In this document: one piece after another, positions 1 to 64,000 of the stretch
How the letters are laid out: the number at the start of each line of letters is the position of its first letter
How positions within the stretch are numbered: position 1 is the stretch's first letter
Source: Prevotella sp.
GTDB lineage: Bacteria > Bacteroidota > Bacteroidia > Bacteroidales > Bacteroidaceae
NCBI GenBank assembly: GCA_017619275.1
Contig: JAFZSR010000076.1
Coordinates: 29,047 to 93,046 of the forward strand
Reading direction: 5' to 3'
DNA length: 64,000 nucleotides
Program-made: the position numbers and the translations under genes
The notes under the pieces: model-generated
What the model was told of the DNA's origin: nothing
Databases searched by the model: none
Seen by the model: only the letters and a program-made list of their open reading frames with translations

Positions 1-281
1 TTGCGATATTCCTCGCTGCCTTTCCAGTCCTTGGTGGTATTGATCCTGCGGTAAACCTTTTTCTCCGACACATCGAAGAGGTTGCGCCAAGAGACTTCGT
101 CCATTGGATGATTCTGGACGTAGGTGTTCCAGTAATTGTAAAGGCTGTCCGTCTTCACCGAGTCACCGTATAAAACCAGAATCTCTTCTCTGTCTATACG
201 TTCCGTTTTTTGTGCACTGGCTCCAGTCATCATGGTGACGGACACCAGCATGGTCATAACAATCCGTTTCATACTTTTCAT
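1..281 (-). CDS. Partial secreted protein, unidentified (C-terminus outside window)
   Basis: Reading the minus strand from an ATG at 281 gives a protein that starts MKSMKRIVMTMLVSVTMM and has a plausible signal-peptide cleavage site after GASA, about residue 23. About 93 residues are visible before the window edge and no stop is met. The mature part is polar (YGDSVKTDSLYNYWNTYVQ, then WRNLFDVSEKK), which suggests a periplasmic or surface protein. A second ATG nine bases in (272) could also be the start. I do not recognise the family. It is divergent from the lipoprotein gene at 637, and the 355-base gap holds a palindromic repeat. Confidence 0.6.
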   Translation of the reverse strand, partial: MKSMKRIVMTMLVSVTMMTGASAQKTERIDREEILVLYGDSVKTDSLYNYWNTYVQNHPMDEVSWRNLFDVSEKKVYRRINTTKDWKGSEEYR

Positions 282-420
282 TTTTGGGTTTTGTTTTGAC
301 AGCATACACACGAAACGGAAAATCGTTCATTTTATTTTCAATTCGGCGGGCTTCTTTATGGTCTTTTTCAGGCAATATAAAATGCCCTTGCCAAAGAAGG
401 GTTACACCGTCCAAAATTTT

Positions 421-479
421 GGTAACGATTTTTTGAAAAAAGTTAACGACTTTTGAAAAAAACTCGTACGAGATTTTTT
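421..479. repeat. 59-base intergenic palindromic repeat, copy 1
   Basis: This stretch matches 24694-24752 at 57 of 59 positions. It is made of T-run/A-run inverted repeats (TTTTTTGAAAAAA) spaced by GTTAACG and ends in the self-complementary core CTCGTACGAG flanked by A and T runs. It lies between two divergent genes. A more diverged relative is at 48982-49036. Confidence 0.85.
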
Positions 480-536
480 CCGTCTCGCTATCGCAAAATT
501 CCGGATCACAATGTTGCAACTTTCAGAATTAATCAC

Positions 537-544
537 TAACTTTG
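537..544 (+). promoter_or_regulatory. Bacteroidetes -7 element for the TRL-like lipoprotein gene
   Basis: TAACTTTG fits the TAnnTTTG -7 consensus and lies 92 bases before the ATG at 637. No convincing -33 TTTG is present at the right spacing. Confidence 0.6.
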
Positions 545-636
545 CAACCGCGATTCGTAAGAATCCAAGCTACAAGTCCTAGATCCTAATCTAAATGAGT
601 AAATATTGTTTTATTTCACTTTAAACCAAAACAACA

Positions 637-936
637 ATGAAAAAGAAATTTTTGACAATGGCTGCGTCTGCAGCCCTCGCAGTTCTCACACTGGGCAGCT
701 GCGCAACAATTAACTCTGGTGCTGCACTCGCAGAAAAGGCTCCCATTGGACCGAAGATGGGCGAAGCAACGAGTAACATCATCCTCGGCCTCTTTTCGTC
801 GAAGGGTGAGCAGAACAACATCAAGCAGGCTGCCGAGAATGGTGGCATCAAGAAGGTGACACAGGTGGAGTATATTGACCAGTCCGTTTTCTTCGGTCTC
901 TTCATCAAGCACACCACCCGCGTCTATGGTGAGTAA
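637..936 (+). CDS. TRL-like family lipoprotein
   Basis: This 99-residue protein has a lipoprotein signal: a basic start, a hydrophobic core and the lipobox LGSC with the lipidated Cys at residue 22. The rest fits the TRL-like family of small envelope proteins, whose usual features are an ATSNIILGL-like segment, an AAENGGIKKV-like segment and a C-terminal VYGE, all present here. The family role is not established. The gene stands alone with its own promoter (537-544) and a good hairpin terminator (961-994), so it is probably monocistronic. Length and motif order look complete. Confidence 0.8.
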   Translation: MKKKFLTMAASAALAVLTLGSCATINSGAALAEKAPIGPKMGEATSNIILGLFSSKGEQNNIKQAAENGGIKKVTQVEYIDQSVFFGLFIKHTTRVYGE

Positions 937-960
937 TAATTGTAGATAGGTAATTCTATC

Positions 961-994
961 AATAAGGGGGCAACCTTAGGGCTGCTTCCTTATT
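961..994 (+). terminator. Hairpin terminator after the TRL-like gene
   Basis: AATAAGGGGGCA (961-972) pairs with TGCTTCCTTATT (983-994) over 12 positions, two of them G-U wobbles, around a 10-base loop. It begins 24 bases after the stop at 936. Confidence 0.65.
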
Positions 995-1039
995 TCATGT
1001 TTTGACTTGTTCCCGCCCCCCAAAAGGGGACGCTTGGAA

Positions 1040-1735
1040 TTAGGATTCCTCAATCTTCTGCAAAGCCAAATCGAGCAACCACTGGTTTTGCTCGTCAATG
1101 GTCATGTGGCTGTTGTCGAGCAGGATGGCATCATCTGCCTGCTTGAGGGGCGACACCTCGCGGTGCGAGTCGATGTAGTCGCGCTCCTGCACATTTTTCA
1201 GGATGTCGTCAAAGTCGGCCGGCATACCCTTTTGTTGCAATTCATCGTAGCGTCTTTGTGCACGCACCTGTGCCGATGCGGTGACGAAGACCTTCAGCTC
1301 GGCATTGGGGAAGACGACGGTGCCAATGTCGCGGCCATCCATGACGATGCCTCCACTTTGGCCCATTGCCTGCTGCTGGGCCACCATGGCCTCGCGCACG
1401 AAGGGTAGGGCGGCGATGGGACTGACATGGTTCGACACTTGGAGCGAGCGGATGAGCTCCTCCACACACTCGCCGTTGAGATAGGTGATGGGGCGCCCGC
1501 TGGCAGGGTCGAGTTGGAAGGTGATGTGAATCTGGTCCATCTGTTGTTGCAACTCGTCGGTGAGAATGGTGCCGTCGGGCTGGATGAGTTGATGGCGCAG
1601 GGCATAGAGCGTGACGCTACGATACATGGCACCAGTGTCTACATAGATATAGCCCAATTGCTGGGCGAGCGCCTTGGCCATGGTGCTCTTTCCACACGAT
1701 GAATGGCCATCGATGGCGATGGTAATCTTCTTCAT
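1040..1735 (-). CDS. cmk: Cytidylate kinase
   Basis: This 231-residue protein phosphorylates CMP and dCMP to the diphosphates in the cytoplasm. The P-loop GHSSCGKST is at residues 10-18, followed by the family segment [15 protein letters not shown], and the nucleotide-binding [11 protein letters not shown] starts at residue 133. Length is normal for bacterial Cmk. It starts only 9 bases after the stop of porQ (1745), so the two are probably co-transcribed from the promoter at 2712-2719. A metabolic gene behind a secretion gene looks like simple operon packing. The start ATG has no good in-frame competitor. Confidence 0.95.
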
Positions 1736-1744
1736 TTCGATTAA

Positions 1745-2689
1745 TTAAAGGATATAGCTAAAGTTAATGACCAGCGATGGTGAACTGACGTGCAGTTTGG
1801 CGTAGGCCACGTGAAGCTTTAATCGCTCCAGTTGGATGCCGCCGCCCAGGGAGAGGGCAGTTCCATGACTGCTCTGTCCTTCACCGTCGGATATCTTCAT
1901 CTCGGCAGCTCGCATGGCGTTGTAGCCTGCGGCTAAATAGATTTGTTGTGACAAAAGCAGGTCCGCGCCCAGCACAAGGTGCTTGCCCAGTCCGTGCTCC
2001 CAATCGTTGAGGCGCACCAAGGTGGCTGAGAAGCGGAGCGGCGAGTTCACCAATCGCTTGCTCACGCCCAATTGCAGGTCGAGTGGCATGCGCTCGAAGT
2101 CGTCTTCGTAGGCGGTGAGTTGTCCGCCCAAATTACGTGCTACGGCCGATATGCTCCACTGGCGATCGACATCGTAGTAGTTGAGTCCCAGGTCGACGGC
2201 GGCGGCCAACGAGTTGTAACGCCCAATGTAGGAAGTGACCATCTTGGCGGTGATACCTCCGCTGATTCGACGGCTGAGGTTATAGGCGAAGGTTCCTCCC
2301 ACGGCAATGTCCTTGGCGCTAAAGGTACCCGTCTGTTCGCCGGTATAGGTGGTTTCGTTCATCTCGCCATAGCTGATGAAACGTCCTTGCACGCCCCAGG
2401 TGCCATGCTCGCCCACATACTGCTGATAGGCTCCGGAAGCGGTGACGCATCCCTGCATGTAGGTCATCATGCCCAAGGAGAGCGAGCGGTTGGCAACGTT
2501 GCTGATGAGTGCGGGATTATGGAAGGCGACGGTTCCATCGTCGTCGCTCATAGTGATGTTTTCACCGCCCAAAGCCGTGGCGTGGGCACTCACCGGCAGC
2601 CGCAAGAAATTGAACGCCGTCTGGCTGTCTTGCGCACGGCAGAGGAGCGCAGAAATGGTGAGCAGAGCAGTAAAAACAACTTTTTTCAT
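1745..2689 (-). CDS. porQ: PorQ, type IX secretion system outer-membrane protein
   Basis: This 314-residue protein has a signal peptide (cleavage near CRAQ, residue 20) and the PorQ start pattern: AFNFLRLPVSAHATALGG, then DDDGTVAFHNPALIS. The rest alternates short hydrophobic and polar segments, as expected of an outer-membrane beta-barrel. PorQ is an accessory protein of the type IX secretion system, which exports proteins with C-terminal sorting domains across the outer membrane of Bacteroidetes; the esterase at 59218-60591 has a tail of the sorting type. It is first in a two-gene unit with cmk. No other T9SS core gene is in the window. Confidence 0.88.
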   Translation of the reverse strand: MKKVVFTALLTISALLCRAQDSQTAFNFLRLPVSAHATALGGENITMSDDDGTVAFHNPALISNVANRSLSLGMMTYMQGCVTASGAYQQYVGEHGTWGVQGRFISYGEMNETTYTGEQTGTFSAKDIAVGGTFAYNLSRRISGGITAKMVTSYIGRYNSLAAAVDLGLNYYDVDRQWSISAVARNLGGQLTAYEDDFERMPLDLQLGVSKRLVNSPLRFSATLVRLNDWEHGLGKHLVLGADLLLSQQIYLAAGYNAMRAAEMKISDGEGQSSHGTALSLGGGIQLERLKLHVAYAKLHVSSPSLVINFSYIL

Positions 2690-2711
2690 CTAAATAATCT
2701 AAATTTTGATG

Positions 2712-2719
2712 CAAAGATA
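2712..2719 (-). promoter_or_regulatory. -7 element for porQ-cmk
   Basis: On the minus strand this reads TATCTTTG, a perfect TAnnTTTG, 22 bases before the porQ ATG at 2689. Confidence 0.6.
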
Positions 2720-2854
2720 CAGCTTTTTTCAAATATCCGTGCTAAATTTGCATGCGGAATTCGAATTAATAACGATTTTCTTGGCAGATTATTGCAAACA
2801 ACGCCGCGTTTTATGCCTCTTAGAGGGGTGGAAACGCCCGTTGTGGCACTAGCG

Positions 2855-3556
2855 ATGGAAGAGAAGAAGAGCAGGAACGCCGACTTGGAGAGCCGCCGTC
2901 CTCAACGATTGATGCTGGGGTTGGTGGTGGCGTTGGCCTGTATATTCGTGGCGTTGGAGTACACCATTGAACCTGATGACCCGCTTGACGATGAAGACCT
3001 GCTGGCGCGCCTCGACAACGAGATGGAGCTGCCTCCCATGTTGCAACAGGAGAACGAGCTGATTCTGGCCCCGAAAGTGGAGCCGAAGCCCGAAACAAAG
3101 ATTGTGGTGGTGGAAGACGAAGAAGAGACAACTTTACTGGAAGACGATGAACCCGTGGAGACAGATGCCGACGATGACATGGAAGCATTGGATGACGAAG
3201 AACTTGTGGAGATGGAACCACCGCCACCACCCGACGACGAGGTGCTACCGCTACGCGTGGTGGAGGAGTTGCCACAATTTCCCGGTGGTCCCGTGGAGTT
3301 CATGAAATGGTTGACACGCAACCTGAAATACCCCAAGGCACTGGAGGACCAAAAGCTGACGGGAAAGGTGGTGGCCGAGTTTATCGTCAATACCGACGGC
3401 TCCATCACCGACGTGAAGGTGGTGAACTCATTGCATCCGCTATGCGATGCCGAAGTGCTTCGCGTGCTCCGCATGATGCCCCGTTGGACGGCCGGTATCG
3501 AGAACGACCAGCCGTGCCGTACCAAAGTGTGCATCCCCGTGGTGTTCAAGATATAA
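2855..3556 (+). CDS. TonB-family energy transducer with acidic linker
   Basis: From the ATG at 2855 the protein has 233 residues starting MEEKKSRNADLESRR, the usual cytoplasmic start of Bacteroidetes TonB proteins. A membrane anchor follows at about residues 18-36 (LMLGLVVALACIFVALEYT). The periplasmic linker, about residues 37-140, is strongly acidic (DDEDLL, VVVEDEEETTLLEDDE, DADDDMEALDDEE), not the Pro/Lys-rich type of E. coli TonB. It ends in PPPPPDDEV and then a TonB C-terminal domain (FPGGPVEFMKWL, YPKALEDQKLTGKVVAEF, VVNSLHPLCDAEVLRV). An in-frame ATG at 2813 would add 14 residues, but homologues start at the MEEKKS position. It probably transmits proton-motive force to outer-membrane receptors; no ExbB/D or receptor gene is nearby. 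Confidence 0.85.
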   Translation: MEEKKSRNADLESRRPQRLMLGLVVALACIFVALEYTIEPDDPLDDEDLLARLDNEMELPPMLQQENELILAPKVEPKPETKIVVVEDEEETTLLEDDEPVETDADDDMEALDDEELVEMEPPPPPDDEVLPLRVVEELPQFPGGPVEFMKWLTRNLKYPKALEDQKLTGKVVAEFIVNTDGSITDVKVVNSLHPLCDAEVLRVLRMMPRWTAGIENDQPCRTKVCIPVVFKI

Positions 3557-3587
3557 TTTTCCAAGAGAACAATAAGAATAATATATA

Positions 3588-4562
3588 ATGTATCAAGCAG
3601 AAGAATTGATGAAGAGCGTGAACGACGCTTTGGAGGCACGGAAATACGTGCGCCAACCTGCGTCGCTCTACGAGCCCGTGAGCTATGTGCTGGCCATGGG
3701 GGGCAAACGCATACGCCCCGTGTTGATGATGCTGGCCTACAATCTCTACAAGGACCATCCCGAAAGTATTATATCTCAGGCACTGGCCTTAGAGACCTAC
3801 CATAACTTCACGCTACTGCACGACGACTTGATGGACCGTGCCGAGAAGCGTCGAGGCCATGCCACGGTGCATATGCGTTGGAATGCCAACACCGCCATCC
3901 TGTCGGGCGACACCATGTTGCTCATGGCCTTCGAGCAGATGCAACAATGTGATGCCCGCCATCTGCCCAAGGTGATGGGCCTCTTCACCGAGACGGCTTT
4001 GCAAATCGACGAGGGACAGCAATACGACATCGACTTTGAGACGCGCAACGACGTAGCCGAGGAGGAATACATTGAGATGATTCGCCTAAAGACCAGCGTG
4101 CTCCTGGCCTGTTCCTTGAAGATGGGTGCCATCCTGGCCGATGCCTCCGATGCCGATGCTGAGCGGCTCTATCGCTTTGGCGAGTGCCTGGGATTGGCTT
4201 TCCAGCTACAAGATGACCTGCTCGACGTCTATGGTGATGAGGCGACCTTTGGCAAGGCCATAGGAGGCGACATCGTCACCAACAAGAAGACCTACATGCT
4301 CATCAACGCACTGGGCCTTGCCGATGAAAGGCAAAGCACCGAGCTTCAGCGATGGCTCGCCGCCACCGATTTCGACCGCCAAGAGAAGGTCCAAGCCCTC
4401 ACAGCCATCTACAACGAGCTGGGCATCCGACAACTATGCGAAGAGAAGATCAAGCACTATTTCAACGAGGCTCAGCGCTTGTTGGAGCAGGTGAGTGTGG
4501 CCGACGAGCGCAAAGAACCCCTACGGCAATACGCTGCACAAATGATGAAACGCCAATATTGA
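3588..4562 (+). CDS. Polyprenyl synthase (trans-isoprenyl diphosphate synthase)
   Basis: This 324-residue enzyme condenses isopentenyl diphosphate units onto an allylic primer. Both Mg-binding aspartate motifs are present: DDLMD at residues 79-83, with the Arg pair after it (EKRRGHATVH), and DDLLD at 209-213, preceded by AFQLQ. GGKRIRP near residue 38 is the diphosphate-binding signature. The likely product is the chain for menaquinone or for undecaprenyl carriers; product length cannot be read from sequence. It starts 31 bases after the TonB-like gene and is followed after 9 bases by tatD, so these form a forward transcription unit. Confidence 0.9.
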   Translation: MYQAEELMKSVNDALEARKYVRQPASLYEPVSYVLAMGGKRIRPVLMMLAYNLYKDHPESIISQALALETYHNFTLLHDDLMDRAEKRRGHATVHMRWNANTAILSGDTMLLMAFEQMQQCDARHLPKVMGLFTETALQIDEGQQYDIDFETRNDVAEEEYIEMIRLKTSVLLACSLKMGAILADASDADAERLYRFGECLGLAFQLQDDLLDVYGDEATFGKAIGGDIVTNKKTYMLINALGLADERQSTELQRWLAATDFDRQEKVQALTAIYNELGIRQLCEEKIKHYFNEAQRLLEQVSVADERKEPLRQYAAQMMKRQY

Positions 4563-4571
4563 GCCAGCGCC

Positions 4572-5360
4572 ATGAGGTTCATCGACACACATGCACACCT
4601 TGACGGAGATGAGTTTGCCGCCGACCGCGACGACGTGATGCAACGGGCACGCTTGGCTGGTTGTAGCGCCATCTTGGTGCCTGCCATCGACCTTCCTACG
4701 TCGCGCGCCATCATCGAGCTCTGCCAGCAGCACCCTGCCTTCCTTCATGCCATGGTGGGGTTGCATCCTGAAGAGGTAAAAGTCGGGTGGAAGGACCAGC
4801 TTGACGGCATCCACCAACTGCTCGTCTCCCATGCTTCCCAGCTCGTCGCCATCGGTGAGGTGGGACTTGACTACTATTGGAGCCGCGAGTATGAGCACGA
4901 GCAACTGGAGGCTTTCGAACAACAGGTGCGATGGTCGGTGGAGACCCGTTTGCCCTTGATGATTCATTGCAGGAAGGCTCAGAACGAGATGGTACGGCTC
5001 TTGCGGGGCTACGAGAAGGAATTGCCGGGAGGCGTGTTTCATTGTTTCACCGGCAACGAGCACGAGGCCTTGGAATTGCTCCAATTCCCGCGCTTCGTAC
5101 TGGGCATTGGTGGCGTGCTCACCTTCAAGAAAAGCCACTTGCCGCAGGTGCTCGCTTCGACGGTGCCCTTGGAGCGCATCGTGCTCGAGACCGATGCCCC
5201 CTATATGGCGCCTGTGCCCAAGCGTGGTCAGCGCAACGAGAGCGCATACATCACCCACGTCATCGAGCGCTTGGCCCAAGCCTACGGAGTGGACGAAGAC
5301 ATGGTGGCCGACATCACCACGAACACCGCACAACGCCTCTTTGGATTGAAAAACGAATAA
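4572..5360 (+). CDS. tatD: TatD-family metal-dependent deoxyribonuclease
   Basis: This 262-residue TIM-barrel hydrolase carries the expected metal ligands: DTHAHLD with His7 and His9, the Glu of GEVGLDYYW, the His of IHCRKA, the His of HCFTGN, and the Asp of LETDAPYM. TatD proteins are cytoplasmic 3'-5' exonucleases linked to DNA repair and DNA degradation. Length is normal. It lies 9 bases after the polyprenyl synthase gene and 20 bases before the oxidoreductase gene. Related YcfH/TatD paralogues look alike, so the symbol is by family. Confidence 0.92.
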   Translation: MRFIDTHAHLDGDEFAADRDDVMQRARLAGCSAILVPAIDLPTSRAIIELCQQHPAFLHAMVGLHPEEVKVGWKDQLDGIHQLLVSHASQLVAIGEVGLDYYWSREYEHEQLEAFEQQVRWSVETRLPLMIHCRKAQNEMVRLLRGYEKELPGGVFHCFTGNEHEALELLQFPRFVLGIGGVLTFKKSHLPQVLASTVPLERIVLETDAPYMAPVPKRGQRNESAYITHVIERLAQAYGVDEDMVADITTNTAQRLFGLKNE

Positions 5361-5380
5361 ACTAAATACATTTATTTACT

Positions 5381-6967
5381 ATGAAGCTTAAAGATATACT
5401 AACCGGCAAACTGAATGTCGAAGAGTGGGAGAGCAAGGGCTATGAACTGCCCAAGTATGACATAGAGGCTGTGCGCCGCAAAACCCGCGAAGAGCCCACA
5501 TGGGTGCACTTCGGCGGAGGCAACATCTTCCGTGCCTTCCCTGCCGCCATCTTGAACGATGCTTTGGACACGGGCCAATACGACCGTGGAGTAATCGTGG
5601 CCGAGACCTTCGACTTCGAAGTCATCGACAAGGCCTACGCCCCCTACGACAACTTGTCACTCCTCGTCAGCCTTCAGTCGTCGGGGACCATTGAGAAGAA
5701 GGTCATCGCCAGCGTGACCGAGGCCTTGAAGGCCGACCCCCAATTCGACGATTGGAAGCGACTGGTGGAAATCTTCCGTCAGCCCTCGTTGCAAATGATT
5801 TCGTTCACCATTACCGAGAAGGGTTATACCTGGAATGAAGCCGACCTCGCAAGAGGCTTGAAGCCCCTCTTTGCTATGGGTAAGGTGTGTGCTTTGTTGC
5901 TGGAGCGTTTCCAAGCAGGACAGCTCCCCCTGACGGTGCAATCGATGGACAACTGCTCGCACAATGGCGATAGGGTAAAGGCGGGCGTCTTTGCCTACGC
6001 CGAGCGCTGGGCGAAAGAGGGCTTGGTGCCCCAGGCTTTCCTCGACTATCTGAACGACGAGACGAAGATTACCTTCCCCTGGTCGATGATTGACAAGATT
6101 ACGCCCCGTCCGCATGAGAAGGTGAAGGAGTTGTTGGCCGCCGATGGCTATGAAGATAATAATTATATTGAGACCGAGAAGCACACGTTCACGGCTCCCT
6201 TCGTCAATGCCGAGGAGGTGCAGTATCTGGTCATCGAGGACAACTATACCAACGGACGTCCGCCGCTCCATCTGGGCGGTGCCCTTTACACTACCCGCGA
6301 GACAGTGGACAAGGTGGAGACGATGAAGGTCACCACCTGCCTCAACCCCCTGCACACCGCCATGAGCATCTATGGCTGCATGCTGGGCTATACCCTTATC
6401 AGCGCCGAGATGGCCGATGCCGACCTGCGCCCCTTCGTCCAGAAACTGGGATACATCGAGGCCATGCCCGTGGTCACCGACCCTGGCGTGCTCAACCCCT
6501 ACGAGTTCATCGGCGCCGTCATCAACCGCCGTTTGCCCAATCCCTTCATGCCCGACGCTCCGCAGCGCATTGCCATGGATACCAGCCAGAAGCTGCCCAT
6601 CCGCTTTGGTGAGACCATCAAGAAGTATATCAGGCGTGGTCTCGACATGGAGAACCTGGTGCTCATCCCCCTCACGTTGGCCGGTTATGCCCGCTATCTG
6701 AAGGGCATCAAGGACGACGGCACCCCCTTTGAGCCTTCGCCCGACCCCATGCTCGCCGAGATGCAGGCCATCGTGGCTCCGCTCGAAGTCGGCAAGGCCG
6801 ATCAGGACTATTCGTGCCTGCGTCAGCTCTATACCCGCAGCGATGTGTTCGGCCTCGACCTCTATGAGGCTGGCTTGGGCCCAAAGATTGAGGGCATGGT
6901 GCGCGAGCTGTTCGCTGGTCAGGGTGCCGTGCGTGCCACCTTGCACAAATATGTTGAAGCCAGATAA
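5381..6967 (+). CDS. Mannitol dehydrogenase family oxidoreductase (possible hexuronate reductase)
   Basis: This 528-residue protein belongs to the long-chain polyol dehydrogenase family, which includes mannitol 2-dehydrogenase, fructuronate reductase and tagaturonate reductase. The N-terminal dinucleotide-binding signature is HFGGGNIFRAFPAA (GGGNIFR at residues 45-51). The catalytic Lys/Asn/His set is plausibly in KVTTCLNPLHTAMS, near residue 315. The C-terminal half has typical ELFAGQGAVRATLHKYVE helices. The substrate cannot be assigned: no uronate isomerase or sugar transporter is nearby. It starts 20 bases after tatD and is followed by trpB after 41 bases. Confidence 0.82.
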   Translation: MKLKDILTGKLNVEEWESKGYELPKYDIEAVRRKTREEPTWVHFGGGNIFRAFPAAILNDALDTGQYDRGVIVAETFDFEVIDKAYAPYDNLSLLVSLQSSGTIEKKVIASVTEALKADPQFDDWKRLVEIFRQPSLQMISFTITEKGYTWNEADLARGLKPLFAMGKVCALLLERFQAGQLPLTVQSMDNCSHNGDRVKAGVFAYAERWAKEGLVPQAFLDYLNDETKITFPWSMIDKITPRPHEKVKELLAADGYEDNNYIETEKHTFTAPFVNAEEVQYLVIEDNYTNGRPPLHLGGALYTTRETVDKVETMKVTTCLNPLHTAMSIYGCMLGYTLISAEMADADLRPFVQKLGYIEAMPVVTDPGVLNPYEFIGAVINRRLPNPFMPDAPQRIAMDTSQKLPIRFGETIKKYIRRGLDMENLVLIPLTLAGYARYLKGIKDDGTPFEPSPDPMLAEMQAIVAPLEVGKADQDYSCLRQLYTRSDVFGLDLYEAGLGPKIEGMVRELFAGQGAVRATLHKYVEAR

Positions 6968-7008
6968 CATGTTATAACAACACATTAACTTTTAAACAAA
7001 CATCAATT

Positions 7009-8373
7009 ATGAAACAAAAGAAGTTTATCCTCCAGGAGAGTGAGATTCCAACCCAGTGGTACAACATCCAGGCCGACATGCCCAACAAGCCGCTGCCTCC
7101 CATCCATCCCGCCACGAAGCAACCGCTTGGCGTCGACGACTTGGCACACATCTTCCCACGCGAGTGCTGTGTGCAGGAACTTGACACCGAGCATGCCTTC
7201 ATCGACATTCCCCAGGAGGTGCTCGAAAAGTATAAGTTCTACCGTTCCACGCCTTTGGTGCGCGCCTACTCCCTTGAAGAGGCACTGGGCACACCAGCCC
7301 ACATCTATTTCAAGAATGAGTCGACCAATCCGCTTGGCTCTCACAAAATCAATTCGGCCCTGCCCCAATGCTACTATGCCAAGCAGGAGGGCACGACCAA
7401 CGTGACCACTGAGACGGGTGCCGGCCAGTGGGGCATGGCGCTGAGCTATGCTGCCAAGCTCTACGGCTTGGAGTGTGCCGTCTATCAGGTGAAGATCACG
7501 ATGCAACAGAAGCCCTACCGCTCGATAGCCATGCGCACCTTCGGCGCCGCCGTCACCGGCTCGCCCTCGATGTCTACCCGTGCCGGTAAGGACATCATCA
7601 CCCGCGACCCCATGCACTCCGGTTCGTTGGGCACAGCCATCAGCGAGGCCGTTGAACTGGCTACCACCACGCCCAACTGTAAGTACACGCTCGGCTCGGT
7701 GCTCAACCATGTGGCCCTGCACCAGAGCATCATCGGCCTAGAGGCCGAGAAGCAGATGGCCATGGCTGGCGAATATCCCGACATGGTGATTGCCTGCTTC
7801 GGCGGAGGCTCCAACTTTGGTGGCATCGCCTTCCCCTTCATGCGCCATAACCTGAAGGACGGCAAGACCACCGAGTTCATCGCTGCCGAGCCAGAGAGCT
7901 GTCCCAAGCTGACCCGCGGTAAGTTCCAGTACGACTTTGGCGACGAGGCTGGCTACACCCCGTTGCTGCCTATGTTCACCCTGGGCCACCAGTTCAAGCC
8001 CTCGAACATCCATGCCGGTGGTCTGCGCTATCACGGTGCTGGTATGATTGTGAGCCAGCTCATTAAGGACGGTCTGATGCACGGCGTCGACATCCCCCAG
8101 TTGGAGAGCTTCGAGGCCGGCATGCTCTTCGCCCGCACCGAGGGCATCATCCCCGCTCCCGAGAGCTGCCACGCCATTGCTGCCACCATTCGCGAGGCCA
8201 ACAAGTGCAAGGAAACCGGCGAGGAGAAGGTCATCCTCTTCAACCTCTCGGGCCACGGTCTCATCGACATGCCCAGCTACGACCAGTATATCAACGGCGA
8301 CCTGCAGAACTACTCCGTCAGCGATGAGCAGATAGCCAAGAACGTAAGCGAACTGGAGCAGATCATCAAATAA
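7009..8373 (+). CDS. trpB: Tryptophan synthase beta chain, TrpB2 type
   Basis: This 454-residue PLP enzyme joins indole and serine to make tryptophan. The PLP lysine is Lys113 in NPLGSHKINSA, the phosphate-binding loop is CFGGGSNFGG, and ETGAGQWGMAL holds the catalytic Glu/Gln region. The long N-terminus (about 85 residues before STPLVRA) and overall length point to the TrpB2 subgroup rather than the classic trpA-partnered TrpB1. No trpA or other trp gene is nearby, which fits a stand-alone TrpB2 that may salvage indole. The next gene begins 3 bases after its stop. Confidence 0.9.
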   Translation: MKQKKFILQESEIPTQWYNIQADMPNKPLPPIHPATKQPLGVDDLAHIFPRECCVQELDTEHAFIDIPQEVLEKYKFYRSTPLVRAYSLEEALGTPAHIYFKNESTNPLGSHKINSALPQCYYAKQEGTTNVTTETGAGQWGMALSYAAKLYGLECAVYQVKITMQQKPYRSIAMRTFGAAVTGSPSMSTRAGKDIITRDPMHSGSLGTAISEAVELATTTPNCKYTLGSVLNHVALHQSIIGLEAEKQMAMAGEYPDMVIACFGGGSNFGGIAFPFMRHNLKDGKTTEFIAAEPESCPKLTRGKFQYDFGDEAGYTPLLPMFTLGHQFKPSNIHAGGLRYHGAGMIVSQLIKDGLMHGVDIPQLESFEAGMLFARTEGIIPAPESCHAIAATIREANKCKETGEEKVILFNLSGHGLIDMPSYDQYINGDLQNYSVSDEQIAKNVSELEQIIK

Positions 8374-8376
8374 ATA

Positions 8377-9738
8377 GTGGATACATCCATCTTTCAGGGC
8401 AAGACGGCGGCTTACTTCACCTTGGGGTGCAAGCTTAACTTCTCCGAGACATCCACCTTCGGGCGTTTGTTGCAGGAGTTGGGCGTGCGCACGGCCGAAA
8501 AGGGTGAGCAAGCCGACATCTGCCTTGTCAACACCTGCACCGTCACCGAGATGGCCTCGCGCAAATGTCGCCAGGCCATCCATCGGTTGGTGCGCCAACA
8601 TCCCAATGCTTTTGTGGTCGTCACCGGATGCTATGCCCAGCTGGAACCCCAGGCGGTGAGCCACATCGAGGGCGTCGACCTGGTCTTAGGGAGCAACGAG
8701 AAGGCTCGGCTGGTGCAATTCCTGGCCGAGGAGTGGGGTAGGGACGTCGCATGCCCCGCGCCCTATTACACACAGAAGACGAAGGACATCACCTCCTTTG
8801 CGCCCAGTTGCTCGCGAGGCAACCGCACGCGCTATTTCCTGAAGGTGCAAGACGGCTGCGACTATTTCTGCACCTATTGCGCCATCCCCTACGCCCGTGG
8901 CTTCAGCCGCAATCCTACTATCGCCTCGTTGGTAGAGCAGGCTCGCCAGGCGGCCGACGAAGGAGGAAAGGAGATTGTGCTCACCGGCGTGAACATTGGC
9001 GACTTCGGCAAGACCACCGGCGAACACTTCATCGACCTGGTGAAGGCGCTTGACGAGGTGGAAGGCATCAGCCGCTATCGCATCAGTAGCCTTGAACCCG
9101 ATTTGCTCTCAGATGAGTTGATCGATTTCTGCGCCCATAGCCGGGCCTTCATGCCCCACTTTCACATCCCCCTCCAGAGCGGGAGCGACGAGGTGTTGCG
9201 CCTAATGCACCGCCACTATGATAGCCGTCTTTTCGTAGAGAAGATTCAGCATATTAAGCAAGCCATGCCGCATGCTTTCATCGGTGTTGACGTGATGGTG
9301 GGGTGTCGTGGAGAGACTCCCGAATGCTTCGAGCAGACCTTTAGCTTACTCCAACAACTACCTGTCAGCCAGTTGCATGTATTCCCATATAGCGAGCGCC
9401 CTGGAACCGCTGCACTACGCATTCCCTACGTGGTAAGCGAGGAAGAGAAGAAACGCCGAAGCAAGCTCCTCCTCGACCTCTCCTACCAGAAGACCGAGGC
9501 TTTCTATGCCCAGCATATTGGCCAACAAGCCGAGGTGCTGATGGAGAAAGCGACCCGAGGACGTGCCATGCATGGCTTCACCCGCAACTATGTCCGCGTG
9601 GAATTGCCCCCGCAGCTGGCCAGTCCCGAACTCGACAATCAGATTGTCGCCGTCAGGCTTCTTGAACCCCCGAAGTTAGGTGGACGGGCGTCTCAGGCCG
9701 ATACGGAACCGAGAGCCTTGCGTTGTGAATTGATATAA
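8377..9738 (+). CDS. mtaB: tRNA t6A37 methylthiotransferase MtaB
   Basis: This 453-residue radical-SAM enzyme adds a methylthio group to t6A37 of tRNAs reading ANN codons. The N-terminal UPF0004 domain supplies three cluster Cys (Cys18 in TLGCKLN, Cys54 in NTCTVT, Cys85 in TGCYAQ). The radical-SAM motif CDYFCTYC has Cys161, Cys165 and Cys168, and a TRAM-like tail follows. The start is a GTG at 8377, only 3 bases after trpB, so translation is probably coupled. MiaB is the main alternative, but TLGCKLN is typical of MtaB. Confidence 0.9.
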   Translation: MDTSIFQGKTAAYFTLGCKLNFSETSTFGRLLQELGVRTAEKGEQADICLVNTCTVTEMASRKCRQAIHRLVRQHPNAFVVVTGCYAQLEPQAVSHIEGVDLVLGSNEKARLVQFLAEEWGRDVACPAPYYTQKTKDITSFAPSCSRGNRTRYFLKVQDGCDYFCTYCAIPYARGFSRNPTIASLVEQARQAADEGGKEIVLTGVNIGDFGKTTGEHFIDLVKALDEVEGISRYRISSLEPDLLSDELIDFCAHSRAFMPHFHIPLQSGSDEVLRLMHRHYDSRLFVEKIQHIKQAMPHAFIGVDVMVGCRGETPECFEQTFSLLQQLPVSQLHVFPYSERPGTAALRIPYVVSEEEKKRRSKLLLDLSYQKTEAFYAQHIGQQAEVLMEKATRGRAMHGFTRNYVRVELPPQLASPELDNQIVAVRLLEPPKLGGRASQADTEPRALRCELI

Positions 9739-9748
9739 AATGATTTTG

Positions 9749-9847
9749 GGTCGTTTGGGGAGTTGGTCGTTTAGTCGTTTAGGGAAGGCACATACGACGG
9801 TGGTAACATCTCCAAACGACTAAACGATGAAACAACCAAACGACTAA
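9749..9847. repeat. Imperfect inverted repeat of CGTTTAGT words
   Basis: The left arm (about 9749-9786) holds GTCGTTTGG and TCGTTTAGTCGTTTA. The right arm (about 9809-9847) holds the complementary words CCAAACGACTAAACGA and CCAAACGACTA. Together they could fold into a long hairpin with about a 22-base loop. It fills most of the gap between mtaB and the glycosyltransferase gene and may act as a terminator or processing site. Confidence 0.65.
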
Positions 9848-9854
9848 GATAGTA

Positions 9855-10934
9855 ATGAATTCAGCATCTAGTTCAAAGCCCCAGCTTGCCATCGTCATCC
9901 TCAACTGGAACGGCTCGACCATGCTCAGCCGCTATCTGCCCAGTGTGCTTCGCGATTCACAAGGCGAAGCCACCGTCTACGTGGCCGACAATGCCTCGAC
10001 CGACGATAGCGTGCCGATGTTGCGCCAACAATTCCCCCAGGTGCAACTCATCCTCCTCGACCGCAACTGGGGCTTTGCCGAGGGCTACAATCGCGCCCTG
10101 GCCACGATTGATGCCGAATACTATCTGCTCCTCAATAGCGACATTGAGACCACTCCTGGATGGCTCACACCCATGCTCAGTTTCATGGAGGCCCATCGCG
10201 ACGTGGCCGTGTGCCAACCCAAGCTTCGCTCCATGGCCCATCGCGACCAGTTTGAATATGCCGGTGCCAGTGGCGGCTTCATCGACCGTCTGGGCTATCC
10301 ATATTGCCGTGGAAGGGTGTTCAACACCGTGGAGCAGGACAACGGACAATACGACAACCCCGCCGAAGTGCATTGGGCCACGGGAGCAGCCCTCATGGTG
10401 CGTGCCAGCGTCTATCGCCAAGTAGGGGGGCTTGATGCGCGTTTCTTTGCCCATCAGGAAGAAATCGACATGTGCTGGCGCATACGTCTGCTCGGCCATA
10501 AGATTTATTGTCTGCCCAGTAGCGTCGTCTATCATGTGGGAGGCGGCACCTTGCCCAAAGCCAATCCCATGAAGACCTTCCTCAACTTCCGCAACAACCT
10601 GACTATGCTCTATAAATGTCTGCCCGACGAGGAATTGAAGCCCGTGATGCGCCGTCGCTGGTGGCTCGACTATTTAGCGGCCTCACAGATGCTATTGCTC
10701 AATTTCAACTGGGGTGACTTCCGCGCCGTATGGCGGGCCCGTCGCGCATTCAAACAATGGAAGAACGATTTCGAAGCCGACCGAAAAGCCATCCAAGAGG
10801 CCGTTTTTGACGCCAACCACGCCAAACCCGCTCCTTTTTCTTTGCTTTGGCAATACTATATCAAGCGTCACAAGCGTTATACCGACCTGCCAGCAAGTCT
10901 ACCAGACACACCATCCTCTACCGCTGATCGCTGA
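9855..10934 (+). CDS. Family 2 glycosyltransferase
   Basis: This 359-residue GT-A enzyme starts with the nucleotide-sugar fold (AIVILNWNGSTMLSRYLPSV), continues with VADNASTDDS and has the acidic metal site LLLNSDIE. The second half has the ATGAALMVRASVYRQVGG segment and the QEEIDMCWRIRLLG acceptor-side segment common in rhamnosyl- and galactosyl-transferases for cell-surface glycans. No strong membrane segment is seen, so it probably works on the cytoplasmic face of the membrane. No other glycan genes are adjacent, so donor and acceptor are unknown. The start ATG is 8 bases after the inverted repeat. Confidence 0.88.
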   Translation: MNSASSSKPQLAIVILNWNGSTMLSRYLPSVLRDSQGEATVYVADNASTDDSVPMLRQQFPQVQLILLDRNWGFAEGYNRALATIDAEYYLLLNSDIETTPGWLTPMLSFMEAHRDVAVCQPKLRSMAHRDQFEYAGASGGFIDRLGYPYCRGRVFNTVEQDNGQYDNPAEVHWATGAALMVRASVYRQVGGLDARFFAHQEEIDMCWRIRLLGHKIYCLPSSVVYHVGGGTLPKANPMKTFLNFRNNLTMLYKCLPDEELKPVMRRRWWLDYLAASQMLLLNFNWGDFRAVWRARRAFKQWKNDFEADRKAIQEAVFDANHAKPAPFSLLWQYYIKRHKRYTDLPASLPDTPSSTADR

Positions 10935-11027
10935 TAATTAGCATTTTAGAGTGTGGTAAAAATTTATTAGACTTTTTTTATCCAAGACGCCATAACGTAC
11001 TAAGTAACTGCTACTTCTCTAAATTGC

Positions 11028-11100
11028 GACGTGAAATACATGTTTCATGTCGTGAAATATATGTTTCATGCTTTGAGATACATATTTCATGCCTTGAAAC
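11028..11100. repeat. 21-base tandem array, GAAATACATGTTTC type
   Basis: Three units of exactly 21 bases (11028-11048, 11049-11069, 11070-11090) plus a partial fourth. Each holds an internal inverted repeat such as TGAAATACATGTTTCA. The array sits in the 448-base gap between the glycosyltransferase and anti-sigma genes; otherwise that gap holds only the promoter at 11297-11304. Confidence 0.85.
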
Positions 11101-11296
11101 AGAGATTCGTTGTGGCAGAATTACCATTTGGTTGCACGTAAAAACCCGAAAAGCGATGGGGATACCGACAAAAACGACGGCAACGAAATGGCGAGTGCCC
11201 CCACCGAACCTGCGAAAGTAGTTTCTTTTCACGGCTGATGCAGAAAGTGAAAGAAAAAAAGGGGCGTTGATTGATGGCGGTTTTGTTTTTTTTTCG

Positions 11297-11304
11297 TATC
11301 TTTG
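11297..11304 (+). promoter_or_regulatory. -7 element for the partner-switching module
   Basis: TATCTTTG matches TAnnTTTG and lies 78 bases before the chosen ATG at 11383. A TTG at 11271-11273 is near the expected -33 position. Confidence 0.6.
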
Positions 11305-11382
11305 CACCTGAATTGAAAAAATGCGAGTATTGGATAGACTTGCCTGGTGCATGATGAAAAAGTAGTCGCCAAACAGAAAGAA

Positions 11383-11796
11383 ATGGAAATGAAAAAAATG
11401 ATTAGCATTGTCAACCGCGTGGAAGAACTGGAGCGCGTGACGCGCTTCGTTGAGGACATCTGCGACGAGTTGAACCTCGACATGGAGCTTCAGATGAATC
11501 TCAACCTGGCTATGGAAGAGATGGTGTCGAACATCATCTTCTACGCCTATCCCGAAGGTACGGAGGCCAACATCGACATCTCGGCCACATCCGATGGCAG
11601 AGAGATCACCTTTGTCATCAGCGACCAAGGGCAGGAGTTCGACCCCACCAAGGTCGACGAAGCCGACGTGAACGTGAACCCAGCAGAGCGCTCGTTGGGG
11701 GGCATGGGCATCTTCATCGTGAAGAACATCATGAACCAGGTGACCTATCAGCGACTGGAAGGCAAGAACCTGCTCACCATGAAAAAAGAAATTTGA
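11383..11796 (+). CDS. RsbW/SpoIIAB-like anti-sigma ATPase
   Basis: From ATG 11383 this 137-residue protein is a single GHKL ATPase domain of the serine-kinase anti-sigma type. The N-box helix reads LNLAMEEMVSNIIFYAY, the G1 region ISDQGQEFDP and the G2 region SLGGMGIFIVKNIM. In partner switching such a protein either holds a regulator or phosphorylates its STAS antagonist, and the next gene encodes a STAS protein. A GTG at 11347 would add 12 residues, but the family length and the ATG-rich start (11383, 11389, 11398) favour a downstream start. No sigma factor is adjacent, so the target is unknown. Confidence 0.85.
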   Translation: MEMKKMISIVNRVEELERVTRFVEDICDELNLDMELQMNLNLAMEEMVSNIIFYAYPEGTEANIDISATSDGREITFVISDQGQEFDPTKVDEADVNVNPAERSLGGMGIFIVKNIMNQVTYQRLEGKNLLTMKKEI

Positions 11797-11838
11797 CCTT
11801 TGAAACATAACGCAAATAATCCTAAATCGTAGATAAAA

Positions 11839-12147
11839 ATGACCGAAATTATAAAGCAGGATGGTAAAACCATCATCAAAACCGACAAGCGCATCGACAC
11901 CATGAATGCAGCCCAGTTTGAAAAGGACATAGAACCGGCCCTTCAGGATGCAACCTTAGATATAGAGATGGATTGCAACGAACTGAACTACATGGCCAGC
12001 TCGGGACTGCGAATCATCCAGAAAACCATGCGCACGGTAATGATGAAAAAGGGGAAGTTCAAACTTACCAACGTGAGCCCCGAAATCTACAAGGTTTTGG
12101 CCATGACGGGATTTACCAAGTTCATGACCGTGGAGCAGAAAGCATGA
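11839..12147 (+). CDS. STAS-domain anti-sigma factor antagonist
   Basis: This 102-residue STAS protein resembles SpoIIAA/RsbV. The phospho-acceptor loop is LNYMASSGLRIIQKT; one of the two serines would be phosphorylated by the upstream ATPase and released by a phosphatase. It starts 42 bases after that gene and its stop overlaps the start of the kinase remnant by four bases (ATGA), so the three were built as one operon. No PP2C/SpoIIE phosphatase gene is in the window, so the dephosphorylating partner must be elsewhere or lost. Confidence 0.88.
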   Translation: MTEIIKQDGKTIIKTDKRIDTMNAAQFEKDIEPALQDATLDIEMDCNELNYMASSGLRIIQKTMRTVMMKKGKFKLTNVSPEIYKVLAMTGFTKFMTVEQKA

Positions 12148-12413
12148 TACCCGAAGACCAGCTCATTGCCGACTTTCGTCAGTTACAAGAAGAGCATGAG
12201 TGCCTGAAAGCCGATTATGAACACCTACGCCAAATGTTCGACGACATGGGGCAGGGCTACGAAGAGGCGCTGAACCTTTACGACAAGGCAATGGAGTCGG
12301 GTCGAATGAAAACCGAATTCATTCGGCAGATCTCCCAGGAGATACGCACACCGCTCAACATCCTCAGTGGGTTTACCCAGGTTCTCACCACCCCAGGGCT
12401 ATCCGTTTGTTAA
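12144..12413 (+). pseudogene. Truncated histidine-kinase remnant with Gln at the phospho-acceptor position
   Basis: The frame starts at an ATG overlapping the STAS stop and encodes 89 residues: a coiled coil (about 1-55), then a HisKA dimerisation helix reading KTEFIRQISQEIRTPLN. The family motif is S-H-E-I-R-T-P-L-N; here the phospho-acceptor His is Gln (codon CAG). The frame ends at residue 89, just after LSGFTQVLTTPG, and no ATPase domain follows in any frame before malQ. A GC-rich palindrome (12455-12476) lies in the 147 bases after the break. It is probably a decayed kinase, though a short coiled-coil scaffold is possible. Confidence 0.75.
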
Positions 12414-12454
12414 TACAATAGTTATTTGTTACGCAGAAAGTAATTTGTAGGGTA

Positions 12455-12476
12455 GGGGTGCAATCGTTTGCGCCCC
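12455..12476 (+). terminator. GC-rich palindrome, terminator or short repeat
   Basis: GGGGTGCAA pairs with TTGCGCCCC (9 bp, one G-U) around TCGT. It could end the partner-switching operon. No T-run follows (ATTATCG comes next), so it may equally be a short mobile-type palindrome. Confidence 0.55.
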
Positions 12477-12527
12477 ATTATCGTGTGTTTCATGCCGATA
12501 AAAGAATGCCAGCTTTAAAAAAATCAT

Positions 12528-12535
12528 TACTTTTG
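12528..12535 (+). promoter_or_regulatory. -7 element for malQ
   Basis: TACTTTTG fits TAnnTTTG and lies 25 bases before the malQ ATG at 12561. Confidence 0.6.
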
Positions 12536-12560
12536 CGAAAACTAATAACTACACACTATC

Positions 12561-14990
12561 ATGGAATTGCTTTTCAATATTGAGTATTATACATCGTTTG
12601 GCGAGCAGCTGCGGTTGAACATCCTTGGACAAGAAGGAAGTCCGACAACCCACCACATGCAAACCAACGATGGCCATCAATGGACTTGCCGAGTGCAATG
12701 GGATGGCCAGCCGGGAACTTATTTCGACTACTACTATAGCGTAGAGCGAGGCGAGACGGAAGTTCGCCATGAGTGGTTGGTGGCACCTCATAGACTGGAG
12801 TTGGCCGCCAAGATGGGCGTGCGCTATTTCATCTACGACCACTGGATAGATTCCCCCGAAGATGCCTACCTCTATTCGTCGGCCTTCACCGAGTGCGTGA
12901 TGAGGCGTCAACGTCAGCTCAGTCCTGGAAGCGAATACCAGCGCACGGTGCGCTTGAAGGTGCGCGCCCCACAATTGCGCCAAAACCAAAGGCTTTCGTT
13001 GGTGGGAGCTCCTCACTATCTGGGAGGATGGAACACCGCCAATGCGCTGGCCATGACAGAACATGAGAGCCATGAGTGGGTGGTGAGCCTTGATGGCGAC
13101 CGACTGCCCGGACGGTTCGAGTTTAAGTTCATTATTGTGAACGACCGAGGCGAGGTGTCTTGGGAAACCGGCAATAATCGTTTTGTTGAACTACCCGACG
13201 TGGGCGTGCAGATGGCCGACGTGCTGGTGTATGAGCTGACGCAGGCTTCGTTCGCCGCCCATGCCTGGAAGGGAGCCGGCACGGTGATACCCGTGTTCTC
13301 GCTCCGTAGCGAGGGGAGTTTTGGAGTTGGCGACTTTGGCGACCTTCGGATGATGGTCGACTGGTGTGCCGCCACCCAGCAACGCGTATTGCAGATATTG
13401 CCCATCAACGACACCAATATCAGCGGCACGTGGCAGGACTCCTATCCCTATAACAGTATCAGCATTTATGCCCTACATCCTCAATACACCGACATGCGGC
13501 AATTGCCACCGCTGAAGGATGAGGCTCGCCGAGAACACTTCGAGCAGTTGAGACAGGAGTTGAACCAATTGCCACAGATTGACTATGAGCGCATGTTCAG
13601 CACCAAGATGGAGTATCTGCGCGAGTTGTTCGCCCAAGAAGGAGCCAAGGTGAAGCGCACCAAGGCGTATAAGAATTTCGTCGAGGCAAACAAGGAATGG
13701 CTGGAGCCTTACGCACGCTTCTGCTATTATCGCGACCTCTATGGCACGGCCGATTTCAATCAATGGCCACAACCGCTGGCAAAGCCCGACCAGAAGACAA
13801 TGGATTTCTGGCACTACGTGCAGTTCAACCTCGACCAGCAGATGCACGAAGCCCACGAGCATGCCCGTAGCAAGGGTGTGATCCTGAAGGGCGACATCCC
13901 CATCGGCATCAGCCGCGACGGCGTGGAGGCATGGGTGGAGCCGCGCTACTTCAACCTGAACGGACAAGCCGGTGCACCGCCCGATGCCTTTAGCGAGGAC
14001 GGTCAGAATTGGGGATTCCCCACCTACAACTGGGACGAGATGATGAAAGACGGTTGCCGCTGGTGGGTGCGCCGATTCAGCAAGATGCAACAGTTCTTCG
14101 ATGCCTATCGCATCGACCACGTGTTGGGCTTCTTCCGCATCTGGGAGATTCCCGTCCCTCAAAAGAGTGGTCTCTATGGCCAGTTCCAGCCATCCTTGCC
14201 TATGACGCGCCAGGAGGTGGAGGCCTACGGCGTGACATTCCACGAAGAACTGTTTCTGCCCGATCATAAACAAAAGAACGGCAACGCTTGGCATCCCCGC
14301 ATCAACGCTCCGAAGATGAGCGAGTTCAAATCCTTGCTCTCCGAGGACGAGCAACAACGCTTCTGGAACCTCTACAACGATTATTTCTATCGTCGCATGA
14401 ACCATTTCTGGTATGAGGAAGCCATGAAGAAGTTGCCACGCCTCACTCAGGCCACCCGCATGCTTTGTTGTGCCGAAGACCTGGGCATGGTGCCCGATTG
14501 CGTGCCTTGGGTGATGAACGAGCTGCGCATCCTGACGCTCGAAATCCAATCAATGCCTAAAGACCCTGCCGTGCGCTTCGGTCATCTCAGTCGCAATCCC
14601 TATCGCTCGGTGTGCACCATCAGTACACACGACATGTCAACGCTACGCCAATGGTGGGACGAGGACGAGGAGCGCACGCAAAACTACTACAACACCATGC
14701 TCTATCGCTCAGGAGCCGCTCCACATCCCCTGCCCGGATGGTTGGCCAAGGACATCGTGAGCCGTCATCTCACGTCGCCCAGCATGCTTTGTCTGCTCTC
14801 ACTTCAGGATTGGCTCAGCATCAACGAGAACCTGCGTCTGCCCGATCAGAACGCCGAGCGCATCAACATTCCTGCCAACCCACGCCATTATTGGCGCTAT
14901 CGCATGCACATGACCATCGAGCAGCTGATGCAATCCGACGAGTTCAACGAGCAAATGCGCGAACTCATCGTCAGTAGCGGAAGAGGATAG
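12561..14990 (+). CDS. malQ: 4-alpha-glucanotransferase with N-terminal starch-binding domains
   Basis: This 809-residue GH77 enzyme transfers glucan segments between maltodextrins. Residues 1 to about 120 and 125-235 look like two CBM20-type starch-binding domains; the second has FKFIIVNDRGEVSWETG. The catalytic domain follows: VIPVFSLRSEGSFGVGDFGD, then the nucleophile region DAYRIDHVLGFFRIWEIP, the acid/base region CCAEDLGMVPD and the third carboxylate in ISTHDMSTLRQWW. The layout resembles plant DPE2 and Bacteroidetes MalQ, which act on branched or soluble glucans in the cytoplasm. No signal peptide is seen. It has its own promoter and stands apart from other starch genes. Confidence 0.93.
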   Translation: MELLFNIEYYTSFGEQLRLNILGQEGSPTTHHMQTNDGHQWTCRVQWDGQPGTYFDYYYSVERGETEVRHEWLVAPHRLELAAKMGVRYFIYDHWIDSPEDAYLYSSAFTECVMRRQRQLSPGSEYQRTVRLKVRAPQLRQNQRLSLVGAPHYLGGWNTANALAMTEHESHEWVVSLDGDRLPGRFEFKFIIVNDRGEVSWETGNNRFVELPDVGVQMADVLVYELTQASFAAHAWKGAGTVIPVFSLRSEGSFGVGDFGDLRMMVDWCAATQQRVLQILPINDTNISGTWQDSYPYNSISIYALHPQYTDMRQLPPLKDEARREHFEQLRQELNQLPQIDYERMFSTKMEYLRELFAQEGAKVKRTKAYKNFVEANKEWLEPYARFCYYRDLYGTADFNQWPQPLAKPDQKTMDFWHYVQFNLDQQMHEAHEHARSKGVILKGDIPIGISRDGVEAWVEPRYFNLNGQAGAPPDAFSEDGQNWGFPTYNWDEMMKDGCRWWVRRFSKMQQFFDAYRIDHVLGFFRIWEIPVPQKSGLYGQFQPSLPMTRQEVEAYGVTFHEELFLPDHKQKNGNAWHPRINAPKMSEFKSLLSEDEQQRFWNLYNDYFYRRMNHFWYEEAMKKLPRLTQATRMLCCAEDLGMVPDCVPWVMNELRILTLEIQSMPKDPAVRFGHLSRNPYRSVCTISTHDMSTLRQWWDEDEERTQNYYNTMLYRSGAAPHPLPGWLAKDIVSRHLTSPSMLCLLSLQDWLSINENLRLPDQNAERINIPANPRHYWRYRMHMTIEQLMQSDEFNEQMRELIVSSGRG

Positions 14991-15069
14991 AACACACTAC
15001 TCCCATCTATTAACTTACCACACTCTAAGCTAGGCTCAGAACATAAGTCTCAAACTCTAAACAACTCAA

Positions 15070-15381
15070 ATGGTAAAACATGTCATTCTCTGGACATTAA
15101 ATCCAGAACTCACAGAGGAAGAAAAACAAAACGTGAAAGCCGGCATCAAAGCCGGACTTGAAGGACTTGTGGGCAAGGTGCCTGGTCTCATCGACGTGAA
15201 GGTACACATCGACGGACGTCTCAACTCGTCGAATGCTGATGTGATGCTCGACTCAACCCTGGAGTCGGCCGAGGCACTGGCGGGCTATGCCAAGCACCCC
15301 GAACATGTGGTGGTGGCCAACGGTAAGGTGCGTCCCTACACCATCCAACGCTCATGCCTGGACTTTGAAGTGAAAGATTGA
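15070..15381 (+). CDS. Dabb (stress-responsive A/B barrel) protein
   Basis: This 103-residue protein starts MVKHVILWTLNPELTEEEK and has the dimeric alpha/beta-barrel pattern, with GLIDVKVHIDGRL and YAKHPEHVVVANGKV. Dabb proteins are small cytoplasmic proteins, mostly of unknown function in bacteria. The last base of its TGA is the first base of the rumA ATG, so translation is probably coupled. Nothing in it points to a specific role in rRNA methylation. Confidence 0.85.
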   Translation: MVKHVILWTLNPELTEEEKQNVKAGIKAGLEGLVGKVPGLIDVKVHIDGRLNSSNADVMLDSTLESAEALAGYAKHPEHVVVANGKVRPYTIQRSCLDFEVKD

Positions 15382-16820
15382 TGGCAAGGAAAAAGAAACC
15401 ACTGCCCGTGATAGAGGGCGTGACAATCGAGGCGGTGGCCGCCGAAGGAAAATGCCTCTTCCATTGGGGCGATATGGTGGTGTTTGTACCCTGGTGCGTG
15501 CCAGGCGACGTATGCGATGTTCAGATACGTCGAAAGAAACATAGCTTCGCCGAGGGCGAGGTGGTTCGTTTCGTGGAGTATAGCAAGGTGAGAAGCACGC
15601 CCTTCTGCCAGCATTTTGGCGTGTGTGGAGGGTGCAAGTGGCAAAACCTGCCCTACGAAGAGCAACTGAAGGCCAAGCAACAACAAGTCTTCGACCAGCT
15701 CACCCGTATAGGTAAGGTGGAATTGCCCCCCTTCAGACCTATCCTCGGCTCGGTGCAGACGCAGGCCTATCGTAATAAGCTTGACTTTGGATGTGCCAAC
15801 AAGCGCTATATCACCAAGGAGGAGATGATGGCCGATGCGAACCCCGAAGCCCACCAATCACTCAAGGACCGTCCGGCCATCGGTTTCCATATCACTGGCG
15901 CCTTCGACAAGATTCTTCCCATCGAGAAGTGCTGGCTCATGCACCCGCTTCACAATGAGATTCGTAATGCCATCCGCGACTATGCGCTGGAGCATGGCAT
16001 CAGCTTTTTCGACTTGCGTCAACAAAAGGGATTGCTTCGCGATGTCATCATTCGCAACTCCAATAGTGGCGAATGGATGGTCGTCGTCCAATTCCACTAC
16101 GATGAGACGGGTGGCGAAGACGAGGCTTTGGCGCTAATGCAATTTGTGGCCGACACGTTCCCGCAAATCACGTCGCTGATGTATCTCAATAATCAGAAAT
16201 GCAACGATACTATTGGCGATCAGGAAATCATCACGTTCAAGGGAACCGACCACATCTTTGAACTGATGGCCGACCTGCGCTTCAAGGTGGGGCCAAAGTC
16301 ATTCTATCAAACCAATACCGAGCAGGCTTTGCACCTCTATGAAGTGGCCCTCCAGTTGGCCCATCTATCGGGTACCGAAACCGTCTACGACCTCTATACG
16401 GGAACGGGCACTATCGCCAATTTCGTGGCCCGTCATGCCAATAGGGTGGTGGGGATAGAGTACGTTCCCGAGGCCATCGAAGATGCCAAGGTAAATGCCC
16501 AGCTGAATGGCATCGACAACACAATCTTTTTTGCTGGCGACATGAAGGACATCCTCACCGATGATTTCATTGCCCAGCATGGCCATCCCGACGTGATCAT
16601 CACCGATCCGCCACGCGCCGGTATGCACCCCGATGTGGTGAAAACCATCCTCAGGGCTGCTCCCAAGCGCATCGTTTATGTGAGTTGTAATCCCGCAACA
16701 CAAGCACGCGATTTGCACGACTTAGACCAGAGCTATCGCGTGGCATGCGTGCAACCTGTCGACATGTTCCCCCATACACCGCATGTGGAGAACGTGGTGT
16801 TGCTCGAGTTGAAGGGTTAG
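15381..16820 (+). CDS. rumA: 23S rRNA (uracil-5-)-methyltransferase, RumA/RlmD type
   Basis: From ATG 15381 this 479-residue SAM enzyme makes m5U in 23S rRNA (or tRNA in some paralogues). An N-terminal TRAM domain (about 8-68) is followed by the iron-sulfur Cys of CQHFGVCGGCKWQ (Cys76, Cys82, Cys85; the fourth is probably in IEKCWLM). The SAM motif is DLYTGTGTIANF, then VIITDPPRAGMHP, and the catalytic Cys in YVSCNPATQARDL. The start overlaps the Dabb stop by one base. It ends head-on with the next gene with no gap at all (stops at 16818-16820 and 16821-16823). Confidence 0.92.
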   Translation: MARKKKPLPVIEGVTIEAVAAEGKCLFHWGDMVVFVPWCVPGDVCDVQIRRKKHSFAEGEVVRFVEYSKVRSTPFCQHFGVCGGCKWQNLPYEEQLKAKQQQVFDQLTRIGKVELPPFRPILGSVQTQAYRNKLDFGCANKRYITKEEMMADANPEAHQSLKDRPAIGFHITGAFDKILPIEKCWLMHPLHNEIRNAIRDYALEHGISFFDLRQQKGLLRDVIIRNSNSGEWMVVVQFHYDETGGEDEALALMQFVADTFPQITSLMYLNNQKCNDTIGDQEIITFKGTDHIFELMADLRFKVGPKSFYQTNTEQALHLYEVALQLAHLSGTETVYDLYTGTGTIANFVARHANRVVGIEYVPEAIEDAKVNAQLNGIDNTIFFAGDMKDILTDDFIAQHGHPDVIITDPPRAGMHPDVVKTILRAAPKRIVYVSCNPATQARDLHDLDQSYRVACVQPVDMFPHTPHVENVVLLELKG

Positions 16821-17627
16821 TTAGTCTTCTACATAGTCGGCCAACCCTTCAGCTTCCTCGTCGGGGTCGCTGCTACCCAAATCCATCATGGTTGAATAGT
16901 TGTCCTCGGTGATGTCCTCATCGTTGGGCTCTTCAATCTCGATGTCATCTTCATCGGGCTTGTTGAAGGTGTCCTCGATTTCCACATCGCCGTCTTCGCT
17001 CTCGTCGTCATTACTGAACGAGTTGAACTTCATCTTGGGCTTCTCTGCCTCTGGCTTCAACTTGGCGAAGATGGCCTCCACCCAGGTGCCCTTCGGCACT
17101 TCGAGCACCTCGAAACCGTCGGCCAATTTCTTCTCATAAAGTCCCCCCTTCTTGTGAAGCCTGTCCTTGGGCAGGGTAGTGGTTGAGATGTCGAATCCGC
17201 TCTCAATGATGTCCTTGATGCTCTGAGAGAGGGAATCCCAACCGCCTCCAAAATTGCGGTCGAGCACCTCGATCAGCTTGGCGGCCGAGATATGGCGAAT
17301 GTTCTCATAGTTCAGGTCGGTGACGCGGCTGATAGGACGTTTCTTGATGGCCCAGGTGACCTTCACGTTCTCGTCCATCTTCACCTGTCCTACCTTGTAT
17401 CCCATCTTTTCGTACTTCTGCTTCTGTAGTTTCGACTCACCGTTGATTTCCTCAATCATGAAGGCGGCACGGATGATGTCTACATAGTGCCGCACGTTGT
17501 CTTTCACGTCGGCATCTTTCTCGGCACCCTCCCATAAGCGAAAGATATCATTTTCCTGAACATCCCAAACACTGCTTTTCGTAAGGGTTTTCAATGTAAG
17601 TGTTTTCTTTTCAGTTTGTTGATCCAT
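16821..17627 (-). CDS. Conserved Bacteroidales protein of unknown function, acidic C-terminus
   Basis: I do not recognise a named family for this 268-residue protein. Residues 1-130 look globular and mixed (SSVWDVQENDIFRLWEGAEK, then VRHYVDIIRAAFMIEEI). Residues 130-190 include GGGWDSLSQSIKDIIESGFD and GLYEKKLADGFEVLEVPKG. The last 75 residues are very acidic and low in complexity (DDESEDGDVEIED, DEDDIEIEEPNDED). There is no signal peptide or membrane segment, so it is cytoplasmic. An acidic tail could contact basic proteins or mimic nucleic acid, but this is inference. It has its own promoter and ends flush against rumA. Confidence 0.75.
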   Translation of the reverse strand: MDQQTEKKTLTLKTLTKSSVWDVQENDIFRLWEGAEKDADVKDNVRHYVDIIRAAFMIEEINGESKLQKQKYEKMGYKVGQVKMDENVKVTWAIKKRPISRVTDLNYENIRHISAAKLIEVLDRNFGGGWDSLSQSIKDIIESGFDISTTTLPKDRLHKKGGLYEKKLADGFEVLEVPKGTWVEAIFAKLKPEAEKPKMKFNSFSNDDESEDGDVEIEDTFNKPDEDDIEIEEPNDEDITEDNYSTMMDLGSSDPDEEAEGLADYVED

Positions 17628-17658
17628 AGGATTATTTTTGTTTTTTTGTTTATAGCTG

Positions 17659-17666
17659 CAAAAATA
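17659..17666 (-). promoter_or_regulatory. -7 element for the acidic unknown gene
   Basis: Minus-strand TATTTTTG matches TAnnTTTG, 32 bases before the ATG at 17627. Confidence 0.55.
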
Positions 17667-17782
17667 AATACTTTATTTCTTATTAGCAAGTTTTTTTTCA
17701 AATATTTTCATCCATCACACGATTTTGCTGAAAGTTTGTGGGGAAAAGGGGAACATCATTGCTTAGTGATGTGTAGAAATAA

Positions 17783-17824
17783 GTTCAGGAGGCAAACAGC
17801 TCGTAGCTTGTTTGCCTCCTGAAC
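17783..17824 (-). terminator. Strong hairpin terminator after the PpiD-like gene
   Basis: GTTCAGGAGGCAAACA (17783-17798) and TGTTTGCCTCCTGAAC (17809-17824) are perfectly complementary over 16 bases with a 10-base loop. It sits 36 bases past the stop of the minus-strand chaperone gene (17860) and before the promoter of the next gene. Confidence 0.85.
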
Positions 17825-17859
17825 GAACCATTCCGTCTGGAATGATGCTTGCTTTCGCT

Positions 17860-20040
17860 TTAGAACTGGTAGCGGTTGTCCTGTACCTTAGCCTTGTCGC
17901 GCAACACGTCGAAGATGCCGGTTGTGCGGTTGTACTGCGAAGGCGAGAGAGCCATGATGGCGCTGCGGATGAGCGATGTCTCCTGCTGCTTGCGGTCGAA
18001 GGCGGCATCCTTGGCTTCGCGGTTGACGACGTTGAAGAGGAACACACCATTGGTGCCCTTCACGATATTCTTTGCGGTTTCGCCCACGGCGGTGGCGGCT
18101 ACGGCACCGCTGAGTCCACGCTCACGCTGGCCCTTCACATTGACAGTGTTGGGGAAGGTGATGTGGCTGATGGTGTCGACAAGGGCGCCCTTGGCCTGAG
18201 CCTCGGCAACGGTCTTGACACCTTCCAGCTGCTTAATCAGCATATCGGCTTTCTTGTCCTTCAGCACCTCTGCACGCAGGAACTCCTCAACGCTCTGCTG
18301 ATCGAGATAGCCCACGGGGTGAACCTTCGTCACGGCAACGGCCAGGAAACGACCATCGGCAGAATTCTGATAGATCTCGGAGATGCTTCCCTCGTTAGCC
18401 TGAGCAAAGGCCCACTTGACGGCCTCGCGGCTATTGGGCAGTACCTGATTGGTACCGACACCATTGGCATTGCTCCTCAAGTTCTGCTGATCGAGCACCT
18501 GGAAATTGTACTTCGTGGCGTTCTGGTCGATCTCAGCGGCGTTCTTGCACTCGCTAAGGAACTGGCTAAACTGGTTGAATGCGTTCTCATAGGTGTCGTT
18601 GCTGAAGCGCACCTCGTTGCTCACGATGGCCACATCGTAGAGGGTGACGGGCTGGCGACGCTCGGTGACAACATAGAGACGAACGTGGTCGCTCATGGTG
18701 AGATGGCGAGCCTCGTTGAGGTTGGCCTCGTGCAGAGCGGTGTAGAGTGCCTTATTGTCGGAACTGATGCTTTCCTCGTTTTGGTAGGTGTTGGCGCTAA
18801 ACCAAGCCTTTGTGGCGCTCTGCCCCATGTTGACGGCTACGGTGTCGAAAGGTGTGCCACTACGGAGCACGGCAACCAAACTGTCGGCTGTCTTCACGGC
18901 GTCCTCAATCGTCTGTCCACCGATACGAATGTACTTGTAGCCAATGGAGTCGATACCCTGATAACGGCGGTTGAGGCGGGCAACGGCCATGTTCTCAACC
19001 ATCTTGCCAGACTGCATGCTGTTATACTTGAATGGAGCGGTGACTTGCTTCTCCGAAAGCGAGTCGAGAGCGGCCTTCAGGGTAGCGGAGATGCGGTTCA
19101 GACCTGCCACGTTATATGGCATTCCCTCGCGGTAGACGATGGTGGAACGGTGCGAAGCCATGATGTCGGCCAAGGGCATGCTGTCGGCACGAAGCTCGTC
19201 GGCTGCGGTGAGAAGGCCATCGCGCAGGGTGTTGATGTCAGTCTCGGAAGGAACCACATTGCAAACGGCATACTTGATGTCGCGCGTCTCGGTGTTCCAC
19301 TTGAACATCTCCTTCTTCTCGTCGTACTTGGCCTTCAAGTCGGCGTCTTCAATCTTCACATCGTTGTCGTTTATGGTGGAGAAGGCGAGCGAAGCCAACT
19401 CAATCTGACTCTCACCATTCTGGCCGTCGAAAGCAATCTTTGCCGATGCCTCGTTGCTGAGCATGCAACCCTGCAACAGGGTCATATACTTCGACATGAG
19501 GAGCTGCTGGCGGAGCAATTTCTCGACAGTCTTCCAATAGAGGTCAAACTCCTGATACTGGTCGGGCGAAGCCTGCTGAAGGTAGTTATAGACTTGCGTC
19601 ACGTTGTTGAAGTCGAAAGCGCCGGTCTGCTGGTTGTAGAACATGGGGAGCAAGGGCAGGTTGCCTCTCTGCAGGATGGGGTGAGTGCCTTCCTGAAGCA
19701 CTTGCTTCACCTCTTGGTCGGTGACGCCGAGGCCCAGCTTTTCAGCTTCTTTTTCCACAATCTGATTCTGCACGTAGCTCGACCATACGAACTCACGCAG
19801 TTGATCCTCGTCGACGTCCTGTCCAATCTGCTTGAACACGTTCTTGTACTCCTCGACGTTGGTTTGATAGTCTTGGATGGACAGTTTCGAGCCCATCACT
19901 TCTCCCACTTGCTGGCGAGCCTGATTGCTTGATGTCTCGCACGAGCGTGTAAAGTCAGTCGCAATGAAGCCAAAGAGGGCAAGACCGATAATACCGACGA
20001 GCCACGGTCCCCAGCTTCTGATTTTTCCAATTGCTGCCAT
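17860..20040 (-). CDS. PpiD/SurA-like periplasmic folding chaperone (peptidyl-prolyl isomerase)
   Basis: This 726-residue protein is anchored by one N-terminal membrane helix (about 12-28, PWLVGIIGLALFGFIATDF). A SurA-type chaperone domain follows (VGEVMGSKLSIQDYQTNVEE, then EDQLREFVWSSYVQNQIVEK). Two regions look like divergent parvulin domains, near 240-340 and 355-470 (SIGYKYIRIGGQTIEDAVK, RSGTPFDTVAVNMGQSATK). It should help fold outer-membrane and secreted proteins, which fits the neighbouring OMP, LptC and CNNM genes. Isomerase activity is uncertain because the parvulin domains are degenerate. It has its own promoter (20094-20101) and a strong terminator. Confidence 0.88.
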   Translation of the reverse strand: MAAIGKIRSWGPWLVGIIGLALFGFIATDFTRSCETSSNQARQQVGEVMGSKLSIQDYQTNVEEYKNVFKQIGQDVDEDQLREFVWSSYVQNQIVEKEAEKLGLGVTDQEVKQVLQEGTHPILQRGNLPLLPMFYNQQTGAFDFNNVTQVYNYLQQASPDQYQEFDLYWKTVEKLLRQQLLMSKYMTLLQGCMLSNEASAKIAFDGQNGESQIELASLAFSTINDNDVKIEDADLKAKYDEKKEMFKWNTETRDIKYAVCNVVPSETDINTLRDGLLTAADELRADSMPLADIMASHRSTIVYREGMPYNVAGLNRISATLKAALDSLSEKQVTAPFKYNSMQSGKMVENMAVARLNRRYQGIDSIGYKYIRIGGQTIEDAVKTADSLVAVLRSGTPFDTVAVNMGQSATKAWFSANTYQNEESISSDNKALYTALHEANLNEARHLTMSDHVRLYVVTERRQPVTLYDVAIVSNEVRFSNDTYENAFNQFSQFLSECKNAAEIDQNATKYNFQVLDQQNLRSNANGVGTNQVLPNSREAVKWAFAQANEGSISEIYQNSADGRFLAVAVTKVHPVGYLDQQSVEEFLRAEVLKDKKADMLIKQLEGVKTVAEAQAKGALVDTISHITFPNTVNVKGQRERGLSGAVAATAVGETAKNIVKGTNGVFLFNVVNREAKDAAFDRKQQETSLIRSAIMALSPSQYNRTTGIFDVLRDKAKVQDNRYQF

Positions 20041-20093
20041 TTAATTTGTTGATGTTTTATAGTTTGTTTTTTTGTTTTTTTTGATTCAGCGTG

Positions 20094-20101
20094 CAAAATT
20101 A
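20094..20101 (-). promoter_or_regulatory. -7 element for the PpiD-like gene
   Basis: Minus-strand TAATTTTG matches TAnnTTTG, in the 90-base gap after the CNNM/CBS gene, so the chaperone can be expressed apart from the upstream cluster. Confidence 0.6.
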
Positions 20102-20130
20102 CAAATTTTGCGTGAAACAACGGCATCTTT

Positions 20131-21399
20131 TTACGAAAAATTCGCTTTTTCATTCACTTTTAGTCGAACAAGTTCGATTTTTGTGGCCGTATTCTTCACT
20201 ATTTTGAATTCGAAGTGCCCAATCTTGATAATTTCGTTGAGTTTCGGGAAACTTTGATACTCGTGCAAGATGTAGCCTCCCACCGTCATATAATCGTCGC
20301 TTTCGGGAAGGTCGAGGTCGAACATTTCGTTCACTTTTTCTATTTCCAATCTCGCCGAAAGCATGTATTCGCCATTGTCGAGCCGCTTGGCCACATAGTT
20401 CACCGAGTCGTGTTCGTCTTCGATGTCGCCAAAAATCTCTTCCACGATGTCTTCCAGGGCGATGAGTCCGCTCGTGCCTCCAAACTCATCGACGACGATG
20501 CCAAGCGAGCTTTTCTTCTGGAGCAACATTTGCATCATCTTGCTGGCGAGCATGGTTTCAGGGACAAAGGCGATGGGCCTGATGCTCTTGCGCCAATCTT
20601 GTGGATTGCGGAACATCTCTTGCGAATGGATATACCCCACGATATGGTCGATGTCTTCGTGGTAGACAACGATTTTCGAGTGTCCGCTCTCCACGAAGAG
20701 CTGCTTCAGTTCGTCTATGCTGGCGGTGTCTTCCACGGCGTCCATCTCGGTGCGTGGCACCATACAGTCGCGAACACGCGTCTCCGAGAAGTCGAGGGCG
20801 TTCTGGAAGATGCGCACTTCCTCGTCAATCTTCTCGTTGTCGTTGGCGTTGTCCAAACTGCTCTGCACCAGGTAATCAAGGTCAACCTTGGTGAATTCTT
20901 TGTCGTCTTCTTCCTTTGTTATTCGGATGCCCACCATTCGAAGCAATCCCTTGGAAAGCAGGGTGGCAAAGCGCGATATGGGCCATAGCACCACATAGCA
21001 AATCCATGCTGGCAGGGCGAAGAACGAGAGCATGCCGTTGGGGTTTGACTTGAAGATGGTTTTGGGGAGGAACTCACCGGTGAAGAGCACCACGAGGGTG
21101 GAGAGCAACGTGTCGGCCGTGACTCGCGATGCGTCGTCGAACGTCTTGAACAGGGTCTGGTCGAAGATTTGGGCAAAGAGGATGCCGTAAATGACCAGCG
21201 CGATGTTGTTACCCACCAACATGGTGGAAACAAAGTTGGAAGGATGCCGGTAGAAGAGGTCGATGGCTCGTTGCGACAAGCTTTTCTCGCGAGCAACTTC
21301 GGCCAATAGTCGATTGCTCGATACAAAAGCGATTTCCATGCCCGAGAAGAAGGCCGAGAAAATCATCGCCACCAGTAGTCCTATAATGAGCGAATACAT
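20131..21399 (-). CDS. CNNM/CBS-domain membrane protein (hemolysin/CorC/GldE-like)
   Basis: This 422-residue inner-membrane protein has a CNNM (DUF21) domain of about 190 residues with three to four helices (FSAFFSGMEIAFVSSNRLL near the start, STMLVGNNIALVIYGILF). Two CBS domains follow (RVRDCMVPRTEMDAVED, SLGIVVDEFGGTSGLIALED), then a CorC/HlyC domain. The family is linked to divalent-cation handling; the Flavobacterium relative GldE is tied to gliding and T9SS. It starts 5 bases after lptC, so the two are co-transcribed. Haemolytic activity should not be inferred from the family name. Confidence 0.88.
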   Translation of the reverse strand: MYSLIIGLLVAMIFSAFFSGMEIAFVSSNRLLAEVAREKSLSQRAIDLFYRHPSNFVSTMLVGNNIALVIYGILFAQIFDQTLFKTFDDASRVTADTLLSTLVVLFTGEFLPKTIFKSNPNGMLSFFALPAWICYVVLWPISRFATLLSKGLLRMVGIRITKEEDDKEFTKVDLDYLVQSSLDNANDNEKIDEEVRIFQNALDFSETRVRDCMVPRTEMDAVEDTASIDELKQLFVESGHSKIVVYHEDIDHIVGYIHSQEMFRNPQDWRKSIRPIAFVPETMLASKMMQMLLQKKSSLGIVVDEFGGTSGLIALEDIVEEIFGDIEDEHDSVNYVAKRLDNGEYMLSARLEIEKVNEMFDLDLPESDDYMTVGGYILHEYQSFPKLNEIIKIGHFEFKIVKNTATKIELVRLKVNEKANFS

Positions 21400-21404
21400 A
21401 ACAA

Positions 21405-22094
21405 TCAGTATTTTGGACGTTTCTCGGCCGCAGGTCTTACGTAGTTAGCCTCAGCGGTTGTATCACTGGGAGCCGGTTCGGTTGCGTTGTTGCCTCCTTC
21501 CATGTCGTTTGCCAGGAACGATCCCTTCGAATTAGTCACAAGATAGTGTTCCATCTTCTCGTCACTTCGGAAATAGGAGCCTTCCATGGTGCGCTCGGGC
21601 GTGACGACACGCGAGAATACGGTGCTATAAAACTCATGTTTCAATCCGTCCCAGAATAGTTCTTCGCTGGTGTAGATGAGTCCTTTGGAATTGCGGATGC
21701 TCACGCGACCGCGCAATTTCCATAGTCGTTGACGATCGAAATACCAAGCAGTGTCGGCCTGTATATATCCTTCCACATGGAATTGTTCGTCGAACTGCTC
21801 GAAGAAAATTCCCTTCATGAACTCCCATCGTGAGGGATTCTTGGCAGTGTTCACTTCCCATCGCTCTGTGACGATGCGATATTTGATAACCCCCGAATCG
21901 CTGATGAGCGTGTTCACGCCGAAGCTCTGCATCATGGCCACCGAGTCTTCAGGGTTCACGGCATCGGCAATGTGCTCCTGCGCTTCACTACAGGCAAAAC
22001 TCAATGAAAGATGATAAATGACAAATAATACGGCTGCCAGCTTCTTCAGAAGCCGACAGACGCCATTGGGTTTCATCTTCTCGCTTGTCATCAA
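21405..22094 (-). CDS. lptC: LPS export periplasmic protein LptC
   Basis: This 229-residue protein fits LptC, the bitopic component that passes lipopolysaccharide from LptBFG to LptA. After a long N-terminus the hydrophobic stretch AAVLFVIYHLSLSFAC ends in a possible lipobox Cys (residue 35), followed by a beta-rich domain (SGVIKYRIVTERWEV, FFEQFDEQFHVEGYIQADTA, WKLRGRVSIRNSKGLIYTSE). The start may be 22094 or the ATG at 22076. It lies 23 bases after the OMP gene and 5 before the CNNM gene. Part of the hydrophobic stretch is encoded by ATTTGTC/ATTTATC-like words also found between genes. Confidence 0.85.
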   Translation of the reverse strand: MMTSEKMKPNGVCRLLKKLAAVLFVIYHLSLSFACSEAQEHIADAVNPEDSVAMMQSFGVNTLISDSGVIKYRIVTERWEVNTAKNPSRWEFMKGIFFEQFDEQFHVEGYIQADTAWYFDRQRLWKLRGRVSIRNSKGLIYTSEELFWDGLKHEFYSTVFSRVVTPERTMEGSYFRSDEKMEHYLVTNSKGSFLANDMEGGNNATEPAPSDTTAEANYVRPAAEKRPKY

Positions 22095-22117
22095 TTATTT
22101 AGGCCGCAGACCGCTCA

Positions 22118-23416
22118 TCAGTTAATTCTGAATTTGGCAAACCACCGCTCGTTGAAGGTGAGGCCGATTGAGATGCGGAAAGTGTTGTCGGTGATGAAAT
22201 CTTTGGCCGACGAGTGTACCCATTGTGCCGAAATGTTCAATACCGAGCGGTTCTCCCATTTATTCAGCAACGGCAGACCCAATCCGGCACTCAACGTGAG
22301 TTCTTTCGGCCCATCGTGCCCATTAATATAATAATAAGGAGTGGCGTATGCAGCTCCGAACCTCAGATGCACATGCTTCAAATAGCTGCTGGGATGGTCG
22401 GGATTGGCAACGTAGTCGGCACCTATGCTCATCCGTGTGCGGTTGCAAAGCAGATTGCTGCGCAGGGCATATACGCCTTTTTGCTCATCATAATCGGGAT
22501 AGTCCACGTCTCCCCATTGCTGCATCTGCAAGTCGGCGGCCACGGTAAGGCGATCGCGGTGATGCCAAGCCAGTCCCACGCCGTAGGACGTGGGCAGCTT
22601 CAGTCCGTTTTCGATGGTGAGGGTGGTGGTGTCGCTCACTTGGGTCGAGGTGTTCGTGTTCATAATCTGGCAGGTGGGATCCGACCCCAGCTTATGTCCC
22701 AGTCCCAAAGTGGCTCCCAGCGTCACCTGGTCGTGTCGTCCTATTGGCTGTTGCCATTGCAGTCCGAAGGTAAGGTTATAGCTGTTCACGTTCACCTCGT
22801 AGGTCTTCGATAGGGAGTTGACGGTGGTGGTGGGACTCGATGCTACGCTACGCGTGTAGTTACCCCATAGGAAAGCGGCATTTACGCCCACCGAGAGGGG
22901 CTTTATAGGACTCCATCCCATACCCATAAACACCTGGTGCAGACCGCCTTTTCCCGAATAGCTTTGAGTGATGGTTCCCACATTGTTGTTCAGGTAGCTG
23001 CTGGTGCTATACGAGTAGCCCACATCGCTAAAGGGCAACAATCCAAAGCTCATACCCAGGTGTTTGCGCAAACGAAAAAGGCCAACAGCATAATCGAAGT
23101 CGGCGTTGCGGGCATTCACCTTTGTAGAGCCTTCCTTGAAGTTGGTGATCTGGGCAGAAAGACCAGCATCGAAGAGCATAGTGAGCGAGTCGACGGCTGA
23201 ATAAGAAGCAGGGTTGAGCGTGTTCACCATTGTTCCGCTGCGAAGTGCCAATCCTGTGCCAGCCATTCCCTTTTGTGCAGTCTGCGACTGGTCGGCCAGC
23301 AGTCCCATGCCAAATTGGCTGTAAGGCGAGATGGTGCCACTTTGGTTGTTTGTCTGGCCCAGGGCAGATATCGTCATCGTTGCGGTCAAAAGTCCGCAGA
23401 AGAGTCGTTTTCTCAT
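22118..23416 (-). CDS. Outer-membrane beta-barrel protein, unknown role
   Basis: The longest frame opens at 23515, but the ATG at 23416 starts a clean signal peptide (MRKRLFCGLLTATMTISALG), and the -7 element at 23441-23448 lies between the two, so 23416 is chosen (432 residues). The mature protein opens with TISPYSQFGMGLLADQSQ and GMAGTGLALRSGTMVNTLNP, as in PorV/FadL-like barrels of Bacteroidetes, and is rich in alternating strands to the C-terminus. Its cluster (lptC, CNNM, PpiD) is an envelope neighbourhood. Substrate or partner cannot be read from the sequence. Confidence 0.8.
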   Translation of the reverse strand: MRKRLFCGLLTATMTISALGQTNNQSGTISPYSQFGMGLLADQSQTAQKGMAGTGLALRSGTMVNTLNPASYSAVDSLTMLFDAGLSAQITNFKEGSTKVNARNADFDYAVGLFRLRKHLGMSFGLLPFSDVGYSYSTSSYLNNNVGTITQSYSGKGGLHQVFMGMGWSPIKPLSVGVNAAFLWGNYTRSVASSPTTTVNSLSKTYEVNVNSYNLTFGLQWQQPIGRHDQVTLGATLGLGHKLGSDPTCQIMNTNTSTQVSDTTTLTIENGLKLPTSYGVGLAWHHRDRLTVAADLQMQQWGDVDYPDYDEQKGVYALRSNLLCNRTRMSIGADYVANPDHPSSYLKHVHLRFGAAYATPYYYINGHDGPKELTLSAGLGLPLLNKWENRSVLNISAQWVHSSAKDFITDNTFRISIGLTFNERWFAKFRIN

Positions 23417-23440
23417 TGTCGATATTTTGATTTCAGCGTG

Positions 23441-23448
23441 CAAAGTTA
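23441..23448 (-). promoter_or_regulatory. -7 element for the OMP-lptC-CNNM cluster
   Basis: Minus-strand TAACTTTG. A TTTG lies about 20 bases upstream (23469-23472), close to the ideal 19. Confidence 0.65.
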
Positions 23449-23532
23449 CGAATAAGATGTCGAACCACCAAAATGTTTTTGTTTTTTTAGTAACTTGTAA
23501 AAAGCATGAAAACAATGACAGCGAGTAAAGAG

Positions 23533-23581
23533 TTGAGAGTTTAGCGACTACACCATTAAACTGAAGTCGCTAAACTCTCAA
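23533..23581 (-). terminator. Perfect 17-base inverted repeat, terminator
   Basis: TTGAGAGTTTAGCGACT (23533-23549) is exactly complementary to 23565-23581, with a 15-base loop. It lies 55 bases past the stop of the minus-strand esterase gene and upstream of the OMP promoter. Confidence 0.75.
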
Positions 23582-23635
23582 TTTCGAGGAGTAACTATTC
23601 TATTCTCTGCTTAACTAGCGATGGTTGGGGTCAAC

Positions 23636-24559
<924 letters not shown>

Positions 24560-24693
24560 TTATTTCGTTATTCTCCAAATATTTTACAACTAATATAATA
24601 TACTTTTTTGCTGTCCACTTTATTCAAATTCGTATCAGGATAATTGAGTGGATTATTGGCTCTGAAAAACAAGTTAACGCTTTCTGAAAATTC

Positions 24694-24752
24694 GGTAACG
24701 ATTTTTTGAAAAAAGTTAACGAGTTTTGAAAAAATCTCGTACGAGATTTTTT
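24694..24752. repeat. 59-base intergenic palindromic repeat, copy 2
   Basis: Matches 421-479 at 57 of 59 positions. In this copy A6-TCTCGTACGAGA-T6 is a perfect 24-base palindrome. Like copy 1 it lies between divergent genes. The rest of the 395-base gap (24521-24915) holds only the two promoters. Confidence 0.88.
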
Positions 24753-24886
24753 AGCGTTCCAACAATCAATATAATGACCCCTTATTTTTATCATGAATTG
24801 GGGCTATTGGCAGAACCTGTTTGGCGGTTTGTTCAAATATTTTGGAAAAAACGATTTCTTTTTCATGTTGTGTCACTTTTTTTTCG

Positions 24887-24894
24887 TATTTTTG
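24887..24894 (+). promoter_or_regulatory. -7 element for the Sel1-repeat gene
   Basis: TATTTTTG matches TAnnTTTG, 22 bases before the ATG at 24916. Confidence 0.6.
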
Positions 24895-24915
24895 CAGGGC
24901 TAAATAACAATCAAC

Positions 24916-25386
24916 ATGAAAAGACAACTGTTTATTTTATTGTTTGCCATGATAGGCTGCCTGCCTATGTGTGCACAGAATGCTGACGCGCTCTACGAAG
25001 AGGGCAAGGCGCTCTACGATGCGAAAAACTATGTGGAAGCCATTGCCAAGTTGAAACCTGCCGCCGAGAAAGGACACAAAAAGGCGCAGTATCGCATGGG
25101 GCGCTGCTACGACAAAGGCAATGGAGTAGGGGAGGACAACGTGGAGGCCGTGCGCTGGTATGCCAAGTCGGCCGAACAGGGATATGCCAAGGCTGAGTAT
25201 CAGATGGCTCGTGCCTATTTGAAGGGAAAGGGCGGACTGAAAGTCGACAAGAAGAAGGCCAAGTCATTGCTGAAGAATGCCGTGGGGGGCAAGAAACACG
25301 GAAAGGAAATCCTTGACGAAATAAAGAAAGACGCTGCCGAAGGCGACAATGAGGCAAAACAATTACTTGAACTATTAGCGGACTAA
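24916..25386 (+). CDS. Secreted Sel1-repeat protein
   Basis: This 156-residue protein has a signal peptide (cleavage near PMCAQ, residue 21). About three Sel1/TPR-like helical repeats follow: [20 protein letters not shown], then [19 protein letters not shown], then [16 protein letters not shown]. Sel1 repeats mediate protein contacts; a periplasmic scaffold role is likely but the partner is unknown. ispD starts 14 bases after its stop, so they probably share the promoter at 24887. It looks complete. Confidence 0.85.
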
Positions 25387-25400
25387 GGCATAGATTTAAA

Positions 25401-26057
25401 ATGGATTACGTTATTATTGTCGCTGGAGGAAAAGGACTGCGCATGGGCGGCGATGTGCCCAAACAATTTCTCCCCATTGCCGGCATTCCCGTGTTGATGC
25501 GCACGATGATGCGGTTCCACGAGTATTCGCCAGCCCTGCAAATCATTCTGGTGTTGCCACGCAATCAGCAGGACTACTGGAGGGATTTGTGTCGGCAGCA
25601 CCAGTTCAACATTCCTTATCAGCTGGCCGATGGTGGCCGCACGCGCTTCCACTCGGTGCAGAACGGTTTAGCGCTCATCCCCGATGCCGAACAGGGAGTG
25701 GTGGGCGTTCATGATGGCGTGCGTCCTTTTGTGTCGGTCGACGTCATTCGCCGCTGCTACGACACGGCCCGTGAGTTGGGTGCCGTCATCCCCGTCATCC
25801 CGGTGGTGGAAACCCTTCGCCATCTGCCCACCCGAAAGAATGTGCTTCGCAGTGACTATTGCTTGGTGCAGACACCCCAAGTGTTTGACATAGCATTATT
25901 AAAGGCTGCCAATGGGCAGCCTTACAATCAAGCCTTCACCGACGATGCCTCGGTGGTGGAGTCTTGGGGACACCAAGTTCAAACCGTGGAGGGCAATCGC
26001 GAGAACATCAAGATTACCACTCCTTTCGACCTTTGCGTGGCAGCGGCGCTAATTTAG
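25401..26057 (+). CDS. ispD: 2-C-methyl-D-erythritol 4-phosphate cytidylyltransferase
   Basis: This 218-residue enzyme couples CTP to methylerythritol phosphate, the third step of the MEP isoprenoid pathway, feeding the polyprenyl synthase at 3588. The nucleotide-binding start is [29 protein letters not shown] and [11 protein letters not shown] are the family's other conserved blocks. Length is normal. It runs head-on into pheS: the two stop codons overlap within 26054-26057, leaving no room for a terminator between them. Confidence 0.95.
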
Positions 26058-27118
26058 TCGGCTGCCTCGAATTCGTGGAGGAAACGGGTGTCGTTCTCCG
26101 AGAACATGCGCAGGTCGCTGACGCGATATTTCAGGTTGGTGATGCGCTCCACGCCCATGCCGAAGGCATAGCCGCTATAGATGTCGGGATCGATGCCGCA
26201 TTCGCGAAGCACGTTGGGGTCAACCATTCCGCATCCCAGTATTTCCACCCATCCGGTGTGTTTGCAGAATCCGCAACCTTCGCCTCCGCAGATGAAGCAT
26301 GAGATGTCCATCTCGGCCGACGGCTCTGTGAAGGGGAAGTAGCTGGGGCGCAGACGAATCTTCGTGTCGGGGCCGAACATCTCGCGGGCAAAGCTCAGTA
26401 GCACTTGTTTCAAGTCGGTGAACGACACGTTCTTGTCGATGTAGAGTCCTTCCACCTGGTGGAAGAAGCAGTGTGCGCGTGCAGTGATGGCCTCGTTGCG
26501 ATACACTCGTCCGGGGCAAATCACGCGGATGGGAGCCTTCAGCTTGCCGTCGTCGGTGTGCATCTGCTCCATCACGCGGGCTTGCACCGAGCTGGTGTGT
26601 GAGCGCAGCAAGATGTTCTTGGTGACGTCGCCGCCGGCATGCTGGCTCACGAAGAAGGTGTCCTGCATGTCGCGTGCGGGATGGTCGGGAGCAAAGTTCA
26701 TGCGGGTGAACACGTGCAGGTCGTCTTCCACCTCGGGGCCATCGGCGAGCACAAATCCCATACGCGAAAAAATGTCGATGATTTCGTTGGTGACGATGGT
26801 GAGCGGATGGCGAGTACCCAAACGGATGGGGTAGGGGGTTCGCGTCAGGTCGGGACATTCCGTAGCGGCGTTGTCGCACTGCTGACAGTCGTCGCGCAGC
26901 TGGTTGATGCGATCCAGGGCCATCTGCTTCAGCTGGTTGATTTTCATACCAACCTCTTTCTTCTGCTCTGCCGCAACGTTGCGGAAATCGTTCATCAGAG
27001 CGGTAATCTCACCTTTCTTGCTTAGGTATTTCAAGCGCAGCTGTTCCACCTCTTCGGCGTTCTGTGCGCTTAGGGTCTCCACTTCTTTCAGGAGTTCGTT
27101 AATCTTGTCTAAAATCAT
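26054..27118 (-). CDS. pheS: Phenylalanine-tRNA ligase alpha subunit
   Basis: This 354-residue class II synthetase subunit starts with the coiled-coil tRNA-binding arm ([20 protein letters not shown]). Catalytic motifs follow: motif 2 near [30 protein letters not shown], here read in parts, and motif 3 in [15 protein letters not shown]. Between them is [20 protein letters not shown], a Cys-rich insert typical of Bacteroidetes PheS. The pheT partner is not nearby, as is common in this phylum. It lies 52 bases after the AAA/CYTH gene, with the heptamer array at 27142-27176 in that gap. Confidence 0.95.
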
Positions 27119-27141
27119 TTTTGTAATTTCAATTTTCAGTC

Positions 27142-27176
27142 TTCAATGTTCATTGTTCAACGTTCAATGTTCAACG
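27142..27176. repeat. Five-unit heptamer array (TTCAAYG) at a stop codon
   Basis: TTCAATG, TTCATTG, TTCAACG, TTCAATG and TTCAACG follow one another with exact 7-base period. The last unit contains the TGA stop (27171-27173, minus strand) of the AAA/CYTH gene. Similar GTTCAACG words recur at 59303-59332 inside the esterase gene. Confidence 0.8.
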
Positions 27177-28271
27177 TTTCAGTGCCAGGTTATAGTTGTA
27201 GTATTCCTTGTCGCCTGTTACTTCCTTGACTATTTCGAGGAATGGGGGTAGCTTCAGGTCTTCGCCCTCCGCGATGCCTTTTGTTTCGAGCATCACCAGC
27301 CCTTGCAGCTGTTCGTGATAGGTGTCCACCTCGAAATATTGTCCTCGCCAGATGAAACTGTGACGTGTCTTGTCGATGGTGTTTCTCTCAGGGTCGGCCA
27401 AAGGCAACATCATCTCAAAGAGGTGCTGGTTGATTTGGCGTTCCGTCACGATTTCCTCATGTTCGGCCGTCTTCTTCTTCGTAGTGTGCACATACACCAC
27501 CTTTTGTCCCCAGCAATGTTTGCGCAAGCGTTCTTCAGCATCGGGATAACCTTTCAGGTAGGTCTGCGTGATATGGCTTTCAATGGCGTCTTCGGGCATT
27601 TGTCCCGTCACGTTGACGATGTATTTCCTTTCCTCCACAATCGGCTGAGGCAGTGCCAGCACGTTGCTGATTTCCTTCAGCACGCGGTGCATCTTAGCCT
27701 CAAAGTCGTCGTGATTGTTGATGACGCGCAGGTGGGGGTGCCCTGTCCAGGCATGAATCACCTTCTTGTCGAGCGAGCGTGCCACGCGCAGCCCTTCCTC
27801 GTTCATCTGCTCGTAGCGCTGGGCGTTATTGGCCGTGGTATAATATTGCTCGGCACCGTCGGCTGCCGACACCAAGTGGAGCACGGCATCGTAGCGCTCG
27901 CGCAACTGTGGCGTCGATGTGCCCACGGCGCGCGTGATGTCGTCCCACATCTCTGGAGTCATGTAAGCGGAGATGTCCATGGCGCCACGGTCGCACACGA
28001 TGACAGATGGCTTTTGGCATTGTTGCGCCATCCTCAGGAACTTGTCTTCCATCGCCAGTTGCAGCTCAAGCGTTGCTTTCTCTCCTTCATAGAAGAAAGC
28101 CTGATTCTTAGTCAGATAGTTCATGCCAGCCTGAGTCATCAGTGTGGGCACTTCGGGTATGGTAAACACTTTGAATCCTAAGCCCGAGAAATGCTCAATA
28201 ATCCTGACGAGCGCAGTGGTTTTGCCGGCGCAAGGACCGCCGGTGAGCACTATTTTTTTGATATCGTCCAT
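27171..28271 (-). CDS. P-loop NTPase (AAA_28-like) fused to a CYTH-like domain
   Basis: This 366-residue protein has two parts. Residues 1-205 are a NadR/AAA_28-type P-loop domain: Walker A GGPCAGKTT at 11-19, a Walker-B-like VIVCDRGAMDISAYM, and a nucleoside-kinase-like layout. Residues 210-366 resemble a CYTH/triphosphate-tunnel domain: VEERKYIVNVTG at 212, basic strands (HTTKKKTAEHEEIVTERQIN), then KTRHSFIWRGQYFEVDTY. The usual CYTH signature is E-x-E-x-K; here the first Glu is Val. Plant TTM1/TTM2 join a kinase-like domain to CYTH in the same order and are pyrophosphatases, but the function here is unknown. Its promoter has ideal spacing. Confidence 0.78.
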   Translation of the reverse strand: MDDIKKIVLTGGPCAGKTTALVRIIEHFSGLGFKVFTIPEVPTLMTQAGMNYLTKNQAFFYEGEKATLELQLAMEDKFLRMAQQCQKPSVIVCDRGAMDISAYMTPEMWDDITRAVGTSTPQLRERYDAVLHLVSAADGAEQYYTTANNAQRYEQMNEEGLRVARSLDKKVIHAWTGHPHLRVINNHDDFEAKMHRVLKEISNVLALPQPIVEERKYIVNVTGQMPEDAIESHITQTYLKGYPDAEERLRKHCWGQKVVYVHTTKKKTAEHEEIVTERQINQHLFEMMLPLADPERNTIDKTRHSFIWRGQYFEVDTYHEQLQGLVMLETKGIAEGEDLKLPPFLEIVKEVTGDKEYYNYNLALKR

Positions 28272-28293
28272 AACGCTTTTTACTTTTCGGTTG

Positions 28294-28324
28294 CAAAAGT
28301 ACTGATATTTTTCGGAATATCAAA
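28294..28324 (-). promoter_or_regulatory. Near-ideal promoter with hairpin in spacer, AAA/CYTH gene
   Basis: Minus-strand TTTG (28321-28324), exactly 19 bases, then TACTTTTG (28294-28301). The spacer holds the inverted repeat GATATT-N6-AATATC (28304-28321), a possible operator. Confidence 0.7.
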
Positions 28325-28373
28325 GCAATCACTTCATGTTTTTTCTTCCTATGTGGTTGAAATCAAAATCCGC

Positions 28374-29393
28374 TCATTTTGCCTGGATGTCAATCTTGGG
28401 TATGCGGCCGTCCTTCATGCGCTTAAACTCGCGGAAGGCGGTGGTGCGACGGAAACCGTTACCGCCGGAAGGGATGCCGTCGTGATAAAAGAGGTACGAC
28501 TTGCCTTTGAAGTCGATGGTGCCGCCGTGAATGGTAAACGAGCCTGGCGACTCGTCGGTGATGCGACCTTCGTAGTGCCAAGGGCCGTGGATGCTCTTCG
28601 ACGTCGAATAGGCCCAGTGCTCCGGCACGCCGCCAGCGGCATACTCCAAGAAATAGGTGTCGCCAATCTTATAGATCCACGGCGCTTCCTCAAAGCCTGT
28701 CTTCATCACCCTTCTGTGGAGCTGATAGTCCATCTTCATACATTTTGGCCCGAACTGTGCCTCGTCGTCCAGCATGGCGCGCATATCGCAGATGCCGTTG
28801 TCGGCAAAGTTATTGTCGATGCTGATCATGTCTTCGTTCAATTTGGCATACCAACAGCCGTTGTTACCCCAGAAGAGCCACGCCTGTCCGTCGTCGTCGA
28901 TAAATACCGAGGGGTCGATGAAGCCCCAGTTTCCTGGAATGAGCGGCTTCCCGAGGGCGTCAGCCCAAGGACCTTCCGGACGGTCGGCTACGGCCACACC
29001 GATGCCGTGCAGGTGCTTGGTAGTGTCCTCTGCGGCCACATACCAATACCACTTGCCGTTGCGCTCGATAGCCTGCGAGGCCCATGCATTGTCGCCCTGC
29101 TTGGCCCACTTGAAGTTGGCAGTGGTCAACACCACGCCGTGGTCCGTCCAGTGTTCCATGTCGGTGGTGGAAAACAACTGCCAGTCGGGCATGCGGAAGT
29201 AGGTCGCCGTGTCCAGGTCGTGACCCGTGAACACATAGAGACGGTCGCCCGATACCACAGGGGCTGGGTCGGGGTTGTACATGTGGTTATTCACTCGCCT
29301 CATTCCCGAGCTTTGCTCGCCTACCCGTTGCCTTTGCGCTTGCATGGTGATGGCCAACAACAGTGTGATAGCCGCTAAAACTGTTCTTTTCAT
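28374..29393 (-). CDS. Secreted GH43-family glycoside hydrolase
   Basis: This 339-residue protein has a signal peptide (cleavage near TMQAQ, residue 20) and a five-bladed GH43 propeller. The three carboxylates are visible: Asp42 in YNPDPAPVV, Asp160 in GFIDPSVFID, and the Glu of TGFEEAPWIYK. It probably removes arabinose or xylose from plant hemicellulose or pectin at the surface or in the periplasm; the exact linkage is unknown. Residues about 21-31 (RQRVGEQSSGM), just after the signal peptide, are encoded by a 35-base repeat also inserted in sbcD. No clear promoter is visible in the 19-base gap before it, and no SusC/D pair is near. Confidence 0.85.
   Translation of the reverse strand: MKRTVLAAITLLLAITMQAQRQRVGEQSSGMRRVNNHMYNPDPAPVVSGDRLYVFTGHDLDTATYFRMPDWQLFSTTDMEHWTDHGVVLTTANFKWAKQGDNAWASQAIERNGKWYWYVAAEDTTKHLHGIGVAVADRPEGPWADALGKPLIPGNWGFIDPSVFIDDDGQAWLFWGNNGCWYAKLNEDMISIDNNFADNGICDMRAMLDDEAQFGPKCMKMDYQLHRRVMKTGFEEAPWIYKIGDTYFLEYAAGGVPEHWAYSTSKSIHGPWHYEGRITDESPGSFTIHGGTIDFKGKSYLFYHDGIPSGGNGFRRTTAFREFKRMKDGRIPKIDIQAK
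29301..29335 (-). repeat. In-frame coding repeat, copy 1 (inside the GH43 gene)
   Basis: This 35-base stretch matches 33625-33659 at 34 of 35 positions and is read in the same orientation and frame. It gives the peptide RVGEQSSGM and contains CGAGCAAAGCTCG, a 5-bp hairpin with an AAA loop. Here it falls between the signal peptide and the catalytic domain. Confidence 0.88.
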
Positions 29394-29412
29394 ATTCTAT
29401 CTTGTTTTGTGT

Positions 29413-29652
29413 TTATAAACGGAGAAGCATATTCGAAACAATGGGGTCTATCATCTGTTTGGGGACATCGCACACCTGAGCGAATTTGGGCCACCCAGAT
29501 GCTATCTCGCATATTTCATCGATAATCGGTGCTGCATCCTTTATATTTATATTGTTGAGATGCGCAAACTCCAGCAAATCTTGCCGATTGATATCGTCAA
29601 ACTTCCCATTGATTGACATTTGGTGGGTTGCTGTCCATCCTCCATGCCACAT
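29413..29652 (-). pseudogene. hipA: HipA toxin remnant, C-terminal fragment only
   Basis: The 79-residue frame starts MWHGGWTATHQMSINGKFDD, which matches the last part of HipA kinases (the THQMSINGK block), and continues DLLEFAHLNNINIKDA and ASGWPKFAQVCDVPKQMI to a normal C-terminus. The N-terminal subdomain and the catalytic core (about 300 residues or more) are absent. It starts directly after the stop of the Xre gene (TAG then ATG), so an internal deletion has probably fused the end of hipA to the antitoxin gene. It cannot be an active kinase. Whether the peptide is made is unknown. Confidence 0.75.
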
Positions 29653-30000
29653 CTACCATTCCGACTCCTCCTGTTTTGCGTTATTCAGTTTGCCTACAGC
29701 CCGTTTTCGCTGGTTGGTCTTCGAGGCCTGCATCATATTGTAGTATTCGTTTGGGCTCAGCTGTTCCTCTTCCACCAACTGTTGCAGCATATCCAGTTTT
29801 CCCAGCGTGCGCAGCATCCGCAGGAGTGAATCAAACGAGCGAATCTCCCCTTTCTCTATCTTCTTGACGGTAGAGAGAGAAACATTCGCCGCTTCCGACA
29901 AACTCTGCTGAGTAATGTTCTGTTTCAGTCTGGCCGACTTCAGGTTCCCCCCGATTCTAGCGAGGATGGCCATGTCTGTCAACATGTAAATGTCATCCAT
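29653..30000 (-). CDS. hipB: HipB-like Xre antitoxin/regulator
   Basis: This 115-residue protein has an Xre helix-turn-helix at about residues 20-75: LKSARLKQNITQQSLSEAAN, then VSLSTVKKIEKGEIRSFDSL. The C-terminal third is polar and basic (KTNQRKRAVGKLNNAKQEE). Proteins of this type stand before hipA in Bacteroidetes, bind the operon's own operator and neutralise the kinase. The fragment downstream is indeed HipA-derived, so this is an orphan antitoxin. It has its own promoter at 30029-30036. It may still repress itself or act as an anti-toxin against incoming HipA, which is inference. Confidence 0.82.
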   Translation of the reverse strand: MDDIYMLTDMAILARIGGNLKSARLKQNITQQSLSEAANVSLSTVKKIEKGEIRSFDSLLRMLRTLGKLDMLQQLVEEEQLSPNEYYNMMQASKTNQRKRAVGKLNNAKQEESEW

Positions 30001-30028
30001 AATGGTTCTAAATTAACCTTTTTCGGTG

Positions 30029-30036
30029 CAAAGATA
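30029..30036 (-). promoter_or_regulatory. -7 element for the hipB-like gene
   Basis: Minus-strand TATCTTTG matches TAnnTTTG, 28 bases before the ATG at 30000. Confidence 0.6.
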
Positions 30037-30097
30037 CGAATAAAAGTTTAATTTAAAGCTATACAGGGTCAATTTTTATTTGATGTTGCGATAATTG

Positions 30098-32986
30098 TCA
30101 ATCGAAGATGTTTACGACTTTTACACTACTGCTTGAGTTGTTCCCCTCTTGGTCCACCTGAATCTGAACAGGAATACATTCGCGTAGGTCGAGCACGTGG
30201 CTGATTATACCAACATGACGACCAGACTTGGTATGAAGCGAGCGTAGCGTGTTGATGGCATTTTGCAGAGGTTCGCCACTGAGCGTACCAAAGCCTTCAT
30301 CAATGAATAGCGTATCTACAGCCAGTTGTTGGCCTATATCACTGAGTGCAAGGGCCAAGGAAAGCGAGACGAGGAAACTCTCTCCTCCAGAAATCGTACT
30401 TGCTGCTCTGCTGACATAGCCCTGATAAGCATCCTCTAACGAAATGACAAAAGTGCCTGGCGCTACCTTCAGCGTATATCGATCGGTCAGTGTCTTCATG
30501 TAGCTGTTGGCCGAATGTATCAGGCTGTTCAGTACATAACTCTGCGCTATCTTTCTAAAGGTGTTACCCTTGGCGTCGCCAATGAGCTGGTTTAAACGCG
30601 ACCATTTCTGATAATCGGCCTTCTTGCTCTCTTCGTCTGCCATCAGCACACCAAGACGCTTTTTGTTGCCTTCATCAAACTTCAATTCCTGGTTGATGGC
30701 ACCTTTTCTTATATTGGCCTCCGTCATTTGTTTGTCACTCTCTTGAACCCGTTCTTCAAGGAATTCGGCCGTATCCTCTTTTGCAAATTCAGGCTTATTC
30801 TGCAGATGCTCTTCTTGCTGTTTTTTGACAGCCTGCAAAAGTGCCATTTGAGTCAGCTCATTGCGTCGCGCTTTGTCTAAAGCCTCGTTCTTTTTACTTA
30901 TTTCCTGAGCTGAGTAGGCATTAAGAGCCGTCAGCACATCCTCTGTGACACCTTCATGGCTTGAATAGAAACCGTCCAACAGTTTCTGGTTCTCCTCGAT
31001 AGTGGCTTTCAATTGCTCAATGTCCTTGCGCTTGGCTTCAGCCAGTTCTTTCCCAACAACAATCTTCTGCTTACAGGCCTCAACAGCCTGTCTGTTCTTG
31101 TCAACTACGTTTTTCTTTGCATCCCAATTATTCCTCAGAGTATCCAGCGTTTTTCTATGTTCCTTTACTTCTTTTTCTTTTTGTTCGCCGTCTTTGATTT
31201 GATTTTCAAGCTCACCAAGTGCCAGATTGGTTTTATTTTTTAGGTCTTCAAGTACAAAAGGCACATTATCATCAATGATCTCTATGCCACAAGCCTTACA
31301 AGCAGCTGCCAGCTTCTTTTCCACATTCTCAACGGTCTTGTCTTTGTCAAGGTTGTCTTTATCTCGTTGCCAGACTAGTGTGGCAGTTTTGACTTCTGCA
31401 TCAAGTTTGTTTTTCTCCGCAACAATGTCTTTGTACTCCTTTTCCGAATCTTTGAACGATGATGTCAGACTGGCCACCAGTTTTGCCAGTTCTTCTTCAT
31501 GAGGAAGTTCAGAGACGATCTCTTGTCCACAGACAGGGCATTTATCACCCTGTTGTAGTTTCTGACGCATGGTCTTGGCGAACTTGTCTATAGTGTCTTT
31601 CTGCTTGTCAAGCAAGTCCTTGCAGGCATTCATCTTCACCTCGGCATCATGAATCTTAGCCGGGTACTGCTCAAGTTTTTTCTTGCTCTCCTCAATGCTG
31701 ACCAACGAGTTTGCCAGAGCCTGACGGGCATTCTCTACCTTCTCATTGGCTTCTGCCAATGAAATGAGCTGCTCATTAGCCGTCTTGATATTCAGCAGCA
31801 AGTCTTTTGCCTCTTCATGCTGCTTTCGCAGAACCGATATGTTTAGTGCAGCCAGATTCTCTTCCTGAGACCTTACGGCCATTTGCTGTTTTTCAAACAA
31901 CTCTTTTGCCGTTTCAGCCTCTTTGCCTGCTTTTTCAAATGCAGGATTGAGTATCTCCGTTAGTTTCTTGCTCTCAGCATCAATAGTACCTTGCTGTTGG
32001 TTATATTCTTTATTTCGCACCTCAACTTTCTTCCTGGCATTGTTTCTGGTCGTCAACCAGTTCCTAACATCAATCGTAGTCTGCCATCCTCTTACCAGCT
32101 CTTCTTCTTTCTTGAAGTCATCGCTATGGGTGATGGCGGAAGCCTTTTCGCACTCTTCAGTGGCCTTCTTTTCTTTCACAGTCAGTTCGCCATCCGTTCT
32201 TAGCCAATCGCATTTCTTTTTATCCGTTTCATATTGCTTTTTGGCTTCCTGGTACTGGATTTCAAAAGCTTCAATTTCTTCTTTCTTCTGGGCTATTTCC
32301 TCCTCGTTCAGTGTGTGGGTATTGTTCACCAGCTGCTGTGCATCTTCCCACAATCGTTTTTTCTGATTGGTCACCTCGAAGACCTTTTTACCCACCTTCG
32401 TATAGATGTCCACGCCCGTAATCTTCTCCAGAATCGCCGCTTTTTCCTCATCCTTGCTGTTGAGAAAACGGGTAAACTCTCCCTGTGCCAATAAGGTGGT
32501 ACGGCAGAATTGGTTGAAGTCGAGCCCAATTGCGGCTTGAATCTCAGTACCGATTTCCTTGTCCCTTGTATACGTGTAATCAGCGTCAAGGTTTTTAAGA
32601 CTCCACGACTTCCCCTGTAGGTTTCCTGTAATTTTCCTATATGCTCGGGCTACAGACCAAGTGGCTTCATAATGAACACCGTTACTTCCTGTAAAAGTCA
32701 GCGTCACATATGCTTCACCGGTGTTCCTGCGCATTAGCTGACGAGGATCTTTGGTCTTGACACCCTCATTTCCGTCTTGTGTTTCCCCTTGCATCAAGGT
32801 TTCTGAAAGTCTTGGCGTGTCAGCAAAGAGAGCCAGACAGATGGCATCCAGTATCGTAGACTTGCCCGCGCCTGTCTTTCCTGTTATCAGGAACACCTCG
32901 CTACCAGCTAGAGGCTGTGCTTCAAAGTCAATCGTGGCATCCTCTATCGATGCAATGTTGTGTATGGTAAGTTTCTGTAATTTCAT
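30098..32986 (-). CDS. sbcC: SbcC exonuclease subunit (SMC-like ATPase)
   Basis: This 962-residue protein is the ATPase of the SbcCD (Rad50/Mre11-like) nuclease that cuts hairpins and processes blocked DNA ends. Walker A GKTGAGKS is at residues 36-43 and the Q-loop region at CRTTLLAQGEFTRFL. Two long coiled coils flank a zinc hook with CPVCGQ near the middle. The C-terminal lobe has the signature TISGGESFLVSLSLALAL and Walker B DTLFIDEGFGTLSG. It follows sbcD after 17 bases and shares its promoter. By eye the codon use is more AT-rich than in the flanking housekeeping genes. Confidence 0.95.
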   Translation of the reverse strand: MKLQKLTIHNIASIEDATIDFEAQPLAGSEVFLITGKTGAGKSTILDAICLALFADTPRLSETLMQGETQDGNEGVKTKDPRQLMRRNTGEAYVTLTFTGSNGVHYEATWSVARAYRKITGNLQGKSWSLKNLDADYTYTRDKEIGTEIQAAIGLDFNQFCRTTLLAQGEFTRFLNSKDEEKAAILEKITGVDIYTKVGKKVFEVTNQKKRLWEDAQQLVNNTHTLNEEEIAQKKEEIEAFEIQYQEAKKQYETDKKKCDWLRTDGELTVKEKKATEECEKASAITHSDDFKKEEELVRGWQTTIDVRNWLTTRNNARKKVEVRNKEYNQQQGTIDAESKKLTEILNPAFEKAGKEAETAKELFEKQQMAVRSQEENLAALNISVLRKQHEEAKDLLLNIKTANEQLISLAEANEKVENARQALANSLVSIEESKKKLEQYPAKIHDAEVKMNACKDLLDKQKDTIDKFAKTMRQKLQQGDKCPVCGQEIVSELPHEEELAKLVASLTSSFKDSEKEYKDIVAEKNKLDAEVKTATLVWQRDKDNLDKDKTVENVEKKLAAACKACGIEIIDDNVPFVLEDLKNKTNLALGELENQIKDGEQKEKEVKEHRKTLDTLRNNWDAKKNVVDKNRQAVEACKQKIVVGKELAEAKRKDIEQLKATIEENQKLLDGFYSSHEGVTEDVLTALNAYSAQEISKKNEALDKARRNELTQMALLQAVKKQQEEHLQNKPEFAKEDTAEFLEERVQESDKQMTEANIRKGAINQELKFDEGNKKRLGVLMADEESKKADYQKWSRLNQLIGDAKGNTFRKIAQSYVLNSLIHSANSYMKTLTDRYTLKVAPGTFVISLEDAYQGYVSRAASTISGGESFLVSLSLALALSDIGQQLAVDTLFIDEGFGTLSGEPLQNAINTLRSLHTKSGRHVGIISHVLDLRECIPVQIQVDQEGNNSSSSVKVVNIFD

Positions 32987-33003
32987 AGTTGCGTCCTCCC
33001 TAG

Positions 33004-34203
33004 TCAGTCGTTACGTGCATCATTGGCCACCATGTTCATGGCCTCGTTAAACATCGCTTCCATCTCCTCGTTGAAGTTGATGCCAGCATATTCTGCATAG
33101 CGTTTGGCTATCTCGATTGGCTCTTCCGATTGGAATTCCTGAACGGTCAACACCTTCGCTTCTGTTTGATTTGCAGTCTTCCTCTTGGCATTGACATAGC
33201 AGAATCGACACTGCTTTCCTTCTGTCAGATTTGCCGCTTCTGCATTTGCCTCTACCGGCAAGAAATCATCAATCTCCACGTTCAGGCGTATATAGGCAGG
33301 AATGTCATTAGGGAACTTTCCTAAAAACTCCTTGGCTTCTTCCCACGAGGCCAGTCCATCTGTCGGCAATGTGACCAAGGGATGTGGATTCTGTATTTCG
33401 ATTTCCTCCACCTTTGGCGTATCACCATGCTTTTCAATCTCAACCATGCTAATGGTATGATTGAAGTTCTCATCAAAGCTGACGGGTAGGGGAGTGCCGC
33501 AATATCTCACATCATGTTTCCCACTATGAACGAATTGCCCATGGTGGATATGTCCCAAAGCCAGATAGTCGTAGCCTTCGCCCATCTTTTCCAGTTCCAG
33601 CGAGTCTATGCCTCCTACAGTGTACATTCCCGAGCTTTGCTCGCCTACCCGTAGCCTTTCAGTAACATGGTCATGTCCCGAGAAATCACATCCTTTCACG
33701 GTCGTATGGGCCGTCATCACCACTGGCAGCCCCTCCAGGTTCTTCTCTGCCACTCTGTCCAGCAACTGTTGGAAGAAACCTTCAGGGATGTTCCTCTCAT
33801 TCGTGTACGGAACAGCAACTATGAATCCTTTCCCTGGCACTTCGATGATATGCTCGTCTGGATTTTCCTTCTCCAGTTGACCGATGGCATACACTTTCAG
33901 TGCCTTCCATGGAGTCTGGAAAATCTCGTGCTTTGCACCGCTATCGTGATTGCCAGCCGTCATTACAATCGTCATCTCAGGATGTGCCTCGTGGATCCTC
34001 ACGAGCCCGTCCGCCAACATTGTCTGTACGGCAGCCGATGGCTGTGGCGTATGATACACATCGCCGCATAGCAGAAACACATCCGGCTTCTGTTCTTTCA
34101 CGATCCCTGCCATCTGTTCCAGCATGGCCAGTTGCTCTTCCGTCCTGTCATAGTTATACAACGTATGCCCAAGATGCCAGTCGCTCGTATGCAATATCTT
34201 CAT
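33004..34203 (-). CDS. sbcD: SbcD nuclease subunit
   Basis: From ATG 34203 this 399-residue Mre11-like phosphodiesterase starts MKILHTSDWHLGHTLYNYDR, the first metal-binding motif. Motif CGDVYHTPQPSA, then MTAGNHDSGAKH and LALGHIHHGQF supply the other ligands. A frame opening at 34221 adds six residues that homologues lack. Between HTTVKGCDFSGHDHVTE and VGGIDSLELEKMGEGYDY, a position that is a loop in the family, the peptide RLRVGEQSSGMYT is encoded by the 35-base repeat at 33625-33659. It is first in the sbcDC operon. Confidence 0.93.
   Translation of the reverse strand: MKILHTSDWHLGHTLYNYDRTEEQLAMLEQMAGIVKEQKPDVFLLCGDVYHTPQPSAAVQTMLADGLVRIHEAHPEMTIVMTAGNHDSGAKHEIFQTPWKALKVYAIGQLEKENPDEHIIEVPGKGFIVAVPYTNERNIPEGFFQQLLDRVAEKNLEGLPVVMTAHTTVKGCDFSGHDHVTERLRVGEQSSGMYTVGGIDSLELEKMGEGYDYLALGHIHHGQFVHSGKHDVRYCGTPLPVSFDENFNHTISMVEIEKHGDTPKVEEIEIQNPHPLVTLPTDGLASWEEAKEFLGKFPNDIPAYIRLNVEIDDFLPVEANAEAANLTEGKQCRFCYVNAKRKTANQTEAKVLTVQEFQSEEPIEIAKRYAEYAGINFNEEMEAMFNEAMNMVANDARND
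33625..33659 (-). repeat. In-frame coding repeat, copy 2 (inside sbcD)
   Basis: Matches 29301-29335 at 34 of 35 bases, with the same orientation and reading frame. It encodes RVGEQSSGM in a loop of SbcD just before the conserved VGGID segment. Confidence 0.88.
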
Positions 34204-34229
34204 AAACTCATGAATTTTCAATTATGCTG

Positions 34230-34260
34230 CAAAGTTACGTAAAGTCGAGCGCAAAACAAA
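34230..34260 (-). promoter_or_regulatory. Ideal Bacteroidetes promoter for sbcDC
   Basis: Minus-strand TTTG (34257-34260), 19-base spacer, then TAACTTTG (34230-34237), ending 27 bases before the ATG at 34203. Confidence 0.75.
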
Positions 34261-34353
34261 GAACTATGTTTCTTTTTTTTGCCCGAGACAGAGTAACATT
34301 CCTTTCACAAACACATTTCCTCTCAATTACTTTGTGGTTTGAGGAGAAATGTT

Positions 34354-34361
34354 TAACTTTG
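34354..34361 (+). promoter_or_regulatory. -7 element for the small repeat-protein gene
   Basis: TAACTTTG matches TAnnTTTG. It lies inside the longest possible frame (opening at 34349), so translation must start downstream, at 34391. Confidence 0.65.
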
Positions 34362-34390
34362 CAGACAAAAGAACATCTAAAGAACGTGTT

Positions 34391-34582
34391 ATGATGAGAC
34401 AAACATTACGAGACCGCAACCAGCATGTGATTGGCTATATCGATGTGGAATTCAGCGGCCGCCAGTGCCTGCGCGACAGCAACAACCACGTCCTCGGCTA
34501 TTACGAGCCCGGTCGTAACCAGACCGTAGACTCCAACTACCACGTCATAGGAAATGGTAATATCCTTACCACACTCTTATAG
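34391..34582 (+). CDS. Small protein with three D-x-N-x-HV(I/L)G repeats
   Basis: From ATG 34391 (or the next ATG at 34394) the protein has 63 residues and three short repeats: LRDRNQHVIGYIDV, LRDSNNHVLGYYEP and TVDSNYHVIGNGNI. Each looks like a beta-hairpin, so the protein may be a small all-beta fold. Similar short 4-to-5-strand proteins occur in Prevotella and other gut bacteria, and I know of no function. There is no signal peptide, so it is probably cytoplasmic. The promoter at 34354 rules out the upstream start. It is alone, between sbcDC and a repeat-rich gap. Confidence 0.7.
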   Translation: MMRQTLRDRNQHVIGYIDVEFSGRQCLRDSNNHVLGYYEPGRNQTVDSNYHVIGNGNILTTLL

Positions 34583-34625
34583 CCGCTTTCCACAAACATT
34601 AACCAGTCTTCTATTTGTTTAAACA

Positions 34626-34700
34626 GCGACACAGTCTATATAAACCGTGATGCAGTTTTTATAGACTACGACGTAGTTTATAAAAACCACGACGTAGTCT
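34626..34700. repeat. 21-base tandem array, ACGACGTAGT type, copy A
   Basis: Units of exactly 21 bases at 34626, 34647 and 34668, plus a partial unit at 34689. The best unit reads ACGACGTAGTTTATAAAAAC plus C. ACTACGACGTAGT is an internal inverted repeat. A sister array is at 63735-63810. The rest of the gap to glnS (34701-34990) shows no feature I can name. Confidence 0.85.
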
Positions 34701-34993
34701 GAAGAATGTTTGCGTGTTTGTGGGTTATACTTATACAACTGCTACGTTTCCGTTCTGCGTTGCCGACTATTTAAAATATAGTTTTGATTTGAATCGGCAT
34801 TATGATAAATAACTGCATATGATTCTAACCACACTATCCTATTTGTGTATCTCAACAAACACAAATGAGACTCCCTTTATGGCAGGTTGACTTGAATGTA
34901 TTATGTACGTTATACAAACCCCTTGCATTTGAGAACTTGCTCATTATATAATATACACGCGCAAGGCGCTTAACCTGTCAGTTCTTTCGGTTA

Positions 34994-35148
34994 AAAGTAC
35001 ACTTTCGCTCGGAAAAAAAATGGGTTTTTCTTTTGTTCTTCGCTCTCTTATTCGTACCTTTGGCCTTCGGCCGAAAGTACTTTCGCTCGGAAAAACAAAG
35101 AAAAAATATCTTTTTCCTTTGCTTTTCGCTCGCTTATTCGTACCTTTG
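34994..35148 (+). promoter_or_regulatory. Duplicated promoter segment upstream of glnS
   Basis: Two related segments, 34994-35062 and 35074-35148, both begin AAAGTAC, continue CTTTCGCTCGGAAAAA and end CTTATTCGTACCTTTG. The two -7 elements TACCTTTG are at 35055-35062 and 35141-35148, 86 bases apart. A GGCCTTCGGCC hairpin separates the copies. Confidence 0.75.
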
Positions 35149-35174
35149 CACCAAATTTTTAATGACGAACAATT

Positions 35175-36917
35175 ATGGCAGAGAAAGTATTGACCGAGAA
35201 CGAAGAGAAAAAATCGGTGAGTTTTATTGAGCAGAAGGTAATCGACGACCTGGCAGCAGGCAAAAACAGCGGGCGCTTACAGACGCGTTTCCCACCAGAA
35301 CCCAATGGCTATCTGCACATTGGACATGCAAAGGCCATTGCCCTCGACTTCGGCCTTGCCAAGAAGTATGGCGGCGAGTGCAACCTGCGATTCGACGATA
35401 CCAATCCCCAAAAAGAGGACACCGAATATATTGAAAGCATTGAGCACGACATCAAGTGGCTCGGCTTTGAGTGGGCACACGTCTACTACGCCAGCGACTA
35501 TTTCCAGCAGTTGTGGGACTTCGCCGTGTGGCTCATCCGTCAAGGCCGTGCCTATGTCGACGAGCAGAGCGCCGAGGTGATTGCCCAGCAGAAGGGCACC
35601 ACCACCAGTCCTGGCACCAACAGCCCCTATCGCGACCGTCCCGTGGAGGAGAACCTTCGGCTCTTCGAATATATGAACAGCGGCGAATGTCAGCCAGGCA
35701 CGCTGGTATTGCGTGCCAAGATTGACATGGCACATCCCAATATGCTCTTCCGCGATCCCCTACTCTATCGCGTGCTGAACATTCCCCACGTGAAGACTGG
35801 CTCGCGCTGGAACGCCTATCCGATGTATGACTTCACCCACGGACAAAGTGACTATCTGGAGGGTGTCACCCATTCGTGGTGTACACTGGAGTTTGTGGAG
35901 CACCGTCCCTTGTACGACCTCTTTGTGACTTGGATGAAGGAGTGGCGGGGCGAAACCGACAATATCGAAGACAACCGCCCTCGTCAGACGGAGTTCAACA
36001 AGCTGAACCTGAACTACACGTTGATGTCGAAGCGCAACCTGTTGGCTCTGGTGAACGAGAAATTGGTGAACGGATGGGACGACCCACGCATGCCGACCAT
36101 CTGCGGTTTCCGCCGTCGTGGCTACTCGCCCGAGAGCATCGTGAAGTTCATCGACAAGATTGGCTACACCAAGCTGGATGCCCTGAACGACATGGCCTTG
36201 CTCGAGAGCGTCGTGCGCGACGATTTGAACCAGCGTGCCCTGCGTGTCAGCGCTGTCCTCGACCCCGTGAAAGTGGTCATCACCAACTATCCTGAGGGCC
36301 AAATCGAGACGCTCACCGCCGTTAACAACCCTGAGAATGAGGCAGATGGCAAGCATGAGGTGGAGTTCAGCCGCGAGATTTGGATTGAGCGCGACGATTT
36401 CATGGAGGTTGCCGAGAAGAAGTTCATGCGACTGGCTCCTGGCAAGGAAGTGCGATTGAAGAACGCCTATATCATCAAGTGCGACGAAACGCATCCTTGC
36501 GACAAGGACGCCGACGGCCGCGTGACCACCATCTACTGCACTTACGACCCCGAAACGCATAGCGGCATGCCCGGTGCCGACCGTAAGATCAAGGGAAAGA
36601 CGTTGCACTGGGTGAGTTGCCACAATGCCGTGAAGGCCGAGGTGAGGCTCTACGACCGTCTGTGGAAGGTGGAGAACCCGCGCGACGAACTGGCTGCCTT
36701 GCGCGAAGAGCAGCAGTGTGATGCCGTCACGGCCATGAAGCAGATCATCAATCCCGATTCGCTCAGCATCAACGGCAACTGCTACATCGAGCCTTTTGCT
36801 GCCACGTTGCCCGCACTCACCTATCTGCAGTTCCAGCGCATCGGTTACTTCAATGTCGACCCCGACTCCACGCAGGAGCATCCCGTCTTCAACAAAACCG
36901 TGGGGTTGCGCAGCTAA
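35175..36917 (+). CDS. glnS: Glutamine-tRNA ligase
   Basis: This 580-residue class I synthetase charges tRNA-Gln. It has TRFPPEPNGYLHIGHAKA with the HIGH motif at residues 48-51, the GlnRS-specific LRFDDTNPQKED, the tRNA-binding SDYLEGVTHSWCTLEF, and the KMSKS-equivalent LMSKR near residue 277. The C-terminal anticodon-binding beta-barrels are complete. True GlnRS, rather than GluRS plus an amidotransferase, is normal in Bacteroidetes. Two tandem promoters lie upstream. The TPR gene follows after 22 bases. Confidence 0.95.
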   Translation: MAEKVLTENEEKKSVSFIEQKVIDDLAAGKNSGRLQTRFPPEPNGYLHIGHAKAIALDFGLAKKYGGECNLRFDDTNPQKEDTEYIESIEHDIKWLGFEWAHVYYASDYFQQLWDFAVWLIRQGRAYVDEQSAEVIAQQKGTTTSPGTNSPYRDRPVEENLRLFEYMNSGECQPGTLVLRAKIDMAHPNMLFRDPLLYRVLNIPHVKTGSRWNAYPMYDFTHGQSDYLEGVTHSWCTLEFVEHRPLYDLFVTWMKEWRGETDNIEDNRPRQTEFNKLNLNYTLMSKRNLLALVNEKLVNGWDDPRMPTICGFRRRGYSPESIVKFIDKIGYTKLDALNDMALLESVVRDDLNQRALRVSAVLDPVKVVITNYPEGQIETLTAVNNPENEADGKHEVEFSREIWIERDDFMEVAEKKFMRLAPGKEVRLKNAYIIKCDETHPCDKDADGRVTTIYCTYDPETHSGMPGADRKIKGKTLHWVSCHNAVKAEVRLYDRLWKVENPRDELAALREEQQCDAVTAMKQIINPDSLSINGNCYIEPFAATLPALTYLQFQRIGYFNVDPDSTQEHPVFNKTVGLRS

Positions 36918-36939
36918 ATCGTAAATTCGCTAATCGTAA

Positions 36940-38355
36940 ATGCAGAATGACGATTTCTTCGATAGCGAGGAGTTCCGCGACCTATTAGCGGAATACGAGG
37001 AAGCCATGCGCTCGGGGATGCCCCTGTTCATGGATGCCGATGAGTTGACCGACATTGCCGACTACTACCAGCAGCAGGAGCGCTACGATGATGCGCTGGC
37101 CGCAGTGGACTTGGCGTTGGAACGCGAACCGGGCGCCATAGGGCCCCTGACCTACAAGATTCACGAGGCGCTGTGGGCGGGAAATATTGATGAAGCCAAG
37201 GAATACTTGGCACAAATTAGCGACACCGACGAACCCGACTACGTTTACGACAAGGCCGAAATCATGCTCGCCGAGGAACATCCCGACGAGGCCAACCGTT
37301 ATCTGCGCAACGAACTGAAGAACGTCCCGCCAGAGGAGTATCAGGACTACGTCATCGATGTGGCCAACATCTTTGCCGACTATAACTATCCCGAACAAGC
37401 TATGCAATGGATGGCGCGCGCCAAGCAGGAGGACTCGCCAGAGTTCAAGGAGCTGAAGGCGCGCACGCTCTTCGGCTTGGGCAAATATCAGGATAGCGAG
37501 AAGCTTTGGGGCGAGCTCATCGATGTGGATCCCTTCTCAAAGCATTATTGGAATGCGCTGGCTTCCACCCAGTTCATGAACGAGAACTACAGCGCATCGG
37601 TGGAGAGCAGCGAGTATGCCATCGCCATCGACCCCGACGACCCCGACGGTCTTCTCTCGAAAGCCACGGCACTCTATCGGCTCAACAACTACGAGGAGGC
37701 CCTGAAGTATTTCGAGCGTTACTCCGAGCATGTGCCCGACGATGAGTTCGGACTGATGAACCAAGGCACCAGTCTCATCAACCTGGGGCGCAACGACGAT
37801 GCCATCGCGAAGCTGAACGAGGCACTCTATGTGGCACCCCCCGACTCGGAGTACTTGGGCGACATCTATCAAGAGCTGGCCTTCGCCTATAGTGAGGCCG
37901 GAAACGACGAGGAGGCGCTGCGCATGCTCGACAAAGCCGACGAGCATGATGCCGACAAGGTGCAGACGCTGGTGGTGCGAGGACATATCATGCTTGCTTC
38001 AGGACAGGTGCGCCGGGCCGAGGGATTCTTCAGGAAGGCCGTTGTGGAGAGCGACACGCCCAACGAGACGCTGCTGCGCATCATCGTCTCCATCTACGAC
38101 AACCACTTCCTTGAGGCCGCCTATACGCTGTTTCGCAAGTTCTTTCAGATCATCCCCGACGACTTTGGCCAAGGCTACGCCTACATGGCGCTGGTGTGCT
38201 ACGACCTGAAGCACTACGACGAGTTCCTGCACTACCTGAAGACGGCGTGTCTGCTCAATCCGCAGGAGTGCAAGACCGCACTGGGGCACCTCTTCCCAGA
38301 TGAAGTGGAGCCAAAAGATTACTATGTCTATATCAAAGACCGAATGACTAATTGA
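36940..38355 (+). CDS. TPR-repeat protein
   Basis: This 471-residue protein is made of about ten TPR-like helix pairs, for example DIADYYQQQERYDDALAAVD, then YWNALASTQFMNENYSASVE, and LLSKATALYRLNNYEEALKY. The N-terminus is acidic (MQNDDFFDSEEFRDLLAEYE) and there is no signal peptide, so it is cytoplasmic. TPR arrays hold partner proteins; no enzymatic motif is seen. It sits between glnS and dedA, a gene order I recall from other Bacteroidales, but the partner is unknown. dedA starts 10 bases after its stop. Confidence 0.87.
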   Translation: MQNDDFFDSEEFRDLLAEYEEAMRSGMPLFMDADELTDIADYYQQQERYDDALAAVDLALEREPGAIGPLTYKIHEALWAGNIDEAKEYLAQISDTDEPDYVYDKAEIMLAEEHPDEANRYLRNELKNVPPEEYQDYVIDVANIFADYNYPEQAMQWMARAKQEDSPEFKELKARTLFGLGKYQDSEKLWGELIDVDPFSKHYWNALASTQFMNENYSASVESSEYAIAIDPDDPDGLLSKATALYRLNNYEEALKYFERYSEHVPDDEFGLMNQGTSLINLGRNDDAIAKLNEALYVAPPDSEYLGDIYQELAFAYSEAGNDEEALRMLDKADEHDADKVQTLVVRGHIMLASGQVRRAEGFFRKAVVESDTPNETLLRIIVSIYDNHFLEAAYTLFRKFFQIIPDDFGQGYAYMALVCYDLKHYDEFLHYLKTACLLNPQECKTALGHLFPDEVEPKDYYVYIKDRMTN

Positions 38356-38365
38356 AATATCACAA

Positions 38366-38983
38366 ATGAATTGGCTGCTCAACAACCTTAATTATCCCAA
38401 CATCCTGTTGCTGATGCTCTTAGAGAGCACCGTGGTGCCCGTACCCTCGGAGTTGGTGGTGGCGCCTGCCGCCTACCATGCTGCCTCGGGCAATCTAAAC
38501 GTCTTTCTTGTGGTGCTGTTTGCCACGATAGGTGCTGCCATCGGTGCCAGCATCAACTATTTGGTAGCGCTCTATGTGGGTCGCCCCGTCATCTACAAGT
38601 TCGCCAACAGCAAGTGGGGAAAGATGTGCCTCCTCAACCAAGAGAAGGTGGAAAAGAGTGAGAAATACTTCGACGACCACGGCGTGGTCGCCACGCTCAC
38701 TGGGCGTCTCATCCCCGGCATACGCCACCTCATCAGTCTGCCTGCCGGTTTGGCCCGCATGCACTACGGCAAGTTCCTGCTCTACACCACACTGGGAGCC
38801 GGTGTTTGGCACAGCATTTTGGCTGCCTTGGGTTGGTATCTGCACAGCGTGGTGCCCGAAGACCAACTCGACGCCACCATCGAGAAGTACAACCACTACA
38901 TCGTGCTCGGCATCGTGGGCATCGTGGCCATCGTCATTGCCTACTTCGTCATCAAGCACTACAGGAAGAAGAAACAAAGTTGA
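38366..38983 (+). CDS. DedA-family membrane protein
   Basis: This 205-residue inner-membrane protein has the two re-entrant signatures of DedA/SNARE-associated proteins: LESTVVPVPSELVVAPAAY near residue 18 and GRLIPGIRHLISLPAGLARM near 112. About four or five membrane helices are visible, and a basic C-terminus (KHYRKKKQS). DedA proteins are thought to be flippases or transporters for undecaprenyl phosphate or phospholipids and affect envelope integrity. It lies 10 bases after the TPR gene and is followed by a terminator. Confidence 0.92.
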   Translation: MNWLLNNLNYPNILLLMLLESTVVPVPSELVVAPAAYHAASGNLNVFLVVLFATIGAAIGASINYLVALYVGRPVIYKFANSKWGKMCLLNQEKVEKSEKYFDDHGVVATLTGRLIPGIRHLISLPAGLARMHYGKFLLYTTLGAGVWHSILAALGWYLHSVVPEDQLDATIEKYNHYIVLGIVGIVAIVIAYFVIKHYRKKKQS

Positions 38984-38990
38984 ACGAAAA

Positions 38991-39014
38991 GAGGGCTGGC
39001 AATCGCCAGCCCTC
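38991..39014 (+). terminator. Hairpin terminator after dedA
   Basis: GAGGGCTGGC, loop AATC, GCCAGCCCTC: a perfect 10-bp stem with a tetraloop, 8 bases after the dedA stop. No strong T-run follows; it may also serve the convergent aroC unit. Confidence 0.8.
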
Positions 39015-39154
39015 AACCAACACAAAAACTAAACTAGACTTAACTAAAGCAATATCGGACTTTCACAAGCCCTCATTTGCGTCTGCAAAGATAAGCAAAC
39101 TTTCTGATACTCCAAATTTTTTGCGCTTATTTTTGCAATAAAAGCGAATTTATT

Positions 39155-40234
39155 TTAGTTTCTTGACATTTTTGCCAATAAAAGATGGTCAAATACGGTG
39201 ATGGCGGCCATGGCTTCCACTACCGGAACGGCACGAGGCACGACGCAGGGGTCGTGACGACCATGGGCAGTGAAGGTGGTGGCACGTCCCTCAACATCCA
39301 CCGTCGACTGCTGGCGCATCAACGTGGCCACGGGCTTGAAAGCCACGCGGAAATAGATGTCTTGCCCATTGCTGATGCCTCCTTGTATGCCCCCGCTATG
39401 ATTGGTCATGGTCGAGGGGTTGCCGCCGGCATCCTCCACGAACACGTCGTTCTGTTCGGAACCACGTTGGCACACACCCGCAAAGCCCTCGCCATATTCA
39501 AATCCTTTTGCGGCATTGATGCTCATCATGGCTTGAGCCAGCGAGGCGTGCAGCTTGTTGAACTCTGGCTCTCCAACGCCCACGGGGCATCCCTTCACCA
39601 CGCAGCTCACTACGCCGCCGATGGTGTCGCCTTCACTCTTCACCTCGCCGATGAGACGTTCCATCTGCGCGGCTTTGTCAGGGTCGGGACATCGCACGGC
39701 ATTGCTCTCTACTTGCTCCAGGTCGTAATGCAGATAGCCATGCTCCAGCGCAATGGGGCCCACCTGAGAAGTATAGGCTTGCACGGTGACCCCCAGTTGA
39801 CGCAGGGCCAGTTTGGCCAGGGCACCAGCCACCACGCGGCTAAGTGTGATGCGTGCCGACGAGCGACCGCCACCTCGATGATCGCGCATGCCGTATTTGC
39901 AGTGGTAGGTGTAGTCGGCGTGCGAGGGACGGAAGAGTGTGCGCAGCTCGTCGTAGTCTTTCGAGTGCTGGTTTTGGTTGCGCACGATGAAGCCAATGGG
40001 GCATCCAGTGCTCTTTCCTTCGAAGATGCCACTGAGCAGCTCAACTTGGTCGGCTTCCTGGCGCTGGGTGCTGATGGCGCTCTGTCCTGGACGCCTACGA
40101 TTCAGCTCGGCCTGGATAAAATCCACGTCGATGCTGATGCCGGCGGGCATCCCGTCGACCACACCACCCACAGCAGCGCCGTGGCTCTCGCCAAAGGTGG
40201 TCAGCGTAAACACATTGCCGAATGTATTCCTCAC
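39155..40234 (-). CDS. aroC: Chorismate synthase
   Basis: This 359-residue FMN-dependent enzyme converts EPSP to chorismate, the last shikimate step. Family blocks are all present: [19 protein letters not shown], then [37 protein letters not shown] read in parts, and [16 protein letters not shown]. Length is normal. It starts 30 bases after the slyD stop, so slyD-aroC is probably one unit driven by the promoter at 40917. aroE is 3 kb away on the other strand, so the shikimate genes are not an operon. Confidence 0.95.
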
Positions 40235-40264
40235 AGTTGCAGCAGTCTTGGTTGAATCCGTGGA

Positions 40265-40858
40265 TTAATGATGGCAGTGCTTACATCCGCAACCGTCGTC
40301 ATGCTTGTGCTCATGCTCTTCGTCGCCACAGCCTTCGCAGTCGTCGCAACAACCGCACTCATGGCTCATATGGTTCAGCATGTTTTGAATCTCCTCGTTG
40401 GTGGCATCACGGTTCTCCAGCAGGATGCCAGTGAACTGCAGTGTCTGTCCAGCCAGTGGATGGTTGGTGTCGATGGTCACTCCGTCCTCTTCCACCTTCA
40501 CCACGCGAGCCATGAACCGATGCTCTTCTTCGTCCAACAAGGTGATCACAGCTCCTTCAAAGATATTTTCATGGTCGAAGTGCCCGTTGATGGTAAACAC
40601 TTCGCGCTTCATCTTGTGCACGCCCTCGTCTTCATATTCGCCAAAGGCTTCGGAGGGTGGCAATGTGAAGTCGAACTTCTCGCCTGGCTGAAGAGCCACG
40701 AGACGCTGCTCGAAGGCATCGAGTGAGAAGCCGAATCCGCTGATAAACGTGAAGGGGTTGCCCTGCTGTGTCTGTTCCTCCAGGTGCTTGCTGCCATCGG
40801 CATCGATGGAATGGAGCTGATAGCTCACTGAGATGTACTTGCTTTGCTTGTTGTCCAT
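40265..40858 (-). CDS. slyD: SlyD-like FKBP-type peptidyl-prolyl isomerase
   Basis: This 197-residue cytoplasmic protein has a SlyD core: FTFISGFGFSLDAFEQRLVA, then GEKFDFTLPPSEAFGEYEDE, with an IF (insert-in-flap) chaperone domain between the FKBP halves. The C-terminal 40 residues are rich in Cys and His (CGCCDDCEGCGDEEHEHKHD, then GCGCKHCHH), typical of SlyD metal-binding tails that handle nickel or zinc. It both folds proteins and buffers metals. It is first in a unit with aroC. Confidence 0.92.
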   Translation of the reverse strand: MDNKQSKYISVSYQLHSIDADGSKHLEEQTQQGNPFTFISGFGFSLDAFEQRLVALQPGEKFDFTLPPSEAFGEYEDEGVHKMKREVFTINGHFDHENIFEGAVITLLDEEEHRFMARVVKVEEDGVTIDTNHPLAGQTLQFTGILLENRDATNEEIQNMLNHMSHECGCCDDCEGCGDEEHEHKHDDGCGCKHCHH

Positions 40859-40916
40859 AGGGTATAATAAATAATGTGTTGCCAGCGCGTGTTCGCGCCG
40901 TTTGCCTAATTGTTGG

Positions 40917-40924
40917 CAAAATTA
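40917..40924 (-). promoter_or_regulatory. -7 element for slyD-aroC
   Basis: Minus-strand TAATTTTG matches TAnnTTTG, 58 bases before the slyD ATG (40858). Confidence 0.6.
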
Positions 40925-41017
40925 CGGAAAATTATTGTAACGGCCAACTTTTCCCCCTTTTTTCTCCCTTCTGCATCAAAATTCGCAAATAATTATCTAA
41001 AATTCGATATTTCTTTG

Positions 41018-41025
41018 TAATTTTG
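41018..41025 (+). promoter_or_regulatory. -7 element for purC
   Basis: TAATTTTG matches TAnnTTTG, 33 bases before the purC ATG chosen at 41059. The longest frame opens at 41023, inside this element, so 41059 is the better start. Confidence 0.65.
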
Positions 41026-41058
41026 CAACCAATTATCATAAACAGAAAGAACAACAGT

Positions 41059-42015
41059 ATGATGGCAAATGCTTTAACCCAAACCGACTTCCATTTCGAA
41101 GGACAGAAAAGCGTGTACCATGGAAAGGTGCGCGACGTTTACGACATTAACGACGACCTGCTGGTGATGGTGGCCACCGACCGCATCTCGGCCTTCGACG
41201 TAGTGTTGCCCAAGGGCATCCCCTTCAAGGGACAAGTGCTCAATCAGATTGCCGCCAAGTTCCTGGATGCCACATCCGACATCTGCCCCAATTGGAAGCT
41301 GGCCACCCCCGACCCCATGGTCACCGTGGGCCTCAAGTGCGAGGGATTCCGCGTGGAGATGATCATCCGCAGCATCCTCACTGGCTCGGCATGGCGCGAA
41401 TACAAGAACGGCTGCCGTGAGTTGTGTGGCGTTCCCCTGCCCGATGGAATGAAGGAAAACGAGCGGTTCCCCGAACCTATCATCACCCCCACAACGAAGG
41501 CCGACGAGGGGCACGACATGAATATCTCGCGCGAAGAAATCATCCGCCAAGGTCTTGTCTCGGCCGAGGATTATGCCGTGATGGAAGACTACACACGTCG
41601 CATCTTCGCCCGTGGACAGGAGATTGCCGCCCGTCGTGGCCTCATCTTGGTCGACACGAAGTATGAGTTTGGTAAGCGCGACGGAAAGGTGTATCTCATT
41701 GACGAGATTCACACGCCCGACAGTAGCCGCTACTTTTATGCCGATGGATACGAGGAAAAACTCAGAAAAGGCGAACCGCAGCGTCAGCTCTCGAAGGAGT
41801 TTGTGCGTCAATGGCTCATCGAGCACAATTTCATGAACGAGCCCGGTCAGGTGATGCCCGTCATTACCGATGAATACGCCGAAAGTGTCTCAGAGCGATA
41901 CATTGAGCTTTACGAGCACATCGTCGGCGAGCCTTTCGACCGCGCCACCGAGACGGGAGATATTGCCCAGCGTATAGAACGAAACATCAGCCAGTGGCTG
42001 AAAAACCGTGGCTAG
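41059..42015 (+). CDS. purC: SAICAR synthase (phosphoribosylaminoimidazole-succinocarboxamide synthase)
   Basis: From ATG 41059 this 318-residue enzyme joins aspartate to CAIR in purine synthesis. It has [20 protein letters not shown] (ATP site), [18 protein letters not shown], the substrate block [19 protein letters not shown] and the metal-site segment [18 protein letters not shown]. Length suits the long, eukaryote-like PurC form common in Bacteroidetes. The stop codon TAG (42013-42015) is itself part of the first unit of a 9-base repeat array. Purine gene purM lies 3.5 kb downstream in the same direction. Confidence 0.95.
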
Positions 42016-42087
42016 TTAAACTAGATATACTAGTCATACTAGATATACTAGTCAGGCTAGTTATACTAGTCAAACTAGTTAATCTAG
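42012..42087. repeat. 9-base tandem array (CTAGTNANA), nine units
   Basis: CTAG recurs every 9 bases from 42012 to 42084: CTAGTTAAA, CTAGATATA, CTAGTCATA, CTAGATATA, CTAGTCAGG, CTAGTTATA, CTAGTCAAA, CTAGTTAAT, CTAG. It begins on the purC stop codon and ends 20 bases before the next ATG. ACTAGT is self-complementary, so many alternative hairpins are possible. Confidence 0.9.
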
Positions 42088-42106
42088 AAAAAAGTCCAAG
42101 AACCCA

Positions 42107-42838
42107 ATGTACCAGCAGGAAACCATCAAACCCTACCACGATGGGGAGAAAGCACAGCAGGTGGAGGCGATGTTCGACCATATCGCCCCCAGCTACGATA
42201 AGCTTAATCATCGTCTGTCGTGGAACATCGACCGCGGCTGGCGCCGAAAGGCTATCGCCGCCCTGCTGCCCTACCAGCCACAATCGCTGCTCGACATCGC
42301 CACGGGTACCGGCGATTTTGCCATCATGGCCGCCCAGATGCTGAAGCCCCAAAAGCTGATTGGCGCCGATATCAGCGAAGGAATGATGGACGTTGGGAAA
42401 AAGAAGGTAGAAAAACTTGGGCTGCAATACGTTATCAAGTTTGCGCACGAGGACTGCTTGAACCTTTCTTTCGCCGAAAACAGCTTCGATGCAGTTACGG
42501 CAGCTTTCGGTATTCGCAACTTTGCCGACCTGGAACAAGGGCTGCGTGAGATGTGTCGGGTGTTGCGCCCCGGCGGCCATCTCAGTATTGTGGAGCTCAC
42601 CACGCCTGTGAAATTCCCCATGAAGCAGCTTTTCAAGGTTTACAGTCACACCGTGCTGCCAGTCTATGGGCGCATCGTCTCGAAGGACAAGAGTGCCTAC
42701 TCCTACCTTCGTCGCACCATCGAAGCTTTCCCGCAGGGAGAGCGCATGATGGACATTCTGAGGCAGACGGGGTTCAAGGAAACGTCATTCAAACGCCTCA
42801 CGGCGGGCATTTGCACCATGTATTTAGCAACTAAATAG
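42107..42838 (+). CDS. ubiE: Demethylmenaquinone methyltransferase
   Basis: This 243-residue SAM methyltransferase makes menaquinone (MenG) or ubiquinone. Motifs: [20 protein letters not shown] at the start, SAM motif [33 protein letters not shown] and [18 protein letters not shown]. In an anaerobic Bacteroidales host the likely substrate is demethylmenaquinone, whose side chain needs a polyprenyl synthase such as the one at 3588. It is separated from purC by the 9-base repeat array and from aroE by 8 bases. Confidence 0.94.
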
Positions 42839-42846
42839 GTAAAAAG

Positions 42847-43593
42847 ATGGATAAATACGGACTCATTGGCTATCCGTTGGGACACTCGTTCTCAATAGGT
42901 TATCACAACCAGCGTTTTGCCGACGAAGGCATCAACGCCAAGTACATGAATTTCGAGATTCCAAGCATTGAGCTGTTGATGGAAGTGCTCAGCCAGAACC
43001 CTGACTTGAAAGGATTGAACGTCACCATCCCTTACAAGGAGAAGGTGATGGATTATCTTGACTACATCAGTCCAGAGGCGCGTGCCATCGGGGCCGTGAA
43101 CGTCATCCGCGTGATACATGAGAAGCAGAAAATTGTGTTGCGTGGCTACAACAGCGATGTCATTGGTTTTGTGCAGAGCATAGAACCCATGCTGGAGAGC
43201 TATCACAAGAAGGCGCTCGTACTGGGCACTGGAGGCGCTTCGAAGGCCATTGCCTATGGATTGAAGTCGCTTGGCATCGAGCCGGTGTTTGTCAGTCGCT
43301 ACGAGCGTCCAGGAACCATCCAGTATGCAAGCATCACCCCCGACGTGGTGCACGAATACAACGTCATCGTGAACTGTACGCCCCTGGGCATGTACCCTAA
43401 GATTGACACCTGCCCTGCCCTACCCTATGATGCACTCGACGAGCACAATATCCTCTACGACCTCATCTACAACCCCGACGTGACGCTTTTCATGAAGCGT
43501 GGCGCCGAACATGGCGCTGCCGTGAAGAACGGGCTTGAGATGCTGTTGCTACAAGCCTTCGCTTCATGGGAGTTCTGGAACGGAAAGGAATGA
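42847..43593 (+). CDS. aroE: Shikimate dehydrogenase
   Basis: This 248-residue NADP enzyme reduces 3-dehydroshikimate to shikimate. The substrate block YGLIGYPLGHSFSIGYHNQR and the catalytic Lys in LNVTIPYKEKVMDYLD are present, as are the nucleotide loop ALVLGTGGASKAIAYGLK and NCTPLGMYPKIDTCP. It is slightly short compared with E. coli AroE (272), as is usual in this phylum. It starts 8 bases after ubiE and is followed after 25 bases by the TPM gene. Confidence 0.93.
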   Translation: MDKYGLIGYPLGHSFSIGYHNQRFADEGINAKYMNFEIPSIELLMEVLSQNPDLKGLNVTIPYKEKVMDYLDYISPEARAIGAVNVIRVIHEKQKIVLRGYNSDVIGFVQSIEPMLESYHKKALVLGTGGASKAIAYGLKSLGIEPVFVSRYERPGTIQYASITPDVVHEYNVIVNCTPLGMYPKIDTCPALPYDALDEHNILYDLIYNPDVTLFMKRGAEHGAAVKNGLEMLLLQAFASWEFWNGKE

Positions 43594-43618
43594 CTTAATA
43601 ATTCAAGAGAAACAATTC

Positions 43619-44881
43619 ATGGAAAATAACACACACTACCACCACGTCGGTTCCAACGGATGTTTGACTGTCGTTTTGATACTGGCGGTGATTGTCGTTG
43701 GCTTCATCATTGGACGTCAATCGGATGGCTCTGCTTCTACGGCATTGCCCTTCGCAGCCTTGGCCATCATTGGCTTGGCTGCCTTTGGTTTGTCTAACAA
43801 CAAAAAGAACGCCAACCAGTTGGAACTTGTCAAGGAGAGACGCGACCAACTCAACCAACTGACAGACAAGTACAACGACATGGTGGGCAAGACCAGCAAC
43901 AGCGATGAATACAATCAGGTGAGGAAGCTTTACCAGCAAGACCGTCAGACCATGCTCGACACCTGGAATAATGCTGACGACGCCTCGCCCATAACCGTAG
44001 GTCGCACGTGGAAACGCCTTGCCGTTGCAGGTGCCGCCGTTACCGCCCTGGCTGGTTCTTTTGGTTTCGGTTCCACCATTGGCGAGCCTCCCCCCACGAC
44101 CCTTGCCGACACCCGCTCGTGGAACGCCGAGAACATCCCCATGCCTCACCTGCAGGATCATAGCCTCTACGTGTCGAACCCCGATAGCATCCTATCGCCT
44201 GAGGTTGTCGATGAAATCAACGAAACACTCGGGCAGCTCGACGATGAATTGGGCATTGAAACGGCCATGGTCATCGTGGGACATATTGAAGGCGACGACC
44301 CCAACCGCATGGCGCAGGACATTGGAAACCGCTATGGCGTGGGACGCGACGACCGTGGCCTTGTCATCGTGGTGGGGTATCTGGACCACAGCTATTTCAT
44401 GGCAACGGGAAACAAGCTGGAAGCTGACCTCACCGATGCGGAATGCGGACGGCTGGAGCGCACCTATCTGGTACCCAGCATGAAAGCTGAGATGCCCGAC
44501 AGCGGCATGCTCTACTTGGCGCGAGGTATCCTGGCCTTGATGACAGAAAAAGAAATGCCGCAGATGTCGGCTCTCAGTTCGTCGAACAAAGACGATGGAA
44601 GCAACGACGCCCTGCCGCTAATGCTCTATCCGCTCTTGCTGGCTGGATGGGGCGGTTTCTGTACCAATATGGGCAAAAAAGTGGGTACCAACATCGGCAT
44701 GAAAAGTCTGATGGGCGATCCCTTCTTCATGCCGTCCTCGTCGGGAGGTGGCATTATCGGTGGTGGCCATAGGAGCAGCGGCGGCAGTCGTTGGCGCGGC
44801 GGCGGCGGTGGCGGCGGTGGCCGTCCTGGCGGCTACGGTGGAGGACACTTCAGCGGAGGTGGAGCCGGTGGCAGATGGTAA
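43619..44881 (+). CDS. TPM-domain membrane protein with glycine-rich tail
   Basis: From ATG 43619 this 420-residue protein has a membrane pair near the N-terminus (CLTVVLILAVIVVGFIIG, then STALPFAALAIIGLAAFGL), a coiled region (NQLELVKERRDQLNQLTDKY) and another helix near residue 140. A TPM domain follows at about 185-300 (LGIETAMVIVGHIEGDDPN, RYGVGRDDRGLVIVVGYLD). The last 50 residues are Gly/Ser/Arg-rich (SSSGGGIIGGGH, then RWRGGGGGGGGRPGGYGGG). TPM proteins with Gly-rich tails often accompany lemA, as here, and are linked to membrane-protein quality control; function is not settled. The frame extends upstream to 43535 without support. Confidence 0.85.
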   Translation: MENNTHYHHVGSNGCLTVVLILAVIVVGFIIGRQSDGSASTALPFAALAIIGLAAFGLSNNKKNANQLELVKERRDQLNQLTDKYNDMVGKTSNSDEYNQVRKLYQQDRQTMLDTWNNADDASPITVGRTWKRLAVAGAAVTALAGSFGFGSTIGEPPPTTLADTRSWNAENIPMPHLQDHSLYVSNPDSILSPEVVDEINETLGQLDDELGIETAMVIVGHIEGDDPNRMAQDIGNRYGVGRDDRGLVIVVGYLDHSYFMATGNKLEADLTDAECGRLERTYLVPSMKAEMPDSGMLYLARGILALMTEKEMPQMSALSSSNKDDGSNDALPLMLYPLLLAGWGGFCTNMGKKVGTNIGMKSLMGDPFFMPSSSGGGIIGGGHRSSGGSRWRGGGGGGGGRPGGYGGGHFSGGGAGGRW

Positions 44882-44941
44882 AAAAACAATAAAACAGAGA
44901 GATTAATCATCATCAATTAACGTAATAAAATTCAAATCATT

Positions 44942-45556
44942 ATGAGTGAAAACAATGCAGTAAAAGCAGGTGGACTCTCGAAGAACACCTTGATTATCGG
45001 AGCCGTAGTGGCAGTCATCGTACTGTGGGGCATCAGCGCCTACAACGGAATGGTCAAAGAGGAAGAAAAGGCCACCACATCGTGGGCTGCCGTACAGTCG
45101 GCCTATCAGCGACGTGCCGACCTCATTCCTAACCTTGTAGAAGTGGTGAAGGGCTATGCCGCCCACGAACAGGGCACGTTCGAGGCCGTTGTGAACGCCC
45201 GCGCTAAAGCCACGAGCATCAATGTCGATGCCGAAGACCTTACTCCCGAGAAGCTGGAGCAGTTCCAGAAAGCACAAGGCGAGCTAAGCCAAGCACTGGG
45301 ACGTCTGATTGCCGTACAGGAAGCCTATCCCGACTTGAAGGCCAACGAGAACTTCCGCGATCTGCAAGTGCAGCTGGAAGGCACCGAGAACCGCATCAAC
45401 GAAGCCCGCAATGCTTTCAACTCGGCTGTGCAGGACTACAACGTGAAGATTCGCAAGTTCCCCGGCACCATCCTCGCTGGCCTCTTCGGATTCGACAAGA
45501 TGAGCAAGTTCGAGGCTGACGCTGCCGCTCAGAATGCTCCACAAGTAAAGTTCTGA
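44942..45556 (+). CDS. lemA: LemA-family membrane protein
   Basis: This 204-residue protein has one N-terminal helix (LIIGAVVAVIVLWGISAYNG) and the LemA helical domain: VKEEEKATTSWAAVQSAYQR, then RADLIPNLVEVVKGYAAHEQ, and GTENRINEARNAFNSAVQDY. LemA proteins are small anchored helical bundles of unclear function, frequently next to TPM proteins. The pair here fits that pattern, and they probably act together in the envelope. purM begins 2 bases after its stop; this looks like operon packing rather than shared function. Confidence 0.93.
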   Translation: MSENNAVKAGGLSKNTLIIGAVVAVIVLWGISAYNGMVKEEEKATTSWAAVQSAYQRRADLIPNLVEVVKGYAAHEQGTFEAVVNARAKATSINVDAEDLTPEKLEQFQKAQGELSQALGRLIAVQEAYPDLKANENFRDLQVQLEGTENRINEARNAFNSAVQDYNVKIRKFPGTILAGLFGFDKMSKFEADAAAQNAPQVKF

Positions 45557-45558
45557 GC

Positions 45559-46725
45559 ATGAGCGACAACAGATACATGCTCCGCGGCGTCTCGGCAGCC
45601 AAGGAAGACGTGCATGCCGCTATCAGCAACATCGACAAGGGCCTTTATCCAAAGGCCTTTTGCAAAATCATCCCCGACGTGCTGGGTGGCGACCCGGAGT
45701 ATTGCAACATCATGCACGCCGACGGAGCCGGCACCAAGTCGAGCCTGGCCTATATGTATTGGAAGGAGACGGGCGACCTCTCTGTTTGGCGTGGCATCGC
45801 GCAAGATGCCATCGTGATGAACACCGACGACCTGCTCTGCGTAGGAGCCACCGACAACATCCTTGTCAGTAGCACCATCGGGCGCAACAAGATGCTCATC
45901 CCAGGAGAGGTCATCTCGGCCATCATCAACGGCACCGACGAGCTACTTGCCGAATTGCGTGATATGGGCATTGGCATCTGGCCTACAGGCGGCGAAACGG
46001 CCGACGTAGGCGACTTGGTTCGCACCATCATCGTCGACAGCACCGTCACCTGCCGCATGCGTCGAGCCGACGTCATCGACAACGCCAACATACGTCCCGG
46101 CGATGTCATCGTAGGACTTAGCAGTACCGGTCAAGCCACCTATGAACACCGCTACAACGGTGGAATGGGCAGCAATGGCCTCACCAGCGCACGCCACGAT
46201 GTCTTTGCCAAGCACTTGGCCGAGCGCTACCCCGAAAGCTACGACCATGCTGTGCCACCTGAACTGGTGTATAGCGGCCGCTACGACCTGTTGTCCGCAG
46301 TCGACGGCTTACCTGTCGACACCGCTCAGCTCGTCCTCTCCCCCACCCGCACCTATGCTCCTGTCGTCAAGCGGTTGCTCGATGAGATGCGCCCCGATAT
46401 CCACGGCATGGTGCATTGCACGGGAGGCGCTCAGACAAAGGTGCTCCACTTCGTGGGCGACGACTGCCATGTGGTTAAGGACAACATGTTCCCCGTGCCG
46501 CCGCTCTTCCAAATCATCCACGACTGCAGTGGTACCGATTGGCGCGAGATGTACCAGGTGTTCAACATGGGTCACCGCATGGAAATCTACGTGCGTCCCG
46601 ACGTAGCTCAGCAGGTCATCGACATCAGCCGCAGCTTCAACATCGACGCACAGATAGTGGGCTACATCGAGAAAGGCACCAAGAGCCTCACCATACAGTC
46701 GGAGTACGGCACCTTCGAGTATTGA
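45559..46725 (+). CDS. purM: Phosphoribosylformylglycinamidine cyclo-ligase (AIR synthase)
   Basis: This 388-residue enzyme closes the imidazole ring in purine synthesis. It has HADGAGTKSSLAYMYWKETG near residue 53, the metal/ATP region AQDAIVMNTDDLLCVGATDN, PTGGETADVGDLVRTIIVDS and GMVHCTGGAQTKVLHF. It is about 40 residues longer than E. coli PurM (345), matching the Bacteroidetes form. It starts 2 bases after lemA. purC is upstream on the same strand but with five unrelated genes between. Confidence 0.93.
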   Translation: MSDNRYMLRGVSAAKEDVHAAISNIDKGLYPKAFCKIIPDVLGGDPEYCNIMHADGAGTKSSLAYMYWKETGDLSVWRGIAQDAIVMNTDDLLCVGATDNILVSSTIGRNKMLIPGEVISAIINGTDELLAELRDMGIGIWPTGGETADVGDLVRTIIVDSTVTCRMRRADVIDNANIRPGDVIVGLSSTGQATYEHRYNGGMGSNGLTSARHDVFAKHLAERYPESYDHAVPPELVYSGRYDLLSAVDGLPVDTAQLVLSPTRTYAPVVKRLLDEMRPDIHGMVHCTGGAQTKVLHFVGDDCHVVKDNMFPVPPLFQIIHDCSGTDWREMYQVFNMGHRMEIYVRPDVAQQVIDISRSFNIDAQIVGYIEKGTKSLTIQSEYGTFEY

Positions 46726-46765
46726 GCATTTGGCTCGGAGCGTGGAATTGTAGTCTTCAATCAGC

Positions 46766-48916
46766 ATGGAGAAAAACAACGAGTTGCGACTGGCGTGGGA
46801 TTTCGCCGAGAACACAGGGCGAAGCATCTTCCTCACGGGGAAGGCGGGCACTGGCAAGACCACCTTCCTCCGTACGTTGGTTGAGCGCTCACGCAAGCGT
46901 CCCATTGTGGTGGCCCCCACGGGTGTTGCCGCTGTCAATGCGGGCGGTGTCACCATCCACTCGTTTTTCCAGTTGCCCTTCACGCCCTATGTGCCTGGAG
47001 CGAAGGTGGAGAGCAAGTTCGACTTCAGCCGTGAGAAGCGCAAGATTATTGCCTCGGTCGACCTACTTGTTATCGATGAGATTTCAATGGTGCGCAGCGA
47101 CCAACTCGATGCTATCGATGTGGTGCTGCGCCGTTTTCGTGATCATGGTCGCCCCTTCGGCGGTGTTCAGTTGCTACTGATTGGCGACCTGGCTCAGCTG
47201 ACGCCTGTGGTGACGCCCGAGGACGAGCGACTGTTGAAGCCACACTACGACACTCCCTACTTTTTTGGCTCCAAAGCATTGCAGCAGATAGATTATGTGA
47301 CCATCCAGTTGGAGCATGTCTATAGGCAGCAGGACCTCTCGTTCATCGACATCCTGAACCAAGTACGCATGGGGCATCCATCGGCACAGGCATTGGAAAT
47401 GCTCAACAGCAGAGTCTCGCAAACGCCATCGGAAGGAGCCATCCGGCTAACCACCCATAACCAGTTGGCCAACTTCTATAACGAGTCTGAACTGCAACGT
47501 ATTAAGTCGAAGGCGTTCATGTTTAAGGCAAAGATTGACGGAACCTTCCCCGACTATGCCTACCCTACTGCCGACGCGTTGATTTTGAAGCTGGGCGCAC
47601 AGGTGATGTTTGTGAAAAACGACCCATCGGGCAAGCACCGCTATTATAATGGACGTATTGGCCGCGTGACCTATGTGGACCAGAGCAAGATACTGGTGCT
47701 ATGCGAGGGCGATGAGGATGCCGTTGAGGTGGAGCCGCTGCAATGGGAGAACACCCGCTACACGCTCAACGAGCAAACGCGCAAGATAGAGACCGAGGTG
47801 ATGGGTACCTTCACCCAATATCCCCTGCGGCTGGCATGGGCCATCACCATTCACAAGAGCCAAGGACTTACCTTCGACCGCGCCATCATCGACGCCAACC
47901 AGTCGTTTGCCCCAGGACAGGTGTATGTGGCGCTGAGCCGCTGCCGCACCTTGCAGGGGCTCACTCTCTCTGCACCCTTGGAACCGCGCGCCGTGATGAG
48001 CGACGTCAGTGTGGACAACTACATGAGTAAACAGCAGGGCGAGGCACAGCGAAGCATCGTCCAGTTGCCCCAACTGAAGCAGGAGTATGAACGTCAGCTG
48101 TTGATGCAGCTCTTCGACTTCCGCCAACTGCTGCAACTGCAAGAGCAAATGGTTCGCATCTTTGCCGAATATTTCTACCACAGCCATTCCTCGTTAAAGC
48201 AACTGCACGACCAAGCGATGATAGCCCTGCAACAGCGCGTGGGAAATGTGGCTACCAAATGGCAGCAGTTGATTCAGACAATGACCATCGAGCAACTACA
48301 CGACGTCGACTTCAGAGAACGTATCAAACGCAGCGCCGAATACTTTGCCGACTCACTGAAGGACATCCTGGAAAAGCCTCTGGAACTCTCGGCCAAGGTG
48401 GAGACGAATAACAAGCAGGCCAGCCGCCGACTGGGCAACGCCCTACCCGACCTGCGCCAGACATGGCTTGGGCAGCGCTTTTTGCTCACAAGGATTTCCG
48501 AGCAGGGATTCAGTACCGACATCTATCTGAGAGAGAAACAGACATCGATGCTTGATGCCATCGACGAACAGACCATCAAACGCAAACGTCAACGACAAAA
48601 AGCCACGAAGGTGCCCAAAGAGCAGAAGCCAAAGACGTGGGAGGTGAGCCTGCAACTGTATAAGCAAGGGCTGAAGCCCGACCTTATTGCTCACGAGCGG
48701 GGACTAAGCATTGCTACTATCATCGGCCACCTGTCGAGATATGTGAAAATAAGACAGGTGGACTTCAACGACTTGGTCTCGCCCGAACATCAGAAAGCCA
48801 TCAGCCGAATTCTGCGCATGACGGGCAAGGAAGAGAACATCGCGGCCATCAAGGCACTCTGCCCACCCGACGTGAGCTACGAAGAGATACGCCTAATGAT
48901 GGACCCGCCGGAATAG
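46766..48916 (+). CDS. PIF1-like SF1 helicase with C-terminal helix-turn-helix domain
   Basis: This 716-residue protein has a PIF1/RecD-like motor: Walker A FLTGKAGTGKTTFLR (GKAGTGKTT at 25-33), VVAPTGVAAVNAGGVTIHSF, Walker B LLVIDEISMVRSDQLDAID, and the UvrD-C segment AWAITIHKSQGLTFDRAIID followed by VYVALSRCRTLQGL. The last 110 residues include KTWEVSLQLYKQGLKPDLIA and SIATIIGHLSRYVK, an HTH_40-like domain as in RecQ-family tails. Such proteins unwind DNA, possibly at G-quadruplexes or stalled forks, but the substrate is inference. It has no phage or plasmid neighbour. Confidence 0.88.
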   Translation: MEKNNELRLAWDFAENTGRSIFLTGKAGTGKTTFLRTLVERSRKRPIVVAPTGVAAVNAGGVTIHSFFQLPFTPYVPGAKVESKFDFSREKRKIIASVDLLVIDEISMVRSDQLDAIDVVLRRFRDHGRPFGGVQLLLIGDLAQLTPVVTPEDERLLKPHYDTPYFFGSKALQQIDYVTIQLEHVYRQQDLSFIDILNQVRMGHPSAQALEMLNSRVSQTPSEGAIRLTTHNQLANFYNESELQRIKSKAFMFKAKIDGTFPDYAYPTADALILKLGAQVMFVKNDPSGKHRYYNGRIGRVTYVDQSKILVLCEGDEDAVEVEPLQWENTRYTLNEQTRKIETEVMGTFTQYPLRLAWAITIHKSQGLTFDRAIIDANQSFAPGQVYVALSRCRTLQGLTLSAPLEPRAVMSDVSVDNYMSKQQGEAQRSIVQLPQLKQEYERQLLMQLFDFRQLLQLQEQMVRIFAEYFYHSHSSLKQLHDQAMIALQQRVGNVATKWQQLIQTMTIEQLHDVDFRERIKRSAEYFADSLKDILEKPLELSAKVETNNKQASRRLGNALPDLRQTWLGQRFLLTRISEQGFSTDIYLREKQTSMLDAIDEQTIKRKRQRQKATKVPKEQKPKTWEVSLQLYKQGLKPDLIAHERGLSIATIIGHLSRYVKIRQVDFNDLVSPEHQKAISRILRMTGKEENIAAIKALCPPDVSYEEIRLMMDPPE

Positions 48917-48981
48917 GCCGTTGCGAAGCGAAATAAATGGCCTAAAAAAAGAAGGAGCATGACCTACCATATTTTGGTGCC

Positions 48982-49036
48982 GACTTTTTGAAAAAAGTCG
49001 TACGAGTTTTTGAAAAAAGTCGTTAAGATTTTTGAG
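48982..49036. repeat. Intergenic palindromic repeat, diverged copy 3
   Basis: GACTTTTTGAAAAAAGTCGTACGAGTTTTTGAAAAAAGTC, read in parts, shares the TTTTTGAAAAAA and CGTACGAG modules with copies 1 and 2 but in a different order. It lies 65 bases after the helicase stop and 60 bases before the lipoprotein gene. Confidence 0.7.
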
Positions 49037-49096
49037 CCATGCGTTGATATACTAAAAAACAAGTTCCGCGAGTTTGGAAACTACAAATAAAACAAC

Positions 49097-49456
49097 ATGA
49101 AACCAGTTATATTAATATTGTTTAGCGCCATTGTCTTAGCGGCCTGCACCAGCAAGCTGAAGAAAGAGAATGAGGATCTGCGCAACGAGATAGACCAGCG
49201 CCGTGAGAACCTGACCAAAAAGGTGACAAACGAACTGGAGGATGCCCGCCACCAACTGGCCATCACCGACAGTTTGCTGGAGTTGGCACGCGCCGAGCAC
49301 GACACGCTGCACCAGTGGGTGATGAGCCACGCCACACAACTTAACGACCAGTCGGAGCAGGTGCAGCGCCTGAACCAGCTGCGACAGCGCCGCGACTCAT
49401 TGCAAGTGGAGTTCGAAAAGCAGGCGCACAAAGTGAAGTTCTATCTCAGAAAGTGA
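49097..49456 (+). CDS. Small coiled-coil lipoprotein
   Basis: This 119-residue protein has a short signal with a lipobox (IVLAAC, Cys17) and an almost fully helical mature part rich in Glu, Arg, Leu and Gln: SKLKKENEDLRNEIDQRREN, then LEDARHQLAITDSLLELARA. The pattern is a single long coiled coil. It resembles small Lpp-like or Omp-associated lipoproteins in layout but has no recognisable family. It is alone, ended by the hairpin at 49487-49503. No clear promoter is visible; the palindromic repeat (48982-49036) lies just upstream. Confidence 0.75.
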   Translation: MKPVILILFSAIVLAACTSKLKKENEDLRNEIDQRRENLTKKVTNELEDARHQLAITDSLLELARAEHDTLHQWVMSHATQLNDQSEQVQRLNQLRQRRDSLQVEFEKQAHKVKFYLRK

Positions 49457-49486
49457 CTTTTCGCCACCGTAAAGGAAAGATTTAGA

Positions 49487-49503
49487 GCCCCTTGATAAGG
49501 GGC
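49487..49503 (+). terminator. Short hairpin terminator
   Basis: GCCCCTT, loop GAT, AAGGGGC: 7 bp, 31 bases after the lipoprotein stop. Confidence 0.65.
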
Positions 49504-49561
49504 GGCTATAATGCGGGGTAAAAAAAATAGAAGATTTCTTTTATTTCTCTTACTTATTTCG

Positions 49562-49569
49562 TAACTTTG
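49562..49569 (+). promoter_or_regulatory. -7 element for the DUF1599-tpiA cluster
   Basis: TAACTTTG matches TAnnTTTG, 11 bases before the ATG at 49580, giving a very short leader. Confidence 0.6.
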
Positions 49570-49579
49570 CACCCGAATT

Positions 49580-50140
49580 ATGGACAAATTCGACAAGACC
49601 AACCAGGAGTTCGAAGCAGCCGTGGCCGAGTGCCGACAGCTTTTCGAGCATAAACTGCATGACTACAGGGCGTCGTGGCGCATCCTGCGGCCACAGTCGC
49701 TCACCGACCAGCTCTTCATCAAGGCTAAGCGCATCCGCCAGCTAGAGGTGACCGGCTGCTCACTCGTGGGCGAAGGCATCAGGCCCGAATTCATCGGACT
49801 GGTGAACTATGGCATCGTGGGGCTGATACAACTGGAGCGGGGTTTTGCCGACACCGTCGACATCACCAACGACGAAGCCATGCTGCTCTACAATAAATAC
49901 GCCACTGAAGCGCTGCAACTGATGAAGCGCAAGAACCACGACTACGACGAAGCGTGGCGGGGCATGCGAGTGAGCAGCTATACCGACTTGATCCTTACCA
50001 AGATTGAGCGCGTAAAGGAAATGGAAGATCTGGCGCTGAAAGGCGACAGCGCAAAGGTGAGCGAAGGCATCGATGCCAACTATATGGACATCATCAACTA
50101 TTCAGTGTTCGCACTGATAAAACTGAAAACAGAGAATTGA
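49580..50140 (+). CDS. DUF1599 protein, two tandem copies
   Basis: This 186-residue protein contains the DUF1599 motif twice: FEHKLHDYRASWRILRPQSL followed by TDQLFIKAKRIRQLE (about residues 22-57), and MKRKNHDYDEAWRGMRVSSY followed by TDLILTKIERVKEME (about 115-149). The shared pattern K-x2-HDY-x3-W plus S-x-TD-x4-K is a clear internal duplication. I believe the family has also been named a nucleotide-modification-associated domain, but its activity is not established. In Bacteroidales it stands before a BT_3928-like gene and tpiA, as here. Confidence 0.82.
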   Translation: MDKFDKTNQEFEAAVAECRQLFEHKLHDYRASWRILRPQSLTDQLFIKAKRIRQLEVTGCSLVGEGIRPEFIGLVNYGIVGLIQLERGFADTVDITNDEAMLLYNKYATEALQLMKRKNHDYDEAWRGMRVSSYTDLILTKIERVKEMEDLALKGDSAKVSEGIDANYMDIINYSVFALIKLKTEN

Positions 50141-51354
50141 ACGTTTTCAAGATTGATAAGGGGGTGGCCGTGAGCACATTGGTGAACATCTGCCGGTTGG
50201 TGCTGGCTGTGGTGTTCATCTTGTCGGGCTTCGTCAAAGCCGTCGACCCGCTGGGCACGCAATACAAGATAGACGACTATCTGGAGGCTATGGGAATGGC
50301 CGAGGTGCTGCCCTCGGTGGTGACGCTTATCCTCAGTGTGGCGCAGTCGGCATTTGAGTTCTGTCTGGGCATCTTCCTGCTCTTTGCCATTCGGCGCAGA
50401 CTCACATCGCGGCTGGTGCTTATCGTGATGCTGATCATGACACCGCTCACGCTGTGGCTGGCATTGACCAATCCCATCAGCGACTGTGGTTGTTTTGGCG
50501 ATGCGCTGGTGCTCACCAACTGGCAGACGTTCTGGAAAAACGTCATACTTCTGGTAATGGCCATCCTGGTGGCCTGGAGGCCGCTGAAGATGTTCCGCTT
50601 CGTGAGCCGCTCCAACCAGTGGATTGTCATCAACTACACGGTGCTCTTCATCCTCGCCGTGTCGCTATGGAGTCTCTACGACCTGCCGCAGTTCGACTTC
50701 CGCCCCTATCGCATCGGCACCAATGTAGGCGAGGGATGGCTGAAGATGATGGATGGCGAGGAGTCGCCATACGCCGACCTCTTCATAGAGAAAGTGGACG
50801 ACCATGAGGACATCACCGAGCAGGTGCTCACCGACGAAGGCTACAACTTCCTGCTCGTGGCACCCTATCTGGATCAGGCCGATGACTCGCGCTTCGACCT
50901 TATCAACGAACTCTACGAGTATGCGCAAGACCATCAATACGGCTTCTACTGTCTAACCTCAAGTCTGCAGGAGAGCATCGACCGATGGCGCGACATGACT
51001 GGTGCCGAATACCCCTTCTGCCTCACCGATGGCACCCTGCTGAAGACGGTGATTCGCAGTAATCCGGGGCTGGTGTTGCTCAAAAACGGTGTTGTCATTG
51101 GCAAATGGAGCCACAACCGACTGCCTAACATTGAGCCCGACCAACAGGTCATGCCGCTGGAACAGTTGCCTATTGGCAGCATCAACGCCGACTCAACGGC
51201 AACCAAGATCGTACGTCTGATGCTGTGGTTTGCATTGCCCTTGGCCCTGCTCTCCATCGCCGACCGTACATGGATGTGGACTCGCTGGCTGCGCCGTCGC
51301 AAGCAAAGCCCCACCCCATCCCAAGAAGATACAAATGAACCCAATCAACAATAA
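50137..51354 (+). CDS. BT_3928-like membrane protein (DoxX-like plus thioredoxin-like region)
   Basis: This 405-residue protein starts at a TTG (50137) overlapping the DUF1599 stop by four bases, so translation is probably coupled. The N-terminal 180 residues have four or five helices in DoxX/MauE style (LVLAVVFILSGFVKAVDPLG, then LALTNPISDCGCFGDALVL with a C-x-C pair). Residues 220-360 look like a periplasmic thioredoxin-like domain without a clear CxxC, and a final helix is near 365-385. A role in redox or disulfide chemistry is plausible but unproven. It is followed by tpiA after 12 bases. Confidence 0.83.
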   Translation: MNVFKIDKGVAVSTLVNICRLVLAVVFILSGFVKAVDPLGTQYKIDDYLEAMGMAEVLPSVVTLILSVAQSAFEFCLGIFLLFAIRRRLTSRLVLIVMLIMTPLTLWLALTNPISDCGCFGDALVLTNWQTFWKNVILLVMAILVAWRPLKMFRFVSRSNQWIVINYTVLFILAVSLWSLYDLPQFDFRPYRIGTNVGEGWLKMMDGEESPYADLFIEKVDDHEDITEQVLTDEGYNFLLVAPYLDQADDSRFDLINELYEYAQDHQYGFYCLTSSLQESIDRWRDMTGAEYPFCLTDGTLLKTVIRSNPGLVLLKNGVVIGKWSHNRLPNIEPDQQVMPLEQLPIGSINADSTATKIVRLMLWFALPLALLSIADRTWMWTRWLRRRKQSPTPSQEDTNEPNQQ

Positions 51355-51366
51355 ACAAAAACAACA

Positions 51367-52125
51367 ATGAGAAAGAAAATCGTAGCAGGAAACTGGAAGA
51401 TGAACATGAATCTCCAGGATGGTATCGCTCTGGCAAAGGAGCTTAACGAGACACTGAAGGCCGACAAGCCCAACTGCGGCGTCGTCATCTGCACGCCGTT
51501 CATTCATCTGGCCAGCATCGCACAATTCCTCGACCAGGACATCATCGGCCTGGGCGCCGAGAACTGCGCCGACAAGGAGAAGGGTGCCTACACGGGCGAA
51601 GTGAGCGCCGAGATGGTGAAGTCGACGGGTGCACAGTATGTCATCCTGGGTCACTCGGAGCGTCGTGAGTACTACAAGGAGACGCCCGAGATTCTGCGTG
51701 AGAAAGTGCTGTTGGCACAGAAGCAGGGTCTTACCGTTATCTTCTGCATCGGCGAGAGCAAGGAAGAGCGTTTGGCCAACAAGCAGAACGAGGTGGTGAA
51801 GGCCGAGCTGGAAGGTAGCGTCTTCAACCTCCCCGAAGAGGACTTCCGTAAGATTGTCATCGCCTACGAACCCATCTGGGCCATTGGTACCGGTCTCACC
51901 GCCACTGCAGATCAGGCCGAGGACATCCACGCCTACATCCGCAGCATCATCGCCGAGAAGTATGGACAGGCCGTAGCCGACGATACCACCATCCTCTATG
52001 GCGGTTCCTGCAAGGCCAGCAACGCCCCCGAGCTCTTTGCCAAGCCCGACATCGACGGCGGACTCATCGGCGGAGCATCGCTCAAGGCTGCCGACTTCAA
52101 GGGCATCATCGATGCTTGGAAATAA
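51367..52125 (+). CDS. tpiA: Triose-phosphate isomerase
   Basis: This 252-residue glycolytic enzyme interconverts DHAP and glyceraldehyde 3-phosphate. [17 protein letters not shown] holds the catalytic Lys (GNWKMN), [14 protein letters not shown] the catalytic His, and [20 protein letters not shown] the catalytic Glu and flexible loop. Length is normal. It lies in the DUF1599-BT_3928-tpiA-SPOR-folE order seen in Bacteroides. The 61 bases between its stop and the SPOR start hold the left arm of a 28-base inverted repeat. Confidence 0.96.
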
Positions 52126-52139
52126 AACGGCTTTCTGCC

Positions 52140-52265
52140 TAAATGATAAATGATGAATGATAAATGAAAATGTAAATGGTATCACAATGAAAAACTTTGA
52201 CTATATGGCAAGAAGAAAATGGTGGGTGATAGCTTTATCATTTATCATTTGTCATTTATCATTTA
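52140..52265. repeat. 28-base inverted heptamer arrays spanning the SPOR gene start
   Basis: The left arm (52140-52167) is AAATGAT-type heptamers; the right arm (52238-52265) is ATCATTT-type heptamers. The arms pair at 26 of 28 positions around a 70-base loop that contains the start ATG (52187). The right arm is coding. Confidence 0.85.
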
Positions 52266-52894
52266 GCGTAAGCGTAGAGGCACAGTCGTTCACCCAGCGG
52301 CTGCAGCAGGATATGGGAGGCGGTGGCAAGATTACCGTGCACCACGACGCTGCTATCGATGAACTGGTGAACGGCAAGACGGTTGCACCTCCTGCTCAAC
52401 CAAGGCAAAGAAACAACCAGAACACACGCCAGCAAACTACCACACAGCGCACCACCGACAACCAACAGCGTAGCAACGACAATCTGCAACGTACCAGCGA
52501 TAATCAACAGCGCGCCAACGACAATCAGCAGCGTGCTGAAAACCAGCAGCGGCAGCAGAACAACGAAGTGGTTACCCTACGCGAACAGGTGGAGACACCC
52601 GTCGACACCATCGTCCAGCCTCGACGCACACGCCAGATGATGGGCTACCGCATCCAGGCATTTGCCGGTGGAAAAACACGCAACGACCGCCAGAAGGCTG
52701 AGCAGACGAAGAAAAACCTGGAAGCCCTGTTCCCCGGCCACAAGGTGTATGTCCATTTCTACTCGCCTCGATGGATTTGCCGCATGGGCAACTTCCGCAC
52801 CATTGCCGAAGCGAAGGAAGTGCTCGACGAAGTGGTGCGCATGGGTTACGACTCGGCCACGCTGGTGAGGGGAAAAATCACGGTGCCCTACTAA
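52187..52894 (+). CDS. Secreted SPOR-domain protein with Gln/Arg/Asn linker
   Basis: From ATG 52187 (52205 is also possible) this 235-residue protein has a signal peptide whose core IALSFIICHLSFSVSVEAQ is partly encoded by a heptamer DNA repeat. Residues about 60-140 are a low-complexity linker with a repeated unit (TTDNQQRSNDNLQRTSDNQQ, then RANDNQQRAENQQRQQN). The C-terminus, about 160-235, is a SPOR domain (GYRIQAFAGGKTRNDRQKAE, WICRMGNFRTIAEAKEVLD), which binds denuded peptidoglycan strands at septa. It probably acts in the periplasm at division sites. folE follows after 15 bases. Confidence 0.86.
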   Translation: MKNFDYMARRKWWVIALSFIICHLSFSVSVEAQSFTQRLQQDMGGGGKITVHHDAAIDELVNGKTVAPPAQPRQRNNQNTRQQTTTQRTTDNQQRSNDNLQRTSDNQQRANDNQQRAENQQRQQNNEVVTLREQVETPVDTIVQPRRTRQMMGYRIQAFAGGKTRNDRQKAEQTKKNLEALFPGHKVYVHFYSPRWICRMGNFRTIAEAKEVLDEVVRMGYDSATLVRGKITVPY

Positions 52895-52909
52895 TTAAAC
52901 ACTCACATC

Positions 52910-53488
52910 ATGAATCCAGAGACAGAATACCGCGAAGGACTCGACGACTTGGCCGCCCACTACCACCAGATACTGACGCTGCTGGGCGAAGACCCTGAAC
53001 GTGAAGGACTGCTGAAGACGCCCATGCGCGTGGCCAAGGCCATGCAGGTGCTTACCCGTGGCTATGCTATGGACGCCCACAAGGTGCTCACCGACGCGCT
53101 TTTCCAGGAAGACTATTCGCAGATGGTCATCGTGAAAGACATCGACTTTTTCTCGCTCTGCGAGCACCACATGTTGCCCTTCTATGGCAAAGTGCATGTG
53201 GCCTACATTCCCAACGGTTATATCACTGGCCTCTCGAAGATTGCACGCGTGGTCGACATCTATAGTCACCGGCTCCAGGTGCAGGAGCGCATGACGCTTC
53301 AAATCAAAGAATGCATCGCCGAGACACTGCATCCTCTGGGCGTGATGGTAGTGGTGGAGGCACGCCACATGTGCATGCAGATGAGGGGTGTGGAGAAGCA
53401 GAACAGCATCACCACCACCAGCGAGGTGAGCGGTGTCTTCCATCAGGCCAAGACACGGCAGGAGTTCATGAACCTCATCTCCCATTAA
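52910..53488 (+). CDS. folE: GTP cyclohydrolase I
   Basis: This 192-residue enzyme converts GTP to dihydroneopterin triphosphate, the first folate step. The zinc ligands are in [20 protein letters not shown] and [40 protein letters not shown] is the family's conserved block. Length is normal. It starts 15 bases after the SPOR gene and is probably part of the tpiA-SPOR-folE unit, continuing into the 45-residue DUF4177-like gene. Confidence 0.95.
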
Positions 53489-53517
53489 CAAACCGACCAT
53501 TAGTCAATTGCAAATCC

Positions 53518-53655
53518 ATGAAACGCTTTGAGTATAAGGTTATCACACGCCTCATGCGCGTAGAAAAGAAACTGAACCAGCTGGGCTATGAAGGCTGGGA
53601 ACTGGTGGCAGCCTCGGGCGGGCAATACGTTTTCAAACGTGAGTTTAGCGAATGA
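53518..53655 (+). CDS. Very small DUF4177-like protein
   Basis: From ATG 53518 the protein has only 45 residues: MKRFEYKVITRLMRVEKKLN, then QLGYEGWELVAASGGQYVFKREFSE read in parts. The pattern YKV...LNxLGxEGWELV...YxFKR is that of DUF4177, a small alpha/beta family. A longer frame opens at 53311 inside folE but is only an overlap. It lies 29 bases after folE and 38 bases before the next gene, so it is likely part of this transcription unit. Function unknown. Confidence 0.78.
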   Translation: MKRFEYKVITRLMRVEKKLNQLGYEGWELVAASGGQYVFKREFSE

Positions 53656-53693
53656 GCAATTCGTCATTCGTAATTCCTAATTAGAAAGAAAAA

Positions 53694-54251
53694 ATGCATC
53701 AGACCGACCGCGGTTCCTACCGCAAAAACGAATCTGTGTTCAAACAATTCCGCCGCTCCTGTCTTGGGAAAGTAGTAATTTGCGCGGTGGTCATGGTTAT
53801 CATCCTCATCATTGCTTGGCTGACGAATCCTTCAGACAAGAAGATGCGCGCCGAAATGCTCGACAACATTCGTCAAAGCATCGAGTCGCGCGACAGCATT
53901 GAGGCCGACTGGATGGATGTTTTCGTGAGCAACATTGGCCACACGTTTACCCATGCCGACTCGCTGCCCAACAAGGAACGCCTGGACCTTTTCAACAAAT
54001 TCAATCGACAGGAATACTACCACCACACGTTCTTCTCCACGATGTATGTTTTCAGCACGTTGACATCAGAGTATGAGCGCTGCGGCATCGGCATCTTCGG
54101 TCTTGTCATCCCCACGGTGAACTTCAACAAGTTCCTGCCCCGCGAAGGTCCTATGCGCTCTGAATACAACCAGCCCCTCATCCAGGGTGGCGAGAACGAG
54201 GAATACTTTGGCGAGACCCACGTCGATGTCTTCCGTTACGAAGGAGAATGA
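53694..54251 (+). CDS. Single-pass membrane protein, unidentified
   Basis: This 185-residue protein has a basic N-terminus (GSYRKNESVFKQFRRSC), one helix (about 27-43, VVICAVVMVIILIIAWL) and an outer domain with MRAEMLDNIRQSIESRDSIE, then HTFTHADSLPNKERLDLFNK and a hydrophobic TSEYERCGIGIFGLVIPTVN. I do not recognise a family. The topology suggests an inner-membrane anchor with a periplasmic domain of about 140 residues. It ends the forward run; the hairpin at 54254-54277 follows directly. Confidence 0.7.
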   Translation: MHQTDRGSYRKNESVFKQFRRSCLGKVVICAVVMVIILIIAWLTNPSDKKMRAEMLDNIRQSIESRDSIEADWMDVFVSNIGHTFTHADSLPNKERLDLFNKFNRQEYYHHTFFSTMYVFSTLTSEYERCGIGIFGLVIPTVNFNKFLPREGPMRSEYNQPLIQGGENEEYFGETHVDVFRYEGE

Positions 54252-54253
54252 AA

Positions 54254-54304
54254 AGAGGTGGGAGTTTTCTCACCTCTCACCTCTCATTTCTCACCTCTCA
54301 CCTC
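54254..54304. repeat. Hairpin and five-unit TCACCTC heptamer array
   Basis: AGAGGTG (54254-54260) pairs with CACCTCT (54271-54277) to form a terminator-like stem. From 54270 come TCACCTC, TCACCTC, TCATTTC, TCACCTC, TCACCTC with exact 7-base period. The array stops at the glutamine synthetase stop codon (54304-54306, minus strand). Confidence 0.8.
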
Positions 54305-56556
54305 TATCTTATAAACAGCAGTTCGCGATACTTAGGCAGAGTCCACAGACCGTCTTCCACAATCATTTCCAGATGGTCGGCCTCCTGCCTAATTTTTTCC
54401 ATTTGCGGACACACGGTGTCGTGATAGGCGATGGCTCGCTGGTGGATGTCTTGAATGCGGTTGGCCACGCGGCGGGCATCGGTGAGCTCTTCCACTAAAT
54501 ATTCTATGCGCTCAGTGCGCTCGGCAATCTCCTCAATGAGCTTCATGTTTCGAGCGCTCAGGCGATTGGATTTCTCATCGCTGAACACATTTTTCATGCC
54601 CTGCACATTCTTGATGAGCTGACTCTGATAGTGGGTGCTGACGGGAATGATGTGGTTCATGGCCAAGTCGCCCAGCACGCGAGCCTCAATCTGCACCGTC
54701 TTCACATACATCTCCCATTTCACCTCGTTGCGGGCTTGAAGCTCCTTGCGGTTCATCACCTTCATGTCTTCAAACATCTTCACCGTGTCCTCGTCGAGAT
54801 AATGCTCGATGATCACTGGGCACGACTTGCACACGTCGAGTCCTCGGCGCTCGGCCTCTATCACCCACTCTTCCGAGTAGCCATTTCCATCGAAACGCAC
54901 GGGTTTGCTGGCTTTGATGTCATCGCGCAGCACATCGATGATGGCGTGGTATTTGGCCGTGTGGCCAGTGCCTTCTGCATATTCTGGGTACGCTGAGTAC
55001 TCGGTGATTCTCTGGTCGACGCGCTTCTTGAACGACGTGAGAGCTTCGGCCATAGCCGTGTTGAGGGCAATCATGGCCGAGGCGCAGTTCACGCTACTGC
55101 CGGGCGCACGAAATTCAAACCGGTTGCCCGTGAAGGCAAAGGGCGACGTGCGGTTGCGGTCGGTATTGTCCATGATGAGGTCGGGAATCTGCGGGATGTC
55201 AATCTCGCCTTTGTAGGGCTTTTGCTTGCCAGCCTCGGCCGAGGAAGCCGACTGCGAACTTTGAAAGTCCTTCCCATCTTCTATATGGTCGAGCAGTTCC
55301 GACACATACTTTCCCAGGAACGAGCTGATGATAGAAGGCGGAGCCTCGTTGCCACCTAAGCGGTGGGCATTGGTGGCGCTCATGATGCTGGCCTTCAGCA
55401 GGCCGTTATGCTTGTAGACGGCCATCAGCGTCTCCACGATGAAGGAGGCAAAGCGCAGGTTTTCTCCAGAGTTCTTGCCTGGTGCATGCAGGAGCACGCC
55501 GTTGTCGGCAGTGAGGCTCCAGTTGCAGTGCTTTCCGCTGCCATTGATGCCATCGAAAGGTTTCTCGTGCAGCAGCACTCGGAAACCATGTTTGCGAGCC
55601 ACGCGCTTCATCAGACTCATCAACAGCATGTTGTGGTCGACGGCCAGATTGCACTCTTCGAAGATGGGTGCCAGCTCAAACTGGTTGGGCGCCACCTCGT
55701 TGTGACGAGTCTTCACGGGAATGCTCAGCTCCAGAGCCTGCACCTCCAGGTCTTTCATGAAAGCCTGCACGCGGTCGGGGATGGTTCCAAAATAGTGGTC
55801 GTCCATCTGCTGGTTCTTTGCACTCTCGTGGCCCATCAGCGTGCGCCCGGTGAGCATCAGGTCGGGGCGTGCGCTGTAGAGACCCTCGTCAACAAGAAAG
55901 TACTCCTGCTCCCATCCCAAGTTCACCGAAACCTTTGTCACGTTGTCGTAGAACAGGGAGCACACCTCGGTGGCAGCTTTTCCCACTGCATGTAGCGAGC
56001 GCAACAACGGAGCCTTGTAGTCGAGCGCCTCGCCAGTATAGGCGATAAAGATGGTGGGAATACACAGTGTGTCGTCGATGATGAATACGGGGCTGGTGGG
56101 ATCCCAAGCCGAGTAGCCGCGTGCTTCGAAGGTGTTGCGGATTCCTCCGCTGGGAAATGAGCTGGCATCGGGTTCCTGCTGCACCAGCAGCTTGCCGCTG
56201 AAGTTCTCCATCATTCCCCCCTTGCCATCGAACTCTACGAAAGCTTCGTGTTTTTCGGCTGTTCCCTCGGTGAGAGGCTGAAACCAGTGGGTGTAGTGGG
56301 TGGCTCCCATATCCTGCGCCCACTGTTTCATGCCTGCAGCTGCTGCATCTGCTATCGAGCGGTCCAGACGTGCACCATTGTCCATCACATCAACCAGTTT
56401 CAGGTACACATCCTTCGGCAGATACTTAAACATCTTTTCGCGTGTGAAGACATACTTGCCAAAGAACTCCGACGGGCGCTCCTTCGGAGCCTCCACTTCC
56501 AGCGGGCGCTTCTTGAACGCCTCTTCCACCACTTGGAATCTCAAATTTGTCGCCAT
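54304..56556 (-). CDS. glnN: Glutamine synthetase type III
   Basis: From ATG 56556 this 750-residue enzyme makes glutamine from glutamate and ammonia. It is the large GSIII form: RFQVVEEAFKKRPLEVEAPK at the start, FGKYVFTREKMFKYLPKDVY, the catalytic region WEQEYFLVDEGLYSARPDLM, VAPNQFELAPIFEECNLAVD, and HKPFDGINGSGKH-like EKPFDGINGSGKHCNWSL. GSIII is characteristic of Bacteroidetes and some cyanobacteria and forms double hexameric rings. An upstream ATG (56565) would add three residues. It has its own promoter (56585-56592). Nitrogen regulation is likely but no operator was recognised. Confidence 0.95.
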   Translation of the reverse strand: MATNLRFQVVEEAFKKRPLEVEAPKERPSEFFGKYVFTREKMFKYLPKDVYLKLVDVMDNGARLDRSIADAAAAGMKQWAQDMGATHYTHWFQPLTEGTAEKHEAFVEFDGKGGMMENFSGKLLVQQEPDASSFPSGGIRNTFEARGYSAWDPTSPVFIIDDTLCIPTIFIAYTGEALDYKAPLLRSLHAVGKAATEVCSLFYDNVTKVSVNLGWEQEYFLVDEGLYSARPDLMLTGRTLMGHESAKNQQMDDHYFGTIPDRVQAFMKDLEVQALELSIPVKTRHNEVAPNQFELAPIFEECNLAVDHNMLLMSLMKRVARKHGFRVLLHEKPFDGINGSGKHCNWSLTADNGVLLHAPGKNSGENLRFASFIVETLMAVYKHNGLLKASIMSATNAHRLGGNEAPPSIISSFLGKYVSELLDHIEDGKDFQSSQSASSAEAGKQKPYKGEIDIPQIPDLIMDNTDRNRTSPFAFTGNRFEFRAPGSSVNCASAMIALNTAMAEALTSFKKRVDQRITEYSAYPEYAEGTGHTAKYHAIIDVLRDDIKASKPVRFDGNGYSEEWVIEAERRGLDVCKSCPVIIEHYLDEDTVKMFEDMKVMNRKELQARNEVKWEMYVKTVQIEARVLGDLAMNHIIPVSTHYQSQLIKNVQGMKNVFSDEKSNRLSARNMKLIEEIAERTERIEYLVEELTDARRVANRIQDIHQRAIAYHDTVCPQMEKIRQEADHLEMIVEDGLWTLPKYRELLFIR

Positions 56557-56584
56557 TTTATGCAATCCTTTTTCTAAGTGGGTG

Positions 56585-56592
56585 CAAAATTA
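56585..56592 (-). promoter_or_regulatory. -7 element for glnN
   Basis: Minus-strand TAATTTTG matches TAnnTTTG, 28 bases before the ATG at 56556. Confidence 0.6.
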
Positions 56593-56632
56593 CAAGTATT
56601 TCTTCAATTATCAAAATCTTTGAGCTAAAACA

Positions 56633-57232
56633 TCATTCTTTCAGGTCTTCTATCTGATCGATGATTTCCTGATACTGATGCTGGGTCCTCATGTGCATCC
56701 AGATGCCGAGGATGGTACCGAGGGCAGCTCCACACACGGTGCCGTAGATCATGTAGCGCGTTACTTCCGAATCCTTCTGATACAACTCCCAGGTGAGCCA
56801 TGCCAGCCATGCGATGACGGCAGGAACGCCGAAGTAGAGCCAGTTGGCATCGAATTTCTTTGCGCGAGCAATCTTTTGCCTCACTTCTACCAGATTGTTG
56901 CTCATCACACTCCTATCGGTCACGTTCTGGCTGTTGTAATAAGTGGCTCCGCAGCACAGAAGCATCAGGATGCTGGTGCCAATCCAGAAAGCCATCGACA
57001 GTTCCAGGTTCATGATGAACACCACGTAGGTGTAGGGGATCATCAGCAGTGTGAGGGCCATGATGATGAAGTAATGACGCTTGATGCTGAAGGCGGTTCG
57101 CTTCATCGATTGACGGATGATGCGGTCGTTCACTATTTCCTGTTGCTGCAATTTGTTCTTCAGCATATTCATCTGCTCACGCATTGCCTCCAGTTCCATA
57201 TCCTTCTGGGTGTTTTCGAAATCGTTGTTCAT
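56633..57232 (-). CDS. Four-helix membrane protein paired with the ECF sigma factor
   Basis: This 199-residue protein has a cytoplasmic coiled N-terminus (ELEAMREQMNMLKNKLQQQE, then IVNDRIIRQSMKRTAF) and about four membrane helices (FIIMALTLLMIPYTYVVFI, MAFWIGTSILMLLCCGATYY, then GVPAVIAWLAWLTWELY and YMIYGTVCGAALGTILGIWM). It starts 13 bases after the sigma gene, so it is almost certainly co-transcribed. The place and N-terminal pattern suggest an anti-sigma or signal-sensing partner, but it lacks a recognisable zinc anti-sigma motif. Confidence 0.75.
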   Translation of the reverse strand: MNNDFENTQKDMELEAMREQMNMLKNKLQQQEIVNDRIIRQSMKRTAFSIKRHYFIIMALTLLMIPYTYVVFIMNLELSMAFWIGTSILMLLCCGATYYNSQNVTDRSVMSNNLVEVRQKIARAKKFDANWLYFGVPAVIAWLAWLTWELYQKDSEVTRYMIYGTVCGAALGTILGIWMHMRTQHQYQEIIDQIEDLKE

Positions 57233-57245
57233 AATGGGTAGTTTT

Positions 57246-57749
57246 TTAATCGTTTGACATTTGTTTTAGTTGTTCGCGGATTCTGTACAGACGTACACTG
57301 ACGTTCTTGGCAGTGATGCCGACAATTTGTCCGATCTCCTCGTAGGAGAGGTTTTCCAACCATAGCAGGACGATGGCCCGGTCGAAGGGTTGCAGCTTGG
57401 AGATGCGCTTGTGGAGCATGTCCACCTGGCGCGTGTCCGCGTCGCGGTCTTCAAAGAGGTTAATGTCCATGGTCAACCGTTCCTCAGTTCCTCCTCCCCG
57501 GAAGAGGGGGATGGTGCGCCGCTTCTTCCTGTCGAGTGAGATGCAGGTGTTGAGGGCGACGCGGTAGACCCACGTCCTGATGTCGCTGCGATGCTCGAAG
57601 CTCTCAAACCCCTTCCATAGATTCACTAGTACCTCCTGGAACAGGTCGTTCACCTCGTCGGCATCTTTCGAGAACATGTAGCACACGGTGTAGATGGTGC
57701 TCTTGTGTTCTGCCACAGTTTGCGAAAATTGTCTTTCTAATGCTGTCAT
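57246..57749 (-). CDS. ECF-type RNA polymerase sigma factor
   Basis: From ATG 57749 this 167-residue protein has sigma region 2 (TIYTVCYMFSKDADEVNDLF, then QEVLVNLWKGFESFEHRSDI and RTWVYRVALNTCISLDRKKR) and region 4 (LQPFDRAIVLLWLENLSYEE, then IGQIVGITAKNVSVRLYRIR). A frame opening at 57800 adds 17 residues that are not needed. It should bind core polymerase and direct a small regulon, controlled by the membrane protein encoded next. No promoter with the usual -7 was found upstream, so it may control itself through a different sequence. Confidence 0.9.
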   Translation of the reverse strand: MTALERQFSQTVAEHKSTIYTVCYMFSKDADEVNDLFQEVLVNLWKGFESFEHRSDIRTWVYRVALNTCISLDRKKRRTIPLFRGGGTEERLTMDINLFEDRDADTRQVDMLHKRISKLQPFDRAIVLLWLENLSYEEIGQIVGITAKNVSVRLYRIREQLKQMSND

Positions 57750-57844
57750 TGTTTCGTCTGTTTTTTGAATCCTTTTGCCCGTTAGACGCGACAACGTCAC
57801 GAAAAACTACACGAAAATGAAAAAAATATGGGAGAAATAATGAA

Positions 57845-57872
57845 AAATCCGTCTAATCCGTTTTAATCCGTT
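57845..57872. repeat. AATCCGTT word repeat, short array
   Basis: AAATCCGTCT, AATCCGTTTT and AATCCGTTG follow one another. The same words recur at 60633-60785. It lies in the 161-base gap between the guanine deaminase stop and the sigma gene. Confidence 0.7.
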
Positions 57873-57961
57873 GTCTTTTAAACAAAAATCACGCTGTTCA
57901 CACCAGCAAACAGCGTAACTTTCCGTTCTCTTTTGCCCACCGATTAAATAATGTTCGGTTC

Positions 57962-59221
57962 TTATATTTCCTTTCCCTGGCAGAAGCGGCGCACAATCTG
58001 GCGGTCGTCGCCCAGATAGATGTATCGCTCCAGACGCTCCAGCAACGAATAGTTGTCGTGATTCAGGTCGCTGTCGTCGATGACCAGCGCATCGAACTCA
58101 TAGCCGGGTTCGAAGCTGCCCACACTACCGAAGAAGCTGCCCGCCGACTTAGTGGCCATCCAGAACGCCTCTGCCAGCGTGAGGAACGGCAGCTCGTGAT
58201 TCTGCTGATAACGCATTTTGCTCACCTGTATGGCATAAACCATCATCCTGAAGATGCTTAGGTCGTGACCGCCGCTGACGTCGCTGCCGAGTCCCACGCG
58301 CAATCCCTCGTTGAGGAACTGTCGGATGGGTGCCATGCCCGACGCCACATTGAAATTCGACGTTGGGCAGTGAGCCACCATCACGTCGCGACGCTTCATC
58401 AGCTCCAACTCCTCCCCTTCTGACCATACACAATGAGCCATCACAGTAGGCGTCTGACCGAAGAGTCCGTAGCGGTCGTAGGCATCGCCGTAACAGGTGC
58501 TTTCCGGCTCCAGCGACTTCACCCAGGCAATCTCGTCTTTGTTCTCAGAGAGGTGTGACTGCACGGGCAACTGATATTTCGCTGCCAGCTGGCCACAGGC
58601 GCGGAGCATCTCGGGCGTACACGACGGAATGAAGCGGGGCGTGATGATAGGACGCACCAATGATGCTTCACTCCCCCACTCTTTTATCAGCGCCTCGTAG
58701 CCTTGCACCATCGCTTCCACCGACTCTGTGAGTTCCGTAGGACAGTTGCGGTTCATACCCACCTTGCCCACCAGCGCCCCCATACCTGCTTCGCAAAAGA
58801 GTTGCATCAGCCGACGAGTGCTTTCTGTGTGAACCGTTGCAAACACACAGGCACGCATGGTGCCGAAGCGCCACAGGTCGCCCACAAAGCGGCGATACAT
58901 CCGTTCGGCATAGTCACGGTTGGCAAATTTCATTTCCTCGGGGAAGGTGTAGTTCTGTAGCCAAGGCAGCAGTTCCAAGTCCATTGCGATTCCCTGATTA
59001 TGATACTGCGGAGCGTGAACATGCAGGTCGTTCATGGCAGGAATCAGCAAGCGGTCGCCGAAATCGATGACCACAGCATCTTCACTGTCCAGCGTTGCCA
59101 AGTCCGCCGCTACCCCAGTCACGCGCCCGTCGTCGTCAACGACCACATAGCCGTTCTCCAGTACTTCGAAATGGCTTCGCTCCTTCGTATAAAGGATATG
59201 AGCCTTATAAACTGTCTTCAT
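57962..59221 (-). CDS. guaD: Guanine deaminase-like amidohydrolase
   Basis: This 419-residue metal-dependent hydrolase probably deaminates guanine to xanthine. The HxH metal site is in PAMNDLHVHAPQYHNQGIAM, followed by the GuaD-specific LLPWLQNYTFPEEMKFANRD. GKVGMNRNCPTELTES and IITPRFIPSCTPEML hold family signatures; the other ligands are in QSHLSENKDE and VMAHCVW, and the Asp in LGSDVSGGHD. Ring-opening of other purines is a less likely alternative. Its ATG overlaps the stop of the upstream esterase gene by 4 bases, so the two are co-translated, though no shared pathway is evident. Confidence 0.87.
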   Translation of the reverse strand: MKTVYKAHILYTKERSHFEVLENGYVVVDDDGRVTGVAADLATLDSEDAVVIDFGDRLLIPAMNDLHVHAPQYHNQGIAMDLELLPWLQNYTFPEEMKFANRDYAERMYRRFVGDLWRFGTMRACVFATVHTESTRRLMQLFCEAGMGALVGKVGMNRNCPTELTESVEAMVQGYEALIKEWGSEASLVRPIITPRFIPSCTPEMLRACGQLAAKYQLPVQSHLSENKDEIAWVKSLEPESTCYGDAYDRYGLFGQTPTVMAHCVWSEGEELELMKRRDVMVAHCPTSNFNVASGMAPIRQFLNEGLRVGLGSDVSGGHDLSIFRMMVYAIQVSKMRYQQNHELPFLTLAEAFWMATKSAGSFFGSVGSFEPGYEFDALVIDDSDLNHDNYSLLERLERYIYLGDDRQIVRRFCQGKEI

Positions 59222-60591
59222 TTTACTACTATTTTTTTGCCGTTAATAATGTTGATGCCCCGCGCAGGATGCTCGGTGCGCATACCCGAGAGGTTGAAGA
59301 CACGTTGAACGTTTGACGTTGAGCGTTGAACGTCGCTGATGGCAGCTTCATCCGTGTTGCAGGAGTGAATCTCGATATTGGTGATTTCGATGTTGTCGGC
59401 AGCATCCTCCTTGGTGAAGGCGATGTTGAACTCTGCCCACGCGTCGGGGATGTGGAACTCTATGGCGCGGTTCTCGCCCACCTCGACGCTCTCCTTGAAC
59501 ACCACATCCTTCTGTCCGGCCAAGCGTTTCAGTTGCACGGTCACCTGCTTGCCAGCATCGCCCACGGCGTTGAAGGTGAGGCGATAGTCTCCCTCGATGA
59601 ATTGCAGCGACGGATAGACATTGGCGTTCGAGGAGGTGTTCTGCTCCTTGCCGAACGAGCAGATGGTGGTGCCGCTGTTGATGGTCCAGCCGTGGCTCTT
59701 CGGCGTCCAGCCCTCCTGCTCAATGCAGGGGCGCCATTTCAGCGTGGGGTCGCAGGGCGAGTCAAGCGTGTACTGCTTCATGTAGTTCCACATTGTCTTG
59801 CTGGCGTTGCCCTCCTCGGTGTTGCTGGTCTCAGCCGAGTGGCCCATGCCGTTCATCGAGTAGAAGACGATAGGGAAGCCACCCTCGCCGGCAGGATAGA
59901 CCTTCTTGGTGAACTTGCCCGACTTTGTGGTGGTCTCGGGAACAGGGTTGCAGCCGTTGCGCGCCACGATGTTGTCGATAATCTTCGACACGTAGGCCGA
60001 TTTCACCAGGTCGTCGTTCGTGCCGTGGATATGCAGGAAGGGCACAGGCCGAGCCCCTGTGTGGTGCAGGTGAAACTCGTTGATGGGGTAGCCGCTGATA
60101 GAGGCGAAGGCCGCAAACTTGTCGGCCAGCAGGTTGGCCACGGTGTAGGTCATCATGCCGCCATTCGAGAAGCCACAGCAATAGATGCGGTTGCGGTCGA
60201 TGCTGTATTTCGACGCCACATCCTCAATCACGGCCAGCAGATAGTCGATGTCGCCGCTCCACTCGCCCGTAGAGTTCCAGCCCGGCAGCTCCATGTTGCC
60301 GAAGAAGGGGAACTTCACGTTCTCGCCGTGACCGTAGACCACGATGACACCATCCTCGTTGGCAATGGCGTCGAAGTTTGGCTGCTTCATGTCCGACGAG
60401 CCGCCCGTGCCATGCAGGCAGAACACAAGGGCGGTGTTGTCTTGCACGTTGTTCGGAACGTACAGACGATACTTGCGGGTCTTGTTGCCCACTTTAATGT
60501 TGAAAGACTTGTCGACCTTGGCGGCCCAAGCCGTAGCCCAACCCACAAGGAGCAAGGCAGTCATTAAAACTAATTGAATCCTTTTCATCAT
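59218..60591 (-). CDS. Secreted PHB-depolymerase-like esterase with C-terminal sorting-type tail
   Basis: This 457-residue protein has a signal peptide (cleavage near TAWAA, residue 24) and an alpha/beta hydrolase of the LpqC/CE1 type: FCLHGTGGSSDMKQPNFDAI, nucleophile elbow CCGFSNGGMMTYTV, Asp region HIHGTNDDLV, and His in MNGMGHSAE. A beta-sandwich of about 110 residues follows (about 310-425), then a C-terminal tail reading VFNLSGMRTEHPARGINIIN and GKKIVVK, the pattern of type IX sorting tails in Prevotella. Between them the peptide DVQRSTSNVQR is encoded by GTTCAACG-like words that also form intergenic arrays. It may deacylate plant polysaccharides. Confidence 0.85.
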   Translation of the reverse strand: MMKRIQLVLMTALLLVGWATAWAAKVDKSFNIKVGNKTRKYRLYVPNNVQDNTALVFCLHGTGGSSDMKQPNFDAIANEDGVIVVYGHGENVKFPFFGNMELPGWNSTGEWSGDIDYLLAVIEDVASKYSIDRNRIYCCGFSNGGMMTYTVANLLADKFAAFASISGYPINEFHLHHTGARPVPFLHIHGTNDDLVKSAYVSKIIDNIVARNGCNPVPETTTKSGKFTKKVYPAGEGGFPIVFYSMNGMGHSAETSNTEEGNASKTMWNYMKQYTLDSPCDPTLKWRPCIEQEGWTPKSHGWTINSGTTICSFGKEQNTSSNANVYPSLQFIEGDYRLTFNAVGDAGKQVTVQLKRLAGQKDVVFKESVEVGENRAIEFHIPDAWAEFNIAFTKEDAADNIEITNIEIHSCNTDEAAISDVQRSTSNVQRVFNLSGMRTEHPARGINIINGKKIVVK

Positions 60592-60632
60592 ATAGCATTT
60601 AATGTTTGGTTATACAAATGACTTTTTTCCAA

Positions 60633-60785
60633 CAACGGATTTCACGGATTTCACGGATTGGCTGCGCATGCCAATCATCCGTTAAATTCGTTTTAATCCG
60701 TTGTTGACAGATAATGGTACTTATCCGTTAAATCCGTTTTAATCCGTTGTAAATACATTTCAATCATCGTTTTCATCCGTTGTTG
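60633..60785. repeat. AATCCGTT word arrays with long imperfect hairpin
   Basis: 60633-60662 (CAACGGATTTCACGGATTTC and onward) pairs imperfectly with 60670-60703 (ending TTTTAATCCGTTG) across the short loop TGCGCAT. Further copies (ATCCGTTAAATCCGTTTTAA, then CCGTTG) continue to 60785. It fills the 206-base gap between the GH2 stop and the esterase start. Confidence 0.8.
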
Positions 60786-60797
60786 ATATAAGATGCT

Positions 60798-63200
60798 TTA
60801 TTTCTGCCAGACATAGATAGTTTCCGTGGGCAGAGAACTTTTGACACTGATTTTGTTCTTCCCCGCATTTTGTCCGCTACGCACCACGAGCAGGGCGCGA
60901 CCCTTCCAAGTGGTCACACGAGCGGAGGTATAGGGTTCCGTGTCCTTCAGGTCGGCTGTTGCAAAGGCCAAGAACTGGCACTTGCCTTCTACGACGGCCT
61001 CGCAGTCGATGGCGGCATCGGGACATATCCATCCGTTTTTGTCCACCACCTCGACGGTGATAAATGCCAAGTCCTGCCCATCGGAAGTAATGACGTGTCG
61101 GTCGGGGGTGAGACGCAGGGCAGCGGGTTCTCCTGCGGTGCAAAGCTGTGCACCCTTCCCACTTGCCTCGGCTCTCAGTGTTCCAGGCTCGTATGGCACC
61201 CTGAAGACGGCCTTGTATTCTGTGTCTCGGCTTACGGACTTTGTCCCGATAAGTTTGTCGTTCAAATAGAGTTTCACTTCAGGTGCCTTCGTATAGACCT
61301 CCACATCTATGGGCTTTCCTTCCCAGCCTGGCCAGTTCCACGACCACCACGTGGGCCATACGCTCCATGCTGTCTGCCGAATCTTTCCGCGATAGCCATC
61401 CGGTTCTTTCACAGCGATAGATAGCACGGAAGGCCCCTTTTCCCCTCTATAAGCTTTTTCCCAAAGCAGCTGGCGGTAGATGCTGATGGGCTTTCGCCAA
61501 CCGGTGATGTCCACGTCGCCACAGTAAGCGCCGTGCCAGTCGGGCTGACCACCATTGACGTAGTGCTCGCCCGGACGCTCACCGTCGTAGTAGTAGCGAC
61601 CAATGCCCGACTCGCCCAGGTAGTCGAGGCCCGTCCATACGATGTCGCCCACGATATAGGGATAGTCGTTCACCAACGCCCAGTTGCTGAAGGCATCGCG
61701 CGGATAGCTCTCCGTCTGCCACATCACGCGCTGCGGGTCGCGCTGGTGGTCGGTGGCATGCTTATGAATCATGTAGTTGTAGCCCACCACGTCGAGCACC
61801 TCAGCGTGAGGGTCGTATATCTCCCAGTCGCGGTCCCACGAGCAGAGGGCCTCGGTCACGGGGCGCGTGTCGTCCATCTCCAGCACAGCTTGCTTCAGCT
61901 GTCGGGCGGTGGTGATGACGCGGATGTCCTTGCGCTCCATCACCTCGTTGCCTAGACTCCAGCAGATGATGCTGGGGTGGTTGCGGTCGCGCTGCACCAT
62001 CGCGTGGATGTCCTCGCGGTAGCAGGAGTCGATTACGGTGGAATAGTCGAACCGGGTCTTCGCCTCGCGCCAACCGTCGAAAGCCTCGTCGATGACAAGC
62101 ATGCCCAGCGAGTCGCAGGCGTCGAGGAAGGCGCGCGTGGTGGGGTTGTGACTGGTGCGGATGAGGTTGAAGCCAGCCTCCTTCATCAGCCTCACCTTGC
62201 GAATCTCGGCGGCATCGAAGGCCATGGCCCCCAGCACCCCGTCGTCATGATGCACGCAAGCGCCGTTGATGAGTACCTTCTGGCCGTTGAGCACAAAACC
62301 CTTGTTGGCATCGAACGTAAATGTGCGGATGCCGAACTTCACCCTACGCTCGCCGATTACACGACCTTCGCTCTTCAGCCTGACGGTGGCCTCGTAGAGA
62401 TAGGGGTCGTCGGGCGACCAAAGGCGGGGCTGGTCTACCGTATATTCCAGGCCGCAGGTGGCCACCGCGCCGTGCTTCAACTGTGTGTTCACAATCTGTT
62501 TCTGTTTCAATTCATTGGCCTGTGGCGTCAACGTAAAGGTGCCTACCTTGAAAGTCACTTCAATGTCGTCAATCTGCCGTGTTTGTTGTCCTTCGTTCCC
62601 AACCCACACGCTCATGTTTATCTTAGCCTGTCGGTCGTTGGCCTCGGCTGTCCAGATGCGGACGCCGTTCTCGGCAATATGCAGCGCCGGCATCGTCTCC
62701 AACCACACATGGCGATAGATGCCCGAGCCGGAGTACCAGCGGCAGTTGGGCTGCTGGCTATTGTCCACCTGCACCATCACCTCGTTGGTCGCTCCCCCCT
62801 TCTTTTTGGAGAGAGGAGCCAAAAAGGGCGTGATGTCGACGGTGAATGGCGTGTAACCGTATGCATGCTGCCCCGCCTTCTGTCCGTTCACGAACACCTC
62901 GGCATGCTGATACACTCCCTCGAAGTGGAGCTTCACCAGTTCGCTCGTTGGCGTGGGAAACGTTTTCTTGTAAACCCCTTTGCCACCTTCAAACCAGCCG
63001 CCGCCAGTGCCCGTGGCGCCCTTCCCTGCTTGGGGACCAGCATAGATGTCCCAGTCGTGCGGAAGGTCCACACCTACGGTGATGCCATCGTGGGTGAACT
63101 GCCAGCCGAAATCAAACAGCTGTCGGCCATCCTCTTCTTTTGCCATCATGCCCAGCGCAATGCAAAGGCACGCGGTCAGCAGCATATTTCTTCTCCTCAT
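60798..63200 (-). CDS. Secreted GH2-family glycosidase (beta-galactosidase-like)
   Basis: This 800-residue enzyme has a signal peptide (MLLTACLCIALGMMAKEE) and the GH2 domain order: sugar-binding jelly roll (QLFDFGWQFTHDGITVGVDL, then PHDWDIYAG), immunoglobulin-like domain, TIM barrel, and C-terminal Ig-like domains including a DUF4982-like part. The acid/base Glu is in IICWSLGNEVMERKD and the nucleophile Glu in RVMWQTESYPRDAFSN. Beta-galactosidase is the best guess; beta-glucuronidase or mannosidase are possible. It is upstream of the esterase and deaminase genes on the same strand, separated by 206 bases of repeats, and has its own promoter. Confidence 0.9.
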   Translation of the reverse strand: MRRRNMLLTACLCIALGMMAKEEDGRQLFDFGWQFTHDGITVGVDLPHDWDIYAGPQAGKGATGTGGGWFEGGKGVYKKTFPTPTSELVKLHFEGVYQHAEVFVNGQKAGQHAYGYTPFTVDITPFLAPLSKKKGGATNEVMVQVDNSQQPNCRWYSGSGIYRHVWLETMPALHIAENGVRIWTAEANDRQAKINMSVWVGNEGQQTRQIDDIEVTFKVGTFTLTPQANELKQKQIVNTQLKHGAVATCGLEYTVDQPRLWSPDDPYLYEATVRLKSEGRVIGERRVKFGIRTFTFDANKGFVLNGQKVLINGACVHHDDGVLGAMAFDAAEIRKVRLMKEAGFNLIRTSHNPTTRAFLDACDSLGMLVIDEAFDGWREAKTRFDYSTVIDSCYREDIHAMVQRDRNHPSIICWSLGNEVMERKDIRVITTARQLKQAVLEMDDTRPVTEALCSWDRDWEIYDPHAEVLDVVGYNYMIHKHATDHQRDPQRVMWQTESYPRDAFSNWALVNDYPYIVGDIVWTGLDYLGESGIGRYYYDGERPGEHYVNGGQPDWHGAYCGDVDITGWRKPISIYRQLLWEKAYRGEKGPSVLSIAVKEPDGYRGKIRQTAWSVWPTWWSWNWPGWEGKPIDVEVYTKAPEVKLYLNDKLIGTKSVSRDTEYKAVFRVPYEPGTLRAEASGKGAQLCTAGEPAALRLTPDRHVITSDGQDLAFITVEVVDKNGWICPDAAIDCEAVVEGKCQFLAFATADLKDTEPYTSARVTTWKGRALLVVRSGQNAGKNKISVKSSLPTETIYVWQK

Positions 63201-63235
63201 ATCAGTGTGCTATTAGATTGTTTTTTCAGCAGGTG

Positions 63236-63243
63236 CAAATTTA
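63236..63243 (-). promoter_or_regulatory. -7 element for the GH2 gene
   Basis: Minus-strand TAAATTTG matches TAnnTTTG, 36 bases before the ATG at 63200. Confidence 0.55.
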
Positions 63244-63331
63244 GCAATAATATTGGTAACAAACAAATCCTTCAGCGTTTTTTCGCGCATTTTTTTCATA
63301 AGGAAAGGGCAGCCCATCGCTGAACTACCCA

Positions 63332-63686
63332 TAAATAAAAACTGTCATCTGTCATCTGTCATAACTGTCATCACTGCTTGCGGAAACGGTTGTCCACGAG
63401 GATATACTAGCTTTTTGTTAATATTCCTCTCATTATCTATTCCAAAATCGCATATCGATTTTCTGTCCTCGTATAATAGTTTTCTTATTTGCAAAAATAC
63501 GAAAAGATGGGCAGAAAACAAAAAAAGTATACTTTTTTTTTTGCAGAAGCGGAGTGATTTTGCCCAATAAGCGAAGAATTAAGACATACTCTCGTTTCTT
63601 CGTTTTTCCAACTGATTGACCAGAAGACAGTTATGACAGATGACAAATGACAGTTATGACAGATGACAGATGACAGTTTTTATTTA
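63332..63686. repeat. 40-base perfect inverted repeat pair (CTGTCAT heptamers)
   Basis: 63332-63371 and 63647-63686 are exact reverse complements over 40 bases, made of CTGTCAT-type heptamers. Outside the shared 40 bases the right arm extends further with the same words (63628-63646). The 275 bases between the arms contain no convincing gene. Confidence 0.88.
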
Positions 63687-63734
63687 AGGGGGGGAGGAGG
63701 ACTTTGCGCCAGACACGCAAACATTCTCTAGACC

Positions 63735-63810
63735 ACGTCGTGGTTTTTATAGATTACGTCGTAGTTTATAAAAACTGCGTCAAGGTTTATAAAGACCACG
63801 TCGCGATATG
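63735..63810. repeat. 21-base tandem array, ACGACGTAGT type, copy B
   Basis: Units at 63735, 63756 and 63777, plus a partial unit at 63798, each 21 bases. The second reads ACGTCGTAGTTTATAAAAAC plus T, almost the same as the best unit at 34668. CCACGTCGTGG is a perfect inverted repeat. Confidence 0.85.
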
Positions 63811-63949
63811 AACAAATTATACTATATATATGAATATACACATAATATATATTTATAAATAAACACATTCAAGTTTCGCAAGTTAAAAAATAGTTGAGAT
63901 TAGGTCGCAAAAAAGAGCACAGGGATTTCCGTATGTCGCGGAAATTTTG

Positions 63950-63957
63950 TAACTTTG
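63950..63957 (+). promoter_or_regulatory. -7 element of a gene that starts at the window edge
   Basis: TAACTTTG matches TAnnTTTG. A possible ATG follows at 63987 (MLSD), with too little sequence left to identify a product. Confidence 0.45.
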
Positions 63958-64000
63958 AGGTGCTAAACAAAAAGATACAAAACCCTATGCTCAGCGACAA

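Follow-up and report, generated by a model that had tools for sequence, protein, structure and literature searches.

Rickettsia palindromic elements (RPEs), reportedly described by Ogata et al. in 2000, are repeats that can be carried in frame within protein-coding genes. Their size is given as 105-146 bp (about 100-150 bp), they form long stem-loops, and their insertion sites are reported to be solvent-exposed (PMC2229807, PMC3767692). A second family of short repeats comprises the GTAG REPs, with the TnpA_REP/RAYT REPtrons. These repeats are 20-40 nt long, carry the tetranucleotide GTAG 5' of a hairpin and have a stem that varies between classes, and intragenic GTAG or CGTC repeats are listed for several species (PMC3733652, PMC6006769, PMC8266576). 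PMC3733652 assigns CGTC repeats to Bacteroidetes, and GTAG repeats to Proteobacteria, Cyanobacteria, Chloroflexi and the PVC group. REPs are usually present in more than 100 copies per genome (PMC2817692), and for REP-like hairpins the "dissemination mechanisms are poorly understood" (PMC8266576). Elements of the MITE type, such as Correia, ERIC and YPAL, are also short and non-autonomous, and sometimes give rise to in-frame gene fusions (PMC2229807).

Here we describe a 35-nt repeat that occurs twice in a 64,000-nt stretch of Prevotella sp. DNA (the window). The shared element noticed in a sequence-only reading of the window is real and is of the REP or RPE kind; no earlier description of it was found in the literature searched. 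Judged from sequence comparisons, it is probably (at roughly 80%) a non-autonomous mobile hairpin element of Prevotella-group bacteria.

The two copies in the window

The two copies are identical at 34 of 35 bases, and their positions, as well as their equal codon phase in the GH43 and SbcD genes, both on the minus strand, are as the sequence-only reading had given them (Table 1). In random sequence of the same base composition about 4e-10 such pairs would be expected in 64 kb. The encoded peptides stand in the contexts Q-RQRVGEQSSGM-R (GH43) and E-RLRVGEQSSGM-Y (SbcD). Pfam assigns the first host to Glyco_hydro_43 (4.6e-45) and the second to Metallophos (1.1e-15), with a SbcD_C match under the cut-off; the latter protein also matches solved SbcD chains. 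The hairpin proposed earlier, CGAGCAAAGCTCG, was confirmed on the minus strand at element positions 17-29, and that of copy 1 folds as DNA with -4.6 kcal/mol.

Table 1. Positions in the window of the two element copies, their parts and their host genes
Feature	Position	Strand	Details
Element copy 1, 35 nt	29301..29335	-	In GH43 gene; R-Q-R-V-G-E-Q-S-S-G-M, 3' of the Q closing a signal-peptide-like region
Net inserted DNA, copy 1	29301-29333		29334-29335 (AA) take the place of the original AA
Hairpin, copy 1	29307..29319	-	Covarying; 5-bp stem CGAGC/GCTCG, 3-nt loop AAA
GTAG, copy 1	29321..29324	-	One base 5' of hairpin; REP-like foot; from sequence
Element copy 2, 35 nt	33625..33659	-	In sbcD; R-L-R-V-G-E-Q-S-S-G-M, flanked by E and YTVGGID
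Net inserted DNA, copy 2	33625-33657
Hairpin, copy 2	33631..33643	-	Covarying
GTAG, copy 2	33645..33648	-	One base 5' of hairpin; from sequence
Host gene 1	28374..29393	-	Family 43 glycosyl hydrolase, 339 aa
Host gene 2	33004..34221	-	SbcD, Mre11-type nuclease subunit, 405 aa, listed TTG start

Distribution in Prevotella

The 35-mer, when searched for in other Prevotella genomes, has copies at many other loci, and this dispersal across many genomes bears out the proposal of a small mobile insertion. The window's own genome holds 15 strong matches to a model of the element and 10 copies at three or fewer mismatches, and the element core occurs in 85 of the 398 Prevotella genomes sampled, mostly from the rumen. 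The reversed pattern, used as a control, had zero matches in both the own-genome search at up to three mismatches and the search of the 398 genomes. Named isolates carry the element as well, among them Prevotella communis E15-14, Prevotella sp. MA2016 and Xylanibacter ruminicola Ga6B6; the six genomes holding the tested isolate loci have 3-17 matches each, so it is no artefact of metagenome assembly. Many copies are located in hairpin repeats of intergenic appearance and in short tandem arrays.

Structure of the element

The 35-nt consensus reads AAAGGCWACGGGTAGGCGRnnNNNnnYCGGGAATG. GTAG occupies element positions 12-15 and the stem positions 17-29; 11 conserved nucleotides precede GTAG, which is therefore not terminal. 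A palindromic repeat in the 20-40 nt range with GTAG beside its stem corresponds to what is described for GTAG REPs. The exact search patterns required GTAG, whereas the two-mismatch search of the 398 genomes did not, and nearly all copies listed by the latter retain it. The ends, AAAGGC and GGAATG, have no inverted-repeat relation.

The stem is kept under sequence change on three of five covariation measures, each above every shuffle. Among 74 distinct copies, 98.4% of stem cells are paired (78.8% in shuffles), 65 are altered on both sides (22.2 in shuffles) and the covariation score is 0.439 (0.101 in shuffles), values reached by 0 of 500 shuffles in each case. The remaining two measures, pairs changed on both sides (3 versus 2.3) and further pair types (6 versus 6.5), were not above the shuffles. 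The changes are Watson-Crick, with G-U in only 1 of 370 cells, and this near absence of G-U suggests that DNA rather than RNA is the recognised form; the covarying stem as a whole points to recognition of folded DNA. The two outer pairs are invariant across copies, and the variation seen at one inner pair is restricted by the search pattern used. An apparent loop bias towards AAA in genes was dropped because part of the loci had been found with AAA-based patterns. Within genes, the stem changes made at the DNA level freely alter the encoded residues, as in GEQSSG, GDGTSG, GGQSPG and GELCSG.

Insertion sites

Mapping of ends and targets, as the sequence-only reading had proposed, revealed no target duplication and a replacement of two nucleotides: the 35-mer occupies the place of two original bases, so that the net insert is 33 nt. 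At a site in a REP loop, TGGG-AA-GCG is empty in seven places and TGGG-[35]-GCG is filled in four; at a hairpin repeat GGGG-AG-GGG stands against GGGG-[35]-GGG, and in nested copies (loci L109, L127 and L169) CGGG-TA-GGCG against CGGG-[35]-GGCG. The insertion point is 3' of a G or C, and among the empty sites seen the replaced dinucleotide is AA, AG or TA. In SbcD, GH43 and Lpd the nearest relatives have AA as the native dinucleotide, so that it takes an AG or TA site to make the replacement visible. A pure 33-nt insertion cannot account for the nested TA targets and would fit the AA and AG targets only if the ends differed, and for this reason the replacement of two nucleotides is the reading that was kept. 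Such a replacement would be unusual for insertion of the IS200/IS605 type. Tandem 33-nt units occur at L227, L228 and L229; a 33-nt circle was considered as their source and set aside, as slippage between the AGG at the start of the element and the AGG just past its end would account for them too.

Alignment of GH43 and SbcD homologues yielded close relatives that lack exactly this segment. In SbcD the two closest orthologues (genomes G018 and G025) have an empty site. Among 14 GH43 loci read, the window's own and that of G072 are filled, G090 has kept EQQANEQSSSI, a decayed form equal in length to the intact peptide, and 11 are empty with a net length difference of 33 nt. For dihydrolipoamide dehydrogenase (Lpd), 24 of 30 loci are empty and one is filled (G188, with two tandem units), five being unread by the search expression; the query gene, from Prevotella sp. 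MA2016, is filled and comes on top of these. In all three genes filled and empty sites differ by exactly 33 nt, or 11 codons. Insertion in frame into unrelated conserved proteins, identified by Pfam, with relatives empty, is also the characteristic of RPEs. Copies at the same Lpd site carry different stems (L126 and G188), which may reflect change in place or repeated insertion.

Reading phase within genes

The sense phase encodes E/Q-R-x-R-V-G-[E/D]-x-x-S-G-M. Among 129 pattern-neutral copies (loci L045-L176; 55 unclassified and 28 noncoding), it accounts for 26 of 33 strict gene calls, against 28-40% expected (p = 6e-6 to 3e-9), where the expected share weights target preference and removes stops, with a null from 103 flanks. 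Genes were called with a codon model that finds the correct frame in 84% of 60-codon windows, the coding threshold having been set by calibration. The proportion is 39 of 48 once pattern-biased loci are added, and the isolate genomes give 17 of 23. The suggestion that the element owes its survival to being an open frame in this phase proved too simple, in that the consensus is stop-free in four of six phases and copies, genic ones among them (for example, L251 in the own genome), occur in phases other than RVGE. Even so, genic calls over-represent the RVGE phase two to three times. For the five commonest stem classes, no loop codon read in the sense phase can turn into a stop.

Further hosts include ClpB, MetRS, a CobT-type phosphoribosyltransferase, a PAD_porph-family deiminase, an EF-Tu-type GTPase and an M18 peptidase. 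The insertions presumably lie at the protein surface; alignments to solved structures confirmed the host families and left the insertion point unplaced. Within the pattern-neutral set, a base other than T stands at position 7 in 11 of 31 copies called genic and in 2 of 28 called noncoding (p 0.012, uncorrected); for the ACG stem class the corresponding counts are 13 of 31 and 5 of 28 (p 0.053). Neither observation is relied on.

Search for a mobilising enzyme

REPtrons exist in Prevotella, where genomes G085 and G141 have GTAG repeats of two stem classes (GCGACGC and GTCACGC) beside RAYT genes. A search for Y1_Tnp (PF01797) in the own genome and 52 chosen genomes gave no support for this family as the cognate mover. 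Its presence does not appear to track the element, being found in 17 of 26 genomes with at least three copies (50-99% complete) and in 15 of 26 with none (picked at no less than 97% completeness). Y1_Tnp is absent from G188 (24 copies), G381 (12) and G157 (11), and two genes are present in G141 (16 copies); genomes that now have only the element may have lost a Y1 gene in the past. Of 55 Y1 loci, 30 were scanned, and in none of these do copies of the element flank the Y1 gene as they would a cognate RAYT gene; in the two that contain the element (L216 and L217) it is enclosed in the loop of another REP. An all-against-all comparison of ORFs at element loci likewise gave no apparent enrichment of a gene family near copies among the top 25 clusters; the largest (nine loci) is sigma-factor-like and none resembles a transposase.

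Proposed mechanism and alternative explanations

By analogy with what is proposed for REPs and TnpA_REP/RAYT, a trans-acting enzyme would recognise GTAG and the hairpin in the single strand when folded, and would paste the element behind a G or C in exchange for a dinucleotide, each unit thereby adding 33 nt, or 11 codons. Genic copies, going by their length and phase, would persist as short, hydrophilic, flexible loops where the protein accepts them, and harmful insertions would be lost. A bolder version is possible but speculative: the element would be a selfish hairpin adapted to proteins, moved by a hairpin-reading enzyme through an exact 35-for-2 exchange at 11 codons per unit, with a dominant soluble phase and stop-proof loops selected for harmlessness, and would spread loops into housekeeping enzymes across the genus and some phages by a transposition chemistry so far undescribed.

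The most serious alternative, which we rate somewhat short of an even chance, is that the element is a true REP, of a new class unusually tolerant of genes, mobilised by an identifiable TnpA_REP/RAYT (a Y1 HUH transposase). The GTAG just 5' of a perfect hairpin, the length of 20-40 nt, the fixed foot with a variable stem and the REPtrons of G085 and G141 all speak for it, whereas the presence of Y1_Tnp shows no apparent correlation with copies, the two RAYT genes near the element own different repeats, in whose loops it lies, and the 3-17 copies per isolate genome, or 15 strong ones in the own genome, fall well below the number usual for REPs. It is rather improbable that the phase bias follows from target preference and stop avoidance only. 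Insertion at G/C-A-R favours Glu and Gln codons and could make selection at the protein level needless, given that 24% of [GC]A[AG] sites begin a codon, more than fall in any other of the six classes, and that the empty gene sites are GAA, GAG or CAA with few exceptions. The expectation cited above, however, already includes this weighting and is exceeded by the observed calls, with or without the pattern-biased loci. Moreover, the antisense hydrophobic phase, FPxxxRLPVAF, is found by eye in a place resembling a signal-peptide core (L130, with similar flanks at L008 in the own genome), which fits a physico-chemical filter. A second call in this phase, L077, is not in a signal-peptide-like place.

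Two further readings are very improbable. Were the shared peptide a functional motif (a tag, or a signal for binding or processing) under selection in the two proteins, the frame and length kept even in the decayed GH43 gene of G090 would be accounted for, but the host proteins are unrelated, most orthologues read for the three genes compared lack the peptide, residues vary freely with the stem, and the same DNA lies in intergenic-looking repeats. Still harder to credit is gene conversion between the two window genes without mobility: the copies are near-identical and 4.3 kb apart, but their flanks are unrelated, 13 further strong copies lie elsewhere in the own genome, and G072 also has the GH43 copy, as does G090 in decayed form, whereas neither G018 nor G025 has an insert at the SbcD site.

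Comparison with known elements

With filled and empty sites, a constant footprint, covarying stem classes and cultured isolates at hand, direct tests of target choice, of the chemistry at the ends and of the enzyme become possible, and the 11-residue insertions in enzymes such as Lpd, ClpB, MetRS and SbcD form a natural series with which to ask where proteins accept loops.

The Prevotella element differs from GTAG REPs in being low-copy, in its conserved nucleotides upstream of GTAG, in its many genic copies and in that no cognate RAYT was found at the Y1 loci scanned. With MITEs it shares short, non-autonomous mobility and occasional fusion to genes in frame, but it has neither terminal inverted repeats nor target duplication and is about 3-5 times shorter (PMC2229807). 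The likeness to RPEs drawn in the sequence-only reading holds, and the element works the same way: both are small palindromic repeats tolerated in frame in conserved, unrelated proteins and also between genes. As a description, the mobile, dispersed, in-frame element stands, with the amendments that it is not mainly intragenic and that, at 35 nt (net 33) with a 5-bp stem, a REP-like GTAG core and a two-nucleotide replacement, it falls far short of the 105-146 bp and long stems of RPEs. The comparison suggests that Bacteroidota, like Rickettsia, harbour selfish DNA that inserts in frame.

Insertion into genes

The sequence-only reading had placed a 35-nt hairpin element in frame in two genes; sequence comparison confirmed its coordinates, the agreement of the two copies at 34 of 35 bases and their identical codon phase. 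The host genes encode a Glyco_hydro_43 (GH43) protein and an SbcD/Mre11-type nuclease. If equal base composition is assumed, about 4e-10 chance pairs of such quality are expected in 64 kb.

Element copies, other repeats of the window and related loci (L, loci fetched around element copies or Y1 transposase genes)
Feature	Position	Strand	Sequence or remarks
Element copy in GH43 gene (28374..29393)	window 29301-29335	minus (coding)	AAAGGCAACGGGTAGGCGAGCAAAGCTCGGGAATG
Element copy in sbcD (33004..34221)	window 33625-33659	minus (coding)	AAAGGCTACGGGTAGGCGAGCAAAGCTCGGGAATG
Inverted pair, 108 nt	window 34613-34720 / 63710-63817		84% complementary; 21-bp tandem spacing within each arm
AT-rich 87-nt repeat, three copies	window 393-479, 24666-24752, 48948-49034		later two 84% and 62% identical to first
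Direct duplication, 48 nt (85%)	window 35015-35148		ends in TTATTCGTACCTTTG, just upstream of 580-aa ORF at 35175 (glutaminyl-tRNA synthetase-like by eye)
Inverted-repeat cluster	window 63328-63690		ATGACAG-like units
Y1_Tnp ORF, 141 aa, 24 bits	L044 880-1803 (G000:C62)		only Y1_Tnp match in own genome; adjoins a different repeat family, GGATTTGTAATCCGCC / TGGATTTGCAATCCAGCC, also translated in ORFs (RICNPP...)
Single 1835-aa ORF	L144 1607-7111		two in-frame element copies, ERPRVGDETSGM and ERRRVGDGTSGM
CAMOWU01 sbcD	L151 3855-5189		larger hairpin-like repeat, in frame at another site, enclosing an element copy
Element copy with extra 32 nt	L217 1361-1427		insertion flanked by CGGG and AATG, perhaps a further small mobile family

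Judged from aligned sequences, comparison of filled and empty sites (with and without the element) shows its insertion in SbcD, GH43 and dihydrolipoamide dehydrogenase (Lpd), with a net length change of 33 nt per unit in each. Among 11 SbcD loci tried, the window site reads ACTGAA[AGGC...GAATG]TACACT, the two nearest orthologues are empty and read ACGGAATATAC (G018, with 88% identity across the query, and G025), and the other eight were unmatched by the site expression. GH43 matches occur in 74 of 120 genomes, sampled one per species and mostly more distant than the best 14 loci compared, of which the own locus and G072 are filled, 11 are empty and G090 holds a decayed remnant, EQQANEQSSSI, still 11 codons long. 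This insertion is therefore common to three genomes and is decaying in one with its frame intact. Lpd was matched in 95 of 200 genomes; of the 30 loci compared, 24 are empty, G188 is filled by two tandem 33-nt units and five were unread by the site expression. The Lpd gene of Prevotella sp. MA2016 is also filled.

Insertion footprint and hairpin

At empty sites two bases occupy the place of the 35-mer. This native dinucleotide is AA in SbcD, GH43 and the nearest Lpd relatives, in the loop TTGCGACGCTGGG-AA-GCGTCGC of a RAYT-associated REP (seven empty places, four filled) and, as inferred from the array period, in GAGTGAA arrays. It is AG in CTCCCCTCCC...GGGGAGGGG repeats, and TA where the element entered another copy of itself (CGGG-TA-GGCG), clearly in L109, L127 and L169 and less clearly in L096, L145 and L149. 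Replacement of two nucleotides is visible at the AG and TA sites and not at the AA sites; plain insertion is ruled out for the element-in-element TA sites. The base 5′ of the element is G in 86%, C in 11% and A in fewer than 1% of copies.

Across 160 copies variation is found mainly at ten positions: the 3-nt loop, the inner three pairs of the stem, and position 7, which is T in 81%, A in 13% and C in 4%. The constancy of the remaining positions is partly imposed by the exact pattern used to find the loci. The sequence GTAG sits one base 5′ of the stem. Among 74 distinct copies, the first inner pair is A-T in 68 and G-C in 5, the second C-G in 31, G-C in 31, A-T in 9 and T-A in 2, and the third C-G in 51, G-C in 18 and T-G in one, with six unpaired stem cells; the two outer pairs are invariant. 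The stem covariation score is 0.439 versus 0.101 (sd 0.016) in shuffles, which ignore relatedness among copies, and falls to 0.051 or less when the partner column is slid by 1-3. Paired cells and cells changed on both sides each exceed all 500 shuffles; pairs changed on both sides (3 versus 2.3) and further pair types (6 versus 6.5) show no excess. Because G-U is nearly absent from the stems, these data suggest that the hairpin is conserved as DNA rather than as RNA.

Distribution

The own genome (G000; 3.59 Mb in 127 contigs, 85% complete) has 10 copies at up to 3 mismatches from a 28-base core, against none for the reversed core in the same search. Searching it with a covariance model of 74 distinct copies taken from other loci gives 15 strong matches (E < 1e-5) and two weak ones. 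A 25-base core at up to 2 mismatches is present in 85 of 398 sampled genomes of the genus, G000 included, with no reversed-control hits among the matches listed. Of 247 genomes sampled across the order, with only three not from other families, G000 alone has the exact core pattern. These surveys covered mostly draft assemblies.

A scan of named genome contigs yielded at least 119 stretches with the element, mainly in Prevotella-labelled assemblies, many of them rumen-derived. Isolates among the matches listed are Prevotella communis E15-14 (complete chromosome), Prevotella sp. MA2016, P6B1 and tf2-5, Xylanibacter ruminicola Ga6B6 and Hoylesella loescheii An865; six isolate-locus genomes hold 3 to 17 model matches apiece, 43 in total. 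The few listed assemblies labelled Muribaculaceae, Paludibacteraceae or Bacteroides could reflect transfer or mis-binning. Nine viral contigs (IMG/VR; L164-L176) hold thirteen stretches with the element, three being repeats of one same place, and because viral contigs carry copies, phages may ferry the element between hosts.

Reading phase within genes

Gene calls for 162 copies were made computationally, by a codon model that had learned from 257 long ORFs: 48 are genic (both flanks in one frame), 11 weakly genic, 32 noncoding, 65 mixed and 6 at an edge. Of the genic copies, 39 encode E/Q-R-x-R-V-G-[E/D]-x-x-S-G-M (here called the sense phase), two lie in the other open sense phase and seven in antisense. 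Among 129 copies from loci found by a loop- and stem-neutral pattern (55 mixed, 28 noncoding, 6 edge), the sense phase accounts for 26 of 33 strict calls and 31 of 40 with weaker calls included. The share expected is 28-40% (binomial p 6e-6 to 3e-9) under a null of real coding sites weighted by the target preference of the 103 copies not called genic, stops removed. In isolate genomes, with loci for 30 of 43 copies, 23 copies are spanned by an ORF of 200 aa or more, and the longest such ORF puts 17 of them in the sense phase; there is some overlap with the locus sets above. In a hydrophobic antisense phase, FPTFRRLPVAF, the added residues of L130 fall within a hydrophobic N-terminal stretch, by eye a signal-peptide core; L077, called in the same phase, has a site unlike such a core. 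An antisense copy of the own genome (L008) has flanks similar to those of L130.

Pfam families identify among the hosts Lpd, ClpB, methionyl-tRNA synthetase, an M18 aminopeptidase, an EF-Tu-type GTPase, an ABC ATPase, a PAD_porph-family deiminase and a CobT-type phosphoribosyltransferase; nine of ten proteins in a second host set were assigned a family. The element lies within the C-terminal domain of ClpB, between the anticodon and tRNA-binding domains of methionyl-tRNA synthetase, and, in the second set, between the two domains of a GH10-esterase protein.

Candidate mover and comparison with known repeats

Because the stems keep pairing while their letters change, the folded strand would be read by some factor, and because the footprint is constant, the element would be inserted by a defined pasting reaction. 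Classical REPtrons (a RAYT gene plus flanking REPs) occur in Prevotella G085 and G141, where the gene lies amid GTAGGAGG-foot repeats of two stem classes and the element sits inside the loop of one REPtron repeat. RAYT-type PF01797 genes were found in 17 of 26 genomes with at least three copies versus 15 of 26 genomes lacking the element. Genomes with 24, 12 and 11 copies (81, 98 and 93% complete) have no such gene, though one with 16 copies does. At none of 30 PF01797 loci examined is the element the gene's own flanking repeat. Given this distribution and these loci, the mover may be a RAYT that has been lost or escapes recognition, or an enzyme of another kind.

Searches of open-access papers for the peptide or core DNA words, and for REPs, RAYTs or other palindromic repeats of Prevotella and Bacteroidetes, gave no recognisable earlier description of the element; one of three matches to the core DNA or peptide words (PMC4783081) was a PCR primer. 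The accessible portions of PMC2229807 and PMC3767692 are the sources for sizes and behaviour of Rickettsia palindromic elements, and that of PMC3733652 lists REPs inside genes for several species, with all the GTAG repeats it names coming from other phyla. In joining GTAG to a hairpin, the element bears the signature that TnpA_REP enzymes read in REPs, as described in the accessible part of PMC8266576.
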